From the NCBI RefSeq assembly GCF_024584705.1, contig NZ_CP097384.1, positions 4,960,001 through 5,024,000 on the forward strand: a stretch of DNA of 64,000 bases, in the 5' to 3' direction. Below, one piece after another: positions 1-64,000 of this stretch (position 1 is its first letter; each line of letters starts with the position of its first letter). Position numbers and translations under genes: made by a program. Origin of the DNA: Blastopirellula sp. J2-11 (GTDB taxonomy: Bacteria; Planctomycetota; Planctomycetia; Pirellulales; Pirellulaceae). Below the pieces are notes generated by a model. The model saw nothing but the letters and a program-made list of their open reading frames with translations. It did not search any database and was not told the DNA's origin.

Positions 1-212
1 TCGAGCATCCCGTCGGTCTCATGATTCAGCAGATGGTAAACGCATTGGGCGTTGTACAGATAAAACGTGTTCAACGCTCCATGCTTTTCCAACGCCTGCT
101 TCAGATTCATGCAGTGTTTTTGATACTTCGGCGACGCGTCGAGCGGGATATCCATCCGCCCAATCGACCGAAGCGGCAAGCAATCAAATTCAATCTCTAC
201 CCAGCGCTGCAT
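1..212 (-). CDS. Conserved hypothetical protein, N-terminal part (runs off left edge)
   Basis: An open minus-strand frame starts at ATG 212 and stays open to base 1, giving 70 codons; the C-terminus lies outside the window. The protein begins MQRWVEIEFDCLPLRSIGR and continues with a charged, soluble sequence without signal peptide or membrane segment. It lies 48 nt behind the secreted-protein gene that ends at 261 on the same strand, so the two may be co-transcribed. The frame is preferred to the opposite-strand frame because it begins just after a gene boundary and has normal amino-acid composition. I do not recognise a domain, and no function is proposed. Confidence 0.6.
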   Translation of the reverse strand, partial: MQRWVEIEFDCLPLRSIGRMDIPLDASPKYQKHCMNLKQALEKHGALNTFYLYNAQCVYHLLNHETDGML

Positions 213-260
213 AACGGGTGCTCTTAGAAAGTGAGGAGCCGCGTGTCGTTCGTTCGATAA

Positions 261-2411
261 CTATTTTACCGAATTCGCGCCGCTAGCGAGATCCTTGTTT
301 GCCGTTTTCTTGACCGGCATCACCCAACCGAGCGTTGCCCAACCGTCGCTAACGACCAATTCTTCCAACTGCAACGGTCCAGCGCCTTCCCAGCGTCCTT
401 TCAATTTCAGGCCTTCACCCACGATCTCCGGCTCAAACAACGCTTCAAACTTCTTATGCAGAAAGGTCTTCAGCGTAATATCACGGATCCCTTGGCGTTC
501 GCGGCTCAAATATTCGACGGTGACGTCTCCCTCACGGGTCAGTTTGGCGCCTTTTTCTCCGCGTTCGACCAGATAGACGGCGCTAATCCGGGCAGGATTG
601 TTGAACTCGCTCTCACCGCGGGTGAACTGACGTCCGCGAATCGAAATTTCGATCCGATCTTGCCCAAACCGGACCTCAACTGGCCGCTGATAGTCAAAGG
701 TGATCGACCAGGGATCCTTTTCCGGCGTGATCTGCAATTCCTCGGGAACCTCTGTTCCCCGCTCTTTGAGCAGTTCCACCAATTTCACATCGGTAAGCTT
801 GATCCCTCCTAGCAGCACTTCCCCCATATTGGTCGGCATCGACTCATGCAGTTGGACGCCGATATCCGTTGACGACGGTGCAGGCGCCGGCGGCAGCGTT
901 GGCGCGGCTAGCTGAAACCGATTCGCTTTCATCATGACGACATGGACAGCGTCGGTGGTCGACGAGATCTCGAAGATCTCCGGAAATTCGTCGCGGCTAT
1001 CGAGCGGCTGACGAATTTCTTTGCGTAATCGCGTATTGGCGTCCCGTACGAGTTGGACGGTTTCTGCGTCCATGCGGCTGGCGACGCGCTGTTCGGCATG
1101 TTGCGAAGCGATCGCTTCAGCCTGCGACTTCTGTTGGTAAGCCTTATTGGTGGCGATATTTCGGACCAACCCCGAATTGGCGCGAATCGAGTTGAAAGTT
1201 GAGGATGTACGACAATCGGCTGTGGCTCTCGTATCACTCACGCCATTCGCATCGACCAACAACGATTTCTTGCCCAAGACCGAGGTGACTCCGCTAGAGT
1301 GAACGGTCACTGGACCGTTGCGGCCCACATTGTTGGTTCTTGTGACGGCGTCTAACACCAGCTGAACTTGGGCGGCGGCGGCGTTAGGAATCAAATTGAT
1401 CTTCAAATCGCCGACGGTTCGCCCAGTGCCGTAAATACTGGTTCCCAAAATGTTGTCACGAACCGGCTTCGTGTCATCGACTTTACGGTCGATGCCATAC
1501 CCAACGAATCGTTCCGACGCCGTTACGAACAGGTTCGGGTAGTTCAGCGAATCACGCGCACTTTTGACCAGTTCTGGTATTTGCCCGCCTTGCGCTAACC
1601 AACCGAGTTGGGCGCCGACCGCAGCCGCATCGTCGGCATTCGGATCCTCGGTATATTTCTTCAAGCTTTCGACAAGCAGCCCTAGCTGCATTTCGTACAT
1701 CTCTTTGTATTGCTCGGTCGACGCGAAGAATTGCAGGTCGATATAGCGACGCAGCGCGCGGCGAACATTGGCGAACTGCGGATACTCCAAACCTTTGGCG
1801 CCTGAGTGGAAACGAAGATAGCAACGTTCGAGCATCCCCAGATCAGGCGACTCGGCAGCTAGCTGCTGCGTCAGATCGTCCCACCGCAGATAGCTCTTCC
1901 AACCTTGTTCGGTGGCGCTGCCGCTGTTGTGGATGTACTTCTCCAAGAGACCGATCGCCGCTTCGAGTTTGGACTTTGCAGCGGCCGCTTGCTCTGCTGT
2001 AACCGGCTGAAATTGACTCTGCGCGTCGGCAAAAATTTCTGCGACCGGTTTTTTCTCGACATCAATCGCTTCAATCCAATTTGCTAATTTTGTTTGGACC
2101 AAGACAAATTGCGGTAATTTTAATCCCGGTGCGTTGCTCTGATATTGGAGAAGAATTTTCTCGAGGACTTCCGGCGACGCTTTGTCCCCCAATTGGATTT
2201 GGGTGAGCAAAGTATCACTCTGCAAGTAATCGTCCCACCCTTGCCGCTTTTTGCCTTCGCCCAACCATTGGCCAAGAGATTGCTGAGCTTTGAAAACTTG
2301 CTGTGGGAGCGAATCTTGCCCCTGCACATGATCTGCGGTGCAAGAAAAGATCGCCGCCACCAAAAGTGCTATGGCCCAACTAGAGAATTTAGCAACCGTG
2401 CTGCGAAACAT
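261..2411 (-). CDS. Large secreted protein of unknown function
   Basis: A 716-residue protein with an N-terminal signal peptide: basic start, hydrophobic stretch at about residues 11-25, and likely cleavage before QDSL near residue 32. The mature part is mostly helical and polar. Near residues 380-480 there is a Ser/Asn/Thr-rich stretch and an Ala/Glu/Arg-rich helix, and around residue 520 a short Pro/Ala linker (LPPAPAPSS). The C-terminal 200 residues look beta-rich, with alternating hydrophobics. No catalytic motif, haem motif or membrane anchor is visible. It is probably a periplasmic or cell-surface protein. The conserved-looking linker suggests at least two domains. Function unknown; only secretion is well supported. 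Confidence 0.8.
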   Translation of the reverse strand: MFRSTVAKFSSWAIALLVAAIFSCTADHVQGQDSLPQQVFKAQQSLGQWLGEGKKRQGWDDYLQSDTLLTQIQLGDKASPEVLEKILLQYQSNAPGLKLPQFVLVQTKLANWIEAIDVEKKPVAEIFADAQSQFQPVTAEQAAAAKSKLEAAIGLLEKYIHNSGSATEQGWKSYLRWDDLTQQLAAESPDLGMLERCYLRFHSGAKGLEYPQFANVRRALRRYIDLQFFASTEQYKEMYEMQLGLLVESLKKYTEDPNADDAAAVGAQLGWLAQGGQIPELVKSARDSLNYPNLFVTASERFVGYGIDRKVDDTKPVRDNILGTSIYGTGRTVGDLKINLIPNAAAAQVQLVLDAVTRTNNVGRNGPVTVHSSGVTSVLGKKSLLVDANGVSDTRATADCRTSSTFNSIRANSGLVRNIATNKAYQQKSQAEAIASQHAEQRVASRMDAETVQLVRDANTRLRKEIRQPLDSRDEFPEIFEISSTTDAVHVVMMKANRFQLAAPTLPPAPAPSSTDIGVQLHESMPTNMGEVLLGGIKLTDVKLVELLKERGTEVPEELQITPEKDPWSITFDYQRPVEVRFGQDRIEISIRGRQFTRGESEFNNPARISAVYLVERGEKGAKLTREGDVTVEYLSRERQGIRDITLKTFLHKKFEALFEPEIVGEGLKLKGRWEGAGPLQLEELVVSDGWATLGWVMPVKKTANKDLASGANSVK

Positions 2412-2634
2412 GAATCGTCCTTCAGGAGCAAACGCGAGGGGGTGTAGGTCGCTGCAAAAGTCCTAATCTTGATAACACGAATAGATAGCGAAAGCCACTA
2501 CGTTTTCCCAACCGCCAACTATTGAATCCCACACAATTCCCACTTATCCTATTCTTCGGGATACACGCACACCAAGCTTTCTGCGCATTGTGCATGATCC
2601 GCCTAATCTGCGGCTTGGTAACCTCGTCACCCGA

Positions 2635-2664
2635 TTGACTCGCATAATCGGCACGCGCTATTCT
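2635..2664 (+). promoter_or_regulatory. Candidate sigma-70 promoter for the thioredoxin/CAP-like gene
   Basis: TTGACT at 2635-2640 and TATTCT at 2659-2664 are separated by 18 nt and lie 50 nt upstream of the next start codon. The -35 matches consensus at five of six positions and the -10 at four. The 302-nt gap 2412-2713 separates divergent genes, so promoters are expected here. I see no RNA gene or further repeat in the gap. Confidence 0.35.
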
Positions 2665-2713
2665 GAATCTCTTACGTAGCTCATGAATTCGGCAGAATCG
2701 GTCTATTCTGCAC

Positions 2714-3604
2714 ATGCTGCTTCGAATCACCCCCAGGGCAAAGTTGATGCTGAAGCGAACCCCCTTGGCAATCGCCGCGCTGCTCGCCATCACGATCACG
2801 CAAACGGTCCTCGCCGATACGCCGTATTGGTACGACGACTACTCTACTGCGGTACGAACAGCAACGAACGAAGGACGAATGCTGCTGATCTACTTCCGTG
2901 ACGAAGATCAGACGAAGCAAGCAGAATTCCAACGCGTACTCGACGACCCCAAAGTCGCCGAGTTGCTCAACAACTATATCCTGGCCGAACTTCCCCTCGA
3001 CGCGACCGTCGGAACCAATACCGGTAAGACCAAGTTAATGTCGCACGGCTCCTTCCAACATATGGCGGGTCAGCCGGGTATCGCGATTGTCGATTATGTC
3101 GATTCCAACGATGAAACCTACGGCTACGTCGTTAGCCAGTTCCCCTTCCGTGATCGCCGCGTTCGCAGCATTCAGCAAATGCAGACCATCCTGTCGCTTC
3201 CGCGCGGATCTCTGACGCAGCGAACCTTAATCTATGCGGTCCGCATGCATCCCGAACGTCCGCGCAGCACCAACGGCGCCTTCCGCCGGCTGCTGGCGGT
3301 TGCGACGTTCCAACACAGTCGTCTGCAAGCGCGGATGCAACTGCAAGGCCATCATTCGTGGGAGTCTCGCTTCCACCAACTCTCGGGCCAACTTCCCGGC
3401 CACATGCTGCCAACCGAAGTCTGCGCCGAAAGCTGGCCCGGCCAGAATCTGGAAGACGCCGCGATCGAATGCGTTCGTAGCTGGCGTCACTCGTCAGGTC
3501 ACTGGTCAGCCGTTAGTGCTGATAACACTTATTACGCTTATGACATGAAGCGTGGTAATAACGGCATCTGGTACGCCACCGGCATCTTCGCCAAGAACCG
3601 CTAA
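2714..3604 (+). CDS. Exported protein: thioredoxin-like N-terminal part plus CAP/SCP-like C-terminal part
   Basis: A 296-residue exported protein. The signal peptide is basic then hydrophobic (about residues 12-34, ending VLADTPYW); ATG 2747 is an alternative start giving a more compact signal. Residues about 37-160 resemble a thioredoxin-like fold: a helix, the strand MLLIYFRDE, and a later proline-containing GQPGIAIVDY, but there is no CxxC, so no dithiol redox activity is expected. Residues about 190-296 resemble a CAP/SCP (PR-1) domain: ATFQHSRLQARM, an H-x-x-W-E-x-R segment, then a GQNLEDAAIECVRSWRHSSGHW block matching the family pattern of a helix followed by W-x-x-S-x-G-H. Both assignments are by eye. 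A role in the envelope is likely; ligand unknown. Confidence 0.7.
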   Translation: MLLRITPRAKLMLKRTPLAIAALLAITITQTVLADTPYWYDDYSTAVRTATNEGRMLLIYFRDEDQTKQAEFQRVLDDPKVAELLNNYILAELPLDATVGTNTGKTKLMSHGSFQHMAGQPGIAIVDYVDSNDETYGYVVSQFPFRDRRVRSIQQMQTILSLPRGSLTQRTLIYAVRMHPERPRSTNGAFRRLLAVATFQHSRLQARMQLQGHHSWESRFHQLSGQLPGHMLPTEVCAESWPGQNLEDAAIECVRSWRHSSGHWSAVSADNTYYAYDMKRGNNGIWYATGIFAKNR

Positions 3605-3624
3605 AAGCGGCCGAAACTCCCTAC

Positions 3625-3729
3625 CGCCGGTGCAATCGTCAGCACCGGCGCTGGGATGTTGATTTTCTACCACATGCGGTGAGGTAAATTCGCCGCATGT
3701 CCCCATTTCGCATGCTAGGTTTGCCTAGC
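3625..3729 (+). other. Cluster of three hairpins between two genes
   Basis: Three inverted repeats follow each other. CGCCGGTGC (3625-3633) pairs with GCACCGGCG (3642-3650). ACATGCGG (3672-3679) pairs with CCGCATGT (3693-3700). GCTAGG (3714-3719) pairs with CCTAGC (3724-3729). The first, 20 nt behind the stop codon, could end transcription, but no strong T-tract follows it. The others lie in the leader of the downstream lipoprotein gene. Confidence 0.45.
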
Positions 3730-3796
3730 CCGCATATTTTCTGTGCGCGGCGGCAAACCAATTCGGCGGCTAAGACAGCCCAAACCGAGTAGTAGC

Positions 3797-6373
3797 ATGC
3801 GTCCAGTTCATCCTAACAACACGAATCGATTCGTTGTGATCGCACTGCTCGTTTCCCTAGGGGGAAGCGGCTGTTCGTCGGTCCGCGTTCCGTCCATCGA
3901 TCCGACTGGCCGTCATATCTTTGCGTGCAATCAGTCGACGTCGCTCACGGGTCCCGCCGATTGCCTGCCGAAGCCGGCCTACGCCGCTCCTCCTGCTCCA
4001 GGTCCTTGTAACGCTCCCGGCGTAGCCGTCAGCACTCCGTTGCCGAAACCTCCCAAAGGCGCGGTCGAGCCGGAGAAATCGCTTAGTCTCTCACCGTCGC
4101 GCGTCGTTGCGCCGGTTGGCACCGAAGTAGTGTTGGTCGCCGGATTGAACGGCGATGAATGCTGCTTGACGCAAGGGGGACGTCCCATCAAATGGATGCT
4201 CTCGCAAGATAGCGTCGGCCACTTTTCGGAAGTCGGCGGCAGAGACACCACGACTCGGTTCGCTTCGCTCGGGGGCGAGCAAGGAATCATCAGCCCGGTC
4301 TACGCCGTAGGGCGTACGCAGTTGTGCGATCAAACGGTCGATCGCGGCACTGAGATCCCCGGCGATGATGTTCGCGTGCTGCGCGGCCAAAACTGGATCA
4401 GCGTCAGTTCTTCGTCGCCCGGCACGAGCCGCGTCACCGCGCTCGCCACCAAATTAGAGAACTGGCCCGCTCGTCAGCGTGTTGCGACTGTTGAGTGGAT
4501 CGACGCCCAGTGGCAATTGCCAACTTCCGCCTTCCAGCGAGCCGGCGAACGCGCCTTCCTAACGACAACGGTCTCAAGCCAAACGACCAATTCGCCGCTC
4601 GACTCGTGGATCGTCAAATATGAATTGATCGACGGCGTCGCCGCCGGCTTCATTGTGAACGGCGTGGTCGCCACCACACCGGCCGTCGAAGTGACGACTG
4701 ACTCCACGGGTCGCGCCACAGCCGAGATCGCTCCCGCCTCCCGAGATCAGCCAGGCGCCGCCCGCGTGCGGATTACGGTGATTCGTCCCGCGCATGCTCG
4801 CTTTGGCACTAGCGAACGGTTGACGCTTGCTTCTGGCGACGCAACGGTCACTTGGAGCGCACCGCAGCTATCGGCCGAAATCGCTGGTCCAGCCGTCGCC
4901 GAGATCGACTCGACGGCGACGTATGACCTGGTGATCTCGAACCAAGGGGATGTGCCGGCCAGCAATGTCGTCGCCTTCATTCCCCTGCCGCCCGGAATGC
5001 AGTACGCCGAGAGCAGTTTGCCGGCGACGCAGCGCGGCAATGACATCGAGTGGAGCATTGGCCAACTCGAAGCCCGCGGCTATCGACGCATCCAACTGGT
5101 CTGTGCCGTTCGCGGCCCCGGCGACCACCAGCTATGTCTTTCAGTCTCTGGCGACGGAGAACTGCGACATCGCAGTTGCGCCAACACCCAGGTCGCATCC
5201 AACAATATTTCGGTCCAGATCAATAGTCCGCAGTCGATCACCAACGGGTCCGAGTTCGACACGATCATCACCATTCGGAACAACGGGACCAATCCGCTGA
5301 CCAACCTGGTGCTGCGTGACGAGTTCTCCACTGGCCTCGAGCATGTCAGCGGCGCCGGCAATATGATTGCGACCGATCCCGTTTCGCTGGCCCCTGGCCA
5401 GACGATCAACGAAACGCTCACCTTCCGCGCGGTTGGAACCGGTCGGCAGTGCCATCGTATGACGGTGACCGCCGATGGCGAAATGCCCGTCCTGCGGGAA
5501 GCGTGCGTCGAAATCACCCCTCCAGCCGCACAGCCCAACTACAACTTGACCTTTGTCGCCAGCGATCCCTTAGCGACGCCTGGACAAACGGTGCAATCGG
5601 TCCCGCAAGGCGCCGACGTCCTCTTCACGCTGCGGCTAGAAAACATCGGCAGCACGCGTCTGACGGCGGTCCGCGTTGACATCAACTACGACGCGAACCT
5701 AACCGGCCTGGAAGCGACTCAAAATTCCGACAACTCGGAACTACGAACCGTCAAATGGCGATTCGACGATGGCATCGCTCCGGGGCAAAGCGCCGAGCTT
5801 CGTCTGCTTTGCCGAGCCGACGAGCTCTCGCAAGCCGCGTGTGCCCGGGCTACGATCAGCACCGGCGAAACGCAACCGCGAACAGCCCAGTCTTGCGTGC
5901 AAATTACGCCCCCTACGACGCGACCGCCAGAACAACCCCCGGCGGTCAATCCCAACGGCGGCGGCAACAATACTCCGCCGGCGACGCAACAAGGGAAACT
6001 GACGGCCAAGATCGCTTCGCTGCAGGGAGACGTGCGGATTGGTCAGTCGATCAAGTATGTCCTGTATGTCAAGAACGAATCGCCGGTCGAGGATGGGAAC
6101 GTGCAAATCACGCTTCGCTTCTCGCCGGGACTGAAGTCTCCTCAGGTGAACCTGCGGGATGGGGGAAATCTTGGCGCACCGCGGCTCAGCCCTGACGGCA
6201 GCGCCCTTGCTCTGCCGCAGATTAACTTGCTACGAGCCGGTGAGACGCTGGAGTTCGACGTCGAAGCTGTCGCCACGACGGCTGGGCAACAAACGATCGT
6301 CGTCGAAGCGACCAGCTCTCGGTCCCGCGAATTGGCGACCTCGCAAGAAACGACCAACGCGTTTCCGAATTAG
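3797..6373 (+). CDS. Large lipoprotein with DUF11-type (OmcB-like) repeats
   Basis: An 858-residue lipoprotein if started at ATG 3797. This start is chosen over the in-frame GTG at 3743 because it gives a proper lipoprotein signal: basic residues, the hydrophobic run VVIALLVSL, then GGSGC with Cys near residue 26. Residues about 380-830 hold repeated Ig-like beta domains of the DUF11/conserved-repeat type, each with a YDLVISNQGD-, FDTIITIRNNG- or VLFTLRLENIG-like strand followed by A/T-x-N-V and L-x-P-G motifs. A Pro/Asn/Gly-rich linker near residue 720 separates the last repeat. Many cysteines are present, as in chlamydial OmcB-type cysteine-rich outer-envelope proteins. A structural role at the cell surface is likely; binding partner unknown. 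Confidence 0.85.
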   Translation: MRPVHPNNTNRFVVIALLVSLGGSGCSSVRVPSIDPTGRHIFACNQSTSLTGPADCLPKPAYAAPPAPGPCNAPGVAVSTPLPKPPKGAVEPEKSLSLSPSRVVAPVGTEVVLVAGLNGDECCLTQGGRPIKWMLSQDSVGHFSEVGGRDTTTRFASLGGEQGIISPVYAVGRTQLCDQTVDRGTEIPGDDVRVLRGQNWISVSSSSPGTSRVTALATKLENWPARQRVATVEWIDAQWQLPTSAFQRAGERAFLTTTVSSQTTNSPLDSWIVKYELIDGVAAGFIVNGVVATTPAVEVTTDSTGRATAEIAPASRDQPGAARVRITVIRPAHARFGTSERLTLASGDATVTWSAPQLSAEIAGPAVAEIDSTATYDLVISNQGDVPASNVVAFIPLPPGMQYAESSLPATQRGNDIEWSIGQLEARGYRRIQLVCAVRGPGDHQLCLSVSGDGELRHRSCANTQVASNNISVQINSPQSITNGSEFDTIITIRNNGTNPLTNLVLRDEFSTGLEHVSGAGNMIATDPVSLAPGQTINETLTFRAVGTGRQCHRMTVTADGEMPVLREACVEITPPAAQPNYNLTFVASDPLATPGQTVQSVPQGADVLFTLRLENIGSTRLTAVRVDINYDANLTGLEATQNSDNSELRTVKWRFDDGIAPGQSAELRLLCRADELSQAACARATISTGETQPRTAQSCVQITPPTTRPPEQPPAVNPNGGGNNTPPATQQGKLTAKIASLQGDVRIGQSIKYVLYVKNESPVEDGNVQITLRFSPGLKSPQVNLRDGGNLGAPRLSPDGSALALPQINLLRAGETLEFDVEAVATTAGQQTIVVEATSSRSRELATSQETTNAFPN

Positions 6374-6403
6374 ATTTGTCGGGGCCGCGATGCGAATCCA
6401 TTT

Positions 6404-6418
6404 CTTCGTAGCCCGAGA
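6404..6418 (+). repeat. Short dispersed motif CTTCGTAGCCCGAG
   Basis: One instance of a motif (CTTCGTAGCCCG or its complement CGGGCTACGAAG) found in several intergenic gaps of this window: 6404, 6570-6584, 9327, 9580-9594, 18696-18710 and 31305-31319. It can form a small hairpin, CTTCG/CGAAG. It lies 12 nt upstream of the long inverted repeat at 6430. Confidence 0.5.
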
Positions 6419-6429
6419 CGCAAGTATCG

Positions 6430-6529
6430 AAATCAGCCGCACGGCGTTAGCCGCGGTTTTTTTGTCTCCCATTTTCCGTCGACAATCAGTTCCTGTCAGA
6501 AACCGCGGCTAACGCCGTGCGGCTGATTT
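6430..6529. repeat. Perfect 30-bp inverted repeat with 40-nt spacer
   Basis: The arm at 6430-6459 (AAATCAGCCGCACGGCGTTA followed by GCCGCGGTTT) is exactly complementary to 6500-6529. The 40-nt spacer contains no gene. It lies in the 311-nt gap 6374-6684 behind the DUF11 lipoprotein. It could work as a bidirectional terminator, because a T-run follows the left arm. Its length and perfection are more typical of a palindromic intergenic element. No copy elsewhere in the window. Confidence 0.75.
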
Positions 6530-6554
6530 TGGGAGAGAAGCCGGAGCGAAAGAT

Positions 6555-6584
6555 TTTCCCTCGCTCGCGCTTCGGTCTACGAAG
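6555..6584 (-). repeat. 30-bp REP-like sequence, copy A
   Basis: TTTCCCTCGCTCGCGCTTCG with the next 10 bases, ending CTACGAAG, matches 18681-18710 at 28 of 30 positions. It combines a CCCTCGCT block, also seen in the long palindromic element, with the CGGGCTACGAAG-type end. It lies between two genes and codes for nothing visible. Confidence 0.6.
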
Positions 6585-6684
6585 CAGTTGTAGGATACAC
6601 AGTGCGGACCGATGCTTTCAAAAGCGTGCCCCACTCCGCTTCTTGGTCCTCACACAGCGGACCCTACGATGTTAAAATCCAAGC

Positions 6685-7011
6685 ATGAAACGCTTTGTTC
6701 TGCTCTATCACCAGTTCCCTTCAGGCCATGCCGACGCGAGTCACTATGACTTGATGTTGGAAGCGGACGGAGAGCTGCGCACTTGGCGATTGGGCGCGAA
6801 GCCCGACATGCTGCGGCCCGTTCAGGGTCAGCCAATCGCCCCCCATCGTTTGGCCTACTTAGACTATGAGGGCGAAGTCTCCGGCGATCGGGGCTCGGTC
6901 ACGCGCATGGATCGGGGCGAATATGAGATTGTCCGCGACGATGCGGCCGCACTGATCGTCGACCTTTACGGCAACGTATTGAGTGGTCGACTCGCGGTCT
7001 TAATCTCTTGA
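6685..7011 (+). CDS. Stand-alone LigD 3'-phosphoesterase-like protein
   Basis: A 108-residue protein that resembles the phosphoesterase (LigD_N) module of bacterial NHEJ ligase LigD. The family pattern begins with a conserved His in an early strand, then H-x-D-x-x-L-E and a Trp-containing strand; here these are H9, H20-Y-D22-L-M-L-E26 and the segment ELRTWRL. The later DYEGEVSGDRGSV block fits the family's product-release loop region. No ligase or polymerase module is attached and no ku gene is nearby. Possible roles are 3'-end trimming in DNA repair or an unrelated phosphoesterase activity. The 3' end overlaps the convergent gene below by 46 nt. Family assignment is good; activity is inferred. 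Confidence 0.7.
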   Translation: MKRFVLLYHQFPSGHADASHYDLMLEADGELRTWRLGAKPDMLRPVQGQPIAPHRLAYLDYEGEVSGDRGSVTRMDRGEYEIVRDDAAALIVDLYGNVLSGRLAVLIS

Positions 7012-7739
7012 TCGGCCGCCGCTTCTGGCGCCACCGGCGCGGCTGGTTCGACCATCTCTTCAGGCGCTTTCAGCGTTTCGCCGGCCAAAAAGATTTCTCC
7101 GTCACGCAGTTCCAACGTATCAATCCGGATGATTCCTTCGATCTGGTCCCCTTCGCTCGGCACGGTCACCAGCGCCACGGGATCTCCTTCGACTTGTTGC
7201 CAGCGCAGCGGGATCTTCGCTTCTTCGGCGCGGCGCGCCACTTCGTCTAGCAAACTGCCAAGCGGAAACGGCAAGGACCCGGCCGCAACGTTACGGATCT
7301 GAATCGCGACGACGTTTTCTTCGTCTTCCACGAGATAGGCGTCGATCGCCAAAGACATGACCGAATGGAACTGCTGTCCTTCAAAGCGACAGCCGAGCTT
7401 CACTTGTCGCTCTTGGATCGAGATCCGGGGATCGTGCATTCCGGCTGGCAGCAACTTCGGAAATTTTTCTTCCAGATCCGACGCCAACCAACCATTGATC
7501 TGGTCGTTCGTCAGTCGCAGTTGCCAGCGGGACGGTTTGCGGATTTCGTTGGAGAAAGCGAAGACCTGCTCTTCGAGGATCTCACCGGTCTCTCGCGCGG
7601 CGGCCGGCTCGATATCGAGAGCCGCCGTATAGAATTGCGGCACATGGCGCGTCGCCTGATACATGTAGATACCAACGCCGCTGATCACGACAATCAGCGT
7701 CACTACCGCACAGGTCGCGATCTTCCACGACAATTTCAT
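6966..7739 (-). CDS. Single-pass membrane-anchored protein of unknown function
   Basis: A protein of about 257 residues starting at ATG 7739 (an in-frame GTG at 7769 would add 10 residues). One N-terminal membrane segment (ATCAVVTLIVVISGVGIYMY) anchors a soluble domain outside the cytoplasm. The motif WQLRLTNDQINGWLASDLEEKFP resembles the lipid-binding-like YpmS/DUF2140 type of anchored proteins, where an F/W-x-L-x-x-x-x-x-N-x-x-L segment follows the anchor; this is weak similarity. The C-terminus is Ala/Pro/Glu-rich. Its stop lies inside the 3' end of the LigD-like gene, giving a 46-nt tail-to-tail overlap. Function unknown. Confidence 0.7.
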   Translation of the reverse strand: MKLSWKIATCAVVTLIVVISGVGIYMYQATRHVPQFYTAALDIEPAAARETGEILEEQVFAFSNEIRKPSRWQLRLTNDQINGWLASDLEEKFPKLLPAGMHDPRISIQERQVKLGCRFEGQQFHSVMSLAIDAYLVEDEENVVAIQIRNVAAGSLPFPLGSLLDEVARRAEEAKIPLRWQQVEGDPVALVTVPSEGDQIEGIIRIDTLELRDGEIFLAGETLKAPEEMVEPAAPVAPEAAADQEIKTASRPLNTLP

Positions 7740-7865
7740 TTTCGACAGAAATCCCGCTACATCGAACACGCCAAGTGGGGAGGGCTGTCGAAATATTACG
7801 GGCGCCGCGGCGACAGGTCAATTGAAACCTGCGACCGCTAGCGATGTCGGCGCCGGTCGCTCGAA

Positions 7866-9152
7866 CTAGCTTTGGAAACGTAGCAGTGCGTATTTCTTCT
7901 TGCCGCTCCGCAAAACCATGACCGTTTCGCTCGCCAAATCACGCTCCGTCAGCGCCTGGTCGACCCCTTCGGCGCGCACATTATTGACATAGGCGCCCCC
8001 CTGGCTAACGGCACGCCGAGCCTCGCCTTTGCTTTTGGCCAGTCCGGCTTCGACAAATGCGTCGAGCAGGCTCAGCCCGTCACCGGTCAGCCGATCGCGT
8101 GCGAGCTCGCTACTGGGGACGTCGGCGAAGATCTGGCCCAACTGGGCGTCATTCATGTCTTCAATCGTGCCGCCGAAGAAAATCTCGGTCGCTCGCTTGG
8201 CGATCGACAATCCTTCGGCGCCATGGATCAACTGCGTCAGATGTTCAGCCAGGCCTTTTTGGCTGGCGCGCTGATGCGGTTCTTCTGCACGCGATTTGTC
8301 GAGAGTCTCGATTTCTTCGTGGGACAGTTCGGTTAAAAATCGCAAGCACTTGCCAGCATCTTCGTCAGCGACGTTAAACCAGTATTGATAAAACGCGTAG
8401 GGACTGGTTCGTTCGGCCGAGAGCCAGATGGCGCCCGACTCGGTCTTTCCCATCTTCGTACCGTCCGCTTTGGTCAGCAGCGGACAGGTCATACCAAACA
8501 ACTGCTTCTGATGCATGCGGCGGCCCAACTCGGTGCCGGCGGTGATGTTGCCCCACTGATCGCTGCCGCCGATCTGCAGCTCGCAGTCGTACGCTTGATT
8601 CAAATGCACAAAGTCATACGCCTGCAGCAGCATGTAGCTGAATTCAGTGTAGCTAATCCCCGAGTCTTCTCGCTCCAACCGATTCCGAATGGAGTCCTTC
8701 GCCATCATCACGTTGACGGGAAAATGTTTACCGACATCCCGCAGGAATTCGAGATAGGTGAACTTGTTCATCCAATCAAAATTGTTAACCAACTGCGCGC
8801 CTTCCGGCGTCTCATCGAAGTCAACCAGCTTGGCGACCTGGGCTTTGATGCCGGCGACGTTTTTTTCGAGCTGGTCAACCGACAATAGATTGCGTTCGGC
8901 GCTTTTGCCGCTCGGATCGCCGATCATGCCGGTCGCTCCACCAACCAGCGCAATCGGTCGATGGCCCGCTTTTTGGAATCGCCGCAGTTGCATCAGCGGC
9001 AACAGACTTCCGACATGCAAACTATCGGCGGTCGGATCAAATCCGGCATAGACAGTCCGCGGCTTTTCGTTCAGCCATTTTTGCAGGTGATCGTCCGCCG
9101 TGGTTTGATAGACCAGTCCGCGCCACTTCAAATCGGCGAAAATATCGTTCAT
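7866..9152 (-). CDS. tyrS: Tyrosyl-tRNA synthetase
   Basis: Charges tRNA-Tyr with tyrosine using ATP in the cytoplasm. The 428-residue length is normal for a bacterial TyrRS. The class I HIGH-type motif is HVGS at residues 46-49, preceded by the tyrosine-pocket sequence YAGFDPTADSL. The KMSKS loop is KMGKT at 233-237. QIGGSDQWGN (about 193-202) is the expected substrate-binding block. The last 70 residues form an S4 RNA-binding domain (LLDAFVEAGLAKSKGEAR). The start at 9152 is preferred to an upstream in-frame ATG because GGAAG sits 6 nt before it and the protein then begins MNDIFADL, matching family length. All catalytic motifs are intact. Confidence 0.97.
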   Translation of the reverse strand: MNDIFADLKWRGLVYQTTADDHLQKWLNEKPRTVYAGFDPTADSLHVGSLLPLMQLRRFQKAGHRPIALVGGATGMIGDPSGKSAERNLLSVDQLEKNVAGIKAQVAKLVDFDETPEGAQLVNNFDWMNKFTYLEFLRDVGKHFPVNVMMAKDSIRNRLEREDSGISYTEFSYMLLQAYDFVHLNQAYDCELQIGGSDQWGNITAGTELGRRMHQKQLFGMTCPLLTKADGTKMGKTESGAIWLSAERTSPYAFYQYWFNVADEDAGKCLRFLTELSHEEIETLDKSRAEEPHQRASQKGLAEHLTQLIHGAEGLSIAKRATEIFFGGTIEDMNDAQLGQIFADVPSSELARDRLTGDGLSLLDAFVEAGLAKSKGEARRAVSQGGAYVNNVRAEGVDQALTERDLASETVMVLRSGKKKYALLRFQS

Positions 9153-9322
9153 CAGAAGCTTCCAGCAAGTGAAACGTCGCAAGCGGCCCAGCAGAATTCA
9201 GAGCCAAGGGGCCATTTTAGGTTCGCAGAGGCTCCAGGAAAAGGCGAGCCAATCGCCGGCAATAGGCCTGGTCGGCAAGAGACCACAATCCAAAGCTAGA
9301 ATTGTGCCGACCGAGTCACCAT

Positions 9323-9596
9323 TTCTCTTCGTAGCCCGAAACGCGAGTTTTAAGGTTTCGCTATTTCGAATCCATCGAACACTAGCCCGCCAGCGCCAGC
9401 GAGGGAAAGCGGCTCGCCACTTCAATCCGTGTTAGGATCGCCAACTCTATTCCCTCGCTGGCGCTGGCGGGCTAGTGTGACGATTTGCGGTTGATTCTGG
9501 CCGTATTAACGTCTTTCATTCGTGTTCGATCGTTCGTGAATTGCAAATAGCGCAACTCCAAAACTTCAAAACTGGCGTGTCGGGCTACGAAGAGAA
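9323..9596. repeat. Long palindromic intergenic element, copy 1 (MITE-like)
   Basis: A 274-bp non-coding element filling most of the gap between tyrS and ispD. Its ends are inverted: TTCTCTTCGTAGCCCGA at 9323-9339 is exactly complementary to 9580-9596, and similarity of the arms continues inward with a few mismatches. An inner palindrome has the arms CACTAGCCCGCCAGCGCCAG (from about 9382) and its complement ending near 9477, with a spacer of about 40 nt. A second copy in opposite orientation is at 39362-39608 and a partial one at 52016-52100. The right end touches the ispD stop codon. No open frame fits inside. Confidence 0.8.
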
Positions 9597-9598
9597 CG

Positions 9599-10288
9599 TC
9601 AGATCATCCCCAACGTCGCTTCCGCAATCACCAGATCCTCCTGCGTCGTGATCTTCCGATTCAACTGCGAGCCGGGGACGATCAGCACGCGGCGTCCCAT
9701 TTTTTCGAGCAATTGCGCATCATCCGTCACAGCTTCGGCCGTGCGGGTTTCGTACGCCGCGGAGAACCAATCGCGGCGAAAGACTTGCGGGGTCTGCGCT
9801 TCCCAGATTCCAGCCCGCGAGACGGTCTCTTGGATCGTGTGATCATCAAAAACCCGCTTGAGCGTTCCGGCGACCGGAGTCGCCAACATCGCCGCGCCAT
9901 GTTCGATCGCCGCGGCGAACACGTCGTCGATCAGGCGATCGCTGAGGCATGGCCGAGCCGCATCGTGAACGGCGATCATCTCGATAGCTTCGTCGATCAG
10001 CGCCAATGCGTTGGCGATCGAATCGCTGCGCTCGGCGCCTCCCAGCGCGATCGAAAGATGCAACCGTTCGATATCCGCCGCATAGTCTTCGCGGAACGAC
10101 GCTTCATCCTCGGGCGAGATAACGACGATTAACTGCCGCACATCGTCCCGCGCAGCGAAGCGTTCGGCGCTATGCAGCCAAACCGCTTTGCCCGCCAGAG
10201 GCGCGTAGACCTTCTTCTGTCGCGGATCGCCAAACCGCGTGCTGCGACCCGCCGCCGGCAAGATGACGCCCAAGTTTCTCACCGGCAA
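9599..10288 (-). CDS. ispD: 2-C-methyl-D-erythritol 4-phosphate cytidylyltransferase
   Basis: Third step of the MEP isoprenoid pathway: joins CTP and MEP to give CDP-methylerythritol. The 229-residue length is normal. The nucleotide-binding N-terminus is ILPAAGRSTRFG (residues 9-20) followed by the expected Lys near residue 26, and HDAARPCL near residue 105 is the family's metal/CTP motif. The gene starts 16 nt after the stop of the acyl-CoA dehydrogenase gene on the same strand, so they are probably co-transcribed. The palindromic element at 9323-9596 follows immediately and may help end or process the transcript. No odd features in the coding sequence. Confidence 0.95.
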   Translation of the reverse strand: MPVRNLGVILPAAGRSTRFGDPRQKKVYAPLAGKAVWLHSAERFAARDDVRQLIVVISPEDEASFREDYAADIERLHLSIALGGAERSDSIANALALIDEAIEMIAVHDAARPCLSDRLIDDVFAAAIEHGAAMLATPVAGTLKRVFDDHTIQETVSRAGIWEAQTPQVFRRDWFSAAYETRTAEAVTDDAQLLEKMGRRVLIVPGSQLNRKITTQEDLVIAEATLGMI

Positions 10289-10304
10289 TTCCCTTTGCTA
10301 ATCG

Positions 10305-12227
10305 CTATTTCTCGTACTTCATCAAAATTTCGTCCGGCGCCCCTTCGACCCCGGGAAAACCGTTCTCGGCGATCGCCGAGCCCAGTGCGGTCACGCGGCG
10401 GAAGTGACGATCACTGACCGGTTTGTTCAGGATTTCGTTCGTCAAATCGCGGCAGATGATGTCGGCCGCGGTCCGGACCATTTCGTTCTCTTGCTGCGCG
10501 GCGTACAAACTGGTGCAAAGTATCGTAATCAATTTTTGCACCTGACCCGAGAGGAGCGACATCCGGCACTGGCGATCAGCCAGCTTCAACTGGTGCTTGC
10601 GCATCACGCCGGAGATCGTTAGCGGCATCGCCTGTAACCCTTCCGACGCAAACTGAGCATGGGCTTTCAGATCGCTCGGCATCTCCGGGTAGTGGGGACG
10701 CGGTTTCGGCGTGACGTATTCCTTCATCAGCCAACCGGCGTAGGGCGCAACAGCGCCCTTCAGCGCCCAGGCATGCGCCGGATTCAGCGGATTCGGCTTT
10801 TTGATTCCGGCGGCGGCCAGCGCTTTGCCAACCGCTTCAAAGTACTTCGTGCCATGCTGTTTGACGAGCGATTTGAAGAACGCCATCCCTAGCATCTCTC
10901 CTTCTCCTTCGTAAATGCAAGGAGCGAGATACTCGTGGACGTTATCTCCAAACATGTGACCATGCAGGAACGATCGACCGCCATGCGTTTTCATGTAGAG
11001 CTCAATCGCCGCTTCCTTCTGCGCTTCGCTGCCGAAGATTTTGGCGATAATGCATTCCATTTCGCCGCGATAGCCAGAGTCAATCAAGGTCGAGCACCAA
11101 GCGACCAGTGCGTCGGCGGCGACAATCAATCCGGCCATGCGACCAAGTCGGCGGCAGACCAGTTCGCGCCGGGCGATCGGTTCGCCGTACGTTTCACGGA
11201 ACTTGGCCCACGGAATCATACTGCCCATCATCAATCGCATCGTTCCGGCGGCGTTCGCACAAAGGGAGATGCGACCGAGATTGAGCCCGTGATAAGCGAT
11301 CGTCAGGCCGTTCCCCTTGATCGGCTCGAGCAGATTCTCCTTCGGAACGAGGAAATCCTTGAAGATGATGCCGCGATTGTAGGTATGTTTCAGCGCCCAC
11401 AAGCCATATTTGCGCAGCTGAAAGTTTTCGTTCTCTTCATCCGGCAAATCGACCACCAGCACCGCCGGCTTGTTTTCGATCAGGCAAACCAGGCCGATCG
11501 TTCGTCCCGGGGTGATGTTGGTGATGAACAGCTTTTCGCCGTTGACCACATAGTGATCTCCCTGCAGCAGAGCCGTCGTACGCAGCGCCGTCAGGTCAGA
11601 CCCGGCGCAAGGCTCGGTCAGCGCGAACGCCGACAAGCGCTCGCCGCTCGCCAACTTTGGCAGCCAACGCTGTTTTTGCGCTTCGTCGCCGAACGTTCCG
11701 ACCGGATCGACCGCGCCGATGCAGCCATGCACCGAAGCGAGCCCGGCGATCGTGGGATCGGCCATCGCCATGCGAGTCAGAAAGGGAGCGAAACTGCGGA
11801 ACGGCGTTCCGCTGCCCCCATATTTTTTGTCGACCAGCAGCCCCCAATAGCCGGCGGCGCCCAACGCGTCCATCACCTCGGCGGTGATCTTGCCTTCTTC
11901 GTTGTGCAGCTTTCCTTCAGCCTTGAAACGATTGACGACGGCGATCGAATCGTCCATCACCTTGCGAATCTCTGCCGGCGTTTCTTCCGGCTTCGGCAAA
12001 AAGAGATCGATGTCAAAGCCGCGATCCCACACCACGCGGTGCGCCGGACTGTTGACCGTTTGATACTGCGGCAGAAAGAGCTTTTCAACCTGATCGTCGG
12101 CGCTGTCGATCGCGCCGGTGCGTCGTGCTTCTTCCGCGCTTTTGCCGCCTAATTTGAGGGCGGTTTCGGCGAACGACTCTTGATCATTGGAGTCGGGGCG
12201 AGGGCTTTCAGGCATTTGGGTCGACAT
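10305..12227 (-). CDS. Acyl-CoA dehydrogenase, long form
   Basis: FAD-dependent enzyme catalysing the first dehydrogenation of beta-oxidation. The 640-residue form has the usual N-terminal helical domain, the middle beta domain with ALTEPCAGSD and YVVNGEKLFITN, and a C-terminal helical domain with the catalytic-Glu region IYEGEGEMLG. An extra 150-200 residues at the C-terminus make it longer than the 380-residue type and more like very-long-chain enzymes. The first 80 residues are polar. The start at 12227 is supported by AAGGAG 8 nt upstream. It lies 151 nt behind the acyl-CoA ligase gene and 16 nt ahead of ispD, all minus strand, so it belongs to the fatty-acid cluster. Chain-length preference is inferred from size only. 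Confidence 0.93.
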   Translation of the reverse strand: MSTQMPESPRPDSNDQESFAETALKLGGKSAEEARRTGAIDSADDQVEKLFLPQYQTVNSPAHRVVWDRGFDIDLFLPKPEETPAEIRKVMDDSIAVVNRFKAEGKLHNEEGKITAEVMDALGAAGYWGLLVDKKYGGSGTPFRSFAPFLTRMAMADPTIAGLASVHGCIGAVDPVGTFGDEAQKQRWLPKLASGERLSAFALTEPCAGSDLTALRTTALLQGDHYVVNGEKLFITNITPGRTIGLVCLIENKPAVLVVDLPDEENENFQLRKYGLWALKHTYNRGIIFKDFLVPKENLLEPIKGNGLTIAYHGLNLGRISLCANAAGTMRLMMGSMIPWAKFRETYGEPIARRELVCRRLGRMAGLIVAADALVAWCSTLIDSGYRGEMECIIAKIFGSEAQKEAAIELYMKTHGGRSFLHGHMFGDNVHEYLAPCIYEGEGEMLGMAFFKSLVKQHGTKYFEAVGKALAAAGIKKPNPLNPAHAWALKGAVAPYAGWLMKEYVTPKPRPHYPEMPSDLKAHAQFASEGLQAMPLTISGVMRKHQLKLADRQCRMSLLSGQVQKLITILCTSLYAAQQENEMVRTAADIICRDLTNEILNKPVSDRHFRRVTALGSAIAENGFPGVEGAPDEILMKYEK

Positions 12228-12378
12228 CGGGGATCTCCTTCCAGGGGTGAACTCCATTTTACCGTATAAACGACGTTCCGCCTGCTTTCTTTTCTGAACA
12301 TCTGCCGCTTAAACCCTGTTTTACCATAGGGTTACAAACGACAGGAATCTCCTATTCGTTACGACACTGCTTCGTTTG

Positions 12379-14007
12379 CTATCGATACATCGCGTTGATT
12401 TCGGCCGCGCAGTTCTGCTGAATCAGTTCGCGGCGGAGTGATAATTTGGGGGTCATCTCGCCAGAATCCGGGGTAAACCCGCGTCCCATCAGCGTGAACC
12501 GGGCGATCTGCTCATGTTTCGGATGATCGGCCAACAAGTGATTGATCCGCTCGCGGTAAGTCGCCAATACTTTGCGATGCCGCAGCGCGCCGCGGCGCGA
12601 GAAGACCCACAGGTGCTGCCGGCGAATCTCCCGCCGCAGCTCGTCCGGATCCGGCACAATCAGCGCCGTCAAAAAGTTGCGACCTTCGCCGATCACAATC
12701 GCCTGGGCGATCAGCGGATCGGATGCCAACGCCGATTCAATCTGTCCCGGCGCCACCTTCTTGCCGGTAGCGGTGACGATCAACTCTTTTTTCCGGCCGG
12801 TGATGAACAAAAAATTGTCTTCATCCAGTCGCCCCAGATCGCCGGTATGCAGCCAACCGTCCGAGTCGATCACTGCCGCGGTCGCCGCTTCGTCTCGATA
12901 GTAACCCTGCATGATATGCGGTCCGCGCGTCAGCACTTCGCCATCGTCGGCGATTCTGACTTCGACGCGGGGGAGCGCTTTGCCAACACTGCCGCGGCGA
13001 TAGACCTTTTTGGAGGATGCCGTAATGACCGGCGCCGATTCTGACAGTCCATAGCCGTTGCGGATCGGCGTCTCTTGCTGGGCGAAGATCTCGGCCGCAT
13101 AGTCGGCCAGCGCCGCGCCGCCGCTGGCGCACATTTTGATGCGACCGCCGAGCATCGCTTGCAACGCGCCAGGTTCGTTGATCTTCCCCTGCGCCCGCAC
13201 TGCGTCGGCCACTTTTTGATAGAAGTAGGGAACGCCGTTAATCAAGGTCGGCCGCATCAACTTGCAGTCGTCCAAAATCGTCTCGCGCGAGCGAGCCAGG
13301 ACCAACTCGTTGCCTAAGATGATCCACGTATAAAGATCGCAAGTCCGCGCGTACAAATGACTGAACGGCAAAAAGGTGAGTCGCCGATCTGCCGCCGAAT
13401 CTTCAAACGCTTCGACCAACGCCAGCGCGTCAAAGGCCAGGTTCGAATGCGATAGCATGACCCCCTTCGGTTCGCCGGTAGTCCCGCTGGTATAAACGAT
13501 CGTCGCCAAAGAGGCGGGATCCGGCGGCGCAAAGTCGCAGAGATCCGCAGCGTCAACCGTCAGAAATTCCCACGACTCCAACTCGCTGCACTCGATCCAA
13601 TCAATCAGACGGACGTTTTCGTTATCGCCGGCAGGCTGCGTCGGATCTCCCTCGGCCAGCGAACGAATCGATCGCTTTGCGCCGCTATGCTTCAGCAGAC
13701 GATGTCGCTCTTCGGTCTTATACGTCACATGCAACGGCACGCTGACGGCGCCGACGGCGGCCAGCGCCAAGTCGGCGACGATCCACTCGTGACAGTTGGG
13801 CAACTCCACCGCCACTCGATCGCCCGGCGCGACGCCTAAGCGACGCAAGCTAGCAGCGACTGCAGCCACATCCGCCGCGAGATCTTTCCATGTGCAACTT
13901 CGAAATTCCCCTGCTTCGTACGTCCAGAGGGCCGGCGCCTCACCGCTCGCTGTAACGCGACGGACGAACAGTTCGAACATCGACTCGCCATGGATCGGGG
14001 CCGACAT
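12379..14007 (-). CDS. AMP-forming long-chain acyl-CoA ligase (FadD-like)
   Basis: Activates a fatty acid with ATP and CoA, feeding beta-oxidation. It is 542 residues if started at ATG 14007, which lies 1 nt after the thiolase stop codon and is the natural coupled start; upstream in-frame extension would run into the thiolase gene. AMP-binding motif YTSGTTGEPKGVMLSHSN, adenine-binding YGLSE, and the hinge and C-terminal motifs GWLHTGDLG and ITGRKKELIVTATGKKV are all present, including the catalytic-lysine GKK region. No membrane segment is seen. Third gene of the hydratase/dehydrogenase, thiolase, ligase operon. The chain length of the substrate is not visible from sequence. Confidence 0.93.
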   Translation of the reverse strand: MSAPIHGESMFELFVRRVTASGEAPALWTYEAGEFRSCTWKDLAADVAAVAASLRRLGVAPGDRVAVELPNCHEWIVADLALAAVGAVSVPLHVTYKTEERHRLLKHSGAKRSIRSLAEGDPTQPAGDNENVRLIDWIECSELESWEFLTVDAADLCDFAPPDPASLATIVYTSGTTGEPKGVMLSHSNLAFDALALVEAFEDSAADRRLTFLPFSHLYARTCDLYTWIILGNELVLARSRETILDDCKLMRPTLINGVPYFYQKVADAVRAQGKINEPGALQAMLGGRIKMCASGGAALADYAAEIFAQQETPIRNGYGLSESAPVITASSKKVYRRGSVGKALPRVEVRIADDGEVLTRGPHIMQGYYRDEAATAAVIDSDGWLHTGDLGRLDEDNFLFITGRKKELIVTATGKKVAPGQIESALASDPLIAQAIVIGEGRNFLTALIVPDPDELRREIRRQHLWVFSRRGALRHRKVLATYRERINHLLADHPKHEQIARFTLMGRGFTPDSGEMTPKLSLRRELIQQNCAAEINAMYR

Positions 14008-14008
14008 G

Positions 14009-15169
14009 CTAGTCGATCCGCTCAAAAATGGTCGCGATTCCCTGGCCGGCCCCGATGCACATCGTCGCCAGACCATACTTCGCGTTGCGGTCGACCATCG
14101 CATGAATCAACGTCGTCGCGATTCGAGCGCCGCTACAGCCGAGCGGATGGCCAATCGCGATCGCGCCGCCGCGAACGTTGACCTTGCTGACGTCGAGCTT
14201 GAGCGCTCGGATGCAGGCGAGCGCCTGCGATGCGAACGCTTCGTTCAACTCGATCAAGTCGATGTCCTCGATCTTCAGGCCAGCTCGCTTCAACGCCTTT
14301 TGGGTCGCGGGAATTGGTCCGGTCCCCATCACGCTGGGATCGACGCCGGCGACCGCCGTCGCGACGACGCGGACCAGTGGTTTCATGCCCAGCTCTTTTG
14401 CTTTCCCATCTGACATCAGCAGCAGCGCCGCGGCGCCATCATTGAGCGGTGAGCTATTGCCGGCGGTAACCGTCCCGGCGCCCGGCATGAAAGCCGGCTG
14501 CAAGCCCGCGAGCGCTTCGATACTCGCGTCGGTCCGGACGCACTGATCCATGGTGATCAGCGTACGCTGACCTTCTTCGTTACGGCCGTAGATCGGGACA
14601 ATTTCATTTTTGAACTCTCCTTCGGCATGCGCGGCGGTCGCTTTTTTGTGGCTGGCCAACGCGAACTCGTCTTGATCGCTGCGCGTGATCTCTTGCGTTT
14701 GCGCCAGAAATTCGGCCGTGATTCCCATCATCAGCGCCGCTTTGGACGTTTGCTGAAAGAGTTTCGGGTTGATGTCGAGTCCATGGTCCATCGGCACATG
14801 CTGCATATGCTCGAGCCCGCCGGCGATCTGGACATCTTCGGCGCCGGCAAGAATACTGTGCGCGGCCTGGTTGAGCGCTTGCAGACTACTGCCGCACAGA
14901 CGGTTCATCGTCGCGCCGCCGGCGGTATGCGGAACGCCCGACATCAGTCCGATCAGGCGACCGACGTTCAGTCCTTGTTCGAGCGTCTGCTGCGTATTGC
15001 CGAAGATCACATCTTCGATTTCATGCGGAGGAACGCCGGTGCGCGCCAGTAACGCTTCGACGCAGGCAACCGCCAGATCGTCGCTACGAACGTCACGAAA
15101 AACGCCCTTTTCGGCATGTGCGCGGCCAATCGCCGTGCGAACTCCATCAATCACTACGGCTTGTGTCAT
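14009..15169 (-). CDS. Acetyl-CoA C-acyltransferase (thiolase, FadA-like)
   Basis: Cleaves 3-ketoacyl-CoA with CoA to release acetyl-CoA, the last beta-oxidation step. About 386 residues, normal for the family. The nucleophile is the Cys in [12 protein letters not shown] near residue 90; the base motifs are [16 protein letters not shown] (His) and CIGAGQG (Cys) near the C-terminus. The frame opens at ATG 15178, but AAAAGG directly abuts that codon, so ATG 15169, 8-9 nt behind the same site, is the more likely start. It lies 53 nt behind the multifunctional enzyme gene and 1 nt ahead of the ligase start. The pair with a FadB/FadJ-type protein suggests an alpha/beta multienzyme complex, which is inference. 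Confidence 0.95.
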
Positions 15170-15222
15170 CGCCGTCATCCTTTTGTTGGGTTACCGCCTA
15201 GGCCGACGGAAATCGATCGTGA

Positions 15223-17370
15223 TTACAGGTCGTAAAACTTCTTGCCGGTTTTGGCCATCTCTAACAGCAGTTCGGTCGGCTTGTACCGCGTGCCGAAATC
15301 TTCCCACGGTTTCAGACGCTCGACCAATTGCTTGGCGCCGATCGTATCGGCCCAGAACATCAAGCCTCCTTTGAACGGCGGAAAACCAAGCCCGAAAATC
15401 AACCCAAGGTCGATGTCGCGAACGTCGCGCACGATGTTCGCCTCCATCGCGCGAGTCGCTTCCAGCAGCATCGGCAGAAACAGGCGATCGATCACTTGGG
15501 CGTCCGTTTCGTCACGCGGCATCCCTTTGATGTAGGGATCGATATATTTGGCCACTCCCGGATCGGGCTGCGCTTTTCGTTTACGGTTCTCATAGCTGTA
15601 AAAGCCGATCCCCGACTTTTGTCCGAGTCGTCCTGCTTTGACCAGCGCCGGCAAAATCGGTGACGCCAGCGTCCGATCGGGAAATGCATCGTACATCGTC
15701 CGACCGGCGTAAAACGCGGTGTCGATGCCGACCATGTCGTAGAGCGTGATGGGGCCGAGCGGCATGCCGAACTTTTTCGCGCACTTGTCGACCCTCTCCA
15801 TCGAAACTCCTTCCTGCAACAAGGCGAGCGCCTCGTTCATGTACGGAAAGAGGAGTCGATTGACCAGAAATCCGGGGCCATCGTTCACAACGATCGGAAA
15901 CTTGCCGAGCCGCTTGGCGAAAGCGACCGCCGACGCGACCGTCGCATCGCTCGTTTGCTCGCCGCGGATTACTTCGACCAGCTTCATCTTGCGAACGGGA
16001 TTGAAAAAGTGAATGCCGACAAACCGCTCTGGCTTCGCCAAATTGGCGGCCAATTGCGTGATCGGCAGCGTCGACGTGTTGGAAGCCAGGATCGCGTCAT
16101 CGGCCAGTTGCGGTTCGAGTCGAGCGTAGATCTTACGTTTGACTTCCAAGTTCTCAACGATCGCTTCGATCACCAATTTTGACGCGGCGACTTCGCTGTC
16201 GCTGGTCGACGCGTTCAACAACGCGGCGCCTTCGACCGCTTTGGAGATTGTTTTTTTGCCGGCGTCGCGGTCGTAGGCCGCTTCATCCAACACCCCAGCG
16301 ACTCCGCGGCGAAGCGCCTCGGCGTTGGCGTCAGACAACGTGGTGAGAATCCCGCGGCGAATGCTGGCGGCGGCGATTCCGGCGCCCATGATGCCGGCGC
16401 CGATCACGCTGACCGAGTCGATCTTCGTCTTTTCAACGTCGTCTTGGTCGACCCCTTCGTCTTTTTTGTTCCGATCCGTCAGAAAGAAGACGTTCATCAG
16501 CGCGGCGTTGACCGGCGTGCCGAACAGGCCGGCTAATCCCTCCGCTTCCATCGCCAGAGCCGACTCGGCGTCGACCATCGCGCCCCCGAGCAACGCTTCG
16601 AGCGCCGCCATCGGCGCCGGGTACTGTCCCTTGGTCTGGCCTTGAATGTAAGCCGACGCGGTCGCTCCCAGGAAACCCATTTCGGTTTCGCTCAACTCGA
16701 TCGCGGCGGAACGAACTTCGCGATCCTGAAGATACGACTTGCTCTCTTGATCTTGCTCGATCATCCGAATCGCCGCCGCGACCAGATCGTCTGGCGAAGT
16801 GAAGTCGTCGGCCAATCCCATTTTCGCGGCCTCAGCCGCCGAGATCGAACCGCCGCCGGTAATCATTTCGACGGCGTTACTCAGGCCGACAATTCGCGGC
16901 AAACGGACTGTTCCGCCCCAGCCGGGGAAGATGCCCAGTTTCACCTCGGGAAATCCCAGTTCTGTTTTGGGTCCGGTCGAAAGAATTCGACAATCGCACC
17001 AGACGGCCAGTTCGGCGCCGCCGCCGACGCAGACTCCATCGATCGCGGCGACGCTCATGTAGCGGCTGCTCGAAAGTCGAGCAAAAATTTGTTGCCCGCG
17101 CTGGCTCATCGCGGCGATTTCTTCTTTCGAAGCGCCCACCGAAGCGACAAACTCGCGAATGTCGGCGCCGGCGATAAAGATGCCAGGCTTACCAGACGTG
17201 ATCACCACGCCGTAGATGTCTTCGCAGCCATCGATCTCGTCGAGATGGGCCGCTAGTTCGTCCATCACCGAGCGGCTCAGAATATTGGCCCCTTTGCTGG
17301 GATCATTGAAGGTCAGCAGGGCTATACCGGCCTGGGGAAACGAGAGCGTAATCGTCGCGGTCGGTAACAT
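15223..17370 (-). CDS. Enoyl-CoA hydratase / 3-hydroxyacyl-CoA dehydrogenase (FadJ/FadB-like)
   Basis: Bifunctional beta-oxidation enzyme of 715 residues. The N-terminal crotonase domain (about 1-190) has the oxyanion segment FIAGADIREF and both catalytic glutamates, in GGGAELAVWCD and FPEVKLGIFPGWGG. The dehydrogenase part starts near residue 315 with the NAD-binding loop SVIGAGIMGAGIA, followed by SNTSTLPI and HFFNPVRKMKLVEV, and two C-terminal helical domains (PGFLVNRLL; the FKGG region near the end). The domain order is that of FadB/FadJ alpha subunits. First gene of the operon, followed by thiolase and acyl-CoA ligase. GAAGG stands 10 nt before the start. Confidence 0.95.
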   Translation of the reverse strand: MLPTATITLSFPQAGIALLTFNDPSKGANILSRSVMDELAAHLDEIDGCEDIYGVVITSGKPGIFIAGADIREFVASVGASKEEIAAMSQRGQQIFARLSSSRYMSVAAIDGVCVGGGAELAVWCDCRILSTGPKTELGFPEVKLGIFPGWGGTVRLPRIVGLSNAVEMITGGGSISAAEAAKMGLADDFTSPDDLVAAAIRMIEQDQESKSYLQDREVRSAAIELSETEMGFLGATASAYIQGQTKGQYPAPMAALEALLGGAMVDAESALAMEAEGLAGLFGTPVNAALMNVFFLTDRNKKDEGVDQDDVEKTKIDSVSVIGAGIMGAGIAAASIRRGILTTLSDANAEALRRGVAGVLDEAAYDRDAGKKTISKAVEGAALLNASTSDSEVAASKLVIEAIVENLEVKRKIYARLEPQLADDAILASNTSTLPITQLAANLAKPERFVGIHFFNPVRKMKLVEVIRGEQTSDATVASAVAFAKRLGKFPIVVNDGPGFLVNRLLFPYMNEALALLQEGVSMERVDKCAKKFGMPLGPITLYDMVGIDTAFYAGRTMYDAFPDRTLASPILPALVKAGRLGQKSGIGFYSYENRKRKAQPDPGVAKYIDPYIKGMPRDETDAQVIDRLFLPMLLEATRAMEANIVRDVRDIDLGLIFGLGFPPFKGGLMFWADTIGAKQLVERLKPWEDFGTRYKPTELLLEMAKTGKKFYDL

Positions 17371-17556
17371 CGAGCGGCGTCCTTCTGCGCGAGTAATCCA
17401 TATCGTCGCCGGTCATAGCGACGTAAGGTAAATTCATCGAAGGAATTATAGCGTTTCGGGCAAGCCGCGGCAGCGTCACCAACTGTCTCGCGAGAGATCG
17501 CCGGACGAGCTAAAATAAAAGCCGGCCTTTGCCCCTCTATTTGGCAGGATTTTGAC

Positions 17557-17946
17557 ATGATCTCACGGCGTCTATTTTTCAGCCTCGGTATCGCACTAGC
17601 CGGACTCGCGGGCACTTCCTACTCGGCAGAACCCGAAAAAACGGTCGAAGTCGTGATTGATTTTGGCGACGGCAGCGAAATTCACTACACGCAGATACCC
17701 TGGAAGAAGGCGGAAAACGTCTTCACCGCAACCCAAACGGCCAGTCAACACCCGCGTGGTTTTGAGTTGCAAGCCCGCGGATCGGACGAAACGCGGTTCG
17801 TTTTTTCGATCGCTGACGTTAAAAACGAGGGAAATGGCCGGAATTGGATTTTCCGCGTCAACGACAAATTGGCGACACGTAGTTGCGAACTGGTCGAAAT
17901 CGCCCCAGATGACGTCGTCTTGTGGCGTTTTCAGCGGTACGAATAA
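17557..17946 (+). CDS. Secreted DUF4430-like protein (cobalamin-binding-type fold)
   Basis: A 129-residue protein with a signal peptide: basic MISRRLF, then hydrophobic to about residue 24 (TSYSAEPE). The mature part fits the DUF4430 pattern, a small beta domain related to the C-terminal part of transcobalamin/intrinsic factor: VEVVIDFGDGS at the start, FELQARGSDETRFVFSIADV in the middle, then NWIFRVNDKLAT and DDVVLWRFQRYE at the end. The family pattern W-x-F/Y-x-V-N-x and D-x-V-x-W is clear. The next gene, 46 nt downstream, encodes a DUF6580 membrane protein, so the two likely act together. Ligand is inferred from the family; no cobalamin riboswitch is recognised upstream. Confidence 0.7.
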   Translation: MISRRLFFSLGIALAGLAGTSYSAEPEKTVEVVIDFGDGSEIHYTQIPWKKAENVFTATQTASQHPRGFELQARGSDETRFVFSIADVKNEGNGRNWIFRVNDKLATRSCELVEIAPDDVVLWRFQRYE

Positions 17947-17992
17947 CCGTGTAAGATGGTGGGAACAAATCATGTGTCAATGCAGAGAGACG

Positions 17993-18604
17993 ATGAAAAA
18001 AGAAACCGTTGAACGATTGTTGCTAGTCCTGTCGCTAATCTCGATCGGCGTCGCTTTGCGCTGGATGCTCTGCAGCTATCCCAACGTCGCACCGACGGCC
18101 GCTTTGGCGATGTTCGCAGGCTATAAGCTCTCAAGCGTCCGCTGGGCGTTGATGGTTCCGATCTGGATCACCACGCTAAGTGACGTCTTGATCGGCGGCT
18201 ATGCATGGCCGGTGATGTTGACGGTTTACGTCGCGCTGGCGTTGCCGGTGTTTCTGGGAGTCGCCGTCCGCCGTTTCCAACCGAAAATGGACAGCTGGCT
18301 CGGCAAACTAACCAGCGGTCTGCTGCTTGGCGGCGCTTCGGTCTGCGGCTCGGTTCTGTTCTTCGTGATTAGCAACTTCGCCGTCTGGGCGTCGACGGCG
18401 GCCGGATTCGGCCTGCCGATGTATGACGCAAGTTGGAGCGGCCTGGTCGAGTGCTACGCCGCCGCGCTCCCCTTCTTCCGCTACACGCTGACCGGGGACG
18501 CTTGTTTCAACGGCGCAATCTTTGGCGCATACGCGCTTGGCTGCTTGCTGGTCGCTTCGCCGCAAAAAGAGAAAGCGGCCGCCGCTAGAATGTCTAATGT
18601 CTAA
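17993..18604 (+). CDS. DUF6580 integral membrane protein (ECF S-component-like)
   Basis: About 203 residues and five to six membrane helices. The family marks are visible: PNVAPTAALAMFAGYKL in the first helical hairpin, VPIWITTLSDVLIGGY, FFVISNFAVW and the C-terminal LPFFRYTLTGDACFNGAIFGAY. DUF6580 proteins resemble substrate-binding (S) components of energy-coupling factor vitamin transporters. ATG 17993 is chosen; ATG 17972, with GGGAA upstream, would add 7 residues. It follows the DUF4430 gene in the same direction, 46 nt away. No ECF ATPase or T-component is in the window, so the energising module would be shared and encoded elsewhere. Cobalamin as substrate is inference. Confidence 0.8.
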   Translation: MKKETVERLLLVLSLISIGVALRWMLCSYPNVAPTAALAMFAGYKLSSVRWALMVPIWITTLSDVLIGGYAWPVMLTVYVALALPVFLGVAVRRFQPKMDSWLGKLTSGLLLGGASVCGSVLFFVISNFAVWASTAAGFGLPMYDASWSGLVECYAAALPFFRYTLTGDACFNGAIFGAYALGCLLVASPQKEKAAAARMSNV

Positions 18605-18646
18605 TGAAGTAAGAAACGACTTGGTCGTTCGGTCTTCATTAGACAT
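18597..18646 (+). terminator. Strong two-part hairpin at the end of the DUF6580 gene
   Basis: ATGTCTAATGAAG (18597-18609) is exactly complementary to 18634-18646, and inside it AACGAC pairs with GTCGTT. The stem starts within the last codons of the gene. No T-run follows, so termination is not certain; a repeat of unknown role is the alternative. Confidence 0.5.
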
Positions 18647-18680
18647 TAGGATTTAGTCATTCGACATTTTCCCGACCGCA

Positions 18681-18710
18681 TTTCCCTCGCTTGCGCTTCG
18701 GGCTACGAAG
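18681..18710 (-). repeat. 30-bp REP-like sequence, copy B
   Basis: Matches 6555-6584 at 28 of 30 positions (TTTCCCTCGCTTGCGCTTCG plus the end GGCTACGAAG). It lies between two convergent genes, 11 nt before the stop of the HEAT lipoprotein. Confidence 0.6.
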
Positions 18711-18721
18711 AAAAATGCTTC

Positions 18722-21133
18722 TTAGTACGTCGTCGGCGTGCTGCTGACTTTGGCGGCGTACCATGCTTGCCAGGCGGCGATCTGTGAGTTGGCGTCGTGG
18801 AATCCTTTTTCCTTGGCGGCGATGTCCTCGCCCACGACTTTCGGCAGCGCCTCGAGCGCCGCGCGCCGCACGCTTTGCGACTCTCCCAGCATCCGGATCA
18901 AGGTGGGCGCAAACGCTTCGTCGCCGCTGATTCCCATCGCTTCGACCGCCAAACGGCGCGTTCGTTCGATACGATGGCGAGAGAATCGATTCAGTGCGTC
19001 GATCCCTTCCTGGACATGCAGATACGCGAGCGAACCGGCTGCCGCGACCGCCAAGTCATCGTCGCTATCGCCGATCATTCCCAACAGCGCGGTGGTCGTC
19101 GACCGGCCTGGATAGTAGCGCAGCGCCACCGCGGTCGCCAAGCGAACGCCGCGGTCTTTGTCGGTTAACAACGTCGAGAGAATGCCTGCATACTCGTGGC
19201 TCGCATACCGCTCGCACCAGGCGACCGACTGCCGGCGTACGGTCGCCGCGCGATGATGCAGCGCCAACCCGACAATGCGGGCCGCAGCCGGTCGACTGTC
19301 TTGCTGGATGATCTCCAGAATCGCGTGCATCTCTTCTTCGGCCGCGTCCAGGCGACACGAATCGGCCACTTGTTGCAGCAAATATTGGTTCAGCAAATGC
19401 TTCCGGCTGGCCTGCGTCAGTTCGCGCAGAGCCGAGAGCCGCATCGTATCAGACGACTGCGTCGCGCGCCGCCAAGCAGCGAAGTCGGCGCTAATCTCCG
19501 GCAGTACATTTTCTCGCAATCGAGGAAGCGGCACTTCTTGCAGTTCGGGGGCAAGCTGGTCAAGCGTGGTCAGCAAAACCGTTTGTTTCGTCAACAACAA
19601 CCGCTTGGCGGCGTCCGTTTCCTGCGGCGTTTTCGCCTGCTCGTATTGCTGCACCAACTGCAACAATTCGAGAGCCGTTTGGCGGGAAACTCGATCTTCG
19701 GAGACGGCGACGTTTTCTTCCGGCAGCGAGCCAAACTGGACGCGCCACGCTTCCTCGAGTCGGGCGAGCGCCTCCGCGACCGTTTCGTCGGCCGCGAGTG
19801 GAGGTTCCTGCAGACGCGCCGCCAATCGCTGGGCGATGACTTTACCGGTATAGGGAGATTCCGACTTCCGTAATGCGGTGAGCATGGCGGCGGTCGCCGG
19901 CTGTTTCGGCCAGCCTTCCAGCGAATCGAGCGCCCGATCACGAACTTGCGAACTAGGATCGTCAAGCAGCTTGGGTACAGCGGCGAGCAACTCTTGCTGA
20001 AGATCGATCGTCAACAGCTCGGCCACAGCGCTGCGGACGCGATGTTCGGGATGGGTCGCCAAGTCAGCGATGCGCTGAAAGTCTCCTCGAATGGCCCAAA
20101 CGTCGGTCGCTGCGATCAGACAGACAATCGACGCGTTTTCGTCCAGTTTCGCCAACGCGTCGAGCGCTTCCGGCTGGCCAGAGCGCGCCATCCCGTAGAT
20201 TGCATCTCGACGTAGGCTCATGACCGCCGACACCAGGGCGGAACGCAATTCATCGAGCGGAGCGGCGGTTCGTCGCGCGGCGGATGAAACCATCTCCGCG
20301 CGATCTTCCAGCAACTGCGCCGCTTCAGGCGGAAGTTCTCCGCTCCAATCTAGATACATCGCGTCGAGCGCGGCGGCTCGGACGTTGTCGTACTCGGAGG
20401 CGAGCGCTTCGATCACGCGCAGGTCGCTGCGAACATGTTCACGCAGCGCCAGCGCGTACATCAACTCCGCCTCCAACTTCTCGGCGCCGAGAAGTTGGGC
20501 CGGGGAAGGCTCTTCGGCCGCCATCCATGTTTCGCGTGAATCGTACAATTGATCCACCGCCGCCAGATCCTTGGCCAGCGCCAAGGCCTCTAGCGCCGCC
20601 GAGCGAGTCGACGTCGGCAAGTCTCGGTTTTCGACGGCAGCCATCAATAACGGCGAGTCCAATTGATCGCGTCGCGCCAGCCCGATCGCCGCGGTTGCAC
20701 GAACCAGCAGATTTTCCGATTCGGTAGCCGCCAACAACATCGCGTCGGCGGTCTCTTCCTGCAGGACCGCTTCCAGCTCGCGATGCCTCCAATGCGTCTG
20801 GCGGAAATAGGGGGTCAAAAATCGTCGGTCGGCGCCGACCAGGCGCCAGCCGTCGGTCTCGACGATCTTGCCGCGCAGACCGCTGCGCGATGGTAGTTGA
20901 ATCGTCGATTGCAAACGCCGCTCGGCGTTGGCGACGTCAAACTTATGAGTACGGTCGCCCGATGGGGGGGCGATCTCCTTCGCCGGAGGCTCGTCGGCAG
21001 CTTCCAAAAGCGCGTTAAATTCGGCGTGAGCATCGGCCGCAGCGCTGGTATCGACCGTTTCGCGCGCAACGAAACATCCTGCGGTCGAAAGGCCGACCGA
21101 GAGTAGTATCGCCAAATTGCGCAGTGCTAGCAT
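18722..21133 (-). CDS. HEAT-repeat lipoprotein
   Basis: An 803-residue protein with a lipoprotein signal: MLALRNLAILL, then LSTAGC with Cys19 as the lipid-attachment residue. The rest is built of alpha-helical HEAT-like repeats recognisable by A-x-x-A-L-x-x-L and D-x-x-x-x-V-R spacing, for example near residues 145-190 (LVRATAAIGLARRDQLDSPLL), 360-410 and 640-780 (GVRLATAVALRYYPG; IERTRRLAVEAMGISGDE). Such superhelices bind other proteins, so an envelope scaffold role is likely. The gene is on the minus strand, 79 nt behind the other exported helical protein. No enzyme motif. The partner is unknown. Confidence 0.85.
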   Translation of the reverse strand: MLALRNLAILLSVGLSTAGCFVARETVDTSAAADAHAEFNALLEAADEPPAKEIAPPSGDRTHKFDVANAERRLQSTIQLPSRSGLRGKIVETDGWRLVGADRRFLTPYFRQTHWRHRELEAVLQEETADAMLLAATESENLLVRATAAIGLARRDQLDSPLLMAAVENRDLPTSTRSAALEALALAKDLAAVDQLYDSRETWMAAEEPSPAQLLGAEKLEAELMYALALREHVRSDLRVIEALASEYDNVRAAALDAMYLDWSGELPPEAAQLLEDRAEMVSSAARRTAAPLDELRSALVSAVMSLRRDAIYGMARSGQPEALDALAKLDENASIVCLIAATDVWAIRGDFQRIADLATHPEHRVRSAVAELLTIDLQQELLAAVPKLLDDPSSQVRDRALDSLEGWPKQPATAAMLTALRKSESPYTGKVIAQRLAARLQEPPLAADETVAEALARLEEAWRVQFGSLPEENVAVSEDRVSRQTALELLQLVQQYEQAKTPQETDAAKRLLLTKQTVLLTTLDQLAPELQEVPLPRLRENVLPEISADFAAWRRATQSSDTMRLSALRELTQASRKHLLNQYLLQQVADSCRLDAAEEEMHAILEIIQQDSRPAAARIVGLALHHRAATVRRQSVAWCERYASHEYAGILSTLLTDKDRGVRLATAVALRYYPGRSTTTALLGMIGDSDDDLAVAAAGSLAYLHVQEGIDALNRFSRHRIERTRRLAVEAMGISGDEAFAPTLIRMLGESQSVRRAALEALPKVVGEDIAAKEKGFHDANSQIAAWQAWYAAKVSSTPTTY

Positions 21134-21212
21134 AAAAAGAGCCGCTCGCGGGAAGAAACCTCGGCGGCTGTTGATAGCTATCTATCGGTGAGCGGACAAG
21201 AGCAATCCGCAA

Positions 21213-22976
21213 TTACGGCTGTTCTGCAGGCGTCATCGGAGCTGCAGCGCCGGCGCCTGCGGCGCCAAACGGCATGTCGGCGCTCGGTGCGGCGGCAGCC
21301 GGGGGAGTTGCAGTTGCTGCAGCCCCAGCGGGTCGTTGGGGCGCGGCGGCGGGAGCCGTTCCCGGAACCGCTCCAAACGGCATGTCGGCACTTGGCGGCG
21401 CAGCTGCTTCGCCGGCGGCGTCAACAACCCCAGCATTGGCGGCTAGTTTGTTCGCGAGCCGCTCCAGCTTGGCGTGCTTCTCTTTGATGGTCCGCGCCAA
21501 ATCCTCGTACGGCATATAGGGATCCATGGGAACAGGCCCCGTAGGCTGCCCGGTCGGATTGGTCGCCGCCGTCGGATCCACGTCGGATGCGTCAATCAGT
21601 TCATCCATCGCCTTCGATAGGTCAAGGATTGCGGCCTGCTCTTCTGCGGTCGGAACAAACCGGATCAACCCGCTATCCAACTGGCGGAGATCCGCAGGAA
21701 CCCCCTTGGATCCAACCAGGCTGACTTTTAACGTGTCGACATCATTTTTCACGCGCCGACGGAAAGTCAGCTGCAGGCTATGCAGCGGCGGGTTGGTGTT
21801 AACGAATTCCTTCTTTTTCGGCTTCTTGCTTTTGCCGCCACCCTCGGCAGACATGTCGTCATAGCCATATTCAGGCGCCGCAGAATAGGATTCCATCCCG
21901 CCGTATTGCCGGCCTCCGGGTCCCCCCATGCGCATCTCTTTCAGTGCTTCGGTAAACCAAGTGATATCGGCGTCGACCGACTGCGAAGCGAGCTTGGCGA
22001 CCAATCCGACCTGCAGATTGGGATCAAAGCTCTTCTTCACGGCATCGTCACTTGGCAACGCAGCCAGCGTCATCGCTGCGTCAACGCGCAGCGACTTGTC
22101 GGCCTCTTCGTTCTCCAACATCTGCCCCAGCGATTTGGCGATCCCTTCCAACGATTTTCGAATCGAGCTAGTGACGTTTTGATTGCTGCCGGAGGCCAAC
22201 AGAGTTTTGAAGCCAGGCGAGAGCGTACGCACCATATCCATCGCACGACGCTGGGTCCATTGATGCGCGTCCACCGAATGCCCTTCAGCAGCTTCTGACG
22301 TGATCACCTGACTGGCGACTTTGGTCAAGCGATCAATTTCGGCCAGGGTCATCGCTTCGCCGGCCGGTTTCGGCGTGCTTTGGGCGTAGCGAGCATGTCG
22401 CACCGCGCCCAGCATCGCCGCAACGCGAACCACATCGTCTGATTTGGGATCTTCCAGCGTCTTGAGCAAAACATCGAGCGCCGCGTGATAAGGGCAGACC
22501 GGCAGTTTATCGAAGCTGTTAAACTCTTGGGAATTCAAATCGCCGATCGTCAGCATTGCATTGTAGCGCACCACCGGATGATAGTCGGGCTTCGACATCT
22601 CGGTCATTGCTTGCAGCGTCAGCTGATTCAGCTCTTTCTTGCTGGTCGCCTGGATATCTAGATTACCATTAAAACTTCGCATGAAGTCGTGCCGCTTCTC
22701 GTCGACGCTGGTCCAGTTCGCAGGCGTGGTCCAACTGGGAAAGTACGCTCCCATAAAAAATCGCGTCATCAGTTGCTTGCCGGCGTCATCGATCGGTTTG
22801 CGTTGCAGATACTCGCGCAACTCAAACTTTGCAGCGGTGACGCCAGCGCGCATCTTGGCGTCGTCCGGATTCAACTCCGGCGCGTTCATGGGGATCGTCT
22901 TGTATTGCTGCGCCTCAACCGCTCCACAAAGAAGTAGGGTGAACGCAAAGGCGATAGCCATTCTGGGCAATTTCAT
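21213..22976 (-). CDS. Exported helical protein with low-complexity Ala/Pro C-terminus
   Basis: About 587 residues with a signal peptide (MKLPRMAIAFAFTLLLCGAVEAQ). The start at ATG 22976 is chosen because the Shine-Dalgarno-like AGGTGGA overlaps the alternative GTG at 22985. Residues about 100-370 are helical, with HEAT-like spacing (VVRVAAMLGAVRHARYAQ; LRVDAAMTLAALPSDDAV). A Gly/Tyr-rich stretch near 365-385 and a Lys-rich patch (SKKPKKKE) precede a beta-like segment. The last 75 residues are Ala/Pro/Gly-rich and contain the peptide PSADMPFGA twice. It sits 79 nt upstream of the HEAT lipoprotein gene on the same strand. A scaffold or envelope-binding role is plausible; function unknown. Confidence 0.8.
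   Translation of the reverse strand: MKLPRMAIAFAFTLLLCGAVEAQQYKTIPMNAPELNPDDAKMRAGVTAAKFELREYLQRKPIDDAGKQLMTRFFMGAYFPSWTTPANWTSVDEKRHDFMRSFNGNLDIQATSKKELNQLTLQAMTEMSKPDYHPVVRYNAMLTIGDLNSQEFNSFDKLPVCPYHAALDVLLKTLEDPKSDDVVRVAAMLGAVRHARYAQSTPKPAGEAMTLAEIDRLTKVASQVITSEAAEGHSVDAHQWTQRRAMDMVRTLSPGFKTLLASGSNQNVTSSIRKSLEGIAKSLGQMLENEEADKSLRVDAAMTLAALPSDDAVKKSFDPNLQVGLVAKLASQSVDADITWFTEALKEMRMGGPGGRQYGGMESYSAAPEYGYDDMSAEGGGKSKKPKKKEFVNTNPPLHSLQLTFRRRVKNDVDTLKVSLVGSKGVPADLRQLDSGLIRFVPTAEEQAAILDLSKAMDELIDASDVDPTAATNPTGQPTGPVPMDPYMPYEDLARTIKEKHAKLERLANKLAANAGVVDAAGEAAAPPSADMPFGAVPGTAPAAAPQRPAGAAATATPPAAAAPSADMPFGAAGAGAAAPMTPAEQP
21259..21410 (-). repeat. Internal coding repeat in the Ala/Pro-rich tail
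   Basis: The coding sequence repeats a block for PSADMPFGA (around 21267-21293 and 21373-21399), set in Ala/Pro-rich low-complexity DNA. This is a typical site of slippage between strains. Confidence 0.55.
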
Positions 22977-23180
22977 GATTTCCACCTAGGATCGGAAAAC
23001 GGCGGCGAGTGCCAGAAAAGTTAGAGGAGGAGTTCTGCAAGATAAGCGTAAATTAACCGATTCGCGCCTCGCAGGTTAGTACCGCCAAGCTCTCGGCTTC
23101 TATTCAGACTACTTGCGGAATAGGGAGTCTGTCAATTTTAATGCAAGCGGTACGCCTTTTGCTCACCCCCTACGATTCGT

Positions 23181-24116
23181 ATGACCCTACTCTACAGCGA
23201 CCACGAATTCTTAGAGCACGACACCGGAAAGCACCCGGAGTCCGCCCAACGGCTGCTTGCCGTTATGGCCCGACTCGAGCAAACAGGCCTTTTGGACCAG
23301 TGCCAGCGGCCCCTATGGGCGCATGCGACCTCGCAGGACATCCAGCTAGTTCATACCGCCGCGATGCGGACGTCGGTCGAAGGTTTCTCTCTGAAAGGAG
23401 GGGGCAGAATCGAAGAAGACACCGTCGTCTCCCATGATTCGTACCATGTTGCGACCCTGGCGGTCGGCGCCGCCATGGACGCGACACGCCGCGTTTTGAC
23501 GGGAGAGGCCCCAAACGCGTTGTGCCTGGTTCGGCCGCCGGGTCATCATGCGACGCCGACGATGCCGATGGGTTTTTGCCTGTTTAACAACGTCGCGATC
23601 GCCGCCCAGTACGCGCTGACCAAGCTCGATCTCGATCGCGTGCTGATCGTCGACTGGGACGTTCATCATGGCAACGGCACGCAGGACGCATTCTGGGAGA
23701 GTGAGCGAGCCGCGTTTCTGTCGGTACATCGCTACCCGTTTTACCCCGGAACCGGCGATACGCTCGAAATCGGACAACGCGCAGGTCTCGGCTACACGCG
23801 GAACCTTCCGCTGAAATTTGGGGTCTCGCGGCGTGATTTTATTGCGAGGTTCGAGCGAGCCCTGGAAGATATGGCCGCGAAGGTCCGTCCGCAACTGATC
23901 TTGCTTAGCGCCGGCTTCGATGCCCATGCGGCCGATCCGGTCGGCAATCTGGGTCTGGAAACGGAAGACTACGAGGAACTCTCGCAAATCGTTCTCGATG
24001 CGGCTTCCGTTTATGCGGGCGGAAAACTGGTTTCGATCCTCGAAGGGGGATACAACCCCGAAAAATTGGCAGAATCGGTCGAAGTCCACCTGCGGAAACT
24101 ACGCAGTTGGACCTGA
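23181..24116 (+). CDS. Histone-deacetylase-family hydrolase (class II HDAC/acetylpolyamine amidohydrolase type)
   Basis: A 311-residue metal-dependent deacetylase-fold enzyme. Catalytic landmarks are all present: RPPGHHA with the His pair at 122-123, WDVHHGNGTQDAF with Asp160 and His162 as zinc ligands, GFDAH with Asp247 as the third ligand, and LEGGY near the C-terminus carrying the transition-state Tyr region. N-terminal DHEFLEHDTGKHPES is typical of bacterial members. No signal peptide. Such proteins remove acetyl groups from lysines, polyamines or small amides; the substrate cannot be read from sequence. It stands alone, 200 nt before a CheY-like gene. Activity is likely intact. Confidence 0.93.
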   Translation: MTLLYSDHEFLEHDTGKHPESAQRLLAVMARLEQTGLLDQCQRPLWAHATSQDIQLVHTAAMRTSVEGFSLKGGGRIEEDTVVSHDSYHVATLAVGAAMDATRRVLTGEAPNALCLVRPPGHHATPTMPMGFCLFNNVAIAAQYALTKLDLDRVLIVDWDVHHGNGTQDAFWESERAAFLSVHRYPFYPGTGDTLEIGQRAGLGYTRNLPLKFGVSRRDFIARFERALEDMAAKVRPQLILLSAGFDAHAADPVGNLGLETEDYEELSQIVLDAASVYAGGKLVSILEGGYNPEKLAESVEVHLRKLRSWT

Positions 24117-24322
24117 ATCGCCTGATCGCTGGCGAATTCCTAACATATAGTTTCGTTAGCTACCGGCCGACGGAGCTTTTTGCCCACACCGTTCAAAGAC
24201 CATCGAGAGACTTTCGCCATGATTCGAGCGTTCGTAAGTGTATCGCCACCTGGCCGCATATGAGTTGCCGCGATTCTATTTAGTCGATCACTTCCCACGG
24301 TCTTTCAGGAGCATCTCTCACC

Positions 24323-24778
24323 ATGACATCTCAAAATCACGCCGAAGATTCATTTGCTAGTCCCTCGTCACGCCCGATGCGTTTTCTGGTGATCGACGAT
24401 GATCGCTTGACCCGCGCCTTGCTCGCCGACATGCTGTCGCCGTTTGGCGAGTGTGATGAAGCGGCCGACGCCGACACTGGATTGCGAATGATTTTGGGAG
24501 CCGATGAACACCACCGTCGCTATGACGTCGCCTTCGTCGATCTGATCATGCCGGGCGCCGGCGGCAAAGATCTACTGCGAGCGTTGCGTTCGGCCGAAGA
24601 CGAAATGGGACTTGCCGGCAGTGATGGAACCAAAGTGGTGATGATCACCTCGTCTCGCGATACGCGCAGTTGCGTGCAAGCTTTTATGCTGGGCTGCGAA
24701 TCGTACCTGACCAAACCGTTCACCAGCGATCAGGTCGAAGAGAAGCTGCGCGAGATCGGTACGCTGGTCAGCGCCTAG
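24323..24778 (+). CDS. Single-domain response regulator (CheY-like receiver)
   Basis: A 151-residue receiver domain without output domain. Acidic residues follow the first strand (RFLVIDDDRL); the phosphoacceptor Asp lies in VAFVDLIMPG near residue 73; the switch Thr/Ser is in VVMITSSRD and the conserved Lys in YLTKPFT. The first 20 residues are polar. AGGAG stands 10 nt before the ATG. No histidine kinase is adjacent, so its kinase is encoded elsewhere. It probably relays a signal by protein-protein contact. A perfect hairpin follows the stop. Confidence 0.93.
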   Translation: MTSQNHAEDSFASPSSRPMRFLVIDDDRLTRALLADMLSPFGECDEAADADTGLRMILGADEHHRRYDVAFVDLIMPGAGGKDLLRALRSAEDEMGLAGSDGTKVVMITSSRDTRSCVQAFMLGCESYLTKPFTSDQVEEKLREIGTLVSA

Positions 24779-24806
24779 CAGTCTGTTGACTTATTCAACA
24801 GACTGC
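24778..24806 (+). terminator. Hairpin behind the receiver gene
   Basis: GCAGTCTGTTGA (24778-24789) and TCAACAGACTGC (24795-24806) form a perfect 12-bp stem with a 5-nt loop, starting at the last base of the stop codon. No long T-run follows. It may serve both convergent genes. Confidence 0.6.
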
Positions 24807-24818
24807 CAGCCAAAATCG

Positions 24819-24846
24819 AAGACCTCGATTAGAAGACCTCGATTAG
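24819..24846. repeat. 14-bp tandem duplication at the end of a small gene
   Basis: AAGACCTCGATTAG occurs at 24819-24832 and again at 24833-24846, and the second copy contains the stop codon of the minus-strand gene. Likely recent slippage. Confidence 0.6.
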
Positions 24847-25091
24847 ATGTCTTCGTCGCCGGTCGGATTAGTCGCCCAGCGATCGTAACGAACGGGAGGT
24901 GAAAACGTGGGAGTCGTCGTTTCCAGCGGCAGATCGGCTTCGTCCGCTTCTTCTCCGACAAGATATCCGCACTGTTCAATCTCATGCAGCGTCTTGAGCA
25001 GATAAACTACGTAGCGTGACGAATTGACCGCTCTACGCGGCGAAGTCATCCGATTGCCGACCAAGTCCCACGCATCGATATTCTTTACCAT
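24843..25091 (-). CDS. Small acidic protein of unknown function
   Basis: An 82-residue soluble protein (MVKNIDAWDLVGNRMTSPRR at the start). It contains SSRYVVYLLKTLHEIEQCGY, a likely amphipathic helix, then VGEEADEADLPLE and a Pro/Thr-rich tail ending DEDI. Strongly acidic, one Cys, no signal peptide. It has gene-like composition, and the ORF lies in a gap between convergent and divergent neighbours with no better frame. Function unknown. Confidence 0.6.
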   Translation of the reverse strand: MVKNIDAWDLVGNRMTSPRRAVNSSRYVVYLLKTLHEIEQCGYLVGEEADEADLPLETTTPTFSPPVRYDRWATNPTGDEDI

Positions 25092-25342
25092 CGGGCTGCT
25101 CCACTAGAAAGTCGTCATTGAGCATTCGTTGCGTCTGACATTAGCAACCGCGGCGCCGAGATCAGCGACTTGAGCAAAAATCGCCGACATTCGCAAAAAC
25201 GCCCGAACTTTCTAGAGATCTGCGCTCTGCGCCGAAAAGGGAACCCAACCAGCGCTATACGCATGGACGGTCAGGTCGCTAGGAAAATTTACAATCGCGT
25301 TTGTAAATGACTGGCAAGCTTTGCCATCTATCCGCAAAGTAA

Positions 25343-25423
25343 GGCAGGCCATGCCTGCCGAAATGCGTGGGCACGTTCATTTCTACTGGAGTTCTATCCA
25401 AGGGGGGCAGGCACGGCCTGCCC
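25343..25423. repeat. Two related short palindromes GGCAGGC-N3-GCCTGCC
   Basis: 25343-25359 reads GGCAGGC-CAT-GCCTGCC, and 25405-25423 reads GGGCAGGC-ACG-GCCTGCCC. They lie 46 nt apart just behind the S41 protease gene, the second touching its stop codon. The pair looks like a REP-type doublet and may also end the protease transcript. The rest of the 331-nt gap 25092-25342 shows no gene or other repeat. Confidence 0.65.
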
Positions 25424-26757
25424 TACCGCGCCGCAACGTCGTCTTTCATTTGCGACTGAATAGATTCGATCGCCTTCTCCATCTGCGGATCGACAAAACC
25501 CTCCAGCTCGATTTCTTCCTCCGACTTTTCCCGCGCATCAATGGCCGCTTTATCTGCGATATTAGAACGGTCGACGTCTCGGAAACTGCGCGATCGCAGC
25601 ATGTTCTTTAGATCTTCGTCGGACAACGGGATGTCGAATCCTTCGTTGGGCGAGACGCCCCAAGGATCGTCATCGCCATAATCGGGAAAGCGATGGATGT
25701 TCTGTTCACTGGGACGCCAATAGGTCGCGGTGGTGATCTTCAATGCTCGCTGCGCACGATCGAGCGGAAAGATGCTTTGCACCGTTCCTTTGCCGTACGA
25801 ACGCTGACCAATGATGACCGCCCGATCATGATCCTGTAGACAAGCGGCGACAATTTCGCTGGCGCTGGCGCTATATTGATTGACCAAAACCACCACCGGC
25901 AAATCTTTGGGAATGATGGTGTCAGTTGATGTCGCTTCCGAGATTTCCTCAATACGGCCATCCCGACCACGCGTCGAAACGATGACTCCTTGATCCAAAA
26001 ACATATCGCAAATTTCTTCGGCGGCAGTTAGATATCCGCCGGGATTATTGCGGACGTCAACAATCAATCCGTCGACCTTGCCATCGATGCTTTCCCAAGC
26101 TCCCCGAAACTCGTCCGCAGTCAAGTCGCCAAACGACTCGATCCGGATATAGCCAATCCGCGGGTACGCTTCGAGGTAGTAATTCCAATCTCCGGCGCCG
26201 TCGTGCGTATCTCCCAAGACCGACGCAACTTGAATCCGGGCACGCTCGACCTCAATCTCGGTCGGCTTGGTCTGCCCAATGTGCTGCACTTGAAGCTTGA
26301 CCGTCGTGCCGACCACGCCGCGCAGTCGTTGCACCGCTTTTTCAAATCCATCGACAGCCACCTTTTTGCCGTCGATCGCCACGATCACGTCGCCGGCCTG
26401 GACGCCGGCAGCATAGGCAGGCGTTCCACTGACCGGAGTCACGACCAGCATCTGGTCGTTCTTCTCGTCATACATGACGTGAATACCGATGCCGCCAAAC
26501 TCTTGATCCAGCTCTTCGCGAAAGTCTTCAAACTCGACCGGCGGTATGTAGGTCGAGTTTTGATCCAACTCCATTGTCATTCCGTTCATCGCCGAATTGA
26601 ACAACGTCTCGGTATCGATCGAACGGACATATTCGTACGAGATGATATCGAGCGATTCGCCAAACAATCGCATGAACCGATTGCGACTCGCGGCGCCGTA
26701 GCAAATCAGCGACAGAAACGCGATGACAAAGATGATCGTAAGATTACGTCGCGGCAT
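25423..26757 (-). CDS. S41-family C-terminal processing protease
   Basis: A 444-residue envelope protease. The N-terminus has one membrane-spanning or signal segment (IIFVIAFLSLICYGAAS, about 8-24). A PDZ domain is at about 85-160 (FGGIGIHVMYDE; GVQAGDVIVAIDGKKV). The protease core has the N-x-P-G-G turn (VRNNPGGYL, 236-243) and the Ser-Lys dyad: Ser298 in YSASASEIVAA and Lys323 in SYGKGTVQ, spaced 25 residues as in Tsp/CtpA. It cleaves proteins near their C-terminus in the periplasm; targets unknown. The C-terminal 80 residues are polar and acidic. Monocistronic by position. Catalysis looks intact. Confidence 0.95.
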   Translation of the reverse strand: MPRRNLTIIFVIAFLSLICYGAASRNRFMRLFGESLDIISYEYVRSIDTETLFNSAMNGMTMELDQNSTYIPPVEFEDFREELDQEFGGIGIHVMYDEKNDQMLVVTPVSGTPAYAAGVQAGDVIVAIDGKKVAVDGFEKAVQRLRGVVGTTVKLQVQHIGQTKPTEIEVERARIQVASVLGDTHDGAGDWNYYLEAYPRIGYIRIESFGDLTADEFRGAWESIDGKVDGLIVDVRNNPGGYLTAAEEICDMFLDQGVIVSTRGRDGRIEEISEATSTDTIIPKDLPVVVLVNQYSASASEIVAACLQDHDRAVIIGQRSYGKGTVQSIFPLDRAQRALKITTATYWRPSEQNIHRFPDYGDDDPWGVSPNEGFDIPLSDEDLKNMLRSRSFRDVDRSNIADKAAIDAREKSEEEIELEGFVDPQMEKAIESIQSQMKDDVAAR

Positions 26758-26893
26758 AGTTGGTCCCAGGGACGAAACAGGCGGCTTGGGGGAGCGTCAT
26801 GTTTTATCGTAACTGCCACAGACCTATTGGGGTAGCAGCGAGCGCCGCTATAGCGGAAGGGAGCCGAGAAAAACAGGGGGATCCGCATCCATG

Positions 26894-28108
26894 CTAGCCG
26901 CCGACAAACGGCGCCGGCACCAGAAACGCATGTTGCTCGAGCAGGCTATAGGCGCCGCTCCAGGAGACGTACAAAGCCAGGTACATAATAAAGACATAGC
27001 TCACGACAACCGGAATCTCCCCCAATCGCGCGATGGACCGCAGGAAAAAATGACGGGGCTCGCCGCGCCGACGTGCGCACCCAAGCGCCCAGCCGCTTAA
27101 TAATCTCGCAGGCAACATCAGCGCCACAAAAAACAGACTCGGCAACCAGGCGATCTCGCGATCGATCAATTCGATCTTCAACAGATAGAGCGGCGCCGCA
27201 AACAACAGCGTGATCAACAGCGCCAACCAAAACGCCAACGGAGCATGGCGAAACTGTTTGCGGACTTCTCGCCATTCAAACATCGCCCGCCAACGGTTCT
27301 CGGCGGCGAAATGGGCCTGCATGAACGGCAAATAAAGCAACACAAAGCAAAACGCCAACATTCCCGGCAAGCTAATCAAAAACGCCGCCGGCGGATTTTC
27401 GATACCGCGAGCCGCGATCATCCAACCGACCGGTAAGATCAGCCAAACCAAGGTCGTCAGGAATCCGCGCACGCCGAGCGAAAAATAGTAGCCCAAGCGG
27501 AGTGAAGCCAAAAAACCCAAGCACTTGTCGCGAGCCTCGGAGAACATGCCGCCGGTGCGGATACGTCGCCAGAGTCGCAACGGCGCCGGCCAAAGAAAGT
27601 GTCGGAACTTCCCGCCGCGGAACCAGGCCCACGCGATATGAAAGCCGACAGCCAGCGTCAACACGATCAAGATGATGGTCATCCGCCGCGCGACCGGTCC
27701 GCCCGGCTCGATCAGATTCGCACTGTCCCGCAGATCGGCGAAAAAGCGAAGCGGCCAGAAAAAGAGCCAAGTGCCGAGCGCGATCGAACCAATCCTCGCC
27801 GCCGAGCGAATCCCAATAAATCCCTCGCTGAACTGGCCGGTGCGGGCAATTCGCCCACTCACTTCCAGCAAATAGCCGAGACTTAGCATGTTGGCGATGG
27901 GAATCGTCGCCAAGATTGCGAGTAGAAAAATCAGCGAAACCAGCCCGAACATCCATTCGCCAGCGCTGCACGTCGCTTCAAAAATGTAGCGGCCCCAACC
28001 GCGTGGCGGGATCGCTGCGACCAAAGCTCCCCCCGTCTCCGGTGGAGAAGAAGCCACCAGATCGGCGTCGTTTCCGACAGCTTCAAGGGGATCTGAAATC
28101 GTCGCCAT
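26894..28108 (-). CDS. Polytopic membrane protein of unknown function
   Basis: A 404-residue protein with about eight hydrophobic helices, including SLIFLLAILATIPIANMLSL, MTIILIVLTLAVGFHIAW, FLTTLVWLILPVGWMI and LAFWLALLITLLFAAPLYLL. The N-terminus is cytoplasmic and polar, with a Pro-rich patch. The loop GYLLEVSGRIARTGQFSEGF resembles the DUF4013 type of planctomycete membrane protein, but that match is weak. It lies 136 nt upstream of the S41 protease gene and on the same strand. No catalytic or transport signature was seen. Membrane location is certain; function is not. Confidence 0.8.
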   Translation of the reverse strand: MATISDPLEAVGNDADLVASSPPETGGALVAAIPPRGWGRYIFEATCSAGEWMFGLVSLIFLLAILATIPIANMLSLGYLLEVSGRIARTGQFSEGFIGIRSAARIGSIALGTWLFFWPLRFFADLRDSANLIEPGGPVARRMTIILIVLTLAVGFHIAWAWFRGGKFRHFLWPAPLRLWRRIRTGGMFSEARDKCLGFLASLRLGYYFSLGVRGFLTTLVWLILPVGWMIAARGIENPPAAFLISLPGMLAFCFVLLYLPFMQAHFAAENRWRAMFEWREVRKQFRHAPLAFWLALLITLLFAAPLYLLKIELIDREIAWLPSLFFVALMLPARLLSGWALGCARRRGEPRHFFLRSIARLGEIPVVVSYVFIMYLALYVSWSGAYSLLEQHAFLVPAPFVGG

Positions 28109-28289
28109 TGGTTCCAGCTGGTCCGAATCGGCAGAAAAGGTAGGCCCGTGGGAAACGGCGTCCCAGCAATAGGTTTACTCCCAGTGCGCCGGAATAGTTT
28201 TCGCGCCAAGTCGTTATTTCTGGGTCGAAACCATTTTCCCCCAACGCAGGTAATTAGTACAACGGAATTGTGGGAGGAAAAAAATCGTC

Positions 28290-29927
28290 ATGTGGCTACG
28301 AAATCTGCTCTTTCTTGGCATCTGCGGAATCGCGGTCTCGGCCGTGGTCGGCGGACTTGTCGTGCCGCAGCGTCCTCCCCAAGTTGCGGAAATCGCCCAT
28401 CCGCTGGATGAAAGTCAGCAAAACGAGATCCAGCTAGTCGCCGATCGCGTCGACGAGCAGTTTCAACAAGTCTGGTCGGACGCCGGTCTCGAGATCGCTC
28501 TCCCGGCGGATGAACTGACGCAAATTCGACGAATTTCCCTTGGATTGACCGGCACGGTCCCTTCCCTGGAAGAAATCCGCGTACTGGAAAGTCGCCCCGC
28601 TGGGGACCGGCTCTCTTGGTGGCTCTCCAAAACATTCGCCGATCGGCGCTATGGCGATTTCGTCGCCGAGCGACTTCGCCGCGCCTATGTCGGCGTCGAG
28701 AATGGACCGTTTCTTATCTATCGCGGACGCCGGTTTCTGACCTGGCTCAGTGATCAACTAATGGAGAACCGTCGTTACGACCAACTGACCCGCGAACTGA
28801 TTTCTGACAATGGGCTGTGGACCGATGCCCCCGCGGTCAACTTTGTGACCGCGACCATCGATCAGGACGGAACCCAACGCCCCGATCCGGTGAAGTTGGC
28901 GGGGCGCGTCACGCGAGCCTTTCTAGCGACGCGACTCGACTGCGTGCAATGCCATGACGACAACATGGGGGGCGACCTGAAACAGAGCGATTTTCACGAG
29001 CTCGCTTCGTTCTTTCGCGAAGCGGAAAATTCGTTTGTCGGTATTCGTGACGATACCAAAGCTATCTACGAATATCAGTATCTCTACGACGACCAAACGA
29101 CAACCGTCGCGTCCCAAGTCCCCTTCAATCAGGACCTGCTGCAAGAGGGCGCGACAGAGCGCGAACGTCTCGCCAACTGGGTGACCCATCCCGAAAACCG
29201 CCCCTTTGCCCGAGCGATCATCAATCGGATATGGGCGATCACCACCGGCAAGCCGCTGATTGAACCGGTCGACAGCATCCCGTTAAGCGGTTCGTTCGAA
29301 ACCGGCGAATATCCGCCGGGCCTAGAACCGCTGGCCGATGACTTTATCGCGAATGGGTTTGATCTGCAGCGACTCATACGCGTGATTGTTGCGACCAAAG
29401 CGTTCCAACGCGATAGCCAGGCCAATTTTGAAATCACCGCTGCTCACGAAGAAACCTGGGCCGCCTATCCGGTCACTCGCTTGCGCCCCGAACAAGTGAT
29501 CGGCGCGATCCAGCAAGCGGCCGCTTTGAAGACGCTCGACGCGGAAAGCCACATTCTGACGCAGCTGATCAACTTTGGCGAACACAACGATTTTCTCAAG
29601 CGTTACGGCGACGCCGGTGAAGATGAGTTCGCCGAGCAAGGAGGGACAATTCCCCAGCGCCTGTTGATGATGAACGGCAATTTGGTCAAAGAACGAACGA
29701 AAGACAATCTCCTCCGCAATTCCGCGACGCGACTGGCGATCCTTTCGCCTGATCCTGCCGCCGCTGTTGAGGTTGCATTTTTGACCACGTTAACGCGACG
29801 CCCTAACCAGGCGGAAGCAGATTACTTTGTCGAGCGATTGCGTGATGATTCGCTCAATCCTCGCCAAAAAGTAGAAGACTTGATCTGGGCATTACTGAAC
29901 TCTTCCGAATTTGCCTGGAATCACTAA
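28290..29927 (+). CDS. DUF1549/DUF1553 protein with a CxxCH motif
   Basis: A 545-residue planctomycete-type protein. It begins with a short hydrophobic segment (LFLGICGIAVSAVVGGLVV), so it is anchored or exported. Residues about 45-230 fit DUF1549 (PSCyt2): LTQIRRISLGLTGTVPSLEEI and RYGDFVAERLRRAYVG. LDCVQCHDD near residue 215 is a CxxCH haem-type motif. Residues about 280-540 fit DUF1553 (PSD1): LANWVTHPENRPFARAIINR and LLMMNGNLVKERT. Partner of the DUF1501 gene 16 nt downstream, a gene pair common in planctomycetes. Function is unknown; an extracytoplasmic redox or glycan-related role has been suggested only from context. Confidence 0.92.
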   Translation: MWLRNLLFLGICGIAVSAVVGGLVVPQRPPQVAEIAHPLDESQQNEIQLVADRVDEQFQQVWSDAGLEIALPADELTQIRRISLGLTGTVPSLEEIRVLESRPAGDRLSWWLSKTFADRRYGDFVAERLRRAYVGVENGPFLIYRGRRFLTWLSDQLMENRRYDQLTRELISDNGLWTDAPAVNFVTATIDQDGTQRPDPVKLAGRVTRAFLATRLDCVQCHDDNMGGDLKQSDFHELASFFREAENSFVGIRDDTKAIYEYQYLYDDQTTTVASQVPFNQDLLQEGATERERLANWVTHPENRPFARAIINRIWAITTGKPLIEPVDSIPLSGSFETGEYPPGLEPLADDFIANGFDLQRLIRVIVATKAFQRDSQANFEITAAHEETWAAYPVTRLRPEQVIGAIQQAAALKTLDAESHILTQLINFGEHNDFLKRYGDAGEDEFAEQGGTIPQRLLMMNGNLVKERTKDNLLRNSATRLAILSPDPAAAVEVAFLTTLTRRPNQAEADYFVERLRDDSLNPRQKVEDLIWALLNSSEFAWNH

Positions 29928-29943
29928 GCGATAAGGTTCAGCG

Positions 29944-31239
29944 ATGACTATCCAACATTCCCAGTGCGGCGGAGCCGATCATTTTTCGCGGCGAACGCTG
30001 CTCAAAGCGGCCGGCGGATTGCCTTGGTTGACGCCGTTGGCCGCGCAGTTGGCGGCGGCCGCTGCAGCCGACAAGAGCGGCGCACCCGCCAAGTCGGTCA
30101 TCGTCCTGTGGATGCAGGGAGGTCCAAGCCAGCTGGAAACGTTTGATCCGCATCCCGGCAAAATGATCGGCGGCGACACCCGGCGAATCTCGACCTCCGC
30201 CGCCGGCGTCGAGATCTCCCATCTCATGCCGAGCACCGCCGAAGTAATGAACCGCATCGCGCTGCTACGCGGCGTCACCAGCAAAGAAGGAGATCACGAG
30301 CGGGCGACCTACAACATGAAAACCGGATATCGCCCTGACCCGACTCTCCTACATCCGGCGATCGGCGCTGTCATGTGCCATGAACTCTTCAGCACAGGCG
30401 TCGAGATTCCCCGGCATGTCTCGATTTTCCCCAATCAATGGCCGGCTCACGGCGGGTTCCTGGGCAACAAGTACGACGCGTTCAAAATGGATGATCCGCT
30501 GGGCGACTTGCCCGATTTGCCGCGGCGCGTCGCCGACGAACGGTTCGCCCAACGCCGCAAAGACCTGGATATCCTCGAGCGCTCGTTTACCCGCGGACGA
30601 CGCTCCGATCTTGAGCAAAACCGTACGCTCCATCTGTCGACGATCGACAAAGCGATCACGATGATGAACTCCGAGCAGATCCAAGCGTTCAACATTGAAG
30701 ACGCACCGCAGTCGCTGCGGCAAGATTTTGGGGATACGCCGTTCGGCCGCGGATGCTTGTGCGCGGTGCAACTAATCGAAACCGGCGTTCGCTGCGTCGA
30801 AGTGACGCTCAGCGGCTGGGACTCGCACATCAACAATCATGAACTGCAGAGCGGGCGGGCCGCGGAACTCGACCCGGCTTTCTCGGCATTGGTGCGACTG
30901 CTGGAAGAGCGTAATCTGCTGAAAAGCACCGTCGTACTATGCGGTGGAGAATTTGGACGTACGCCCAAGATCAATCCAGCCGGCGGCCGCGATCATTGGC
31001 CCCATGGGTTTAGCGTCGCGCTGGCAGGCGGCGGCATCCGCGGCGGAGCCTGCATCGGCGAGACCGATCCCGCAGGCAGCAAAGTGACGCCTGACATCGC
31101 TGGCTCGGTCGGCATCGCCGACATCCACGCGACGATCTACCAGACGCTAGGGATTGACTATCACCACATGTACGACACCCCCATCGGCCGCCCGATGGCG
31201 ATCAGCGAAGGCAAGCCGATCGCTGGGATCCTGGCGTAG
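29944..31239 (+). CDS. DUF1501 family exported protein (sulfatase-like fold)
   Basis: A 431-residue protein with a Tat-type signal: SRRTLLKAAGG at residues 15-25, then an Ala-rich hydrophobic stretch to about residue 50. The mature part starts with SVIVLWMQGGPSQLETFDPHPG and contains MPSTAEVMNRIALLRGVTS, GEFGRTPKINPAGGRDHWP and a C-terminal MYDTPIGRP. These are hallmarks of DUF1501, related to the alkaline-phosphatase/sulfatase superfamily. It lies 16 nt behind the DUF1549/DUF1553 gene, so one operon. Tat export implies folding, perhaps with a metal, before export. Substrate unknown. Confidence 0.93.
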   Translation: MTIQHSQCGGADHFSRRTLLKAAGGLPWLTPLAAQLAAAAAADKSGAPAKSVIVLWMQGGPSQLETFDPHPGKMIGGDTRRISTSAAGVEISHLMPSTAEVMNRIALLRGVTSKEGDHERATYNMKTGYRPDPTLLHPAIGAVMCHELFSTGVEIPRHVSIFPNQWPAHGGFLGNKYDAFKMDDPLGDLPDLPRRVADERFAQRRKDLDILERSFTRGRRSDLEQNRTLHLSTIDKAITMMNSEQIQAFNIEDAPQSLRQDFGDTPFGRGCLCAVQLIETGVRCVEVTLSGWDSHINNHELQSGRAAELDPAFSALVRLLEERNLLKSTVVLCGGEFGRTPKINPAGGRDHWPHGFSVALAGGGIRGGACIGETDPAGSKVTPDIAGSVGIADIHATIYQTLGIDYHHMYDTPIGRPMAISEGKPIAGILA

Positions 31240-31242
31240 AGA

Positions 31243-31301
31243 GAGAAAATGGGGTCAGGTCCCAATTCCGCAGCGGAATTGGGACCTGACCCCATTTTCT
31301 C
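31243..31301. repeat. Perfect 28-bp hairpin with 3-nt loop
   Basis: The arm 31243-31270 (containing AAATGGGGTCAGGTCCCAAT) is exactly complementary to 31274-31301; the loop is CAG. It lies between the DUF1501 gene and the end of rpsI. GGGGTCAGGT-type palindromes occur in the REP sequences of many bacteria, often mobilised by REP-associated transposases. No transposase is present here. CTTCGGGCTACGAAG follows at 31305-31319. Confidence 0.75.
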
Positions 31302-31321
31302 GGCCTTCGGGCTACGAAGAA

Positions 31322-31350
31322 TAAAAAAAGCTCGCCCAATGGGCGAGCTT
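31322..31350 (-). terminator. Rho-independent terminator of the rplM-rpsI operon
   Basis: Reading the minus strand: AAGCTCGCCC, loop ATT, GGGCGAGCTT, then a run of seven Ts (the A-run at 31323-31329 on the plus strand). Perfect 10-bp stem, 32 nt behind the rpsI stop codon. Confidence 0.9.
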
Positions 31351-31381
31351 CTTCTGTATCTGGAAAACCAAGTTCGAGCGA

Positions 31382-31864
31382 TTAACGCTTCGAGAACTGA
31401 GTTCCGCGGCGAGCGCCACGCAGACCGTACTTTTTGCGTTCCTTCATGCGAGAATCGCGGGTCAGGTGACCATTTTCTCGCAGTGCCGGGAAAGCGTCGG
31501 CGTCCATCTTCGCCAGAGCACGACCAAGGCCCATGCGGCAAGCGCCAGCCTGGCCCGAGGTGCCGCCGCCGTTGACCAAGATCCGGATATCGATCTTGTC
31601 GACATAGTCGGTGTCATGCAGCGGGCCCATGAACGAAACCTGGTCTTGGAGGTTCGGGAAGAAATCTTCCAGCGAACGACCATTGATCGAGATCTTGCCG
31701 CTACCGCTTTTGATGCGGACGCGAGCTACGCTCGACTTGCGACGACCAGTCCCAAGAATAACCCCCTCAGCCGGCTTCGCTTTCTTAACAGGAGCTGGAG
31801 CCGGAACCGGATCGGCTTCTACGGGCGTTTCGACAGTTGTTTCGCCTGTTTCGTCGGTCGACAT
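31382..31864 (-). CDS. rpsI: 30S ribosomal protein S9
   Basis: Small-subunit protein whose C-terminal tail reaches the P-site tRNA. The S9 core begins with LGTGRRKSSVARVRIKSGSG and ends with the family tail RKKYGLRGARRGTQFSKR, where the final basic residues contact tRNA. At 160 residues it is longer than usual (about 130). The extra part is an N-terminal 30-residue acidic and Ala/Pro-rich extension. It is second in the rplM-rpsI operon, 19 nt behind rplM, and a strong terminator follows. Confidence 0.97.
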   Translation of the reverse strand: MSTDETGETTVETPVEADPVPAPAPVKKAKPAEGVILGTGRRKSSVARVRIKSGSGKISINGRSLEDFFPNLQDQVSFMGPLHDTDYVDKIDIRILVNGGGTSGQAGACRMGLGRALAKMDADAFPALRENGHLTRDSRMKERKKYGLRGARRGTQFSKR

Positions 31865-31883
31865 GATATTCCCTTAGTATCGC

Positions 31884-32345
31884 TTACTTGCGTTTCTTTT
31901 GTTTGACTTGACCCAGCCCCGTGAGCGGCTGCGGCTGCTGGGCTTGATGTTCATGCTCAGGACCGACGAAGATCTTCAGTTTGTCGAGCATCTTGGTCGC
32001 CAGCTTGTTTTTCGGCAGCATCCGACGGACCGCATCTCGCAAGATCCAGTCAGGGTGACGCTCCAGGCGCTTGCCAGCCGTTTCGGTACGCAGCCCCGGG
32101 TAACCGGTGTACCAATTGTATTCTTTTTTGTCCCATTTGCCGCCGGTGAACTTCACCTTCTCAGCATTCACGACAACGACATAATCGCCAGTGTCGACAT
32201 GGGGGGTATAGGTGGGGCGGTGCTTCCCCATCAAAATCATGGCCAAATCGCTCGCCAAGCGACCGACGATCTGGTCTTCCGCATCGACCAGCCACCATTG
32301 CTGATCGACTTGACCGGTCTTCGCCATGAAAGTTGTAGTCGACAT
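31884..32345 (-). CDS. rplM: 50S ribosomal protein L13
   Basis: Early-assembling large-subunit protein. The 153 residues show the L13 pattern: WWLVDAEDQIVGRLASDLA near the start, MGKHRPTYTPHVDTGDYVVVV, and the GLRTETAGKRLERHPDWILRDAVRRMLPKN segment (given here in part) near the middle. The Lys-rich C-terminal tail GQVKQKKRK is usual. First gene of the L13-S9 operon, the standard bacterial order. Divergent from pntAA. Confidence 0.97.
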   Translation of the reverse strand: MSTTTFMAKTGQVDQQWWLVDAEDQIVGRLASDLAMILMGKHRPTYTPHVDTGDYVVVVNAEKVKFTGGKWDKKEYNWYTGYPGLRTETAGKRLERHPDWILRDAVRRMLPKNKLATKMLDKLKIFVGPEHEHQAQQPQPLTGLGQVKQKKRK

Positions 32346-32481
32346 AATATCCTGGCTCTCAGTTTATCCTGGCACAACAGTCCACTCCGGCTCACTGATT
32401 TTGAACCGGATCTTTGATTTTCCCGCGTAAAACCGGACTTCAGCGCCACAGCAGGGCCCAGAACGGTCAGGGGAAACACGG

Positions 32482-32510
32482 ATTTTACCGATCCAGGGGC
32501 TATTCCGCAA
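32482..32510 (-). promoter_or_regulatory. Candidate promoter of rplM-rpsI
   Basis: On the minus strand, TTGCGG (32510-32505) and TAAAAT (32487-32482) are 17 nt apart, about 137 nt upstream of rplM. The -10 matches five of six consensus bases and the -35 only three. The 356-nt gap 32346-32701 separates divergent operons. No attenuator or L13-binding mimic was recognised. Confidence 0.4.
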
Positions 32511-32701
32511 GTGAGCGCCGCTGCGATTGTAAGAAAGGGAGAAAACCCGCAACTACCTTGTCATAACTTCGCGGAAAAAGGGTTCACAGAGACGGCTGCG
32601 TGTGTAAGAATTTTCCACGATTTGAGTTGTGTTGCGCGGCCAAGTACCCCGCTCGCTACAGAAATCCCCAGTCGCCGCGCCCCACGACCTAGGGAAAAAA
32701 C

Positions 32702-33949
32702 ATGATTATTGCCGTCGTACGCGAAAATTTTCCGGGTGAACAGCGTGTCGCCCTGATACCCGCGTCCCTCGCCCCGTTACAAAAAGCTGGCGCCGAAATT
32801 CTCGTCGAAACCGGCGCTGGAGTCGCCGCCGGCTTTCTGGACGCCGATTATGAAGCCGCGGGAGCCAAAATTGTCTCCTCCCGAGCGGACGCCTTCGCAC
32901 AGTCCGACATCGTCTTCCAGGTTCGCTCCCTCGGCGCCAACCCAGAAGCGGGGAGAGTCGACCTCGATTTGGTCAAACCGGGCCAAATCCTTGTCGGTGG
33001 ATGCGATCCGCTCGGCAACCCTGCCGCGATCGGCGAAATGGCCGGCAAACAGGCCACTCAGTTCGCCCTGGAACTAATTCCCCGCATTACCCGTGCACAA
33101 AGCATGGATATGCTCTCATCCCAAGCGACGATCTCCGGCTATCGCGCCGTTTTGATCGCGGCGATCGAGTTGCCCAAGATCTTCCCGATGCTGATGACTG
33201 CGGCTGGCACGCTGAAGCCCGCCAAAGTCTTTGTGATCGGCGCCGGCGTCGCAGGCTTGCAAGCGATCGCCACGGCGAAGCGACTAGGCGCTGTTGTGCT
33301 AGGCTATGACGTTCGCAAAGAAGCGCAAGAGCAGATCGAAAGTCTCGGCGGTAAAGCGGTCGACTTTCACCTCGAATCGAGCGGAGCGCAAGACAAAGGA
33401 GGTTACGCCAAAGATTTGGGCGAAGACTTCTATAAGAAACAGCGCGAGTTCATGGCCGACACGGTTCGCGAGTGCGATATCGTCATCACCACCGCCGCAA
33501 TCCCAGGCAAAAAATCGCCGCTGCTGGTGACCACAGATGCGGTCAACGGCATGCGGCCCGGCTCGGTCTTGGTCGATCTGGCCGCCGAGCGCGGAGGGAA
33601 TATCGAGCCGAGTCAGGCCGACACGCGCGTCGAACACAACGGCGTGCTGATCCTGGGGCCAACTAATCTTCCCTCGGAAGTTCCCCAACACGCCAGCCAA
33701 ATGTTCTCGAGCAACATCACCAAGTTCCTGCTCAACATGGTGAAAGATCGAGAGCTGAAGATGAACTCCGAGGACGAGATCATCGCTTCAACGCTGGTCG
33801 CTCGCGATGGTGAAGTCGTCCATCATCGGATTCGCGAGATGTTAGGCCTCGCGGCGAACGAACCGCCGCAATCGCCAGCGGAAAACGACAAAATACCGCT
33901 GGATGGTGATGATGAACCGGCGCCTCCCTCAGAAGGAAACGCAACATGA
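32702..33949 (+). CDS. pntA: NAD(P) transhydrogenase alpha subunit, NAD-binding part (PntAA)
   Basis: Domain I of the proton-translocating transhydrogenase: binds NAD(H) on the cytoplasmic side and exchanges hydride with NADP(H) on the beta subunit. 415 residues, normal for split alpha-1 subunits. Landmarks: VRENFPGEQRVALIP and RITRAQSMDMLSSQATISGY, the Rossmann loop VIGAGVAGLQAIATAKRLGA near residue 180, and TTAAIPGKKSPLL. The C-terminal 50 residues are polar and acidic. GGGAAAAAAC precedes the ATG. Its last codons overlap pntAB by 4 nt (ATGA), so translation is coupled. Confidence 0.96.
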   Translation: MIIAVVRENFPGEQRVALIPASLAPLQKAGAEILVETGAGVAAGFLDADYEAAGAKIVSSRADAFAQSDIVFQVRSLGANPEAGRVDLDLVKPGQILVGGCDPLGNPAAIGEMAGKQATQFALELIPRITRAQSMDMLSSQATISGYRAVLIAAIELPKIFPMLMTAAGTLKPAKVFVIGAGVAGLQAIATAKRLGAVVLGYDVRKEAQEQIESLGGKAVDFHLESSGAQDKGGYAKDLGEDFYKKQREFMADTVRECDIVITTAAIPGKKSPLLVTTDAVNGMRPGSVLVDLAAERGGNIEPSQADTRVEHNGVLILGPTNLPSEVPQHASQMFSSNITKFLLNMVKDRELKMNSEDEIIASTLVARDGEVVHHRIREMLGLAANEPPQSPAENDKIPLDGDDEPAPPSEGNAT

Positions 33950-34479
33950 GATGGCTCTTGCTACTGCTGCTGATCTTGGGAAGCGCGGCGTCAGTGACGG
34001 CGCAGGATGCGGCGACGCCCCCAACCGACGACAAGCCGGCTGCGACAGAGCCCGCCCCAAAAGCGGAGCCTGCCAATGAAGCCGCACCCGCTGACAAAAA
34101 TGCACCAAGCGAAACGTCCGCGTCGGAACCGGAAGCGAACAAGACGCCGGAACCTGTCGATGCAGCGCCGCAGGCCAAGGAGGCTGGATTTACCCGCTAC
34201 CACGCGTTGGTCGCTAGTTTGACGATTTTCATTTTGGCGATCTTCATCGGCTTCGAGCTCATTACCAAAGTGCCGCCGACGCTGCATACGCCGCTGATGT
34301 CCGGCTCCAACGCGATCAGCGGAATCTCGATCGTCGGAGCCTTGATCGCCGCGAGCGCCGGCGATTCGTGGCTGGCCGCTTTCATCGGTCTGATCGCCGT
34401 CATCTTGGCGACGATCAACGTGGTGGGAGGTTATCTAGTGACGCATCGCATGCTGGAAATGTTCAAACCGAAACGATAA
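33946..34479 (+). CDS. pntAB: Transhydrogenase alpha subunit, membrane part (PntAB) with unusual N-terminal extension
   Basis: Membrane part of the split alpha subunit, forming the proton channel with PntB. 177 residues, against about 100 usually. The extra N-terminal part holds a signal-like helix (WLLLLLLILGSAASVTA, 2-18) and then about 50 residues rich in Ala, Pro, Glu and Lys, ending before YHALVASLTIFILAIFIGFELITK. The usual core follows: LHTPLMSGSNAISGI, IVGALIAA, and WLAAFIGLIAVILATINVVGGYLVTHRMLEMF. The extension would lie outside the cytoplasm. Overlaps pntAA by 4 nt and is 30 nt before pntB. Confidence 0.93.
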   Translation: MRWLLLLLLILGSAASVTAQDAATPPTDDKPAATEPAPKAEPANEAAPADKNAPSETSASEPEANKTPEPVDAAPQAKEAGFTRYHALVASLTIFILAIFIGFELITKVPPTLHTPLMSGSNAISGISIVGALIAASAGDSWLAAFIGLIAVILATINVVGGYLVTHRMLEMFKPKR

Positions 34480-34509
34480 CGCAAGTCAGCCTCAACGAAG
34501 GAACTTTTA

Positions 34510-35892
34510 GTGTACGACGCCTTGATCAATCTGGCTTACGTCGTTTCGGCGATCCTGTTCATCTTCGGGCTGAAGTTCATGTCCCATCCGCGGACGGCGG
34601 TCAAGGGAAACCTGGTCAGCGCCGGCGCGATGCTGCTGGCGGTGTTGCTAACGCTGCTCGTTACCGGGATCGGCGCCTATATCATTGCTGGTCTGGTGAT
34701 CGGCAGCATCATCGGCGTCGTCCTAGCGGTCAAAATTCAAATGACCGAAATGCCGCAGTTGGTTGCGTTGTTTAACGGCTTTGGCGGAGCGGCCACCGTC
34801 TTTGTCGCCGGAGCCGAACTTTTGCGCCCTAACACGGCAACCACGCCTGACGTGTTGCTGGCGGCGGCGCTATCCGGCATGATCGGCGCCGTCACCTTTT
34901 GGGGCTCGCTGGTCGCCTATGGCAAGCTGCAAGAGTTGCCGATGTTCAAAAAGCCGATTGAGATCCCCTCGGGCCATCTCATCAACGCCATCATGGTGAT
35001 GGTGCTGCTGCTATTGATCATTTTCATGACCGGCGCCGGCTACTCTGTTTTGCCCTATCTGTTGATTGTGATTATCGCGTCGGTATTGGGAGTGACTCTA
35101 GTTGCGCCAATTGGAGGCGCCGACATGCCGGTAGTGATCGCGCTGCTCAACTCTTACTCGGGCTTGGCCGCGGCGGCGACAGGGTTCGTCATCGAAAACA
35201 ACGTGTTGATCATCTCCGGCTCGCTGGTCGGAGCTTCGGGAATCGTGCTGACGCAGATCATGTGCAAAGCGATGAATCGCTCGCTGCTCAACGTGGTGTT
35301 CGGCGGCCTGCAATCGGCCGCCGCTTCAACCGGTCCCGCCGCCGACGAGGTCTACGCCAACGTTCGCTCCACCTCCGCCGACGACGTCGCGATGATCCTG
35401 GATGCGGCCCAGCGCGTGGTGATTGTGCCCGGTTATGGTTTGGCCGTCGCCCAGGCGCAGCACGCGGTGCGAGACTTGGCGACGCTGTTGGAAGAGCAAG
35501 GAATCGAGGTTGAATATGCGATTCATCCCGTCGCTGGACGGATGCCGGGACACATGAACGTCCTGCTGGCCGAAGCCGATATTCCCTACGATAAGCTGCG
35601 TGAGATGGACGACATCAACCCCACAATGAGCCAGGTCGATGTGGCCATCGTGTTGGGCGCCAACGACGTGGTCAATCCGGTCGCCAGTACCGATCCCCAT
35701 AGCCCCATCGCCGGGATGCCGATTATCCACGTCGACAAAGCGCGAACCGTCATCGTCATCAAACGCAGTCTCAGTCCCGGCTTTGCGGGGATTCCGAACC
35801 CGCTGTTCGCCGCCGATAACGCTTTGATGCTTTTTGCCGACGGCAAAAAAGCGATTCTCGATATTGTGACCGCGATCAAAGAAAACGCCTAA
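34510..35892 (+). CDS. pntB: NAD(P) transhydrogenase beta subunit
   Basis: Membrane domain II plus the NADP(H)-binding domain III. 460 residues, normal. It starts with GTG at 34510, with AGGA about 10 nt upstream. The first 270 residues hold eight to nine membrane helices (for example LAYVVSAILFIFGLKFM; GIGAYIIAGLVIGSIIGVVLAV). Domain III contains VIVPGYGLAVAQAQHAVRDL, the NADP loop, and HPVAGRMPGHMNVLLAEADI, then GANDVVNP. With pntAA and pntAB it makes NADPH from NADH at the expense of proton-motive force. The stop codon overlaps the stop of the convergent gene by two bases. Confidence 0.97.
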   Translation: MYDALINLAYVVSAILFIFGLKFMSHPRTAVKGNLVSAGAMLLAVLLTLLVTGIGAYIIAGLVIGSIIGVVLAVKIQMTEMPQLVALFNGFGGAATVFVAGAELLRPNTATTPDVLLAAALSGMIGAVTFWGSLVAYGKLQELPMFKKPIEIPSGHLINAIMVMVLLLLIIFMTGAGYSVLPYLLIVIIASVLGVTLVAPIGGADMPVVIALLNSYSGLAAAATGFVIENNVLIISGSLVGASGIVLTQIMCKAMNRSLLNVVFGGLQSAAASTGPAADEVYANVRSTSADDVAMILDAAQRVVIVPGYGLAVAQAQHAVRDLATLLEEQGIEVEYAIHPVAGRMPGHMNVLLAEADIPYDKLREMDDINPTMSQVDVAIVLGANDVVNPVASTDPHSPIAGMPIIHVDKARTVIVIKRSLSPGFAGIPNPLFAADNALMLFADGKKAILDIVTAIKENA

Positions 35893-36374
35893 CCTGCCAG
35901 GCGCGTTGCAACCGACGACGCCAACGACATCGCACACGCTTCGACCGGTTCCCAATCGCAGCCATTCCAGCGCTCGATCGCCGTCCATTGATCACGTTCA
36001 ATCGAACGTAGCGAAGCGTACCAATGCAGTGGATTGCTCCCCAATCGGCGCGCCAGCGCTTCTATCTTCAAGCGATCCCCCGGCTGCATCCCGCACATCG
36101 CGGCCATCTCGCGCCACGACGCCAACGCACAGGCCGCACCGATCTCGATACGGAACAGCCCATCGCAAAACAGATCGGTTTGCGTCCGATCGCAGCGCAA
36201 GATAGAACCATCGATGCGCCGCACCGCTCGATTGGCGGTCGCTTCCCATTGGTCGTTGGCCGAAAACCAAACGGCCGGTCTCATGCGACTCGAATTACAG
36301 GAGATCGCTGGCTTCAATTCTCCACTCGCAAAGATCGCATCGATACGGCGACCGTTGGTGTAATGCCATCTCAT
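35889..36374 (-). CDS. Small protein with weak DarT/ADP-ribosyltransferase-like N-terminus
   Basis: 161 residues, soluble, Trp- and Cys-rich. It begins MRWHYTNGRRIDAIFASGEL, and a PAVWFSANDQWEATAN segment follows at about 33-48. This order, H-Y-T near the start, I-x-x-S-G-x-L/I, then a W/F-F-S strand, is reminiscent of DarT-like and other RNA 2'-phosphotransferase/ADP-ribosyltransferase folds. The match is by eye and weak. A catalytic Glu cannot be assigned with confidence. No macrodomain antitoxin (DarG) lies next to it. It is convergent with pntB, sharing two bases of stop codons. Function unknown. Confidence 0.6.
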   Translation of the reverse strand: MRWHYTNGRRIDAIFASGELKPAISCNSSRMRPAVWFSANDQWEATANRAVRRIDGSILRCDRTQTDLFCDGLFRIEIGAACALASWREMAAMCGMQPGDRLKIEALARRLGSNPLHWYASLRSIERDQWTAIERWNGCDWEPVEACAMSLASSVATRLAG

Positions 36375-36625
36375 TTTGTTCGGACCCTCGTTTCCCGCCT
36401 GGTGAACTTGGAACTGTCCTTTTGTCCACTACCCAACGGACACCTTTGGTCATTTCGAAATTCCAGCGGTGACGATTTCACGGGTTCTTCCTGTGAAAAC
36501 TCCACGTAATAGGTACGAACTGCCGCCGCATCTGTGAAAATAGGAAAAGCAGTTAATGCGTGCTAGCTGTGACGCCGATTCCCTAACTGTTCGACGAAGG
36601 ATGTCGACGCAGGCTTGTGGGTGCT

Positions 36626-38248
36626 ATGGATCAGCGCCTCGAGTTTTTATCGCCACGGACGAGGCGGAAATGGAAAAATGCAGATTCCAATTGGCGTGCA
36701 ACTATGGCTCGGCCCTTTCCCAGCTATCTCCGCATTCACCGTCACGAAGCGGCGCGACCGTCCTCGGGCGAGAAGGCGATCTTCCCAGGCCTTTCGTCCG
36801 CGAGTGCGGCCTTGGTCGAAGCGTTCGGCTGTCATTTAGAGTACCGCGCTGGTTCGGCCGGCGATGGCTACGCTGTGGTTGACCTGGACGGCAAAACGAC
36901 CGGGCGATTGCTGGTCAAACCGGTGCTTGATGACTCCGAGTTTTCGCCTCCTCGCGAAGTGGCCCAAATCGCCGGCGCCATGGCTGAAATGATGTCGGAA
37001 GTGCAGCGGCTACGCACCGGCATGATCCGCGTCGAAGCGGAACTCGCCGCCAACATCCCGGTCTCGGCCGTGCAGTCGAAAAGCCATATCGCCGACAAAC
37101 TGCAGGCCGTCATGCGAGGAGCGCTGGAAAACGTTCATGCATCGGCCGCCGCGATCTATATGCTGGACGATTCGACGAGCGAATTGAAGCTTCGCGCCGC
37201 GCTCAATCTGCCGCCTGATCGCTTCCTCGAACCGGCTCGTCCGCTCGCTGCGGCGATCGCCGACCTTGAGGCGCTTGCCGGCAACGCCGTCGTGCTCGAA
37301 GACACCGCGCTTTTGCCGCATTGGCGCTGCCCCGAGAACTATCCTTCGGCTTGCTGCATTCCCGTTTCGACCAGCACCAATCCGATCGGCACGCTTTGGA
37401 TTTTCTCCGAAGAATATCGGGACTTCACGACGGCCGAAACGCAAACGCTGGAGATCATCGCGGGCCGCATCGCGTCCGAGTTGGAACTCGACGTACTACT
37501 GAAGGATAAGACAGATTCGCACGACCTGACGCATCAATTGACGGCGATCGCCGCTCAACAAGATCACCAACTGCCGCACGTCAAACCGCTGCTTGAAGGT
37601 TGGGACCTGGCCGGGTGGACCGAACAAGCCGAACAAGCCGGCGGCGACTTCCATGATTGGTCGATGCTGGATGATGGCGCGCTCGCGATCACCGTAGGAG
37701 ATTCCGACGGCCGACAAATGGAAGCGGCGATGATGGCCGGGCAATTGGCTTCCGCCGTCAAATCTCACGGTCGTTATGCTCCGGACGCCCGCACGCTGGT
37801 CAATCGCGTGAATCACACCTTCTGGTCGACCTCGGCCGGAGATCGGTTTGCGTCTCTCTCCTATGGAGTGATTCATCCTGACACGGGCCTGATCGAGATC
37901 GCCAACGCCGGCGAGACCTGCGGCCTATTAATCACGCCGGATGGTTGGGAAGAACTGTGGGAAATGTCGTTCTTATTGGGCGCTAGAACCGACGTCGATC
38001 CCCGCTTTGTCGAACGCCGGCTGAAGCCTGGCTCGGCGATCACGATGATGTCGTCCGGCGTTCGCGAATACCTTTTCGACGAGGCTGGTCCAGCCGGGAT
38101 CTCCCAATTTGCCGAAAAACTTCGTGAGCACCTGGAATTGCCAGCCGATCGAATTTTGACGGCAGGGCGTGAACTTCTCGCCAAACTGCACCGTCCTATC
38201 GCGTGTGACCAGACCATTTTTGTGGTAAAACGCCGGCCAGATCGGTAA
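36626..38248 (+). CDS. GAF-domain SpoIIE-type PP2C phosphatase
   Basis: 540 residues from ATG 36626; GTG 36617 and ATG 36704 are other possible starts, and no clear ribosome site decides. A GAF domain covers about 145-295 (AIYMLDDSTSELKLRAAL; GTLWIFSEEYRDFT). The PP2C-type phosphatase domain (about 330-535) has GGDFHDWSML and VGDSDGRQMEAAMMAGQL, giving two metal-binding Asp regions, and the final CDQTIFVVKRR Asp. The usual T-D-G motif is SSGVREY: the Asp is replaced by Ser. Catalysis may be weakened or use fewer metals. Usual role is dephosphorylating an anti-sigma-factor antagonist; no such partner is next to it. Confidence 0.88.
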   Translation: MDQRLEFLSPRTRRKWKNADSNWRATMARPFPSYLRIHRHEAARPSSGEKAIFPGLSSASAALVEAFGCHLEYRAGSAGDGYAVVDLDGKTTGRLLVKPVLDDSEFSPPREVAQIAGAMAEMMSEVQRLRTGMIRVEAELAANIPVSAVQSKSHIADKLQAVMRGALENVHASAAAIYMLDDSTSELKLRAALNLPPDRFLEPARPLAAAIADLEALAGNAVVLEDTALLPHWRCPENYPSACCIPVSTSTNPIGTLWIFSEEYRDFTTAETQTLEIIAGRIASELELDVLLKDKTDSHDLTHQLTAIAAQQDHQLPHVKPLLEGWDLAGWTEQAEQAGGDFHDWSMLDDGALAITVGDSDGRQMEAAMMAGQLASAVKSHGRYAPDARTLVNRVNHTFWSTSAGDRFASLSYGVIHPDTGLIEIANAGETCGLLITPDGWEELWEMSFLLGARTDVDPRFVERRLKPGSAITMMSSGVREYLFDEAGPAGISQFAEKLREHLELPADRILTAGRELLAKLHRPIACDQTIFVVKRRPDR

Positions 38249-38259
38249 TCGCCCCCCGC

Positions 38260-38326
38260 TTGACCCGCAGGGTGGTTTTCCTAGACTATTGTGTTCCACT
38301 ACGGTCGCCGCAAGCGACTGTAGTGG
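38260..38326 (+). promoter_or_regulatory. tRNA-Leu promoter and leader hairpin
   Basis: TTGACC (38260-38265) and TAGACT (38282-38287) are 16 nt apart, with start expected near 38294. The leader then holds a 13-bp stem with one mismatch (38296-38308 with 38314-38326, loop CGCAA), ending 7 nt before the tRNA. The hairpin may aid 5' processing or end the phosphatase transcript. Confidence 0.5.
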
Positions 38327-38333
38327 TAGCCAC

Positions 38334-38418
<85 letters not shown>

Positions 38419-38426
38419 CTTTAAAG

Positions 38427-38480
38427 ATCCCATTGTTTCGCCCGCTTCACCGCGCCGCGAGCAATGGGATTTTTCCTTTT
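38427..38480 (+). terminator. Terminator behind tRNA-Leu
   Basis: ATCCCATTG (38427-38435) pairs with CAATGGGAT (38462-38470), followed by TTTTCCTTTT. Lies 9 nt behind the tRNA. Confidence 0.75.
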
Positions 38481-38643
38481 CTTGCCGAGATTCGTAGCCT
38501 GGGCAATCTCTACGAACGACTCCCCTTCTGGCCGGGAGTCCAGCGCCCACGCTGATATGAACGAAGGCCCCGCGTAACCTGGCCATTTGGCTGGCATCTC
38601 TTTGGTAGGCGAGTAAACTATTTACGCATGAAGGAACTTTCCC

Positions 38644-39156
38644 ATGTCCGCTCTCGCGATTTACACACTCATTCACGTCGCAATCAGCCTGGTTGGCATC
38701 GTTTCTGGCTTTGGATTCGCTTATTCCCTTGTCAGTTCACGGCCTCACCCGGCGTGGACCGCAACCTTTTTCATTTCGACGCTGTTGACCAGCGTGACCG
38801 GTTTTGGATTCCCGCACCTCCAACTCACCCCCGGCGTCATCATCGGGATTTTGTCGCTGATCGTTTTGGCGACCGCGGCGATCGCTCGGTATGTCGGCCA
38901 CTTGCGATCAGGCTGGCGGATCACGTATGTCGTATCCGCTTTGGTCGCGTTCTACTTCAACTTTTTCGTGCTGGTGGTGCAGTCGTTTATGAAGATCCCG
39001 GCGCTTCACGCGTTAGCGCCGACAAACTCGGAACCGCCGTTCGCGATCGCCCAGTTGGTCGTCCTGGTCGCCTTTTTGGTCGTCGGCTACTTCGCCGTGC
39101 GACGTTTTCACGAAACGCCGACCATTCCCACCACCCCGGTGACCCCGGTCGTGTAG
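38644..39156 (+). CDS. Small polytopic membrane protein
   Basis: 170 residues with four to five hydrophobic helices: IYTLIHVAISLVGIVSGFGF, TATFFISTLLTSVTGFGF, GVIIGILSLIVLATAAIARY, YVVSALVAFYFNFFVLVVQS and IAQLVVLVAFLVVGYFAV. KIPALHALAPTNSEPPF is the longest loop and looks conserved. The C-terminal tail is Thr/Pro-rich. AGGAACTTTCCC precedes the ATG. It is likely an inner-membrane protein. I do not assign a family; no transport or enzyme motif is visible. A terminator follows. Confidence 0.8.
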   Translation: MSALAIYTLIHVAISLVGIVSGFGFAYSLVSSRPHPAWTATFFISTLLTSVTGFGFPHLQLTPGVIIGILSLIVLATAAIARYVGHLRSGWRITYVVSALVAFYFNFFVLVVQSFMKIPALHALAPTNSEPPFAIAQLVVLVAFLVVGYFAVRRFHETPTIPTTPVTPVV

Positions 39157-39249
39157 AGGATTTCGCCTTGTCGGCGAAAAATGATTTCGATCTACTGAAT
39201 CACGCTCGGGCGCAGGGCCCCCGTCAAAGAGTCACGCTCGAGCGCAATA

Positions 39250-39290
39250 GAAACCGGGCTCGTTCTCACGACGAGTCCGGTTTTTTTCGT
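39250..39290 (+). terminator. Rho-independent terminator
   Basis: AAACCGGGCTCGT (39251-39263) pairs with ACGAGTCCGGTTT (39270-39282) with one mismatch, followed by a run of Ts to 39287. Ends the small membrane-protein transcript. Confidence 0.85.
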
Positions 39291-39361
39291 GTTTTCACCT
39301 CGAAATATTCGTAGACCGAGTCAAGGTCCAGCAACTTCGCACACTGCAACAAAGCAAAAGC

Positions 39362-39608
39362 GCGCCGTTTGAAGTTGCGCTATTTGCAATTCGCGAACGA
39401 TCGAACACGAATAAAGGACGTTAATACGGCCAGAATCAACCGGAAATCGTCACACTAGCCCGCCAGCGCCAGCGAGGAAATAGAGTTGGCGATCCTAACA
39501 CGGATTGAAGTGGCGAGCCGTATTCCCTCGCTGGCGCTGGCGGGCTAGTGTTCGATGGATTCGAAATAGCGCAACCTCAAAACTTCAACAGGCGCGTCCC
39601 AGCCTACG
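39362..39608. repeat. Long palindromic intergenic element, copy 2
   Basis: About 247 bp closely similar to the reverse complement of the element at 9323-9596, including the inner CACTAGCCCGCCAGCGCCAG palindrome (39452 onward and complement to about 39550) and the flanking GAAGTTGCGCTATTTGCAAT block. The outer ends have decayed: the right end reads CAGCCTACGGA instead of CGGGCTACGAAG. It fills most of the 464-nt gap before the metallophosphoesterase gene. Confidence 0.8.
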
Positions 39609-39620
39609 GATACTTATTCC

Positions 39621-40550
39621 CTACGTCACCGGCGTCCAACCATAGTCGACGTACTCATACTGGAAAGACCCGTTCGGGTTTAAATCGACCAAACCAAAAC
39701 CTTCCTGCACGCCGCGATGCGGGCCGCGCCACCAACCGCCGGAGACGGCGCCGCCGCAGATATAGGTGACTCCTTGGTATTCGATCCGCTCCAACTGGTG
39801 ATGATGTCCCGAGAGGGCCAACTTCACATTGTGCTTGGAAAATAAATTTCCCAGTTTCGCGGCGTCGCGGCACATGGCGCTAAATCCGACACGATAGGCG
39901 AGATCTTCTTCGCGGCCGTTATCGAACGTCGTAACCGTATAAATCGGAATATGACTAACGACCACCGCCGGAGTTTCGACGGGCTTCGCTTCTAGATCTT
40001 GTTTCAGCCACTCGAACTGCTCTTCTTCGAGATAGGCCTGATAGCGGTTGTTGGGCGCCATTTGAATGTCGTCCAAGATATAGAACCGCCAACCTCCTTG
40101 GTCAAACGTGTAGTAAGTCTTTTCGAGTCCCAGCTTTTCGCAAACCAGCCCTTTGCCAAACTCGGCGTCTTCCGGTTTCACATCTTGCTTGTGCGACCAG
40201 CCGAAAACATCGTGGTTGCCGATGCAGCTGCGAAACGGAATATCGGTTTCCCCTTGGATCACGTCGCCGTAAAGCGAAAACAGCTGGTCGGCCCGCTGAC
40301 GATTGTGGGCGAAAATATCCATCACCATATCGCCGCCGGTGACAATCACTTCCGGCTTTTTCTCCAAGGCATTGACCGTCGCTAAGCACTTACGAAATCC
40401 TTCGCCGGCTGCAAGCTCTGGCTGAACATGAATGTCGGTCAAATGAGCGAAACGAAACGGCTTTGCCGCTTCCTCGGCGCCAGCCAGACGCGGCAACATA
40501 CAGCCGCCGAGCGTTGCGCCGGCTAGTTGGAGAAAATGACGTCGTTGCAT
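39621..40550 (-). CDS. Exported calcineurin-like metallophosphoesterase
   Basis: 309 residues with a Tat-like or Sec signal (MQRRHFLQLAGATLGGCMLP, cleaved near residue 25; a Cys at 17 follows GG, so lipid attachment is conceivable). The metallophosphoesterase motifs are in order: LTDIHV (D-x-H), VTGGDMV (G-G-D), CIGNHDVFGW (G-N-H-D), VVSHIPI (H) and SGHHHQLE (G-H-x-H), giving a complete dinuclear metal site. Substrates of this fold include nucleotides, phosphodiesters and phosphoproteins; which one is not visible. An envelope location is likely. The palindromic element lies directly behind it. Confidence 0.92.
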   Translation of the reverse strand: MQRRHFLQLAGATLGGCMLPRLAGAEEAAKPFRFAHLTDIHVQPELAAGEGFRKCLATVNALEKKPEVIVTGGDMVMDIFAHNRQRADQLFSLYGDVIQGETDIPFRSCIGNHDVFGWSHKQDVKPEDAEFGKGLVCEKLGLEKTYYTFDQGGWRFYILDDIQMAPNNRYQAYLEEEQFEWLKQDLEAKPVETPAVVVSHIPIYTVTTFDNGREEDLAYRVGFSAMCRDAAKLGNLFSKHNVKLALSGHHHQLERIEYQGVTYICGGAVSGGWWRGPHRGVQEGFGLVDLNPNGSFQYEYVDYGWTPVT

Positions 40551-40685
40551 CGAATCGGCTCCTGCGTTTTGGTACCGGGTTTTCCAACTCTCAAGATAGC
40601 AATTCCAGGCTGTTTCGATTCTAGCCGATGCGAGTTGTTCACGGAAACTTTACGTGGCTCCGAAGATTGCCGGGTATCAGCGCAC

Positions 40686-40723
40686 GAAAAAAAGCTCGTG
40701 ATAGATATTTCTATCACGAGCTT
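40686..40723 (-). terminator. Terminator of the 16S rRNA transcript
   Basis: On the minus strand a perfect 13-bp stem (40711-40723 with 40692-40704; loop AAATAT) is followed by a run of Ts. It lies about 160 nt behind the 16S 3' end, so transcription stops before any 23S or spacer tRNA gene. Confidence 0.85.
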
Positions 40724-40734
40724 GTTATAAAAAT

Positions 40735-40768
40735 GGTTGTGACCTAGTTAAGCGGTATGAGACTGTCC
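40735..40768 (-). other. 3' half of pre-16S processing stem
   Basis: The plus-strand sequence GGTTGTGACCTAGTTAAG at 40735 onward matches the minus-strand leader at 42584-42550 (about 27 of 34 positions), so in the transcript leader and trailer can pair and bring the 16S ends together, as in RNase III-processed pre-rRNA. Confidence 0.7.
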
Positions 40769-40876
40769 CACCGTCCGATGTCTATTGAACAGACGCAGAT
40801 CTTTCGATCCACGCCGCTTACCGAAGTAAGCGTCGCTAGAAGGAAGTGTGAGTCTTCCTGAATCATCGAACAGTTT

Positions 40877-42394
<1,518 letters not shown>

Positions 42395-42549
42395 TTATAT
42401 GCTTGTACGACTCGCCGAAGCGAATCGCTTATGAGCAACAGTTAAAGCGTTTGAACTGCTCTTTGCAAAACAATTCAAATACAGTTCATCGTGATTGTCT
42501 TCCCTGAAACTCCTTCCAACCCGAAGGCCTGAATCGGTCTCAGTGAAGT

Positions 42550-42584
42550 CCAGTCTCACGCCGAACTTAACAGAGGTCACAACC
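42550..42584 (-). other. 5' half of pre-16S processing stem
   Basis: Leader segment, minus strand GGTTGTGACCTCTGTTAAG onward, complementary to the trailer at 40735-40768 with one small internal loop. It lies about 155 nt before the 16S 5' end. Confidence 0.7.
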
Positions 42585-42600
42585 AAATTGTCAAAGATCA
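42585..42600 (-). promoter_or_regulatory. boxA-like antitermination signal in the rRNA leader
   Basis: The minus strand reads TGATCTTTGACAATTT, close to bacterial rRNA boxA (E. coli TGCTCTTTAACAATTT). It lies directly upstream of the processing stem, the usual order. NusB/S10-dependent antitermination is expected from knowledge of rRNA operons. Confidence 0.7.
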
Positions 42601-42673
42601 AAGCCCGAGAAACGTTGTCTCTCGGTTTTGGGTTTCCCCCTTGGCCGCGTCAGCAACCACTTGGGAAGGACAA

Positions 42674-42701
42674 AGATTACCAGAACAAACCGGGGCGTCA
42701 A
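42674..42701 (-). promoter_or_regulatory. Candidate 16S rRNA promoter
   Basis: On the minus strand, TTGACG (42701-42696), 16-nt spacer, TAATCT (42679-42674) preceded by TGG (extended -10 style). The start would be near 42667, upstream of boxA and the leader stem. A small CCGAGA/TCTCGG hairpin follows in the leader. Confidence 0.4.
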
Positions 42702-43065
42702 CGGGCCACCGTTACGGCGAACGTTTTTTTTGTCTGAAAACGCGTAAACACCGAGAAAACAGGACTCATTGTGATCTGAAAAAGTTCGCCGGATTCTGCA
42801 AAAACCTCTCCTAGAGGCCGCTTGGACCTTCGATTTTGCATCGCCTCGCGCCAAAATTGCCATCTGAAATCGAACTTTCACACGCTCCGATTCAGCCCGC
42901 GGCGCTACCGGTTTCTAACGACTGTTCGGATCAGGCGGATCGTCGCTCTGAGAAAGTCGCTCAATTGGGTATCGGTAGATCCCAATGAGCGGCAAGCGGG
43001 GAACGAAGTACTAGGGTTGAGGAACCGTTTTTCCCGCTTTTCGCATCGCCCCAGGTAATGATCCG
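42702..43065. other. Intergenic stretch without recognised gene
   Basis: Between the rRNA promoter and the thioredoxin-like gene. Short open frames here have no gene-like features. It must hold the promoter of the thioredoxin gene; I see no convincing match, and no repeat shared with the other gaps. Confidence 0.4.
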
Positions 43066-43428
43066 ATGCCCAAACCGGTCGTTTTGCTCATTGCGCTCGC
43101 CACGTTCATGCTGCCCATCGGCGTCGTCTTTGTGATGTACGCCGATCGCATCGAGCTGCCGCAGCCTCCCCAGCCGCACGAAGTCGAAGGGAAGGTCTAC
43201 TTCTTCTCGGCCCCTTGGTGCGGAGCCTGCCGACGCGCGCAACCTGCCTATGAGCAACTGCGGGACGAGGGCTATCCGATCAAAAAGATCAACGTCGACA
43301 ACGATCCGGAACTAGCGCAAAAGTACGGCATTCGCGGGATTCCGGCGTTTGTGTATGTCCGCGATGGGAAAGAAGTGGGACGAACTAGCTCGCCGGGGTC
43401 GGTGAAGTCGCTGTTTCCGTGGTGGTAG
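43066..43428 (+). CDS. Membrane-anchored thioredoxin-like protein
   Basis: 120 residues. An N-terminal anchor (VVLLIALATFMLPIGVVFVMY, in part) is followed by a short Pro-rich linker and a thioredoxin domain with the redox motif WCGAC (Cys52, Cys55), the strand VYFFSAPWC, INVDNDPELAQKYGI, and the cis-Pro in RGIPAFVYV. The domain is short, lacking the last helix. It probably works as an envelope disulfide reductase or electron carrier, for example in cytochrome c maturation, which these proteins' abundance of CxxCH makes plausible but which is inference. Stands alone; convergent with the next gene. Confidence 0.9.
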   Translation: MPKPVVLLIALATFMLPIGVVFVMYADRIELPQPPQPHEVEGKVYFFSAPWCGACRRAQPAYEQLRDEGYPIKKINVDNDPELAQKYGIRGIPAFVYVRDGKEVGRTSSPGSVKSLFPWW

Positions 43429-43462
43429 ACGTCATCTCGCGATTCGGACGACACGCAGAGCG

Positions 43463-45190
43463 TTACTGAACCGGGATCTCTTCCCATAAAAAATATCGCC
43501 CGTCCGGGTCCGCTTGCCCCGCAAGGTTACGCCTCGTTGGCAGGGCGCCATCGAAGACGGCGACAGGGATCAGCCGCGAACCGTCTCCCGGCTTGCCGGG
43601 TTCATCCAGGAAGTGGAACGAATTGATAAATCGATCTCCCCCGGCACTCGCTTTTTTCCCTCGAACCATGACCAAGTAAACGCCAGTCGGGTGAAGAATA
43701 ACCCGGTATCTTTCGAAAACCACCACCCCCGCAATGTCCGATTCGATGGCGGACGCCATATCGACGGCGATATAGCCTTCGTGCTGAGTTTCCTTCGCTT
43801 CCATCAGCACGCCCTGCGCAATGCCTCGTGACGCCGTGTCGATTAACGACTTTACAAGTTCTTCGTCCGTTTTGTCTTCCGGCCGCGGCCCCACTCTCAC
43901 ATCAACGACCGTGGCGAAAAATCGCGTTAAATCGTTGGTCAAGATGAATTCGCCATCGACCAATCCTGAGTCGAGCCGCTGCAGATAATGCACAGCCGTC
44001 TTCTTACCGTCCTCGTTCCGCGCCTTAGGAAAGGCGATGACCTTATTTGAAGGAAATTCAATTTCAAACGGATGAAGGCTAGAGCGCATTTTGACTCCTC
44101 CGCTCCAAAACGCCGCGACTTCCGCGGCGATTCCAGGTGAGTCAAGAATGGATCTCGTTCTACTTGCCGCCTTCGGCGGTTCCGGCATCGTCGGTTTCGG
44201 CTTCGGCGCCGCTGCAACCTTGGGAGGCTCCACTTTTACCGGGGGAACCTCTGCAACAACACGCGGAAATCGAATCGATTGAACGATCTCTTGCCACTTA
44301 TATGGAGGCAAATTGGCGTCAGCCGTCGCCAACAAAATGCAAACCGCCTTTTGATCTGAAACGTAAACGCCGAAGTTCCGCGTGCGTCGCGACGGCATCT
44401 CAAACATCACCATGAAAGCGGGATGGCCGTTGATCATCGTATTGTGCTGGCGCGGATTTTTGACCTGGCTTTCGTCGGGGGGAAGTGGACGAACGCGCTG
44501 CTTGGCCGCTTCGATCGCCTCCTTGTCGGTGTCGTTCCCTGTCCGCGGCACGATGATCAATTTGACCTCGGTAAAGACGCCGCGTGAGACATCGTATTCC
44601 GTGGGAACTTCCCAGCGAAATTGCTCAAGCCCGGCGACTTGCTCCCGCTTGATCGGTCCTGCCGGAAACGTCAATTCGATCGGGTAATTTTTAGGGCGAA
44701 AACCCTGGCTCTGATTCGGATCGGTCATTCCCGAATCAGCGGCAAACGGAGCAGCACCCGTCGCAGAAACGCTTGAATCAGATCCCGCTTCGCCCTCTAA
44801 CGCAACAGCCTCTGGCGTTGGCGGGGCTTGACGCGAACTCGACTGACTGGCGACATCCCAGGCGTACAGTCCGGCGATCGCCAGGCCGCCGATCAAAACA
44901 ACAACCCCCAACAAACCGCCGCCAACCATCAATAGGGTCCGCATCGCTTGTTGACCGCTAGCGGAACTTCGTCGTTTCGGCGGCGGCGCTAACGTGATCT
45001 CGTCGGCGAACACGTCATCCAGCCCGCTAAGCAGATCTTCCGGGGGAGACGGCGCCGCAGATTCTGGCGCGACCGCAGCGATCTCGATCACTGCGGCTTT
45101 GCACTTCGGACAACGAATCTTGCGGCCGGCGAATTTATCGGCTACCTGAAACGCTCCGCGACATTGCGGACACTCGACCGGAATCGGCAT
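43463..45190 (-). CDS. MJ0042 zinc-ribbon membrane protein
   Basis: 575 residues. The N-terminus is an MJ0042-type zinc ribbon (Cys7, Cys10, Cys27, Cys30; CPQC and CPKC). A Pro/Ser-rich linker leads to one membrane helix near residues 83-110 (TLLMVGGGLLGVVVLIGGLA), then an Ala/Pro/Gln linker. The large C-terminal part (about 165-575) lies across the membrane, has two similar beta-rich halves split by a Pro/Lys-rich linker near residue 325, and mentions no catalytic motif. The zinc ribbon would be cytoplasmic. A planctomycete-type architecture; function unknown. 104 nt behind glmS on the same strand. Confidence 0.85.
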   Translation of the reverse strand: MPIPVECPQCRGAFQVADKFAGRKIRCPKCKAAVIEIAAVAPESAAPSPPEDLLSGLDDVFADEITLAPPPKRRSSASGQQAMRTLLMVGGGLLGVVVLIGGLAIAGLYAWDVASQSSSRQAPPTPEAVALEGEAGSDSSVSATGAAPFAADSGMTDPNQSQGFRPKNYPIELTFPAGPIKREQVAGLEQFRWEVPTEYDVSRGVFTEVKLIIVPRTGNDTDKEAIEAAKQRVRPLPPDESQVKNPRQHNTMINGHPAFMVMFEMPSRRTRNFGVYVSDQKAVCILLATADANLPPYKWQEIVQSIRFPRVVAEVPPVKVEPPKVAAAPKPKPTMPEPPKAASRTRSILDSPGIAAEVAAFWSGGVKMRSSLHPFEIEFPSNKVIAFPKARNEDGKKTAVHYLQRLDSGLVDGEFILTNDLTRFFATVVDVRVGPRPEDKTDEELVKSLIDTASRGIAQGVLMEAKETQHEGYIAVDMASAIESDIAGVVVFERYRVILHPTGVYLVMVRGKKASAGGDRFINSFHFLDEPGKPGDGSRLIPVAVFDGALPTRRNLAGQADPDGRYFLWEEIPVQ

Positions 45191-45231
45191 TATTTGCCCC
45201 TGATTTGAAATTGACGAGAAATTTCGTGATA

Positions 45232-45247
45232 TCCCGCCGCGGCGGGA
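45232..45247. promoter_or_regulatory. 16-bp perfect palindrome between glmS and the zinc-ribbon gene
   Basis: TCCCGCCGCGGCGGGA lies 42 nt upstream of the zinc-ribbon gene start (45190) and 48 nt behind the glmS stop. It may be an operator or a small terminator hairpin; no T-run decides. Confidence 0.4.
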
Positions 45248-45294
45248 AAATCAAGTCAAATCCAGGTGAATCAGGCCGCGGCGGCGGAGGCGAA

Positions 45295-47169
45295 CTATTC
45301 GACCGTGACGCTCTTCGCCAGATTGCGCGGCTTATCCACATCGCAGCCGCGCAGCTGCGCGATGTGATAGGCCAACAGTTGCAGCGGGATGATCGAAACG
45401 ATCGGTTGTAAAAATTCGTCGACCATCGGAATCCGGATCACGTCGTCGGCGATCTTAGCGACCTGGTCGTCATCTTCGCTGGCGATCGCGATCACCGGAC
45501 CGCTGCGAGCCTTGATCTCTTCCAGGTTTGACATCACTTTATCGTAGACGACGCCGCGCGGCATGATAAAGACGCTCGGCGTTTGCTCGTCGACCAGCGC
45601 GATCGGTCCATGTTTCAGCTCGGCGGCAGGGTAGCCTTCGGCATGGATGTAGCTGATTTCTTTCAGCTTGAGCGCGCCTTCCAGCGCTGTCGGAAAATTA
45701 AAGTGCCGACCGAGATACAGAAAGTTAGTCGCCGATTGGTACTTCTCGGCGATTTTGCGTGCGGTGTCGTTCGACTCGAGCGCCTTCTCGACCGCGGCAG
45801 GCAATTTCTGCAGCGACTCGATGATGCGATACCCTTGGTCAAAGCTAAGATGCGTCAGCCGACCAAAATAGAGCCCCAGCATCGCCATCACGGCGAGTTG
45901 CGACGTGTAGGCCTTGGTCGACGCGACTCCGATCTCTGGACCCGCATGCAAATAGATGCCGCCGTCCGCTTCTTGCGCGATCGTGCTGCCGACCACGTTG
46001 CAGATCGCCAGCGTGGGATGTCCTTTGCGTTTCATTTCGCGCAGCGCGGCGAGCGTATCGGCCGTTTCGCCGCTTTGCGTGATCCCAAAGACCAGCGTCC
46101 GCCGCGGCGTCGGCGGATTGCGATACCGCAGCTCCGACGCGTATTCGACTTCGACCGGAATTCGGGCCATCTCTTCAATGATGTACTCGCCGACGAGCGC
46201 CGCGTGCCAACTGGTGCCGCAGGCGGTCAAAAGAATTCGATCGACGCCGCGCAGCTCTTGCGGCGAAAGATTCAATCCGCCGAACACCGCGGTCGCATCG
46301 TCGAGACTCAGCCGCCCGCGCATCGTATTTTCGATCGACTGCGGCTGCTCGAAAATCTCTTTCAGCATGTAATGTTCGTAGTCGCCCAGATCGACGTCGG
46401 ACGCGTCGATCTCGATCACTTCGACGCTATGCTCGATCGCGCCATGATCGCGATGTCGCACTTGCAACGAGTCGGCTTTGAGCAGCGCGATTTGATGATC
46501 GGCCAAGTAAACAATCTTGTCGGTGAACCCGGCCAGCGGCGATGCATCGCTCGCCAAATAATGGACATCATCGGCGACGCCGACCACCAACGGACTTCCC
46601 AGACGCGCCGCGACAATCAAATCGGGACGCTGCTTGAACAAGATCGCCAAGCCATAGGTGCCGCGCAGTTGGACCAGCGCGTCTTGCACAATATCGATCA
46701 ACTGCTGGTCAGTCGGAGCTGCCTGGGGTTTGGCGTTAGCCAGTCGACGGCGACGGCATTCTTCCAGCAGATGCGCGATGACTTCGCTATCGGTTTCGGT
46801 GGCGAACTCATAACCCCGAGCGATCAGCGTCTCTTTCAGCTTGGCGTAATTCTCGATCACGCCGTTATGCACTAGTACGACCTCGCCTCCTTGGCCGACG
46901 TGCGGATGGGCGTTGGTTTCCGTCGCCGGGCCATGCGTCGCCCAGCGGGTATGGCCAATTCCGGCGGCGCCTACGATGTGTTGCTTGGCGAGACGCGCGG
47001 CCAAGTTGTCAATTCGTCCGGCGGTTTTGCAAACGCTGATCTCGGCGTCACCCGGGTCCAAGGCGGCGATCCCGGCGCTGTCGTAACCCCGATATTCAAG
47101 CCGACGAAGCCCCTGCACGATAAAATCAACCGCTTGTCGATCTCCGACTACTCCAACGATGCCGCACAT
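45295..47169 (-). CDS. glmS: Glutamine-fructose-6-phosphate aminotransferase (isomerizing)
   Basis: Makes glucosamine-6-phosphate from fructose-6-phosphate and glutamine, the entry to UDP-GlcNAc for peptidoglycan and LPS. 624 residues from ATG 47169, chosen because the mature enzyme needs Cys2 as N-terminal nucleophile (MCGIVGVVGD); GGGAGCG lies upstream. The glutaminase domain shows HTRWATHGPATETNAHP and VVLVHNGVIENY. Two SIS sugar-isomerase domains follow (LLTACGTSWHAALVGEY; FGITQSGETADTL; EIGVASTKAYTSQ), ending in KPRNLAKSVTVE. No glmS ribozyme was recognised upstream. Divergent from kdsB. Confidence 0.97.
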   Translation of the reverse strand: MCGIVGVVGDRQAVDFIVQGLRRLEYRGYDSAGIAALDPGDAEISVCKTAGRIDNLAARLAKQHIVGAAGIGHTRWATHGPATETNAHPHVGQGGEVVLVHNGVIENYAKLKETLIARGYEFATETDSEVIAHLLEECRRRRLANAKPQAAPTDQQLIDIVQDALVQLRGTYGLAILFKQRPDLIVAARLGSPLVVGVADDVHYLASDASPLAGFTDKIVYLADHQIALLKADSLQVRHRDHGAIEHSVEVIEIDASDVDLGDYEHYMLKEIFEQPQSIENTMRGRLSLDDATAVFGGLNLSPQELRGVDRILLTACGTSWHAALVGEYIIEEMARIPVEVEYASELRYRNPPTPRRTLVFGITQSGETADTLAALREMKRKGHPTLAICNVVGSTIAQEADGGIYLHAGPEIGVASTKAYTSQLAVMAMLGLYFGRLTHLSFDQGYRIIESLQKLPAAVEKALESNDTARKIAEKYQSATNFLYLGRHFNFPTALEGALKLKEISYIHAEGYPAAELKHGPIALVDEQTPSVFIMPRGVVYDKVMSNLEEIKARSGPVIAIASEDDDQVAKIADDVIRIPMVDEFLQPIVSIIPLQLLAYHIAQLRGCDVDKPRNLAKSVTVE

Positions 47170-47369
47170 CGCACGCTCCCGATAAGACGAACCGAATGGG
47201 GGCAAAAACCCCGAAAAGGGTACCGCCCCGATCCTGGCAAACTAGCAAATATTGGCCAATCTCAGAACATCGAATAGGCGGATGGGAGAAATTGGTCTAG
47301 TTGTTTTATTTAATCCGAATTTACAATCCAGCGATCGAAATCTGTTTTCTTAGGCCAAGGAAGGTCGTT

Positions 47370-48149
47370 ATGTCGCCCCAAGCTCCACTTCGTCTCCGTC
47401 TTCGTACTGCGGTTATTATCCCGGCTCGTCTGGCGTCGACCCGCTTGCCGCACAAGATGCTGCTGGCCGAAACCGGCAAACCGTTGATCCAACATACTTA
47501 TGAAGCGGCGATCGAAGCGTTGCGCCCCGAAAAAGTGGTCATTGCGACTGACCACCCGTCAATCCGCGACGCCGTGCTGGCATTTGGCGGCGATGTGATC
47601 ATGACCAGCGAGTCGTGCGCCAGCGGAACCGATCGTCTGGCCGAAGCGGCCCAGCAATTGCCTGAGTATGACCTGCTGTTAAACGTCCAAGGAGACGAAC
47701 CCGAGATCGCATCGACCTCGATTGACGCATTGATCAAGCTGATGGAGGAAAACCCGGGCCATAATATGGGAACGCTGGCGACGCCGATCCGCGACAAAGC
47801 GCTGCTCGCCGACCCGGCCTGCGTCAAAGTGATCTGCGATGAAACAGGGAAAGCGCTCTATTTCAGCCGGAGCCAGATTCCGTTCGTGCGAGAATGGGAT
47901 GACGCCATCCTCCAGGCCGAGCCCCCCCACTTTTTGATGCACCTGGGGATTTACGCCTACCGCCGTGATTTTCTGCTACGGATTGCCGCGGCGCCGCGGA
48001 CCGAGGTCGAAAAGCTGGAAAGCCTGGAACAGCTTCGAGTTCTGTCGATGGGCGAGTCCATTCATGTCGGCGTCGTCAACGAAGCGTCCTCCGGCATTGA
48101 TACTCCCGGCGACTATGCGGCATTTGTCAGCCGCAAGCTTGCTTGCTAA
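47370..48149 (+). CDS. kdsB: 3-deoxy-manno-octulosonate cytidylyltransferase
   Basis: Activates Kdo with CTP to CMP-Kdo for the LPS inner core. 259 residues from ATG 47370, which has AAGGAAGG 6 nt upstream; the longer frame lacks this. Motifs: VIIPARLASTRLPHKMLL (nucleotide site), LLNVQGDEPEI (metal-binding Asp), DPACVKVICDETGKALYFSRSQIP (in part) and HLGIYAYRRDFL. It is 183 nt upstream of pyrG, whose product CTP it consumes. Its presence implies a Kdo-containing LPS and thus an outer membrane. Confidence 0.96.
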   Translation: MSPQAPLRLRLRTAVIIPARLASTRLPHKMLLAETGKPLIQHTYEAAIEALRPEKVVIATDHPSIRDAVLAFGGDVIMTSESCASGTDRLAEAAQQLPEYDLLLNVQGDEPEIASTSIDALIKLMEENPGHNMGTLATPIRDKALLADPACVKVICDETGKALYFSRSQIPFVREWDDAILQAEPPHFLMHLGIYAYRRDFLLRIAAAPRTEVEKLESLEQLRVLSMGESIHVGVVNEASSGIDTPGDYAAFVSRKLAC

Positions 48150-48202
48150 GATAAAGCCCCAGGGCTGACGGTCCTGGCCGATCCAGTCTCTTGCGTCTTT
48201 CA

Positions 48203-48228
48203 CGCCCTTAAGCAACTGCCTAAGGGCG
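48203..48228 (+). terminator. Hairpin between kdsB and pyrG
   Basis: CGCCCTTA (48203-48210) pairs with TAAGGGCG (48221-48228). No T-run follows, so it may only slow transcription between the two genes. Confidence 0.35.
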
Positions 48229-48233
48229 ATTAG

Positions 48234-49979
<1,746 letters not shown>

Positions 49980-50003
49980 TCGACAGCAACAGAGGCGAAC
50001 CCC

Positions 50004-50438
50004 ATGAACGGCGACTCCGAAGCAGAAAAAAAGATCATCGTCGACTCGGACTGGAAAGAACAGGTCGAGCAAGAGAAGGAAAAACTACGCGCCGAAGATG
50101 CGCCCGAAGCGCCGCCAGCAGCGGAAGAACCGGCCGCCGCTGCTCCTTCCGACAACAGCGCCAAGTTTGATCCCAGCAAACTCCCGCCGCCCGATTTCCG
50201 GATGCTCATCTCGATGCTGGCCACCCAGGCCTTCGCCGCGCTGGGACAAATCCCTCATCCCGAAACAGGCCAAGCCATGGTCGAGTTGCCGCTGGCAAAA
50301 CACATGATCGACCTGCTGGGCGTGATTGACGAAAAGACCAAAGGCAATCTCTCGCCCGACGAAGCGGAGATGCTAGAACACGCACTGCACGATCTACGCA
50401 TGGGCTACTTTGCGATGTCGCAGCAAGCGCAGAAGTAA
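50004..50438 (+). CDS. DUF1844 protein
   Basis: 144 residues. The first 55 are charged and Ala/Pro-rich (KLRAEDAPEAPPAAEEPAAA). The DUF1844 core follows: PDFRMLISMLATQAFAALGQ, then IPHPETGQAMVELPLAKHMI and LLGVIDEKTKGNLSPDEAEM, a mostly helical domain found in many planctomycetes and other bacteria. No signal peptide. It lies 24 nt behind pyrG. Function unknown. Confidence 0.92.
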   Translation: MNGDSEAEKKIIVDSDWKEQVEQEKEKLRAEDAPEAPPAAEEPAAAAPSDNSAKFDPSKLPPPDFRMLISMLATQAFAALGQIPHPETGQAMVELPLAKHMIDLLGVIDEKTKGNLSPDEAEMLEHALHDLRMGYFAMSQQAQK

Positions 50439-50512
50439 GATCCTTTGGGCCATCCAACCATCTTCGGGTGACATTGCCACGGCCTTGCGTGGCAATGAAA
50501 GAGGTGAGATCG

Positions 50513-51955
50513 GTGAAAAAGGCATTTTCCTACCTGGTCTTTGCGTTGCTGATTTGTCGTGCCGTCTCGGCGGCGCCGCCCAACATCGTCTTTATCTTGG
50601 TCGATGATTTGGCATGGGCCGATTTGGGATGCTACGGACACGCATGGCATCGCACCCCGAACATCGATCGCTTGTCTGAAACCGGCGTGCGGTTCACCAA
50701 CGCTTATGCTTCGGCCCCGATCTGCTCCGCCTCGCGGGCAAGCATTTTGACGGGGAAAACGACTGCCCGACTCGGATTCGAGTTTGTCACGAAGAACGAG
50801 CCGGGAATTCAACAAGTCGATACGATCACGCAGCTTACAGCGCCGCCGCTGACCCTCAACCTTGCACTGGAAGAAGAGACCATCGCCGAGCGGATCGCTG
50901 CGTTGGGCTATGAGACCGCCTTCTTTGGAAAATGGCATCTCAATCAGCACCACCGTCGATATCTCGGCTGGAGCCCCAAGTTTGGCCCAGCCCAGCAAGG
51001 ATTTGAAGTCGCCGAGGAAGACTTCGGAGCGCATCCCTATGCTTGGGGCAAATCGCCTCCCCAGGCTGTCGATCAATCAGGGAAATTCGTCGAAGATTCG
51101 ATGGTCAAGCGGGTCTGTCGCTACATCGGCCAGCCCCATGAACGCCCTTACTTTGTGATGGCTTCGTCGTTTTACGTCCATACGCCGGTGAAGTCCCCCT
51201 ATCGTTGGCTATTGAAGCAGTATGCCGAAACGATACCTGCGGATGCTCCGAACCGGCAAAAGCGAATTGCCTACGCCGCCTTCCTGGAAACGCTGGATCA
51301 TCACGTCGGCCAGATTGTGAAAGCAGTCGAAGCGACCGAGGAAGCCGACAACACGCTCATCGTCTTCTTCTCCGACAATGGAGGCCATCCTGCGTACACC
51401 GCGAATGCGCCGCTTCGGGGTTCCAAGTGGAATCTCTACGAAGGGGGGATTCGCGCACCGTTGATCGCTCGCTGGGCCAAGAAAACCAAAGCCAATTCTC
51501 GCTGCGACGTTCCGGTCATCGGCTATGACTTGACGCCCACCTTTATCAACGCGGCAGGCGGAACGGCTACGCAAGCGGACGGCCGGGCAATCGATCTGGC
51601 GAACGTGGATTCACTCGCTTTGGAGCCGCGAAACCTACTGTGGCATTTTCCGTATTACCATCCAGAAACGGGATATGCGTCCGCATTGCCGGCCATCGGA
51701 ATCGATGATTTTGCGGTCAGCCAAACGCGCCCTCAATCAGCGCTCCGCCGCGGGAAATACAAATTGCTATGGTTTGCCGAGGACAAGCATGTCGAGCTTT
51801 ATGACCTGCAAGCCGACTTGTCTGAGCAAGTCGATCTAAGCCGACAACTGCCGGAGAAAACGTCCGAACTGCGGAAAGAACTGATGCGGACATTGCAGCA
51901 ACAGCAGGCCCGCATGGCGACTCCGCGTCTTCAGACCAGCAATCCCAATCGGTAA
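50513..51955 (+). CDS. Secreted sulfatase
   Basis: About 480 residues. GTG 50513 is chosen because AGAGGTGA stands 5 nt upstream and a clean signal peptide follows (KKAFSYLVFALLICRAVSA, cut near 20-21). The alkaline-phosphatase/sulfatase fold is clear: NIVFILVDDLAWADLGCYG with metal Asp31-Asp32, then the active-site block PICSASRASILTG with Cys71 to be changed to formylglycine. The usual Pro of C-x-P-x-R is Ala here. Later GKWHLN and FFSDNGGH give the other metal ligands. The substrate is probably a sulfated glycan from algae or animals (inference). Needs a formylglycine-generating enzyme, not in the window. Confidence 0.94.
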   Translation: MKKAFSYLVFALLICRAVSAAPPNIVFILVDDLAWADLGCYGHAWHRTPNIDRLSETGVRFTNAYASAPICSASRASILTGKTTARLGFEFVTKNEPGIQQVDTITQLTAPPLTLNLALEEETIAERIAALGYETAFFGKWHLNQHHRRYLGWSPKFGPAQQGFEVAEEDFGAHPYAWGKSPPQAVDQSGKFVEDSMVKRVCRYIGQPHERPYFVMASSFYVHTPVKSPYRWLLKQYAETIPADAPNRQKRIAYAAFLETLDHHVGQIVKAVEATEEADNTLIVFFSDNGGHPAYTANAPLRGSKWNLYEGGIRAPLIARWAKKTKANSRCDVPVIGYDLTPTFINAAGGTATQADGRAIDLANVDSLALEPRNLLWHFPYYHPETGYASALPAIGIDDFAVSQTRPQSALRRGKYKLLWFAEDKHVELYDLQADLSEQVDLSRQLPEKTSELRKELMRTLQQQQARMATPRLQTSNPNR

Positions 51956-52015
51956 CGACTCCTTTTAACCGATGGGCGGCACGGCGCCAAACCCGAAAAT
52001 TCAGATCTGACAAAA

Positions 52016-52100
52016 CACTAGCCCGCCAGCGCGAGCGAGGGAACAGGGCTGGCGATCCTAATACGGATTGAAGCGATGGGCCGCATTCCCTTGCTGGCGC
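52016..52100. repeat. Long palindromic element, copy 3 (partial)
   Basis: CACTAGCCCGCCAGCGCGAG from 52016, the spacer with GGCGATCCTAATACGGATTG, then CATTCCCTTGCTGGCG match the inner palindrome of copies at 9382-9477 and 39452-39550. The outer arms are missing and the right arm is shortened, so this is a remnant. Same orientation as copy 2. Confidence 0.75.
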
Positions 52101-52134
52101 ATTTTTGAAGTTAAGCTCCCCAACCATTCCAAAA

Positions 52135-52178
52135 AAGAAAAGCGTGCTCCTAACGAGCACGCGTCTTTTTGTTTTTCA
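52135..52178. terminator. Bidirectional terminator
   Basis: GCGTGCTC (52142-52149) pairs with GAGCACGC (52155-52162). On the plus strand GTCTTTTTGTTTTT follows; on the minus strand the complement of AAAAAAGAAAA follows. It serves the sulfatase and the convergent DUF1559/lipoprotein operon. Confidence 0.85.
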
Positions 52179-52197
52179 GGTTCGAGACGTGTCGGTC

Positions 52198-52590
52198 TCA
52201 CTTTTCTGAGACGTCGAAGTCGACTTCCGTGCCGTCGGCCGGGATGTTGATTTCCGTTCGGTAGGCCGGAAACAGGGCGTTGCCCGGACTGTTCGCTCCC
52301 GGTTCGGCCGTGGGGTCCACTTTGCCGTCGTAGCCACGAATCGTGACGGAGTATTCCCCCCCCACGATTCCCTTTCCCGCAGGCGTTACGAAGCGACCAT
52401 CCGTGATTTTGCCAATGGTTCCCGGTCCCGAATTCCCTTTGGCGGAGTTCGGTTCCAAAATAATGTCCCCTCGCGGCACCGGCTGACCTTCGTAGGTCAC
52501 GTTGCCCCGCAGTGGTTCGCCATAACCCGAACTTCCACCACACCCCACGGCGCCGACGATCAGCAAACTAGCAAGCAAGATATATCGCAT
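52198..52590 (-). CDS. Small lipoprotein, transthyretin-like
   Basis: 130 residues with a lipoprotein signal: hydrophobic YILLASLLIVGAVGC with Cys17 for lipid attachment. The mature part, PLRGNVTYEGQPVPRGDIIL then GKITDGRFVTPAGKGIVGGEY and VDFDVSEK, fits the small beta-sandwich (transthyretin/carboxypeptidase-regulatory-like) lipoproteins that often follow DUF1559 genes in planctomycetes. It starts 19 nt behind the DUF1559 gene, so one operon. An accessory role to the pilin-like protein is inferred from the recurring pairing. Confidence 0.85.
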   Translation of the reverse strand: MRYILLASLLIVGAVGCGGSSGYGEPLRGNVTYEGQPVPRGDIILEPNSAKGNSGPGTIGKITDGRFVTPAGKGIVGGEYSVTIRGYDGKVDPTAEPGANSPGNALFPAYRTEINIPADGTEVDFDVSEK

Positions 52591-52609
52591 GGTTCACTCT
52601 TTCGAAGAA

Positions 52610-53557
52610 TTAAGGCGAATAACCTCCGATGGGAAGTCCATCGGAACGCTTGGAGAGGTTTTGCGAGATCGTTAGATCGGTCGTTTCGGCCAGAAAATGA
52701 ACCGATCCGTCGTTGAACAAGAATTGCGCCCCGCCGGGATGATCGCTGCGAAACGCACTGGTGAAGCTCTCCCAACTGCCGGACGGGTTGGCGTTTAGTT
52801 GATAGCGGAATCCAGTCAGACAGACCGGCAGCCCATTGCTATCGTTCTTGCCGCTGGCCGCCCAGGAAAAGCCGACGGAGTCGTGCGGATGGTTGTTTTC
52901 GCCGATGACCATGACGTTCGACGTTCCGTCGGTAATGTCAGCAAAACGAGTCTTCGAATTCACATAGAGCGTGCCGTTGGTGTAAAAGCGGCGCACGTTC
53001 GACGAATGTCCCTGGCACGAGGAATCGCTATCGGGACCACCTCCTTGCACGCCGCGATAACTGGCTCGCAGCGCGTTCTCCCCAATCTTGGCGTCGGAAG
53101 GACATTGATAAGCTTCCATCGGAACCAGAACATCCTTGTTGGGACTCGGCACATCTTGGCCGCCTGGATCGAAGAAGCGATGCTCGTAGACATTCCCATC
53201 CCACGCGAATTGGTCATACATGTTCTGCTGTTCGATAAACGGCAGCAGCAGAACGGTCCAAGGAGCATGACCGCCGTGAACCGGCGTGCTCATACTGTCG
53301 CACCAATTACTTGCGCTGTAATTGATGTCGGTCTTGGCTGAGATATAGCCTGCGGGGAAGCTGCCGAGAGTATCGTGATAATTGTGCAGCGCGATACCCA
53401 TTTGCTTCAAATTGTTGCTACAGCTCATGCGACGCGCCGCCTCACGCGCTTGTTGCACCGCTGGCAACAACAAGGCGATCAAAACGCCGATGATAGCGAT
53501 CACTACCAAGAGTTCGACCAGCGTAAATCCCTGGTGAAAGCGAGTACGAAGTTTCAT
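52610..53557 (-). CDS. DUF1559 prepilin-like protein
   Basis: About 315 residues. The N-terminus is a type IV prepilin/type II pseudopilin leader: basic, then G-F-T-L-V-E-L-L-V-V-I with cleavage after Gly and Glu5 of the mature protein, continuing IAIIGVLIALLLPAVQQARE. After it come MSCSNNLKQMGIALHNYHDT and a large globular domain; FRSDHPGGAQFLFNDGSVHFL near the end is the family's C-terminal signature. An alternative ATG lies at 53569. Planctomycete genomes carry dozens of such genes. Probably exported and processed by a prepilin peptidase; role unknown, perhaps fibres or surface structures. Confidence 0.94.
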   Translation of the reverse strand: MKLRTRFHQGFTLVELLVVIAIIGVLIALLLPAVQQAREAARRMSCSNNLKQMGIALHNYHDTLGSFPAGYISAKTDINYSASNWCDSMSTPVHGGHAPWTVLLLPFIEQQNMYDQFAWDGNVYEHRFFDPGGQDVPSPNKDVLVPMEAYQCPSDAKIGENALRASYRGVQGGGPDSDSSCQGHSSNVRRFYTNGTLYVNSKTRFADITDGTSNVMVIGENNHPHDSVGFSWAASGKNDSNGLPVCLTGFRYQLNANPSGSWESFTSAFRSDHPGGAQFLFNDGSVHFLAETTDLTISQNLSKRSDGLPIGGYSP

Positions 53558-53982
53558 AAAACAACTCATGAATAGGGGGCAGATCCAGAAAGAAGTGGGG
53601 CGATATAAAAAGGCCCAGCCATTTCCATTTAAATTAATACATTATTCTATCCAGGACGAATACACTTCTAAGCGACATAATTGCGTTTTAATGCGGTTTT
53701 ATGGAAACAATGACGCCGTTTCTCAATTCGATCATGTTTTATTTCGACATATTCAAATAACTACGCTTTTCAGGCTGCCAGAGGATTGTTTCGGACTACT
53801 TCGCCAAAAGGAAATCGACCGATTCAGAACGGTCTGTCGGGCCTGCGAGAGTTCGTCACCTTTCGCCAAGAGAAAGGTGACTTTGGGGGCGCGGATTCCC
53901 TCCCCAAAATTGTCTCTTGAGAAAACGTATGCAGTCGTGGTCGATTGCATGCGATGCGCGAGCAATTCAAAGGAGCGCAAAG
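53558..53982. other. AT-rich intergenic stretch upstream of the DUF1559 operon
   Basis: The stretch 53600-53770 is much richer in A and T than its surroundings and presumably holds the minus-strand promoter; TAGAAT on the minus strand near 53650 is a possible -10. An open plus-strand frame across it has atypical composition and no ribosome site, so I do not call it a gene. Confidence 0.4.
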
Positions 53983-54024
53983 AAAAAGCCGCTGAATCCA
54001 GGGGACTAATCTGGATTCAGCGGC
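53983..54024 (-). terminator. Terminator of the MraZ-like gene
   Basis: GCCGCTGAATCCA (53988-54000) is exactly complementary to 54012-54024; on the minus strand the stem is followed by TTTTTCTTT. It lies about 160 nt behind the MraZ-like stop codon. Confidence 0.8.
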
Positions 54025-54181
54025 CGCTTATCGGCGCCGCATCGACTAAAAGCTCGGCTTCCATGCCGAAAATGCCATCCTTGGATGTGTCTTGCCATCA
54101 ATCTAAGGTGCGCTGTGGACTAGACAGCTTTCTCAGTTGACGTTCAGTCGATGCGTTTCACCGGGGGTACGTGTGTATGGT

Positions 54182-54664
54182 TTAGCTCGACAAGGTATCG
54201 AGAAGTCCGCCGAACTCAGGCATCTGTTGCTCTAGGTTCGCCAGCCAAGCGTCGGTTCGCCAAATCTCTACGCAAATAGCGGCGCCAACGATCAGCACTT
54301 CTCCGCCTGCTTCGACTCCTAAAAACTCGCGAAATCCTTCCGGAATCAACAGCCGCCCTTTGGCCGCCAACTGCACGTTGCGATGGCGAGTCGATAGCAG
54401 GCGACCCAGCATCTGGACGTCGGCGGTGCGACCTTCTAACCGTCCTGCGTCTATCTTGGCTTTCACCAAGTTGACCCCTGCATCGAGCTTGGCTTTCCAG
54501 TGGGTGGAGTTCCACAAACTGAGACAGCCCGGTCGCTCTTTGACCAGGATCAGGTCGGTCGAATTCTCACAAAGCGGATCCGCTAATTCGGTCGGAATCG
54601 ACAAACGAAATCGTTCGTCAATCTTGCGATTGAATTCCCCCAGGATGAAGTCTGCGCTGGCCAT
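54182..54664 (-). CDS. mraZ: MraZ-family DNA-binding regulator (solitary)
   Basis: 160 residues from ATG 54664; the longer frame would need TTG. It has two SpoVT/AbrB-like half-domains as in MraZ: GEFNRKIDERFRLSIPTEL (about 9-27) and VQLAAKGRLLIPEGFREFLG (about 101-120), each followed by a strand and a W-containing segment (CLSLWNSTHW; CVEIWRTDAW). MraZ forms rings and binds repeated TGGGN sites, usually ahead of the division and cell-wall cluster. Here no mraW, fts or mur gene follows; the gene ends at a terminator. It is divergent from a ketoacyl synthase gene, with palindromic GTGGG boxes between. A regulatory role is likely; targets unknown. Confidence 0.85.
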   Translation of the reverse strand: MASADFILGEFNRKIDERFRLSIPTELADPLCENSTDLILVKERPGCLSLWNSTHWKAKLDAGVNLVKAKIDAGRLEGRTADVQMLGRLLSTRHRNVQLAAKGRLLIPEGFREFLGVEAGGEVLIVGAAICVEIWRTDAWLANLEQQMPEFGGLLDTLSS

Positions 54665-54756
54665 GTCTGTCGCGGAGATCCCCAACAGTTGTGCGGGCGG
54701 AGCCTAAATCCGATTACGGGCTAATTTCCCACAAGATTGTCTAAAGTTTTCGCTGA

Positions 54757-54879
54757 GTGGGCTCAAATCCCACGACTCGAAGTTTAGCGGATCCCGCCTG
54801 AATCGCAAGCGCCGTGGGTAAACTTTTCCACAAATTGCGTCAGACCGCGGCAAAGTGGGTCGAAATCCCACATTGCCGC
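54757..54879. promoter_or_regulatory. GTGGG/CCCAC palindromes between the MraZ-like and ketoacyl-synthase genes
   Basis: GTGGG-N7-CCCAC occurs at 54757-54773 and 54855-54871, 98 bp apart, with similar spacers (CTCAAAT, TCGAAAT). A weaker one, GTGGG to TCCAC, is at 54814-54831. The last is inside a larger palindrome, 54847-54879 (GCGGCAAAGTGGG with CCCACATTGCCGC). MraZ binds TGGGN repeats, so these are candidate operators; arrangement differs from the direct repeats of E. coli. The 334-nt gap otherwise holds only promoters. Confidence 0.55.
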
Positions 54880-54998
54880 AGCGGCAGAAATTGGTGTGGA
54901 GGTGGATCGCGAAATTTCGTACTCTTCGCCCCGCTCCAACGTCCACCGCTATCCAGCCGTTGTCCTGTCCGGAATTCATCGCCCTTTTGGTTCACTCC

Positions 54999-56261
54999 GT
55001 GATTTCGCATCTCCCTACAGAACCTGTCGTCATTACCGGGATCGGCATGATCACTTCGGTCGGTCAGGATCGTGAGTCGACATGGCGCGCCGTACAGCGT
55101 GGAGAATGCGGCATCCGGCGCATGACTGGCCTGACGCCGATCCCAGACAACCTGGTCTTGGGAGCTCCGGTCGATCTGCCGAACATGAATCGCGACATCA
55201 TGAAACCGATGTTGCTAAATAACATTACGGCGGAAGAAGCGATCCTCGATTCCAACGTGGACCTGACCGATGTCGATCTAGAACGCTTTGGTTGCGCCAT
55301 CAGCGGTCACATGGGAGACGCCGCCGGACGCAGCATTATCGAAGATCGCCCCGTCAACTGGATCACCACCGGCGTAAACTGGTGGAATCAGCTTTACCCG
55401 AACACTTCCTGCGGTCAGATCGCCAATCGATATGGCTTGATGGGCCCTCGCATTTGCCATTCGACCGCATGCGCCAGCGGGCTAGTCGATATGATGAGCG
55501 CTGTCCGCGCCATTCGCGACAATCAATGCGACATCGCACTGGTCGGCAGCGGAGAATCGATTGATCCTCTCTTCGCCGCCGGATTCCGCAGCATGCGAGT
55601 ACTCTCCGACAGCGACGATCCGAAAAACTCGTGCCGCCCTTTTGACAAGCAACGCAACGGCTTTGTAATGGGAGAAGGCTCGGCGATGTTCGTAATCGAA
55701 CGTCTCAGCCATGCCGTCGCTCGCGGCGCCAAAATTTACGCTGAGATCCTCGGCTGCCGCTGTCTTTCGGAAGCGCATCACGTGACGGGGCTCGATATGG
55801 AAAGCGTGGCCCTCGAGCGCTTGATCACCGACACGATGCGCGTCAGTGATTTGAGCCCGCGTGACATTGAATACATCAACTGCCACGGAACCGGCACCAA
55901 ACAAAACGACATCAACGAAATCCGCGGCATTCGCGCCGCATTTGGGATTCAAGCGCAGCGAACTTGCGTCAGCAGTTTGAAATCGATGCTCGGCCATCTG
56001 GTTAACGCATCAGGAAGCGTCGAGTTGGCGCTCACCACGCTCGCGCTGCGTGACGGCTTTGTGCCGCCGACGTCGAACCTGCGAAACCCAGATCCCGAGT
56101 GCGATCTCGACTGCATTCCGCAAGTCGGCCGGCACCTGAAAGCGCAGCATGCGATGAAACTTTCGGTCGCTTTTGGCGGGCATCTGGTTGCGGTTGCGAT
56201 TCGCCGCTGGAACGACGCCGCCTCGGGCTACGGTTATCCCGAACTTCGCCGCGCGGCGTAA
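54999..56261 (+). CDS. Beta-ketoacyl synthase (FabF/KAS II-like)
   Basis: Condensing enzyme of fatty-acid or polyketide synthesis, about 420 residues from GTG 54999; the frame is open further upstream but that part (54855-54998) overlaps the palindromes and has no family similarity. The thiolase-fold Cys-His-His set is complete: Cys158 in STACASG, His296 in NCHGTGT and Lys328/His333 in SLKSMLGHLVNASG. GFVMGEGSAMFVIE is typical. No acyl-carrier protein or reductase is adjacent, so it is not in a fab cluster; a role in a special lipid is possible. Divergent from the MraZ-like gene, which may regulate it. Confidence 0.92.
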   Translation: MISHLPTEPVVITGIGMITSVGQDRESTWRAVQRGECGIRRMTGLTPIPDNLVLGAPVDLPNMNRDIMKPMLLNNITAEEAILDSNVDLTDVDLERFGCAISGHMGDAAGRSIIEDRPVNWITTGVNWWNQLYPNTSCGQIANRYGLMGPRICHSTACASGLVDMMSAVRAIRDNQCDIALVGSGESIDPLFAAGFRSMRVLSDSDDPKNSCRPFDKQRNGFVMGEGSAMFVIERLSHAVARGAKIYAEILGCRCLSEAHHVTGLDMESVALERLITDTMRVSDLSPRDIEYINCHGTGTKQNDINEIRGIRAAFGIQAQRTCVSSLKSMLGHLVNASGSVELALTTLALRDGFVPPTSNLRNPDPECDLDCIPQVGRHLKAQHAMKLSVAFGGHLVAVAIRRWNDAASGYGYPELRRAA

Positions 56262-56473
56262 AGCCAGCTTACTGGTCGTCTTTCGACCAGCTTGGGCGTG
56301 ATCAGGTCGCAATACGCTCTTTGTCTCGGTCGAACTTACCGAGTTACGACATTTCTGGATGTTGGCATGCTGTCTGCACTTATCGCTTAGATACTACGGG
56401 CAATTAATTTTGCGTCTTCGGCAAAAAGCCGATAGCGACGCCCATGGAAAGGCCAATCGAATGGAGAGGCGAC

Positions 56474-57037
56474 ATGTCCGACTCGTTGAAGGGAAAACGA
56501 ATCGCAATTCTCGCAACCGACGGTTTCGAACAAGTGGAATTGACCCAGCCGATGGAAGCCCTCCGCGCTGCGGGAGCCGATGTCGAATTGATTTCGCCGA
56601 CCTTGGACAATATTCAAGGGATGCATCACGATCAGCCGGGGGAGAAGTTCTCGGTCGATTACGCGATCAATCAAGTTGATTCGGGCCGCTATGATGGGCT
56701 AGTTCTGCCGGGTGGAGTCGCCAACCCTGACTCCCTGCGTACCGATCCGCGCTGCATTGAGTTCATTCGTGACTTCTTTGAGCAGCACAAACCGGTGGCG
56801 GCGATCTGTCATGGTCCCTGGACGCTGATCGAAGCCGATGTGGTGCGAGGGCGAAAGATGACCTCCTGGCCTAGCCTGCGAACTGATCTGCTGAACGCCG
56901 GCGCCGAATGGCTCGATCAAGAATGCGTGGTCGACGACGGTCTGATCACCAGTCGCAAACCAGACGACCTGCCGGCCTTCTGCGGCAAGCTGATCGAAGA
57001 GTTCATCGGCGGTCATCCTGTCGGGCAGACCACGTAG
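56474..57037 (+). CDS. DJ-1/PfpI family protein
   Basis: 187 residues from ATG 56474, with GGAGAGGC 5-12 nt upstream. The family signature is complete: ILATDGFEQVEL with Glu19, DGLVLPGGVANPD, and the nucleophile elbow VAAICHGPW with Cys112-His113. The stretch GRKMTSWPSLRTDLLNAGAEW (in part) and VVDDGLITSRKPDDLPAF complete the pattern of YhbO/PfpI-type proteins. These act as protein/nucleotide deglycases, chaperones or peptidases; stress protection is the usual role. Single gene. Confidence 0.94.
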   Translation: MSDSLKGKRIAILATDGFEQVELTQPMEALRAAGADVELISPTLDNIQGMHHDQPGEKFSVDYAINQVDSGRYDGLVLPGGVANPDSLRTDPRCIEFIRDFFEQHKPVAAICHGPWTLIEADVVRGRKMTSWPSLRTDLLNAGAEWLDQECVVDDGLITSRKPDDLPAFCGKLIEEFIGGHPVGQTT

Positions 57038-57157
57038 GCACGAGATCGATTCGGCATGAAACTGCAGCTGACTGGCGGCCCAAAATGGCCCTGTCAAATG
57101 AATGCCAAGTGGATCTAGGCTAGGGCCAGACAGGGTCTACAATCAGGGCTCGCTGCA

Positions 57158-57652
57158 ATGGCGGCGTCATTCCTAATCGATAGCCCCTGTGAAGCATTCT
57201 CCCTCGTGACTCCATCCGCATCTCGTTTCCTGACGGTCGCCGCTCTCTTTGTTCGCGTTGCGCTAGCGGCTTCCTTTTTGTCTGCAGTCGCCGATCGTTT
57301 TGGGATCTGGACCCAACTGGGCTCAGGCGAAGTCGCCTGGGGAAACATGGACAACTTTCTCGCTTACACGCAGATGTTGCTGTGGTACCTGCCGTCGAGC
57401 GTGGTGACCATCGCCGGTTGGACGGCGACCATACTTGAAATCGTGATCGCGGCAGCGCTGCTGTTGGGCGTAGCGATTCGCCCCACGGCGATCGCCAGCG
57501 GTGCTCTGCTGTTGGTATTCGCAGTCAGTATGACCTTTGGCACTGGCCCTGAAGGACCGCTTTCGTTCTCGGTGTGGACGGCCGCGGCGGCTTCGCTGTT
57601 GCTCGCAGCGATCGATCCCCAAGCGACCGGGCCCGGCCTCCGGCCCTCCTAA
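57158..57652 (+). CDS. DoxX-like membrane protein
   Basis: 164 residues or fewer; GTG 57206 (TPSASRFLTVAAL) is a possible shorter start and no ribosome site decides. Four helices: FLTVAALFVRVALAASFLSA, the segment around MLLWYLPSSVVTIAGWTATI, ILEIVIAAALLLGVAIRPTA (in part) and ASGALLLVFAVSMTFG, with a last one near the C-terminus. The order R-x-x-L-x-x-x-F and E-I-x-x-x-x-L-L-x-G resembles DoxX/DoxD proteins. Role unclear; these are linked to quinone or thiosulfate oxidation or to stress. Confidence 0.75.
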   Translation: MAASFLIDSPCEAFSLVTPSASRFLTVAALFVRVALAASFLSAVADRFGIWTQLGSGEVAWGNMDNFLAYTQMLLWYLPSSVVTIAGWTATILEIVIAAALLLGVAIRPTAIASGALLLVFAVSMTFGTGPEGPLSFSVWTAAAASLLLAAIDPQATGPGLRPS

Positions 57653-57682
57653 ATTCGCCCAAGGGATTCAAACGGCGTCTGA

Positions 57683-58621
57683 TCAAGTAGCGGTCATTTC
57701 CGCGACTTCGGCGGAGATGAGCGTGCCGTCATGAGCCAGACAGCGGTCGCGGCCACTATTTTTAGCGACGTAGAGCGCTTCGTCGGCTCGATTCAAAAGA
57801 GAACGCAGATCATCGCCAGGCGCTACTTCCGCTACGCCGCCGCTAATGGTCAGTTGCATTTCATCCTGAATCCGAGCGCCGCACTGCTGGCCGATTTTGG
57901 CCCGGGCTCGATGCGAAACCTTCAGCGCTTCGGCTAGTTGCGTCGCCACAAAAATGACGGCGAATTCTTCGCCCCCCAGTCGCGTCACCATATCGGTGGC
58001 GCGGACTTCGTTGTAAAGACTTTCGGCGAGGACGCGCAACGTCTTGTCGCCGATGTCATGCCCCCATTGGTCATTGATCTTTTTGAAGTGATCAATGTCA
58101 AAAATCGTCAAACAGAAGGGGACGTCGTGTCGCTGATATTCATGAATCCGACGAGCCATTTCTCGTTCGAACGCACGACGATTTCCGATGCCGGTCAACG
58201 CGTCTGTCATCGCTTGCGATTGTGCGGTGAGCAAATGCTGCTGGCGCGTGAGCGAATGGCGAATGGCGCGAGTCAACAGCGGCCCGCGCAACTGTTGTTT
58301 CGAGAGATACTCTTGTGCGCCGTGGCGAATCGCCTCGAGCGCGTCTTCATCATCGTCATCGGCGGTCAGCACGATAATCGTCGCCGTCGGAGCCGCTTCT
58401 CTCAAGCGGGTCACATTCGCCAGACCGCTGCAATCGGGCAGTCCCATGTCAACGATCAGCACGTCGTAGCTGTGGTCATGCGTCGCCGCGATCGCATCGC
58501 TGAGCGTGCCCACGCGATCGACCAAAGCCCGAATATCCGAGCAAGTTTCTAGATGAAATTGAATAATTCGGGCATCGGCATCGTTGTCTTCGACCAATAG
58601 CAATCGAATAAAATCGTTCAT
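57683..58621 (-). CDS. Response regulator with GGDEF diguanylate cyclase domain
   Basis: 312 residues from ATG 58621 (GAGGATTCTT upstream; the frame is open further but lacks a ribosome site there). Receiver domain about 1-125 with acidic LLVEDND and phosphoacceptor Asp58 in VLIVDMGLPD. The GGDEF domain (about 135-300) has DALTGIGNRRAFE, FDIDHFKKINDQWGHDIGD and the active-site GGEEF at 216-220. RATD at 207-210, five residues before it, is an intact I-site, so c-di-GMP should inhibit the enzyme. A WspR/PleD-like output. The kinase is not adjacent. Confidence 0.95.
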   Translation of the reverse strand: MNDFIRLLLVEDNDADARIIQFHLETCSDIRALVDRVGTLSDAIAATHDHSYDVLIVDMGLPDCSGLANVTRLREAAPTATIIVLTADDDDEDALEAIRHGAQEYLSKQQLRGPLLTRAIRHSLTRQQHLLTAQSQAMTDALTGIGNRRAFEREMARRIHEYQRHDVPFCLTIFDIDHFKKINDQWGHDIGDKTLRVLAESLYNEVRATDMVTRLGGEEFAVIFVATQLAEALKVSHRARAKIGQQCGARIQDEMQLTISGGVAEVAPGDDLRSLLNRADEALYVAKNSGRDRCLAHDGTLISAEVAEMTAT

Positions 58622-58678
58622 AAGAATCCTCTGCCCCTTAAACAGCGTCGACGGCGACCGAGGTCGAAGCCGATTCTC

Positions 58679-58696
58679 GAAACGTACTAACGTTTC
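58679..58696. promoter_or_regulatory. Palindrome upstream of the GGDEF gene
   Basis: GAAACGT-ACTA-ACGTTTC, 7-bp arms, 58 nt upstream of the GGDEF start. Possible operator; no regulator can be named. Confidence 0.35.
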
Positions 58697-58827
58697 AAAA
58701 TTTACGTTAATGCGAGGGAGATTCGCCGTTTTCTCGTCGATTGCCCCTATTCGCATCCCTGAATAGCAACTCGCTTTCGCTACAACCGCTACGAGCCCAT
58801 TCATTGGAACCAGAATCGCTACGACTG

Positions 58828-59526
58828 CTACGCCGCGTCGTGAAAGATGATTCCCAAAGTATGTCGGCGACCGGACCGCAATCGACTGACGCCGTGCCGC
58901 ATCAGGACCGGGTCAAAACCGTTGGCGCTCGGCACGGGACGTTCTCGAACGGGGAAGATGACTCCTTGCCCTAGCTGCAGCGGAACGACCTCGGCTCGCG
59001 ACTGTTCCGGCGCGCGCTGCTCGGTGATGACAAACTCGCCGCCTTCGAAATCGACGCCGACGCGATTTAAGAGAATCGCAACTTGCAGCGGAAAAACATG
59101 CTCGCCATAAACATCCTGGTGCAAGCAATTAAAGTCATCGGTCTCGTAACGCAGCAACAACGGCGTCGGCTTTAACTGGCCAGCTTGATGACAGCGTTCT
59201 AAGAATTGGGCGTGCGTTGCGGGAAATTGAACGTCACTTTTCAAAGCGTCGTTCCAACGATTTGCGATCGCAGACAAGCCGGGATAGAGCGTCGATCGCA
59301 GTTGGGCAATCCGTGCCGGCAAGGGATCGGCGAAATATTTGTACTCCCCTCGGCCATATCCATGCTGCTCCATGATCACATGCTTGCGAAACAGCGTATC
59401 ATCCTCGAATGAAGCGATTTGCGCCGTACATTCGTCCGGCGACAACAAATCAACGATCGCACAGCCATAGGCGTCAAGTTGGTCGCCGATGGAAGTCCAA
59501 TCGAGTTGCAGTCTGTCGGTGGTCAT
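58828..59526 (-). CDS. 2-oxoglutarate/Fe(II)-dependent oxygenase
   Basis: 232 residues, soluble. The double-stranded beta-helix motifs are present: H-x-D in CLHQDVYGEHVFPLQVAILL, the distal His and 2OG-binding Arg in MRHGVSRLRSGRRHTLGIIFH, with GGEFVITE between. N-terminal helices include YGCAIVDLLSPDECTAQIAS. The family (2OG-Fe(II) oxygenase of the prolyl-hydroxylase-like type) hydroxylates proteins, nucleic acids or small molecules; YGRGEYKYFADPLP and W-x-x-A resemble members that act on free or protein-bound substrates, not decidable here. Stands alone. Confidence 0.92.
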   Translation of the reverse strand: MTTDRLQLDWTSIGDQLDAYGCAIVDLLSPDECTAQIASFEDDTLFRKHVIMEQHGYGRGEYKYFADPLPARIAQLRSTLYPGLSAIANRWNDALKSDVQFPATHAQFLERCHQAGQLKPTPLLLRYETDDFNCLHQDVYGEHVFPLQVAILLNRVGVDFEGGEFVITEQRAPEQSRAEVVPLQLGQGVIFPVRERPVPSANGFDPVLMRHGVSRLRSGRRHTLGIIFHDAA

Positions 59527-59558
59527 CGTGAATTCGCGCGCGATCCAAGATCATCATA

Positions 59559-59583
59559 GGTCCGCCGTGCGGACCCTACGATA
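59559..59583. repeat. Palindrome GGTCCGC-CGT-GCGGACC with tail CCTACGAT
   Basis: 59559-59575 is a perfect 7-bp-arm palindrome followed by CTACGAT. The end GCGGACCCTACGAT occurs also at 6657-6670, where the rest of the palindrome has decayed. It lies between two minus-strand genes. Confidence 0.45.
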
Positions 59584-59586
59584 ATT

Positions 59587-61014
59587 CTACCGCAAGATGT
59601 CCTTCACCACGTTGCCGGCGATATCGGTCAAACGAAAGTCTCGGCCTTGGTAGCGATAGGTCAGATCCAAATGATTGACCCCCAACTGATGCAGGATGGT
59701 CGCGTTCAGGTCATGGATATGGACCGGGTTCTCGACAACGTTGTAGCCAAATTCGTCGGTCTTCCCGTATTGAATTCCAGAACGAACGCCGCCGCCTGCC
59801 ATCCAGATAGTGAAGCAGCGCGGATGATGATCGCGACCATAGTCGTCGGCGGTCAACTCACCCTGGCAGTAGGCGGTGCGGCCAAACTCGCCTGCCCAGA
59901 CGACCAGCGTGTCTTCGAGTAGGCCTCGATTTTTCAAGTCGGTCACCAGCGCTGCGGATGCCTGATCGACATCGCGACATTGACGTGACAAATCGCGCGG
60001 CAAATGAAGATGCTGATCCCAACCGCGATGGTACAGCTGAATGAAGCGAACATCCCGCTCCGCCAACCGGCGGGCCAGTAAACAGTTCGCGGCGAACGTC
60101 CCCGGCTTCCGCGCCTCATCTCCGTACATCGCGAAGGTTGACTCCGGTTCATCACGAAAGTCGACCAGTTCCGGCGCTGAGGCCTGCATGCGATAGGCGA
60201 GTTCATACTGGGCGATGCGGGCCTCGATCTCGGGATCAGGAATCGATTTCGCTTCCAGACGATTCAATTGTGCGACGGCATCGATCATCTGACGTCGGGA
60301 TTGCCGCGAGACGCCGGCAGGATCGCCCAAGTAGAGGATCGGATCTCCATCGCCGCGAAATTTGCCCCCTTGTTGCTCGGCCGGCAGAAAGGCGCTTCCC
60401 CACAACTTGTCGGCCAGCGGTTGCTGATTGCCCAAGCTGCTGCCGCGTGAGATAAGGACGACAAACGCCGGCAAGTCGACGTTTTCGCTTCCCAATCCAT
60501 AGCTGACCCAGGAACCGAGACTTGGCCGACCTGGCTGTTGCGTGCCGGTCTGCAGCAACGTCATCGCCGGATCGTGATTGATCGCTTCGGTATGCAGCGA
60601 ATGAATAAAGCAGACGTCATCAGCGATCTTGGCCATGTGCGGCACAACCGAACTAAGCCAGGCGCCGCTTTCCCCATATTGGGCGAAAGGGAACTTGCTG
60701 GGAGTCAGCGGGAAGGTGGTTTGATCGGCCGTCATCCCGGTCAGTCGCTGTCCGTCGCGAATCGACGCCGGCAGTTCTTCTCCCTGACGCTCGGTCAGCA
60801 ACGGCTTGTAGTCGAACAAATCGTGCTGGGATGGCGCGCCCGACTGACAGAGATAAATCACTCGCTTCGCTTTGGCGGCCGATTGTCGCGCCGCGGCTTG
60901 CAGCGGCGTTTCCCCCATCGAAACGAGCGCGGCCGCGCCGAGCGCCGAACCGGCCTGGCCGAAAAACATTCGGCGGCTGAGCAAGTGGGCGAGTTGTCGT
61001 TGCGGGTCGTGCAT
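59587..61014 (-). CDS. DUF1501 family exported protein
   Basis: 475 residues. The N-terminus (about residues 13-45) contains LSRRMFFGQAGSALGAAALV, a Tat-like R-R signal. Mature landmarks: VIYLCQSGAPSQHDLFDYKP, SLHTEAINHDPAMTLLQTG, GSWVSYGLGSENVDLPAFV, QLYHRGWDQHLHL, WAGEFGRTAYCQGEL, GRDHHPRCFTIWMAGGGV. Related to the sulfatase fold but of unknown activity. It starts 4 nt behind the cytochrome/DUF1549/DUF1553 gene, forming the second such pair in this window. The C-terminal YRYQGRDFRLTDIAG is the family end. Confidence 0.94.
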   Translation of the reverse strand: MHDPQRQLAHLLSRRMFFGQAGSALGAAALVSMGETPLQAAARQSAAKAKRVIYLCQSGAPSQHDLFDYKPLLTERQGEELPASIRDGQRLTGMTADQTTFPLTPSKFPFAQYGESGAWLSSVVPHMAKIADDVCFIHSLHTEAINHDPAMTLLQTGTQQPGRPSLGSWVSYGLGSENVDLPAFVVLISRGSSLGNQQPLADKLWGSAFLPAEQQGGKFRGDGDPILYLGDPAGVSRQSRRQMIDAVAQLNRLEAKSIPDPEIEARIAQYELAYRMQASAPELVDFRDEPESTFAMYGDEARKPGTFAANCLLARRLAERDVRFIQLYHRGWDQHLHLPRDLSRQCRDVDQASAALVTDLKNRGLLEDTLVVWAGEFGRTAYCQGELTADDYGRDHHPRCFTIWMAGGGVRSGIQYGKTDEFGYNVVENPVHIHDLNATILHQLGVNHLDLTYRYQGRDFRLTDIAGNVVKDILR

Positions 61015-61018
61015 TGGT

Positions 61019-64000
<2,982 letters not shown>

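Follow-up and report, generated by a model that had tools for sequence, protein, structure and literature searches.

The window analysed here is a 64-kb stretch of DNA (C1:4960001-5024000) from the 6.43-Mb single-contig genome of Blastopirellula sp. J2-11 (G000), and positions below are numbered within it unless the contig is named. Between the tyrosyl-tRNA synthetase gene (tyrS; 7866-9182, minus strand) and ispD (9599-10288, minus strand), both assigned from open reading frames (ORFs) and Pfam matches, lies a 274-bp palindromic sequence. The 17 bases at its ends (9323-9339 and 9580-9596) are exact complements, as a sequence-only reading of the same DNA had reported, and are part of outer arms of 36 nt (9323-9358 and 9561-9596) that are 89% complementary. 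The long inner palindrome described in that reading also proved real, with arms of 29 nt that are 100% complementary; the longest perfect inverted repeat in 9200-9700 measures 29 nt, compared with ≤12 nt in 60 single-base shuffles. It was likewise correct that no frame lies inside: no ORF of at least 30 aa falls entirely within the 274 bp, and the three ORFs that overlap the element extend beyond it. Its parts are as follows:

9323-9347, plus strand: outer left REP, consisting of a foot (TTCTCTTCGT) and a half REP (AGCCCGAAACGCGAG), placed by the inverted repeat; the alignment with Blastopirellula marina extends to 9347, within the REP
9379-9478, no strand: inner REPIN, 100 bp, with arms at 9379-9407 and 9450-9478
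9479-9563, plus strand: right-hand linker module, which adjoins the inner REPIN in many copies (matches spanning approximately query positions 55-241)
9580-9596, minus strand: outer right REP foot, the complement of 9323-9339; the B. marina alignment restarts at 9587

The REP cores of the inner REPIN are at 9384-9405 (plus) and 9452-9473 (minus), and the outer right foot stops 2 bases short of the ispD ORF. The 274 bp are the extent of one composite copy and not one transposon; the modules that recur are the inner REPIN of ~98-100 bp and the outer REP ends. The composite is an inner REPIN nested inside a probably older outer REP pair.

At the same slot, B. marina DSM 3645 (G002) has a lone 37-bp REP, CTCTTCGT-AGCCCGCAGCGCGAGCGAGGG-ACGAAGAG, whose own foot recurs in inverse after the REP. 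We saw no REP at this slot in the congeners G003 and G001, where other palindromes are found (by eye). The single REP of B. marina could be a deletion product, and the difference at this slot may reflect either a gain in the J2-11 lineage or a loss from B. marina. Inspected by eye, the tyrS-ispD gap (9183-9598) contains a palindrome in all four genomes of the genus, with three families represented.

A palindrome at this place in every genome, two of them from unrelated families (by eye), might be expected of a host regulatory structure under selection, such as a bidirectional terminator or an mRNA-stabilising hairpin after ispD. The position directly past the end of the ispD ORF would fit such a structure, as would the strong fold of the whole inner REPIN (-71 kcal/mol as RNA, -44.6 kcal/mol as DNA). 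However, there is no terminator-like site within the element (one nearby, where 1.0 is expected) and no Rfam match at the gathering score, and it is unrelated palindromes that take its place in the relatives; we therefore consider a host function unlikely. A terminator or promoter in the element was also sought, and nothing exceeded expectation. Rfam gave two weak matches to microRNA models, far under the gathering score, which we ascribe to chance similarity with a long hairpin.

Copies and modules in the genome

In a search of the J2-11 genome with the 274-bp query, 40 of the 214 candidates were scored. Motif counts over the same genome gave 109 matches to the exact outer foot YTTCGTAGCCCG (2 for the reversed pattern), 180 to CACTAGCCCG (25 for the reversed control) and 125 exact matches to the REP core GCCCGNNGCGCNAGCGAGGG (none reversed). 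Allowing up to 3 substitutions, we counted 22 cores in 464 kb, made up of the window and 20 evenly spaced stretches of 20 kb each, and 3 in the same sequence reversed. Further copies with shared ends, on which the sequence-only reading depended, are thus present, and related genomes match too.

The layout of a REPIN is a foot, a REP (AGCCCG-NN-GCGC-N-AGCGAGGG), a GAATGCG-like spacer, an inverted REP and a second foot. There are two types of foot: ACACT-AG in the inner unit, which has CTAG, and TTCTTCGT-AG in the outer unit, which has GTAG. Scored as exact 8-mers, both types occur in 23 of the 40 loci fetched, CTAG only in 16 and GTAG only in one. The inner-type REPINs (n = 47) are uniform in size, 45 being 94-101 bp, one 102 bp and one 136 bp; these loci were picked by similarity and with exact feet required, so that conservation of the foot in this set arises by construction. 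The composites are mosaics, because the modules flanking the inner unit recur as well.

Elsewhere in the window, we located the following REP-related sites:

39368-39584, minus strand: second composite copy (95% identity, E 6.1e-96); the B. marina slot has a plain REPIN within 140 bp
52016-52100, plus strand: partial inner REPIN with a REP core (at 52020), left foot intact, right foot lost
6404-6415, plus strand: outer-type foot CTTCGTAGCCCG, which together with the core at 6558-6578 encloses a second palindrome family
6558-6578, minus strand: REP core with 1 substitution
18684-18710, minus strand: REP carrying an outer foot; at the orthologous slot, B. marina has a composite whose interior differs
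31308-31319, minus strand: outer-type foot adjoining an unrelated palindrome; at the orthologous slot, B. marina has a plain REPIN

The first two had already been picked out from the sequence, as a copy in opposite orientation and a fragment, and both were borne out. The fragment falls at the end of a 1.7-kb stretch (50437-52132) without a B. marina counterpart, the start of which resembles a secreted sulfatase (by eye).

Other palindromes accompany these sites. The second family (AACCGCGGCTAACGCCGTGCGGCTGAT), at 6432-6528 between two outer-type REP ends, has 5 matches with ≤4 substitutions in the 20 stretches of 20 kb. A long palindrome with GGGGTCAGGTCCC at 31242-31300 lies within a REP slot that is a plain REPIN in B. 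marina; it resembles the GGGGWSAS motif described for TIRtrons (PMC3733652). A palindromic insert of GGCCATGCCTGCC type at 25345-25423 is without a B. marina counterpart. The REP family forms tandem arrays at L039, L175 and L176 (periods of 174 and ~260 bp), and at L056 (G000:C1:1238133-1238550) a copy has a piece of an IS200-like gene remnant on either side. At L042 and L037, another palindromic element (AGCGCTTTTCAGC ... AAACCGCT) is found at a CTAG within an inner REPIN or its flank (by eye); thus elements of different families also nest.

The target-site duplication that the sequence-only reading had proposed to look for did not materialise: an abutting direct repeat is lacking in 21 of 23 outer elements, and the other two have a 2-bp match. 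Two-base direct repeats at inner junctions are more frequent (26/47, compared with a mean of 18.2 and a maximum of 26 in 500 shuffles), and we did not accept these as target-site duplications because nested copies have flanks in common. We also discarded the idea that units insert at the centre of long symmetric palindromes, as the flanks of isolated inner REPINs are asymmetric past the ~5-base foot. The terminal inverted repeats, gene-free interior and many copies are what one would expect of a MITE derived from a classical DDE insertion sequence with short terminal inverted repeats and no relation to REP systems. Its target-site duplication is missing, however, the ends are REPs with a foot, and a Y1/HUH gene is present in units that share these ends (see below); we rejected this origin as highly improbable. 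The original suggestion of a MITE or a REP/BIME unit was therefore right in kind, i.e. there are many copies, shared ends and a candidate enzyme elsewhere in the genome, but a single element with 17-bp ends did not stand.

Orthologous slots and the possible origin of nesting

A comparison of G000 with B. marina covered 402 and 400 kb, respectively, of which 344 kb was chained. There were 81 synteny gaps of >25 bp, 28 of them with a loose REP-core match in either genome. We inspected 15 of these 28 and two others, and then the remaining 13; the counts refer to elements in gaps between aligned blocks. Among the remaining 13, one gap has this REP family in B. marina only and one has the second family in both genomes. 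Of the slots inspected first, 12 carry this REP family in G000 (by eye); REP-like sequence of the family is also present in B. marina in 7 of them, often with a changed interior, and was not seen there in 5.

These slots bear on the main rival explanation for nesting, in which recombination, gene conversion or replication slippage among pre-existing REPs, rather than transposition of the inner unit, produced the composite. Hairpins would stall the polymerase and template switching would then exchange interiors while the outer feet stay. The 7 of 12 slots that are REP-like in B. marina too, several with another interior, agree with this, as does the existence of the tandem arrays. So does the match between the two arms of a unit at the two bases after AGCCCG, which agree in 15 of 23 outer pairs (7.5 expected; 0 of 2000 shuffles reached this) and 27 of 47 inner pairs (15.4 expected; 1 of 2000 shuffles reached 27), in shuffles that ignore the kinship of copies. 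When simple outer REPINs (n = 4) were taken alone, the excess of arm matches was not seen. Against recombination, 5 of the 12 slots are without this REP family in B. marina, the inner REPIN is sharply bounded and uniform (45/47 at 94-101 bp) amid diverse flanks, and it borders a transposase gene. We regard recombination as a serious though not the favoured account; it may also act alongside transposition in nesting.

A candidate Y1/HUH enzyme and units that carry its relatives

The Pfam Y1_Tnp profile marks 8 places in the J2-11 genome. The tnp gene L064 (C1:4474388-4474876) lies between two 99-bp inner REPINs that are 98% identical to each other, so that a unit resembling the inner REPIN of the composite borders the gene on either side. 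No tnp gene bordered by the outer foot type was seen in G000. The L064 protein has the motifs HVH and Y----Q; in a 24-row alignment HuH and Y are conserved and Q is nearly invariant (in another alignment, the match ends before the Q of Y----Q in 3 of 9 rows). Of 8 family proteins scanned, 6 are above the Pfam Y1_Tnp cut-off, L065 is slightly below it and L074 is unmatched. A PDB sequence search with a 5-row profile gave nothing at E 0.1, and a fold search was therefore needed. AlphaFold (AF2) predicted a Y1 fold for L064 (pLDDT 93), with which Foldseek retrieved ISDra2, IS608 and the RAYT 4er8 (E 3e-5 to 1e-4, TM ~0.5). Against the NCBIfam models, L064 scored 30 bits with transpos_IS200, below the cut-off of 55, and gave no match to REP_Tyr_transpos. 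L064, encoded elsewhere in the genome, is the likely mobilising enzyme of the composite.

The divergent relative L074 (C1:2136650) is bordered by repeats of the AACCGCGGCTAACGCCGTGCGGCTGAT family kind, which suggests a second enzyme-repeat pair.

In the congeners, L065, L068, L069 and L072 form compact units, 634-815 bp in total, with the gene enclosed by REP arms of 33-41 nt. A full transposon with the same ends, which the sequence-only reading had recommended searching for, is represented by units with a Y1 gene, and those of the genus differ from one another. G000 itself has a 225-bp element (L077/L177) that runs from ACACTAG to CTAGTGT with both ends kept and retains parts of both ends of the tnp gene, the middle being missing. 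This is an internal-deletion derivative of a coding element with REP-family ends, a derivation established for L077 and not for the 274-bp copy.

The slots of these units differ in history. The L064 locus is at the same position in B. marina, where the gene is broken into two frames. For the L065 unit of G003, no counterpart was seen in the stretches inspected at the same slot of G000, G001 and G002, and the unit is best read as an insertion. The L069 slot is occupied in all four genomes, by a tnp-bearing unit in B. marina, a single REP in G000 and REPINs in G003 and G001. In G000, it seems that a tnp-bearing ancestor lost the sequence between its 55-bp direct repeats; as this would account for the difference, we dropped the reading in which L069 had inserted cleanly in B. 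marina with respect to G000.

When the genome collection was scanned, 289 relatives of the enzyme came up, of which the best 80 were kept. Among these 80, three are titled just 'bacterium' and the rest have planctomycete names, counting certain genera, e.g. Candidatus Kuenenia, that we take to be planctomycete. Inverted arms (score ≥16) surround the gene at 57 of 76 loci with enough flank and are missing at 19, whereas controls drawn 700-1050 bp from the gene have them in 2 of 68. Mismatched locus pairs give a few arm scores of up to 21, because REPs resemble one another. Arm and protein distances correlate (Mantel r 0.562, 0/2000 permutations), a result that would also arise from shared descent alone. 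The feet are CTGA in some relatives (L122, L144) and CTAG/GTAG in Blastopirellula. The 57 loci offer many enzyme-repeat pairs for in vitro recognition tests.

The 274-bp query matched 9 of 40 genomes (its own included), with best E values in the congeners of 5e-51 (G002), 7e-18 (G003) and 1e-7 (G001). The last is no stronger than the match in G038 (1e-6, 29 matches), from another family of the same order; G013, G021, G035 and G039 have 1-3 weak matches each. Among 119 genomes of the family, 20 have exact REP cores, 47 have TnpA and 12 have both. The 35 TnpA-bearing genomes without an exact core are as expected if REPs diverge. Eight sampled genomes have at least 10 exact cores, and TnpA was found in six of these, with no match in G041 and G130 (up to 31 candidates scored per genome). 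REP number and enzyme do not always coincide, which counts against the explanation that we favour.

Interpretation and relation to known systems

Our preferred explanation, to which we give a probability of roughly 0.8, is that the 274-bp sequence is a nested REPIN, i.e. a BIME-like composite, of a REP family probably mobilised by a class-3-like Y1/HUH enzyme. By analogy with IS608 and TnpA-REP (Corneloup et al. 2021), movement and cleavage are most likely the work of the Y1 enzyme. It would bind the hairpin that the REP forms in single-stranded DNA, such as the lagging-strand template, recognise the foot as well, nick there and move REP-spacer-REP units in trans. The outer REP, also in B. marina, would be the older, and would later have come to hold a younger inner REPIN in the J2-11 lineage. 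Some observations weigh against this explanation. Compensatory changes in the inner stem are few, with both sides changed in 3 of 28 pairs (46 aligned rows), and the simple outer REPINs (n = 4) lack the arm excess. Single REPs make weak DNA hairpins. Of 5 units folded as DNA, 2 have the expected stem as their best fold, the inner REP folds into a variant of it, and L160 and L065 fold otherwise.

More tentatively, and with more doubt than confidence, we suggest that the genus may preserve, still active, an intermediate stage on the way from an IS200-like transposon to a domesticated RAYT/REPIN system. Mobile compact units, an internally deleted derivative and a fixed tnp gene between two full REPINs, with many more in trans, would be its stages, sharing one REP code. 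New units might land preferentially on existing REP hairpins, building up onion-like composites in which the interior changes and the outer feet remain. Since a single genus of conserved gene order contains these proposed stages, each slot can be examined for insertion, deletion and nesting.

Parts of this picture have precedents. The sequence-only reading held that such an element had not been named for planctomycetes. This is too broad, as Di Nocera et al. (2013, PMC3733652) reported GTAG REPs from Planctomycetes and more than one REP family, in fact several, from R. baltica, and the class 3 TnpA-Y1 enzymes with repeated flanking structures are described as principally from Planctomycetes, Acidobacteria and Proteobacteria (Quentin et al. 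2018, PMC6006769). For the Blastopirellula family, the papers listed in our literature search included none that names it, nor any that demonstrates activity of a class 3 enzyme. Planctomycete REPs and class 3 enzymes are already published; that search turned up no mention of this family, its compact units, its deletion derivative or its nesting as read from slot to slot.

The MITE model shares with this system an internal-deletion derivative (L077) of a coding element with the same ends, and differs in the missing target-site duplication. IS200/IS605 elements (IS608, ISDra2) are similar in predicted fold, catalytic residues and the lack of a target-site duplication. Unlike them, L064 falls under the NCBIfam IS200 cut-off, the inverted REP arms are long, and the tnp-bearing units vary within the genus. 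The outer unit, with GTAG followed by CCC...GGG, resembles the GTAG-tagged REPs as described in PMC3733652, whereas the inner unit has CTAG.

REPIN/RAYT systems (class 2 TnpA-REP) likewise have two inverted REPs and a spacer as the repeated unit (here 47 inner REPINs) and REPINs beside a single tnp gene, whose position is conserved (L064 and B. marina). Their 5' foot is GTAG or GTGG; here it is GTAG in the outer and CTAG in the inner unit. In contrast to class 2, which has Y---NP, the enzyme here has Y----Q, and there is onion-like nesting. Compact arm-tnp-arm units persist in the Blastopirellula congeners as well, whereas Bertels and Rainey (2011, PMC3116915) describe RAYTs as apparently incapable of self-mobilisation; in their account, the origin of REPINs from transposons and the present mobility of the transposase are left open.

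The best fit for L064 is the rare group that Quentin et al. (2018) describe as class 3 TnpA-Y1, a comparison made by published description. That description gives a Y----Q signature, hairpin structures around the gene and a CnGA foot, presents class 3 as possible evolutionary intermediates and calls for experiments (PMC6006769). The feet here are mostly CTAG/GTAG-like and not CnGA, with CTGA in some relatives. By the same description, the system matches class 3 in Y----Q, HuH, planctomycete distribution and hairpin-like repeats flanking the gene, in the high copy number of the repeats and in combining features of both an IS and a REPtron.
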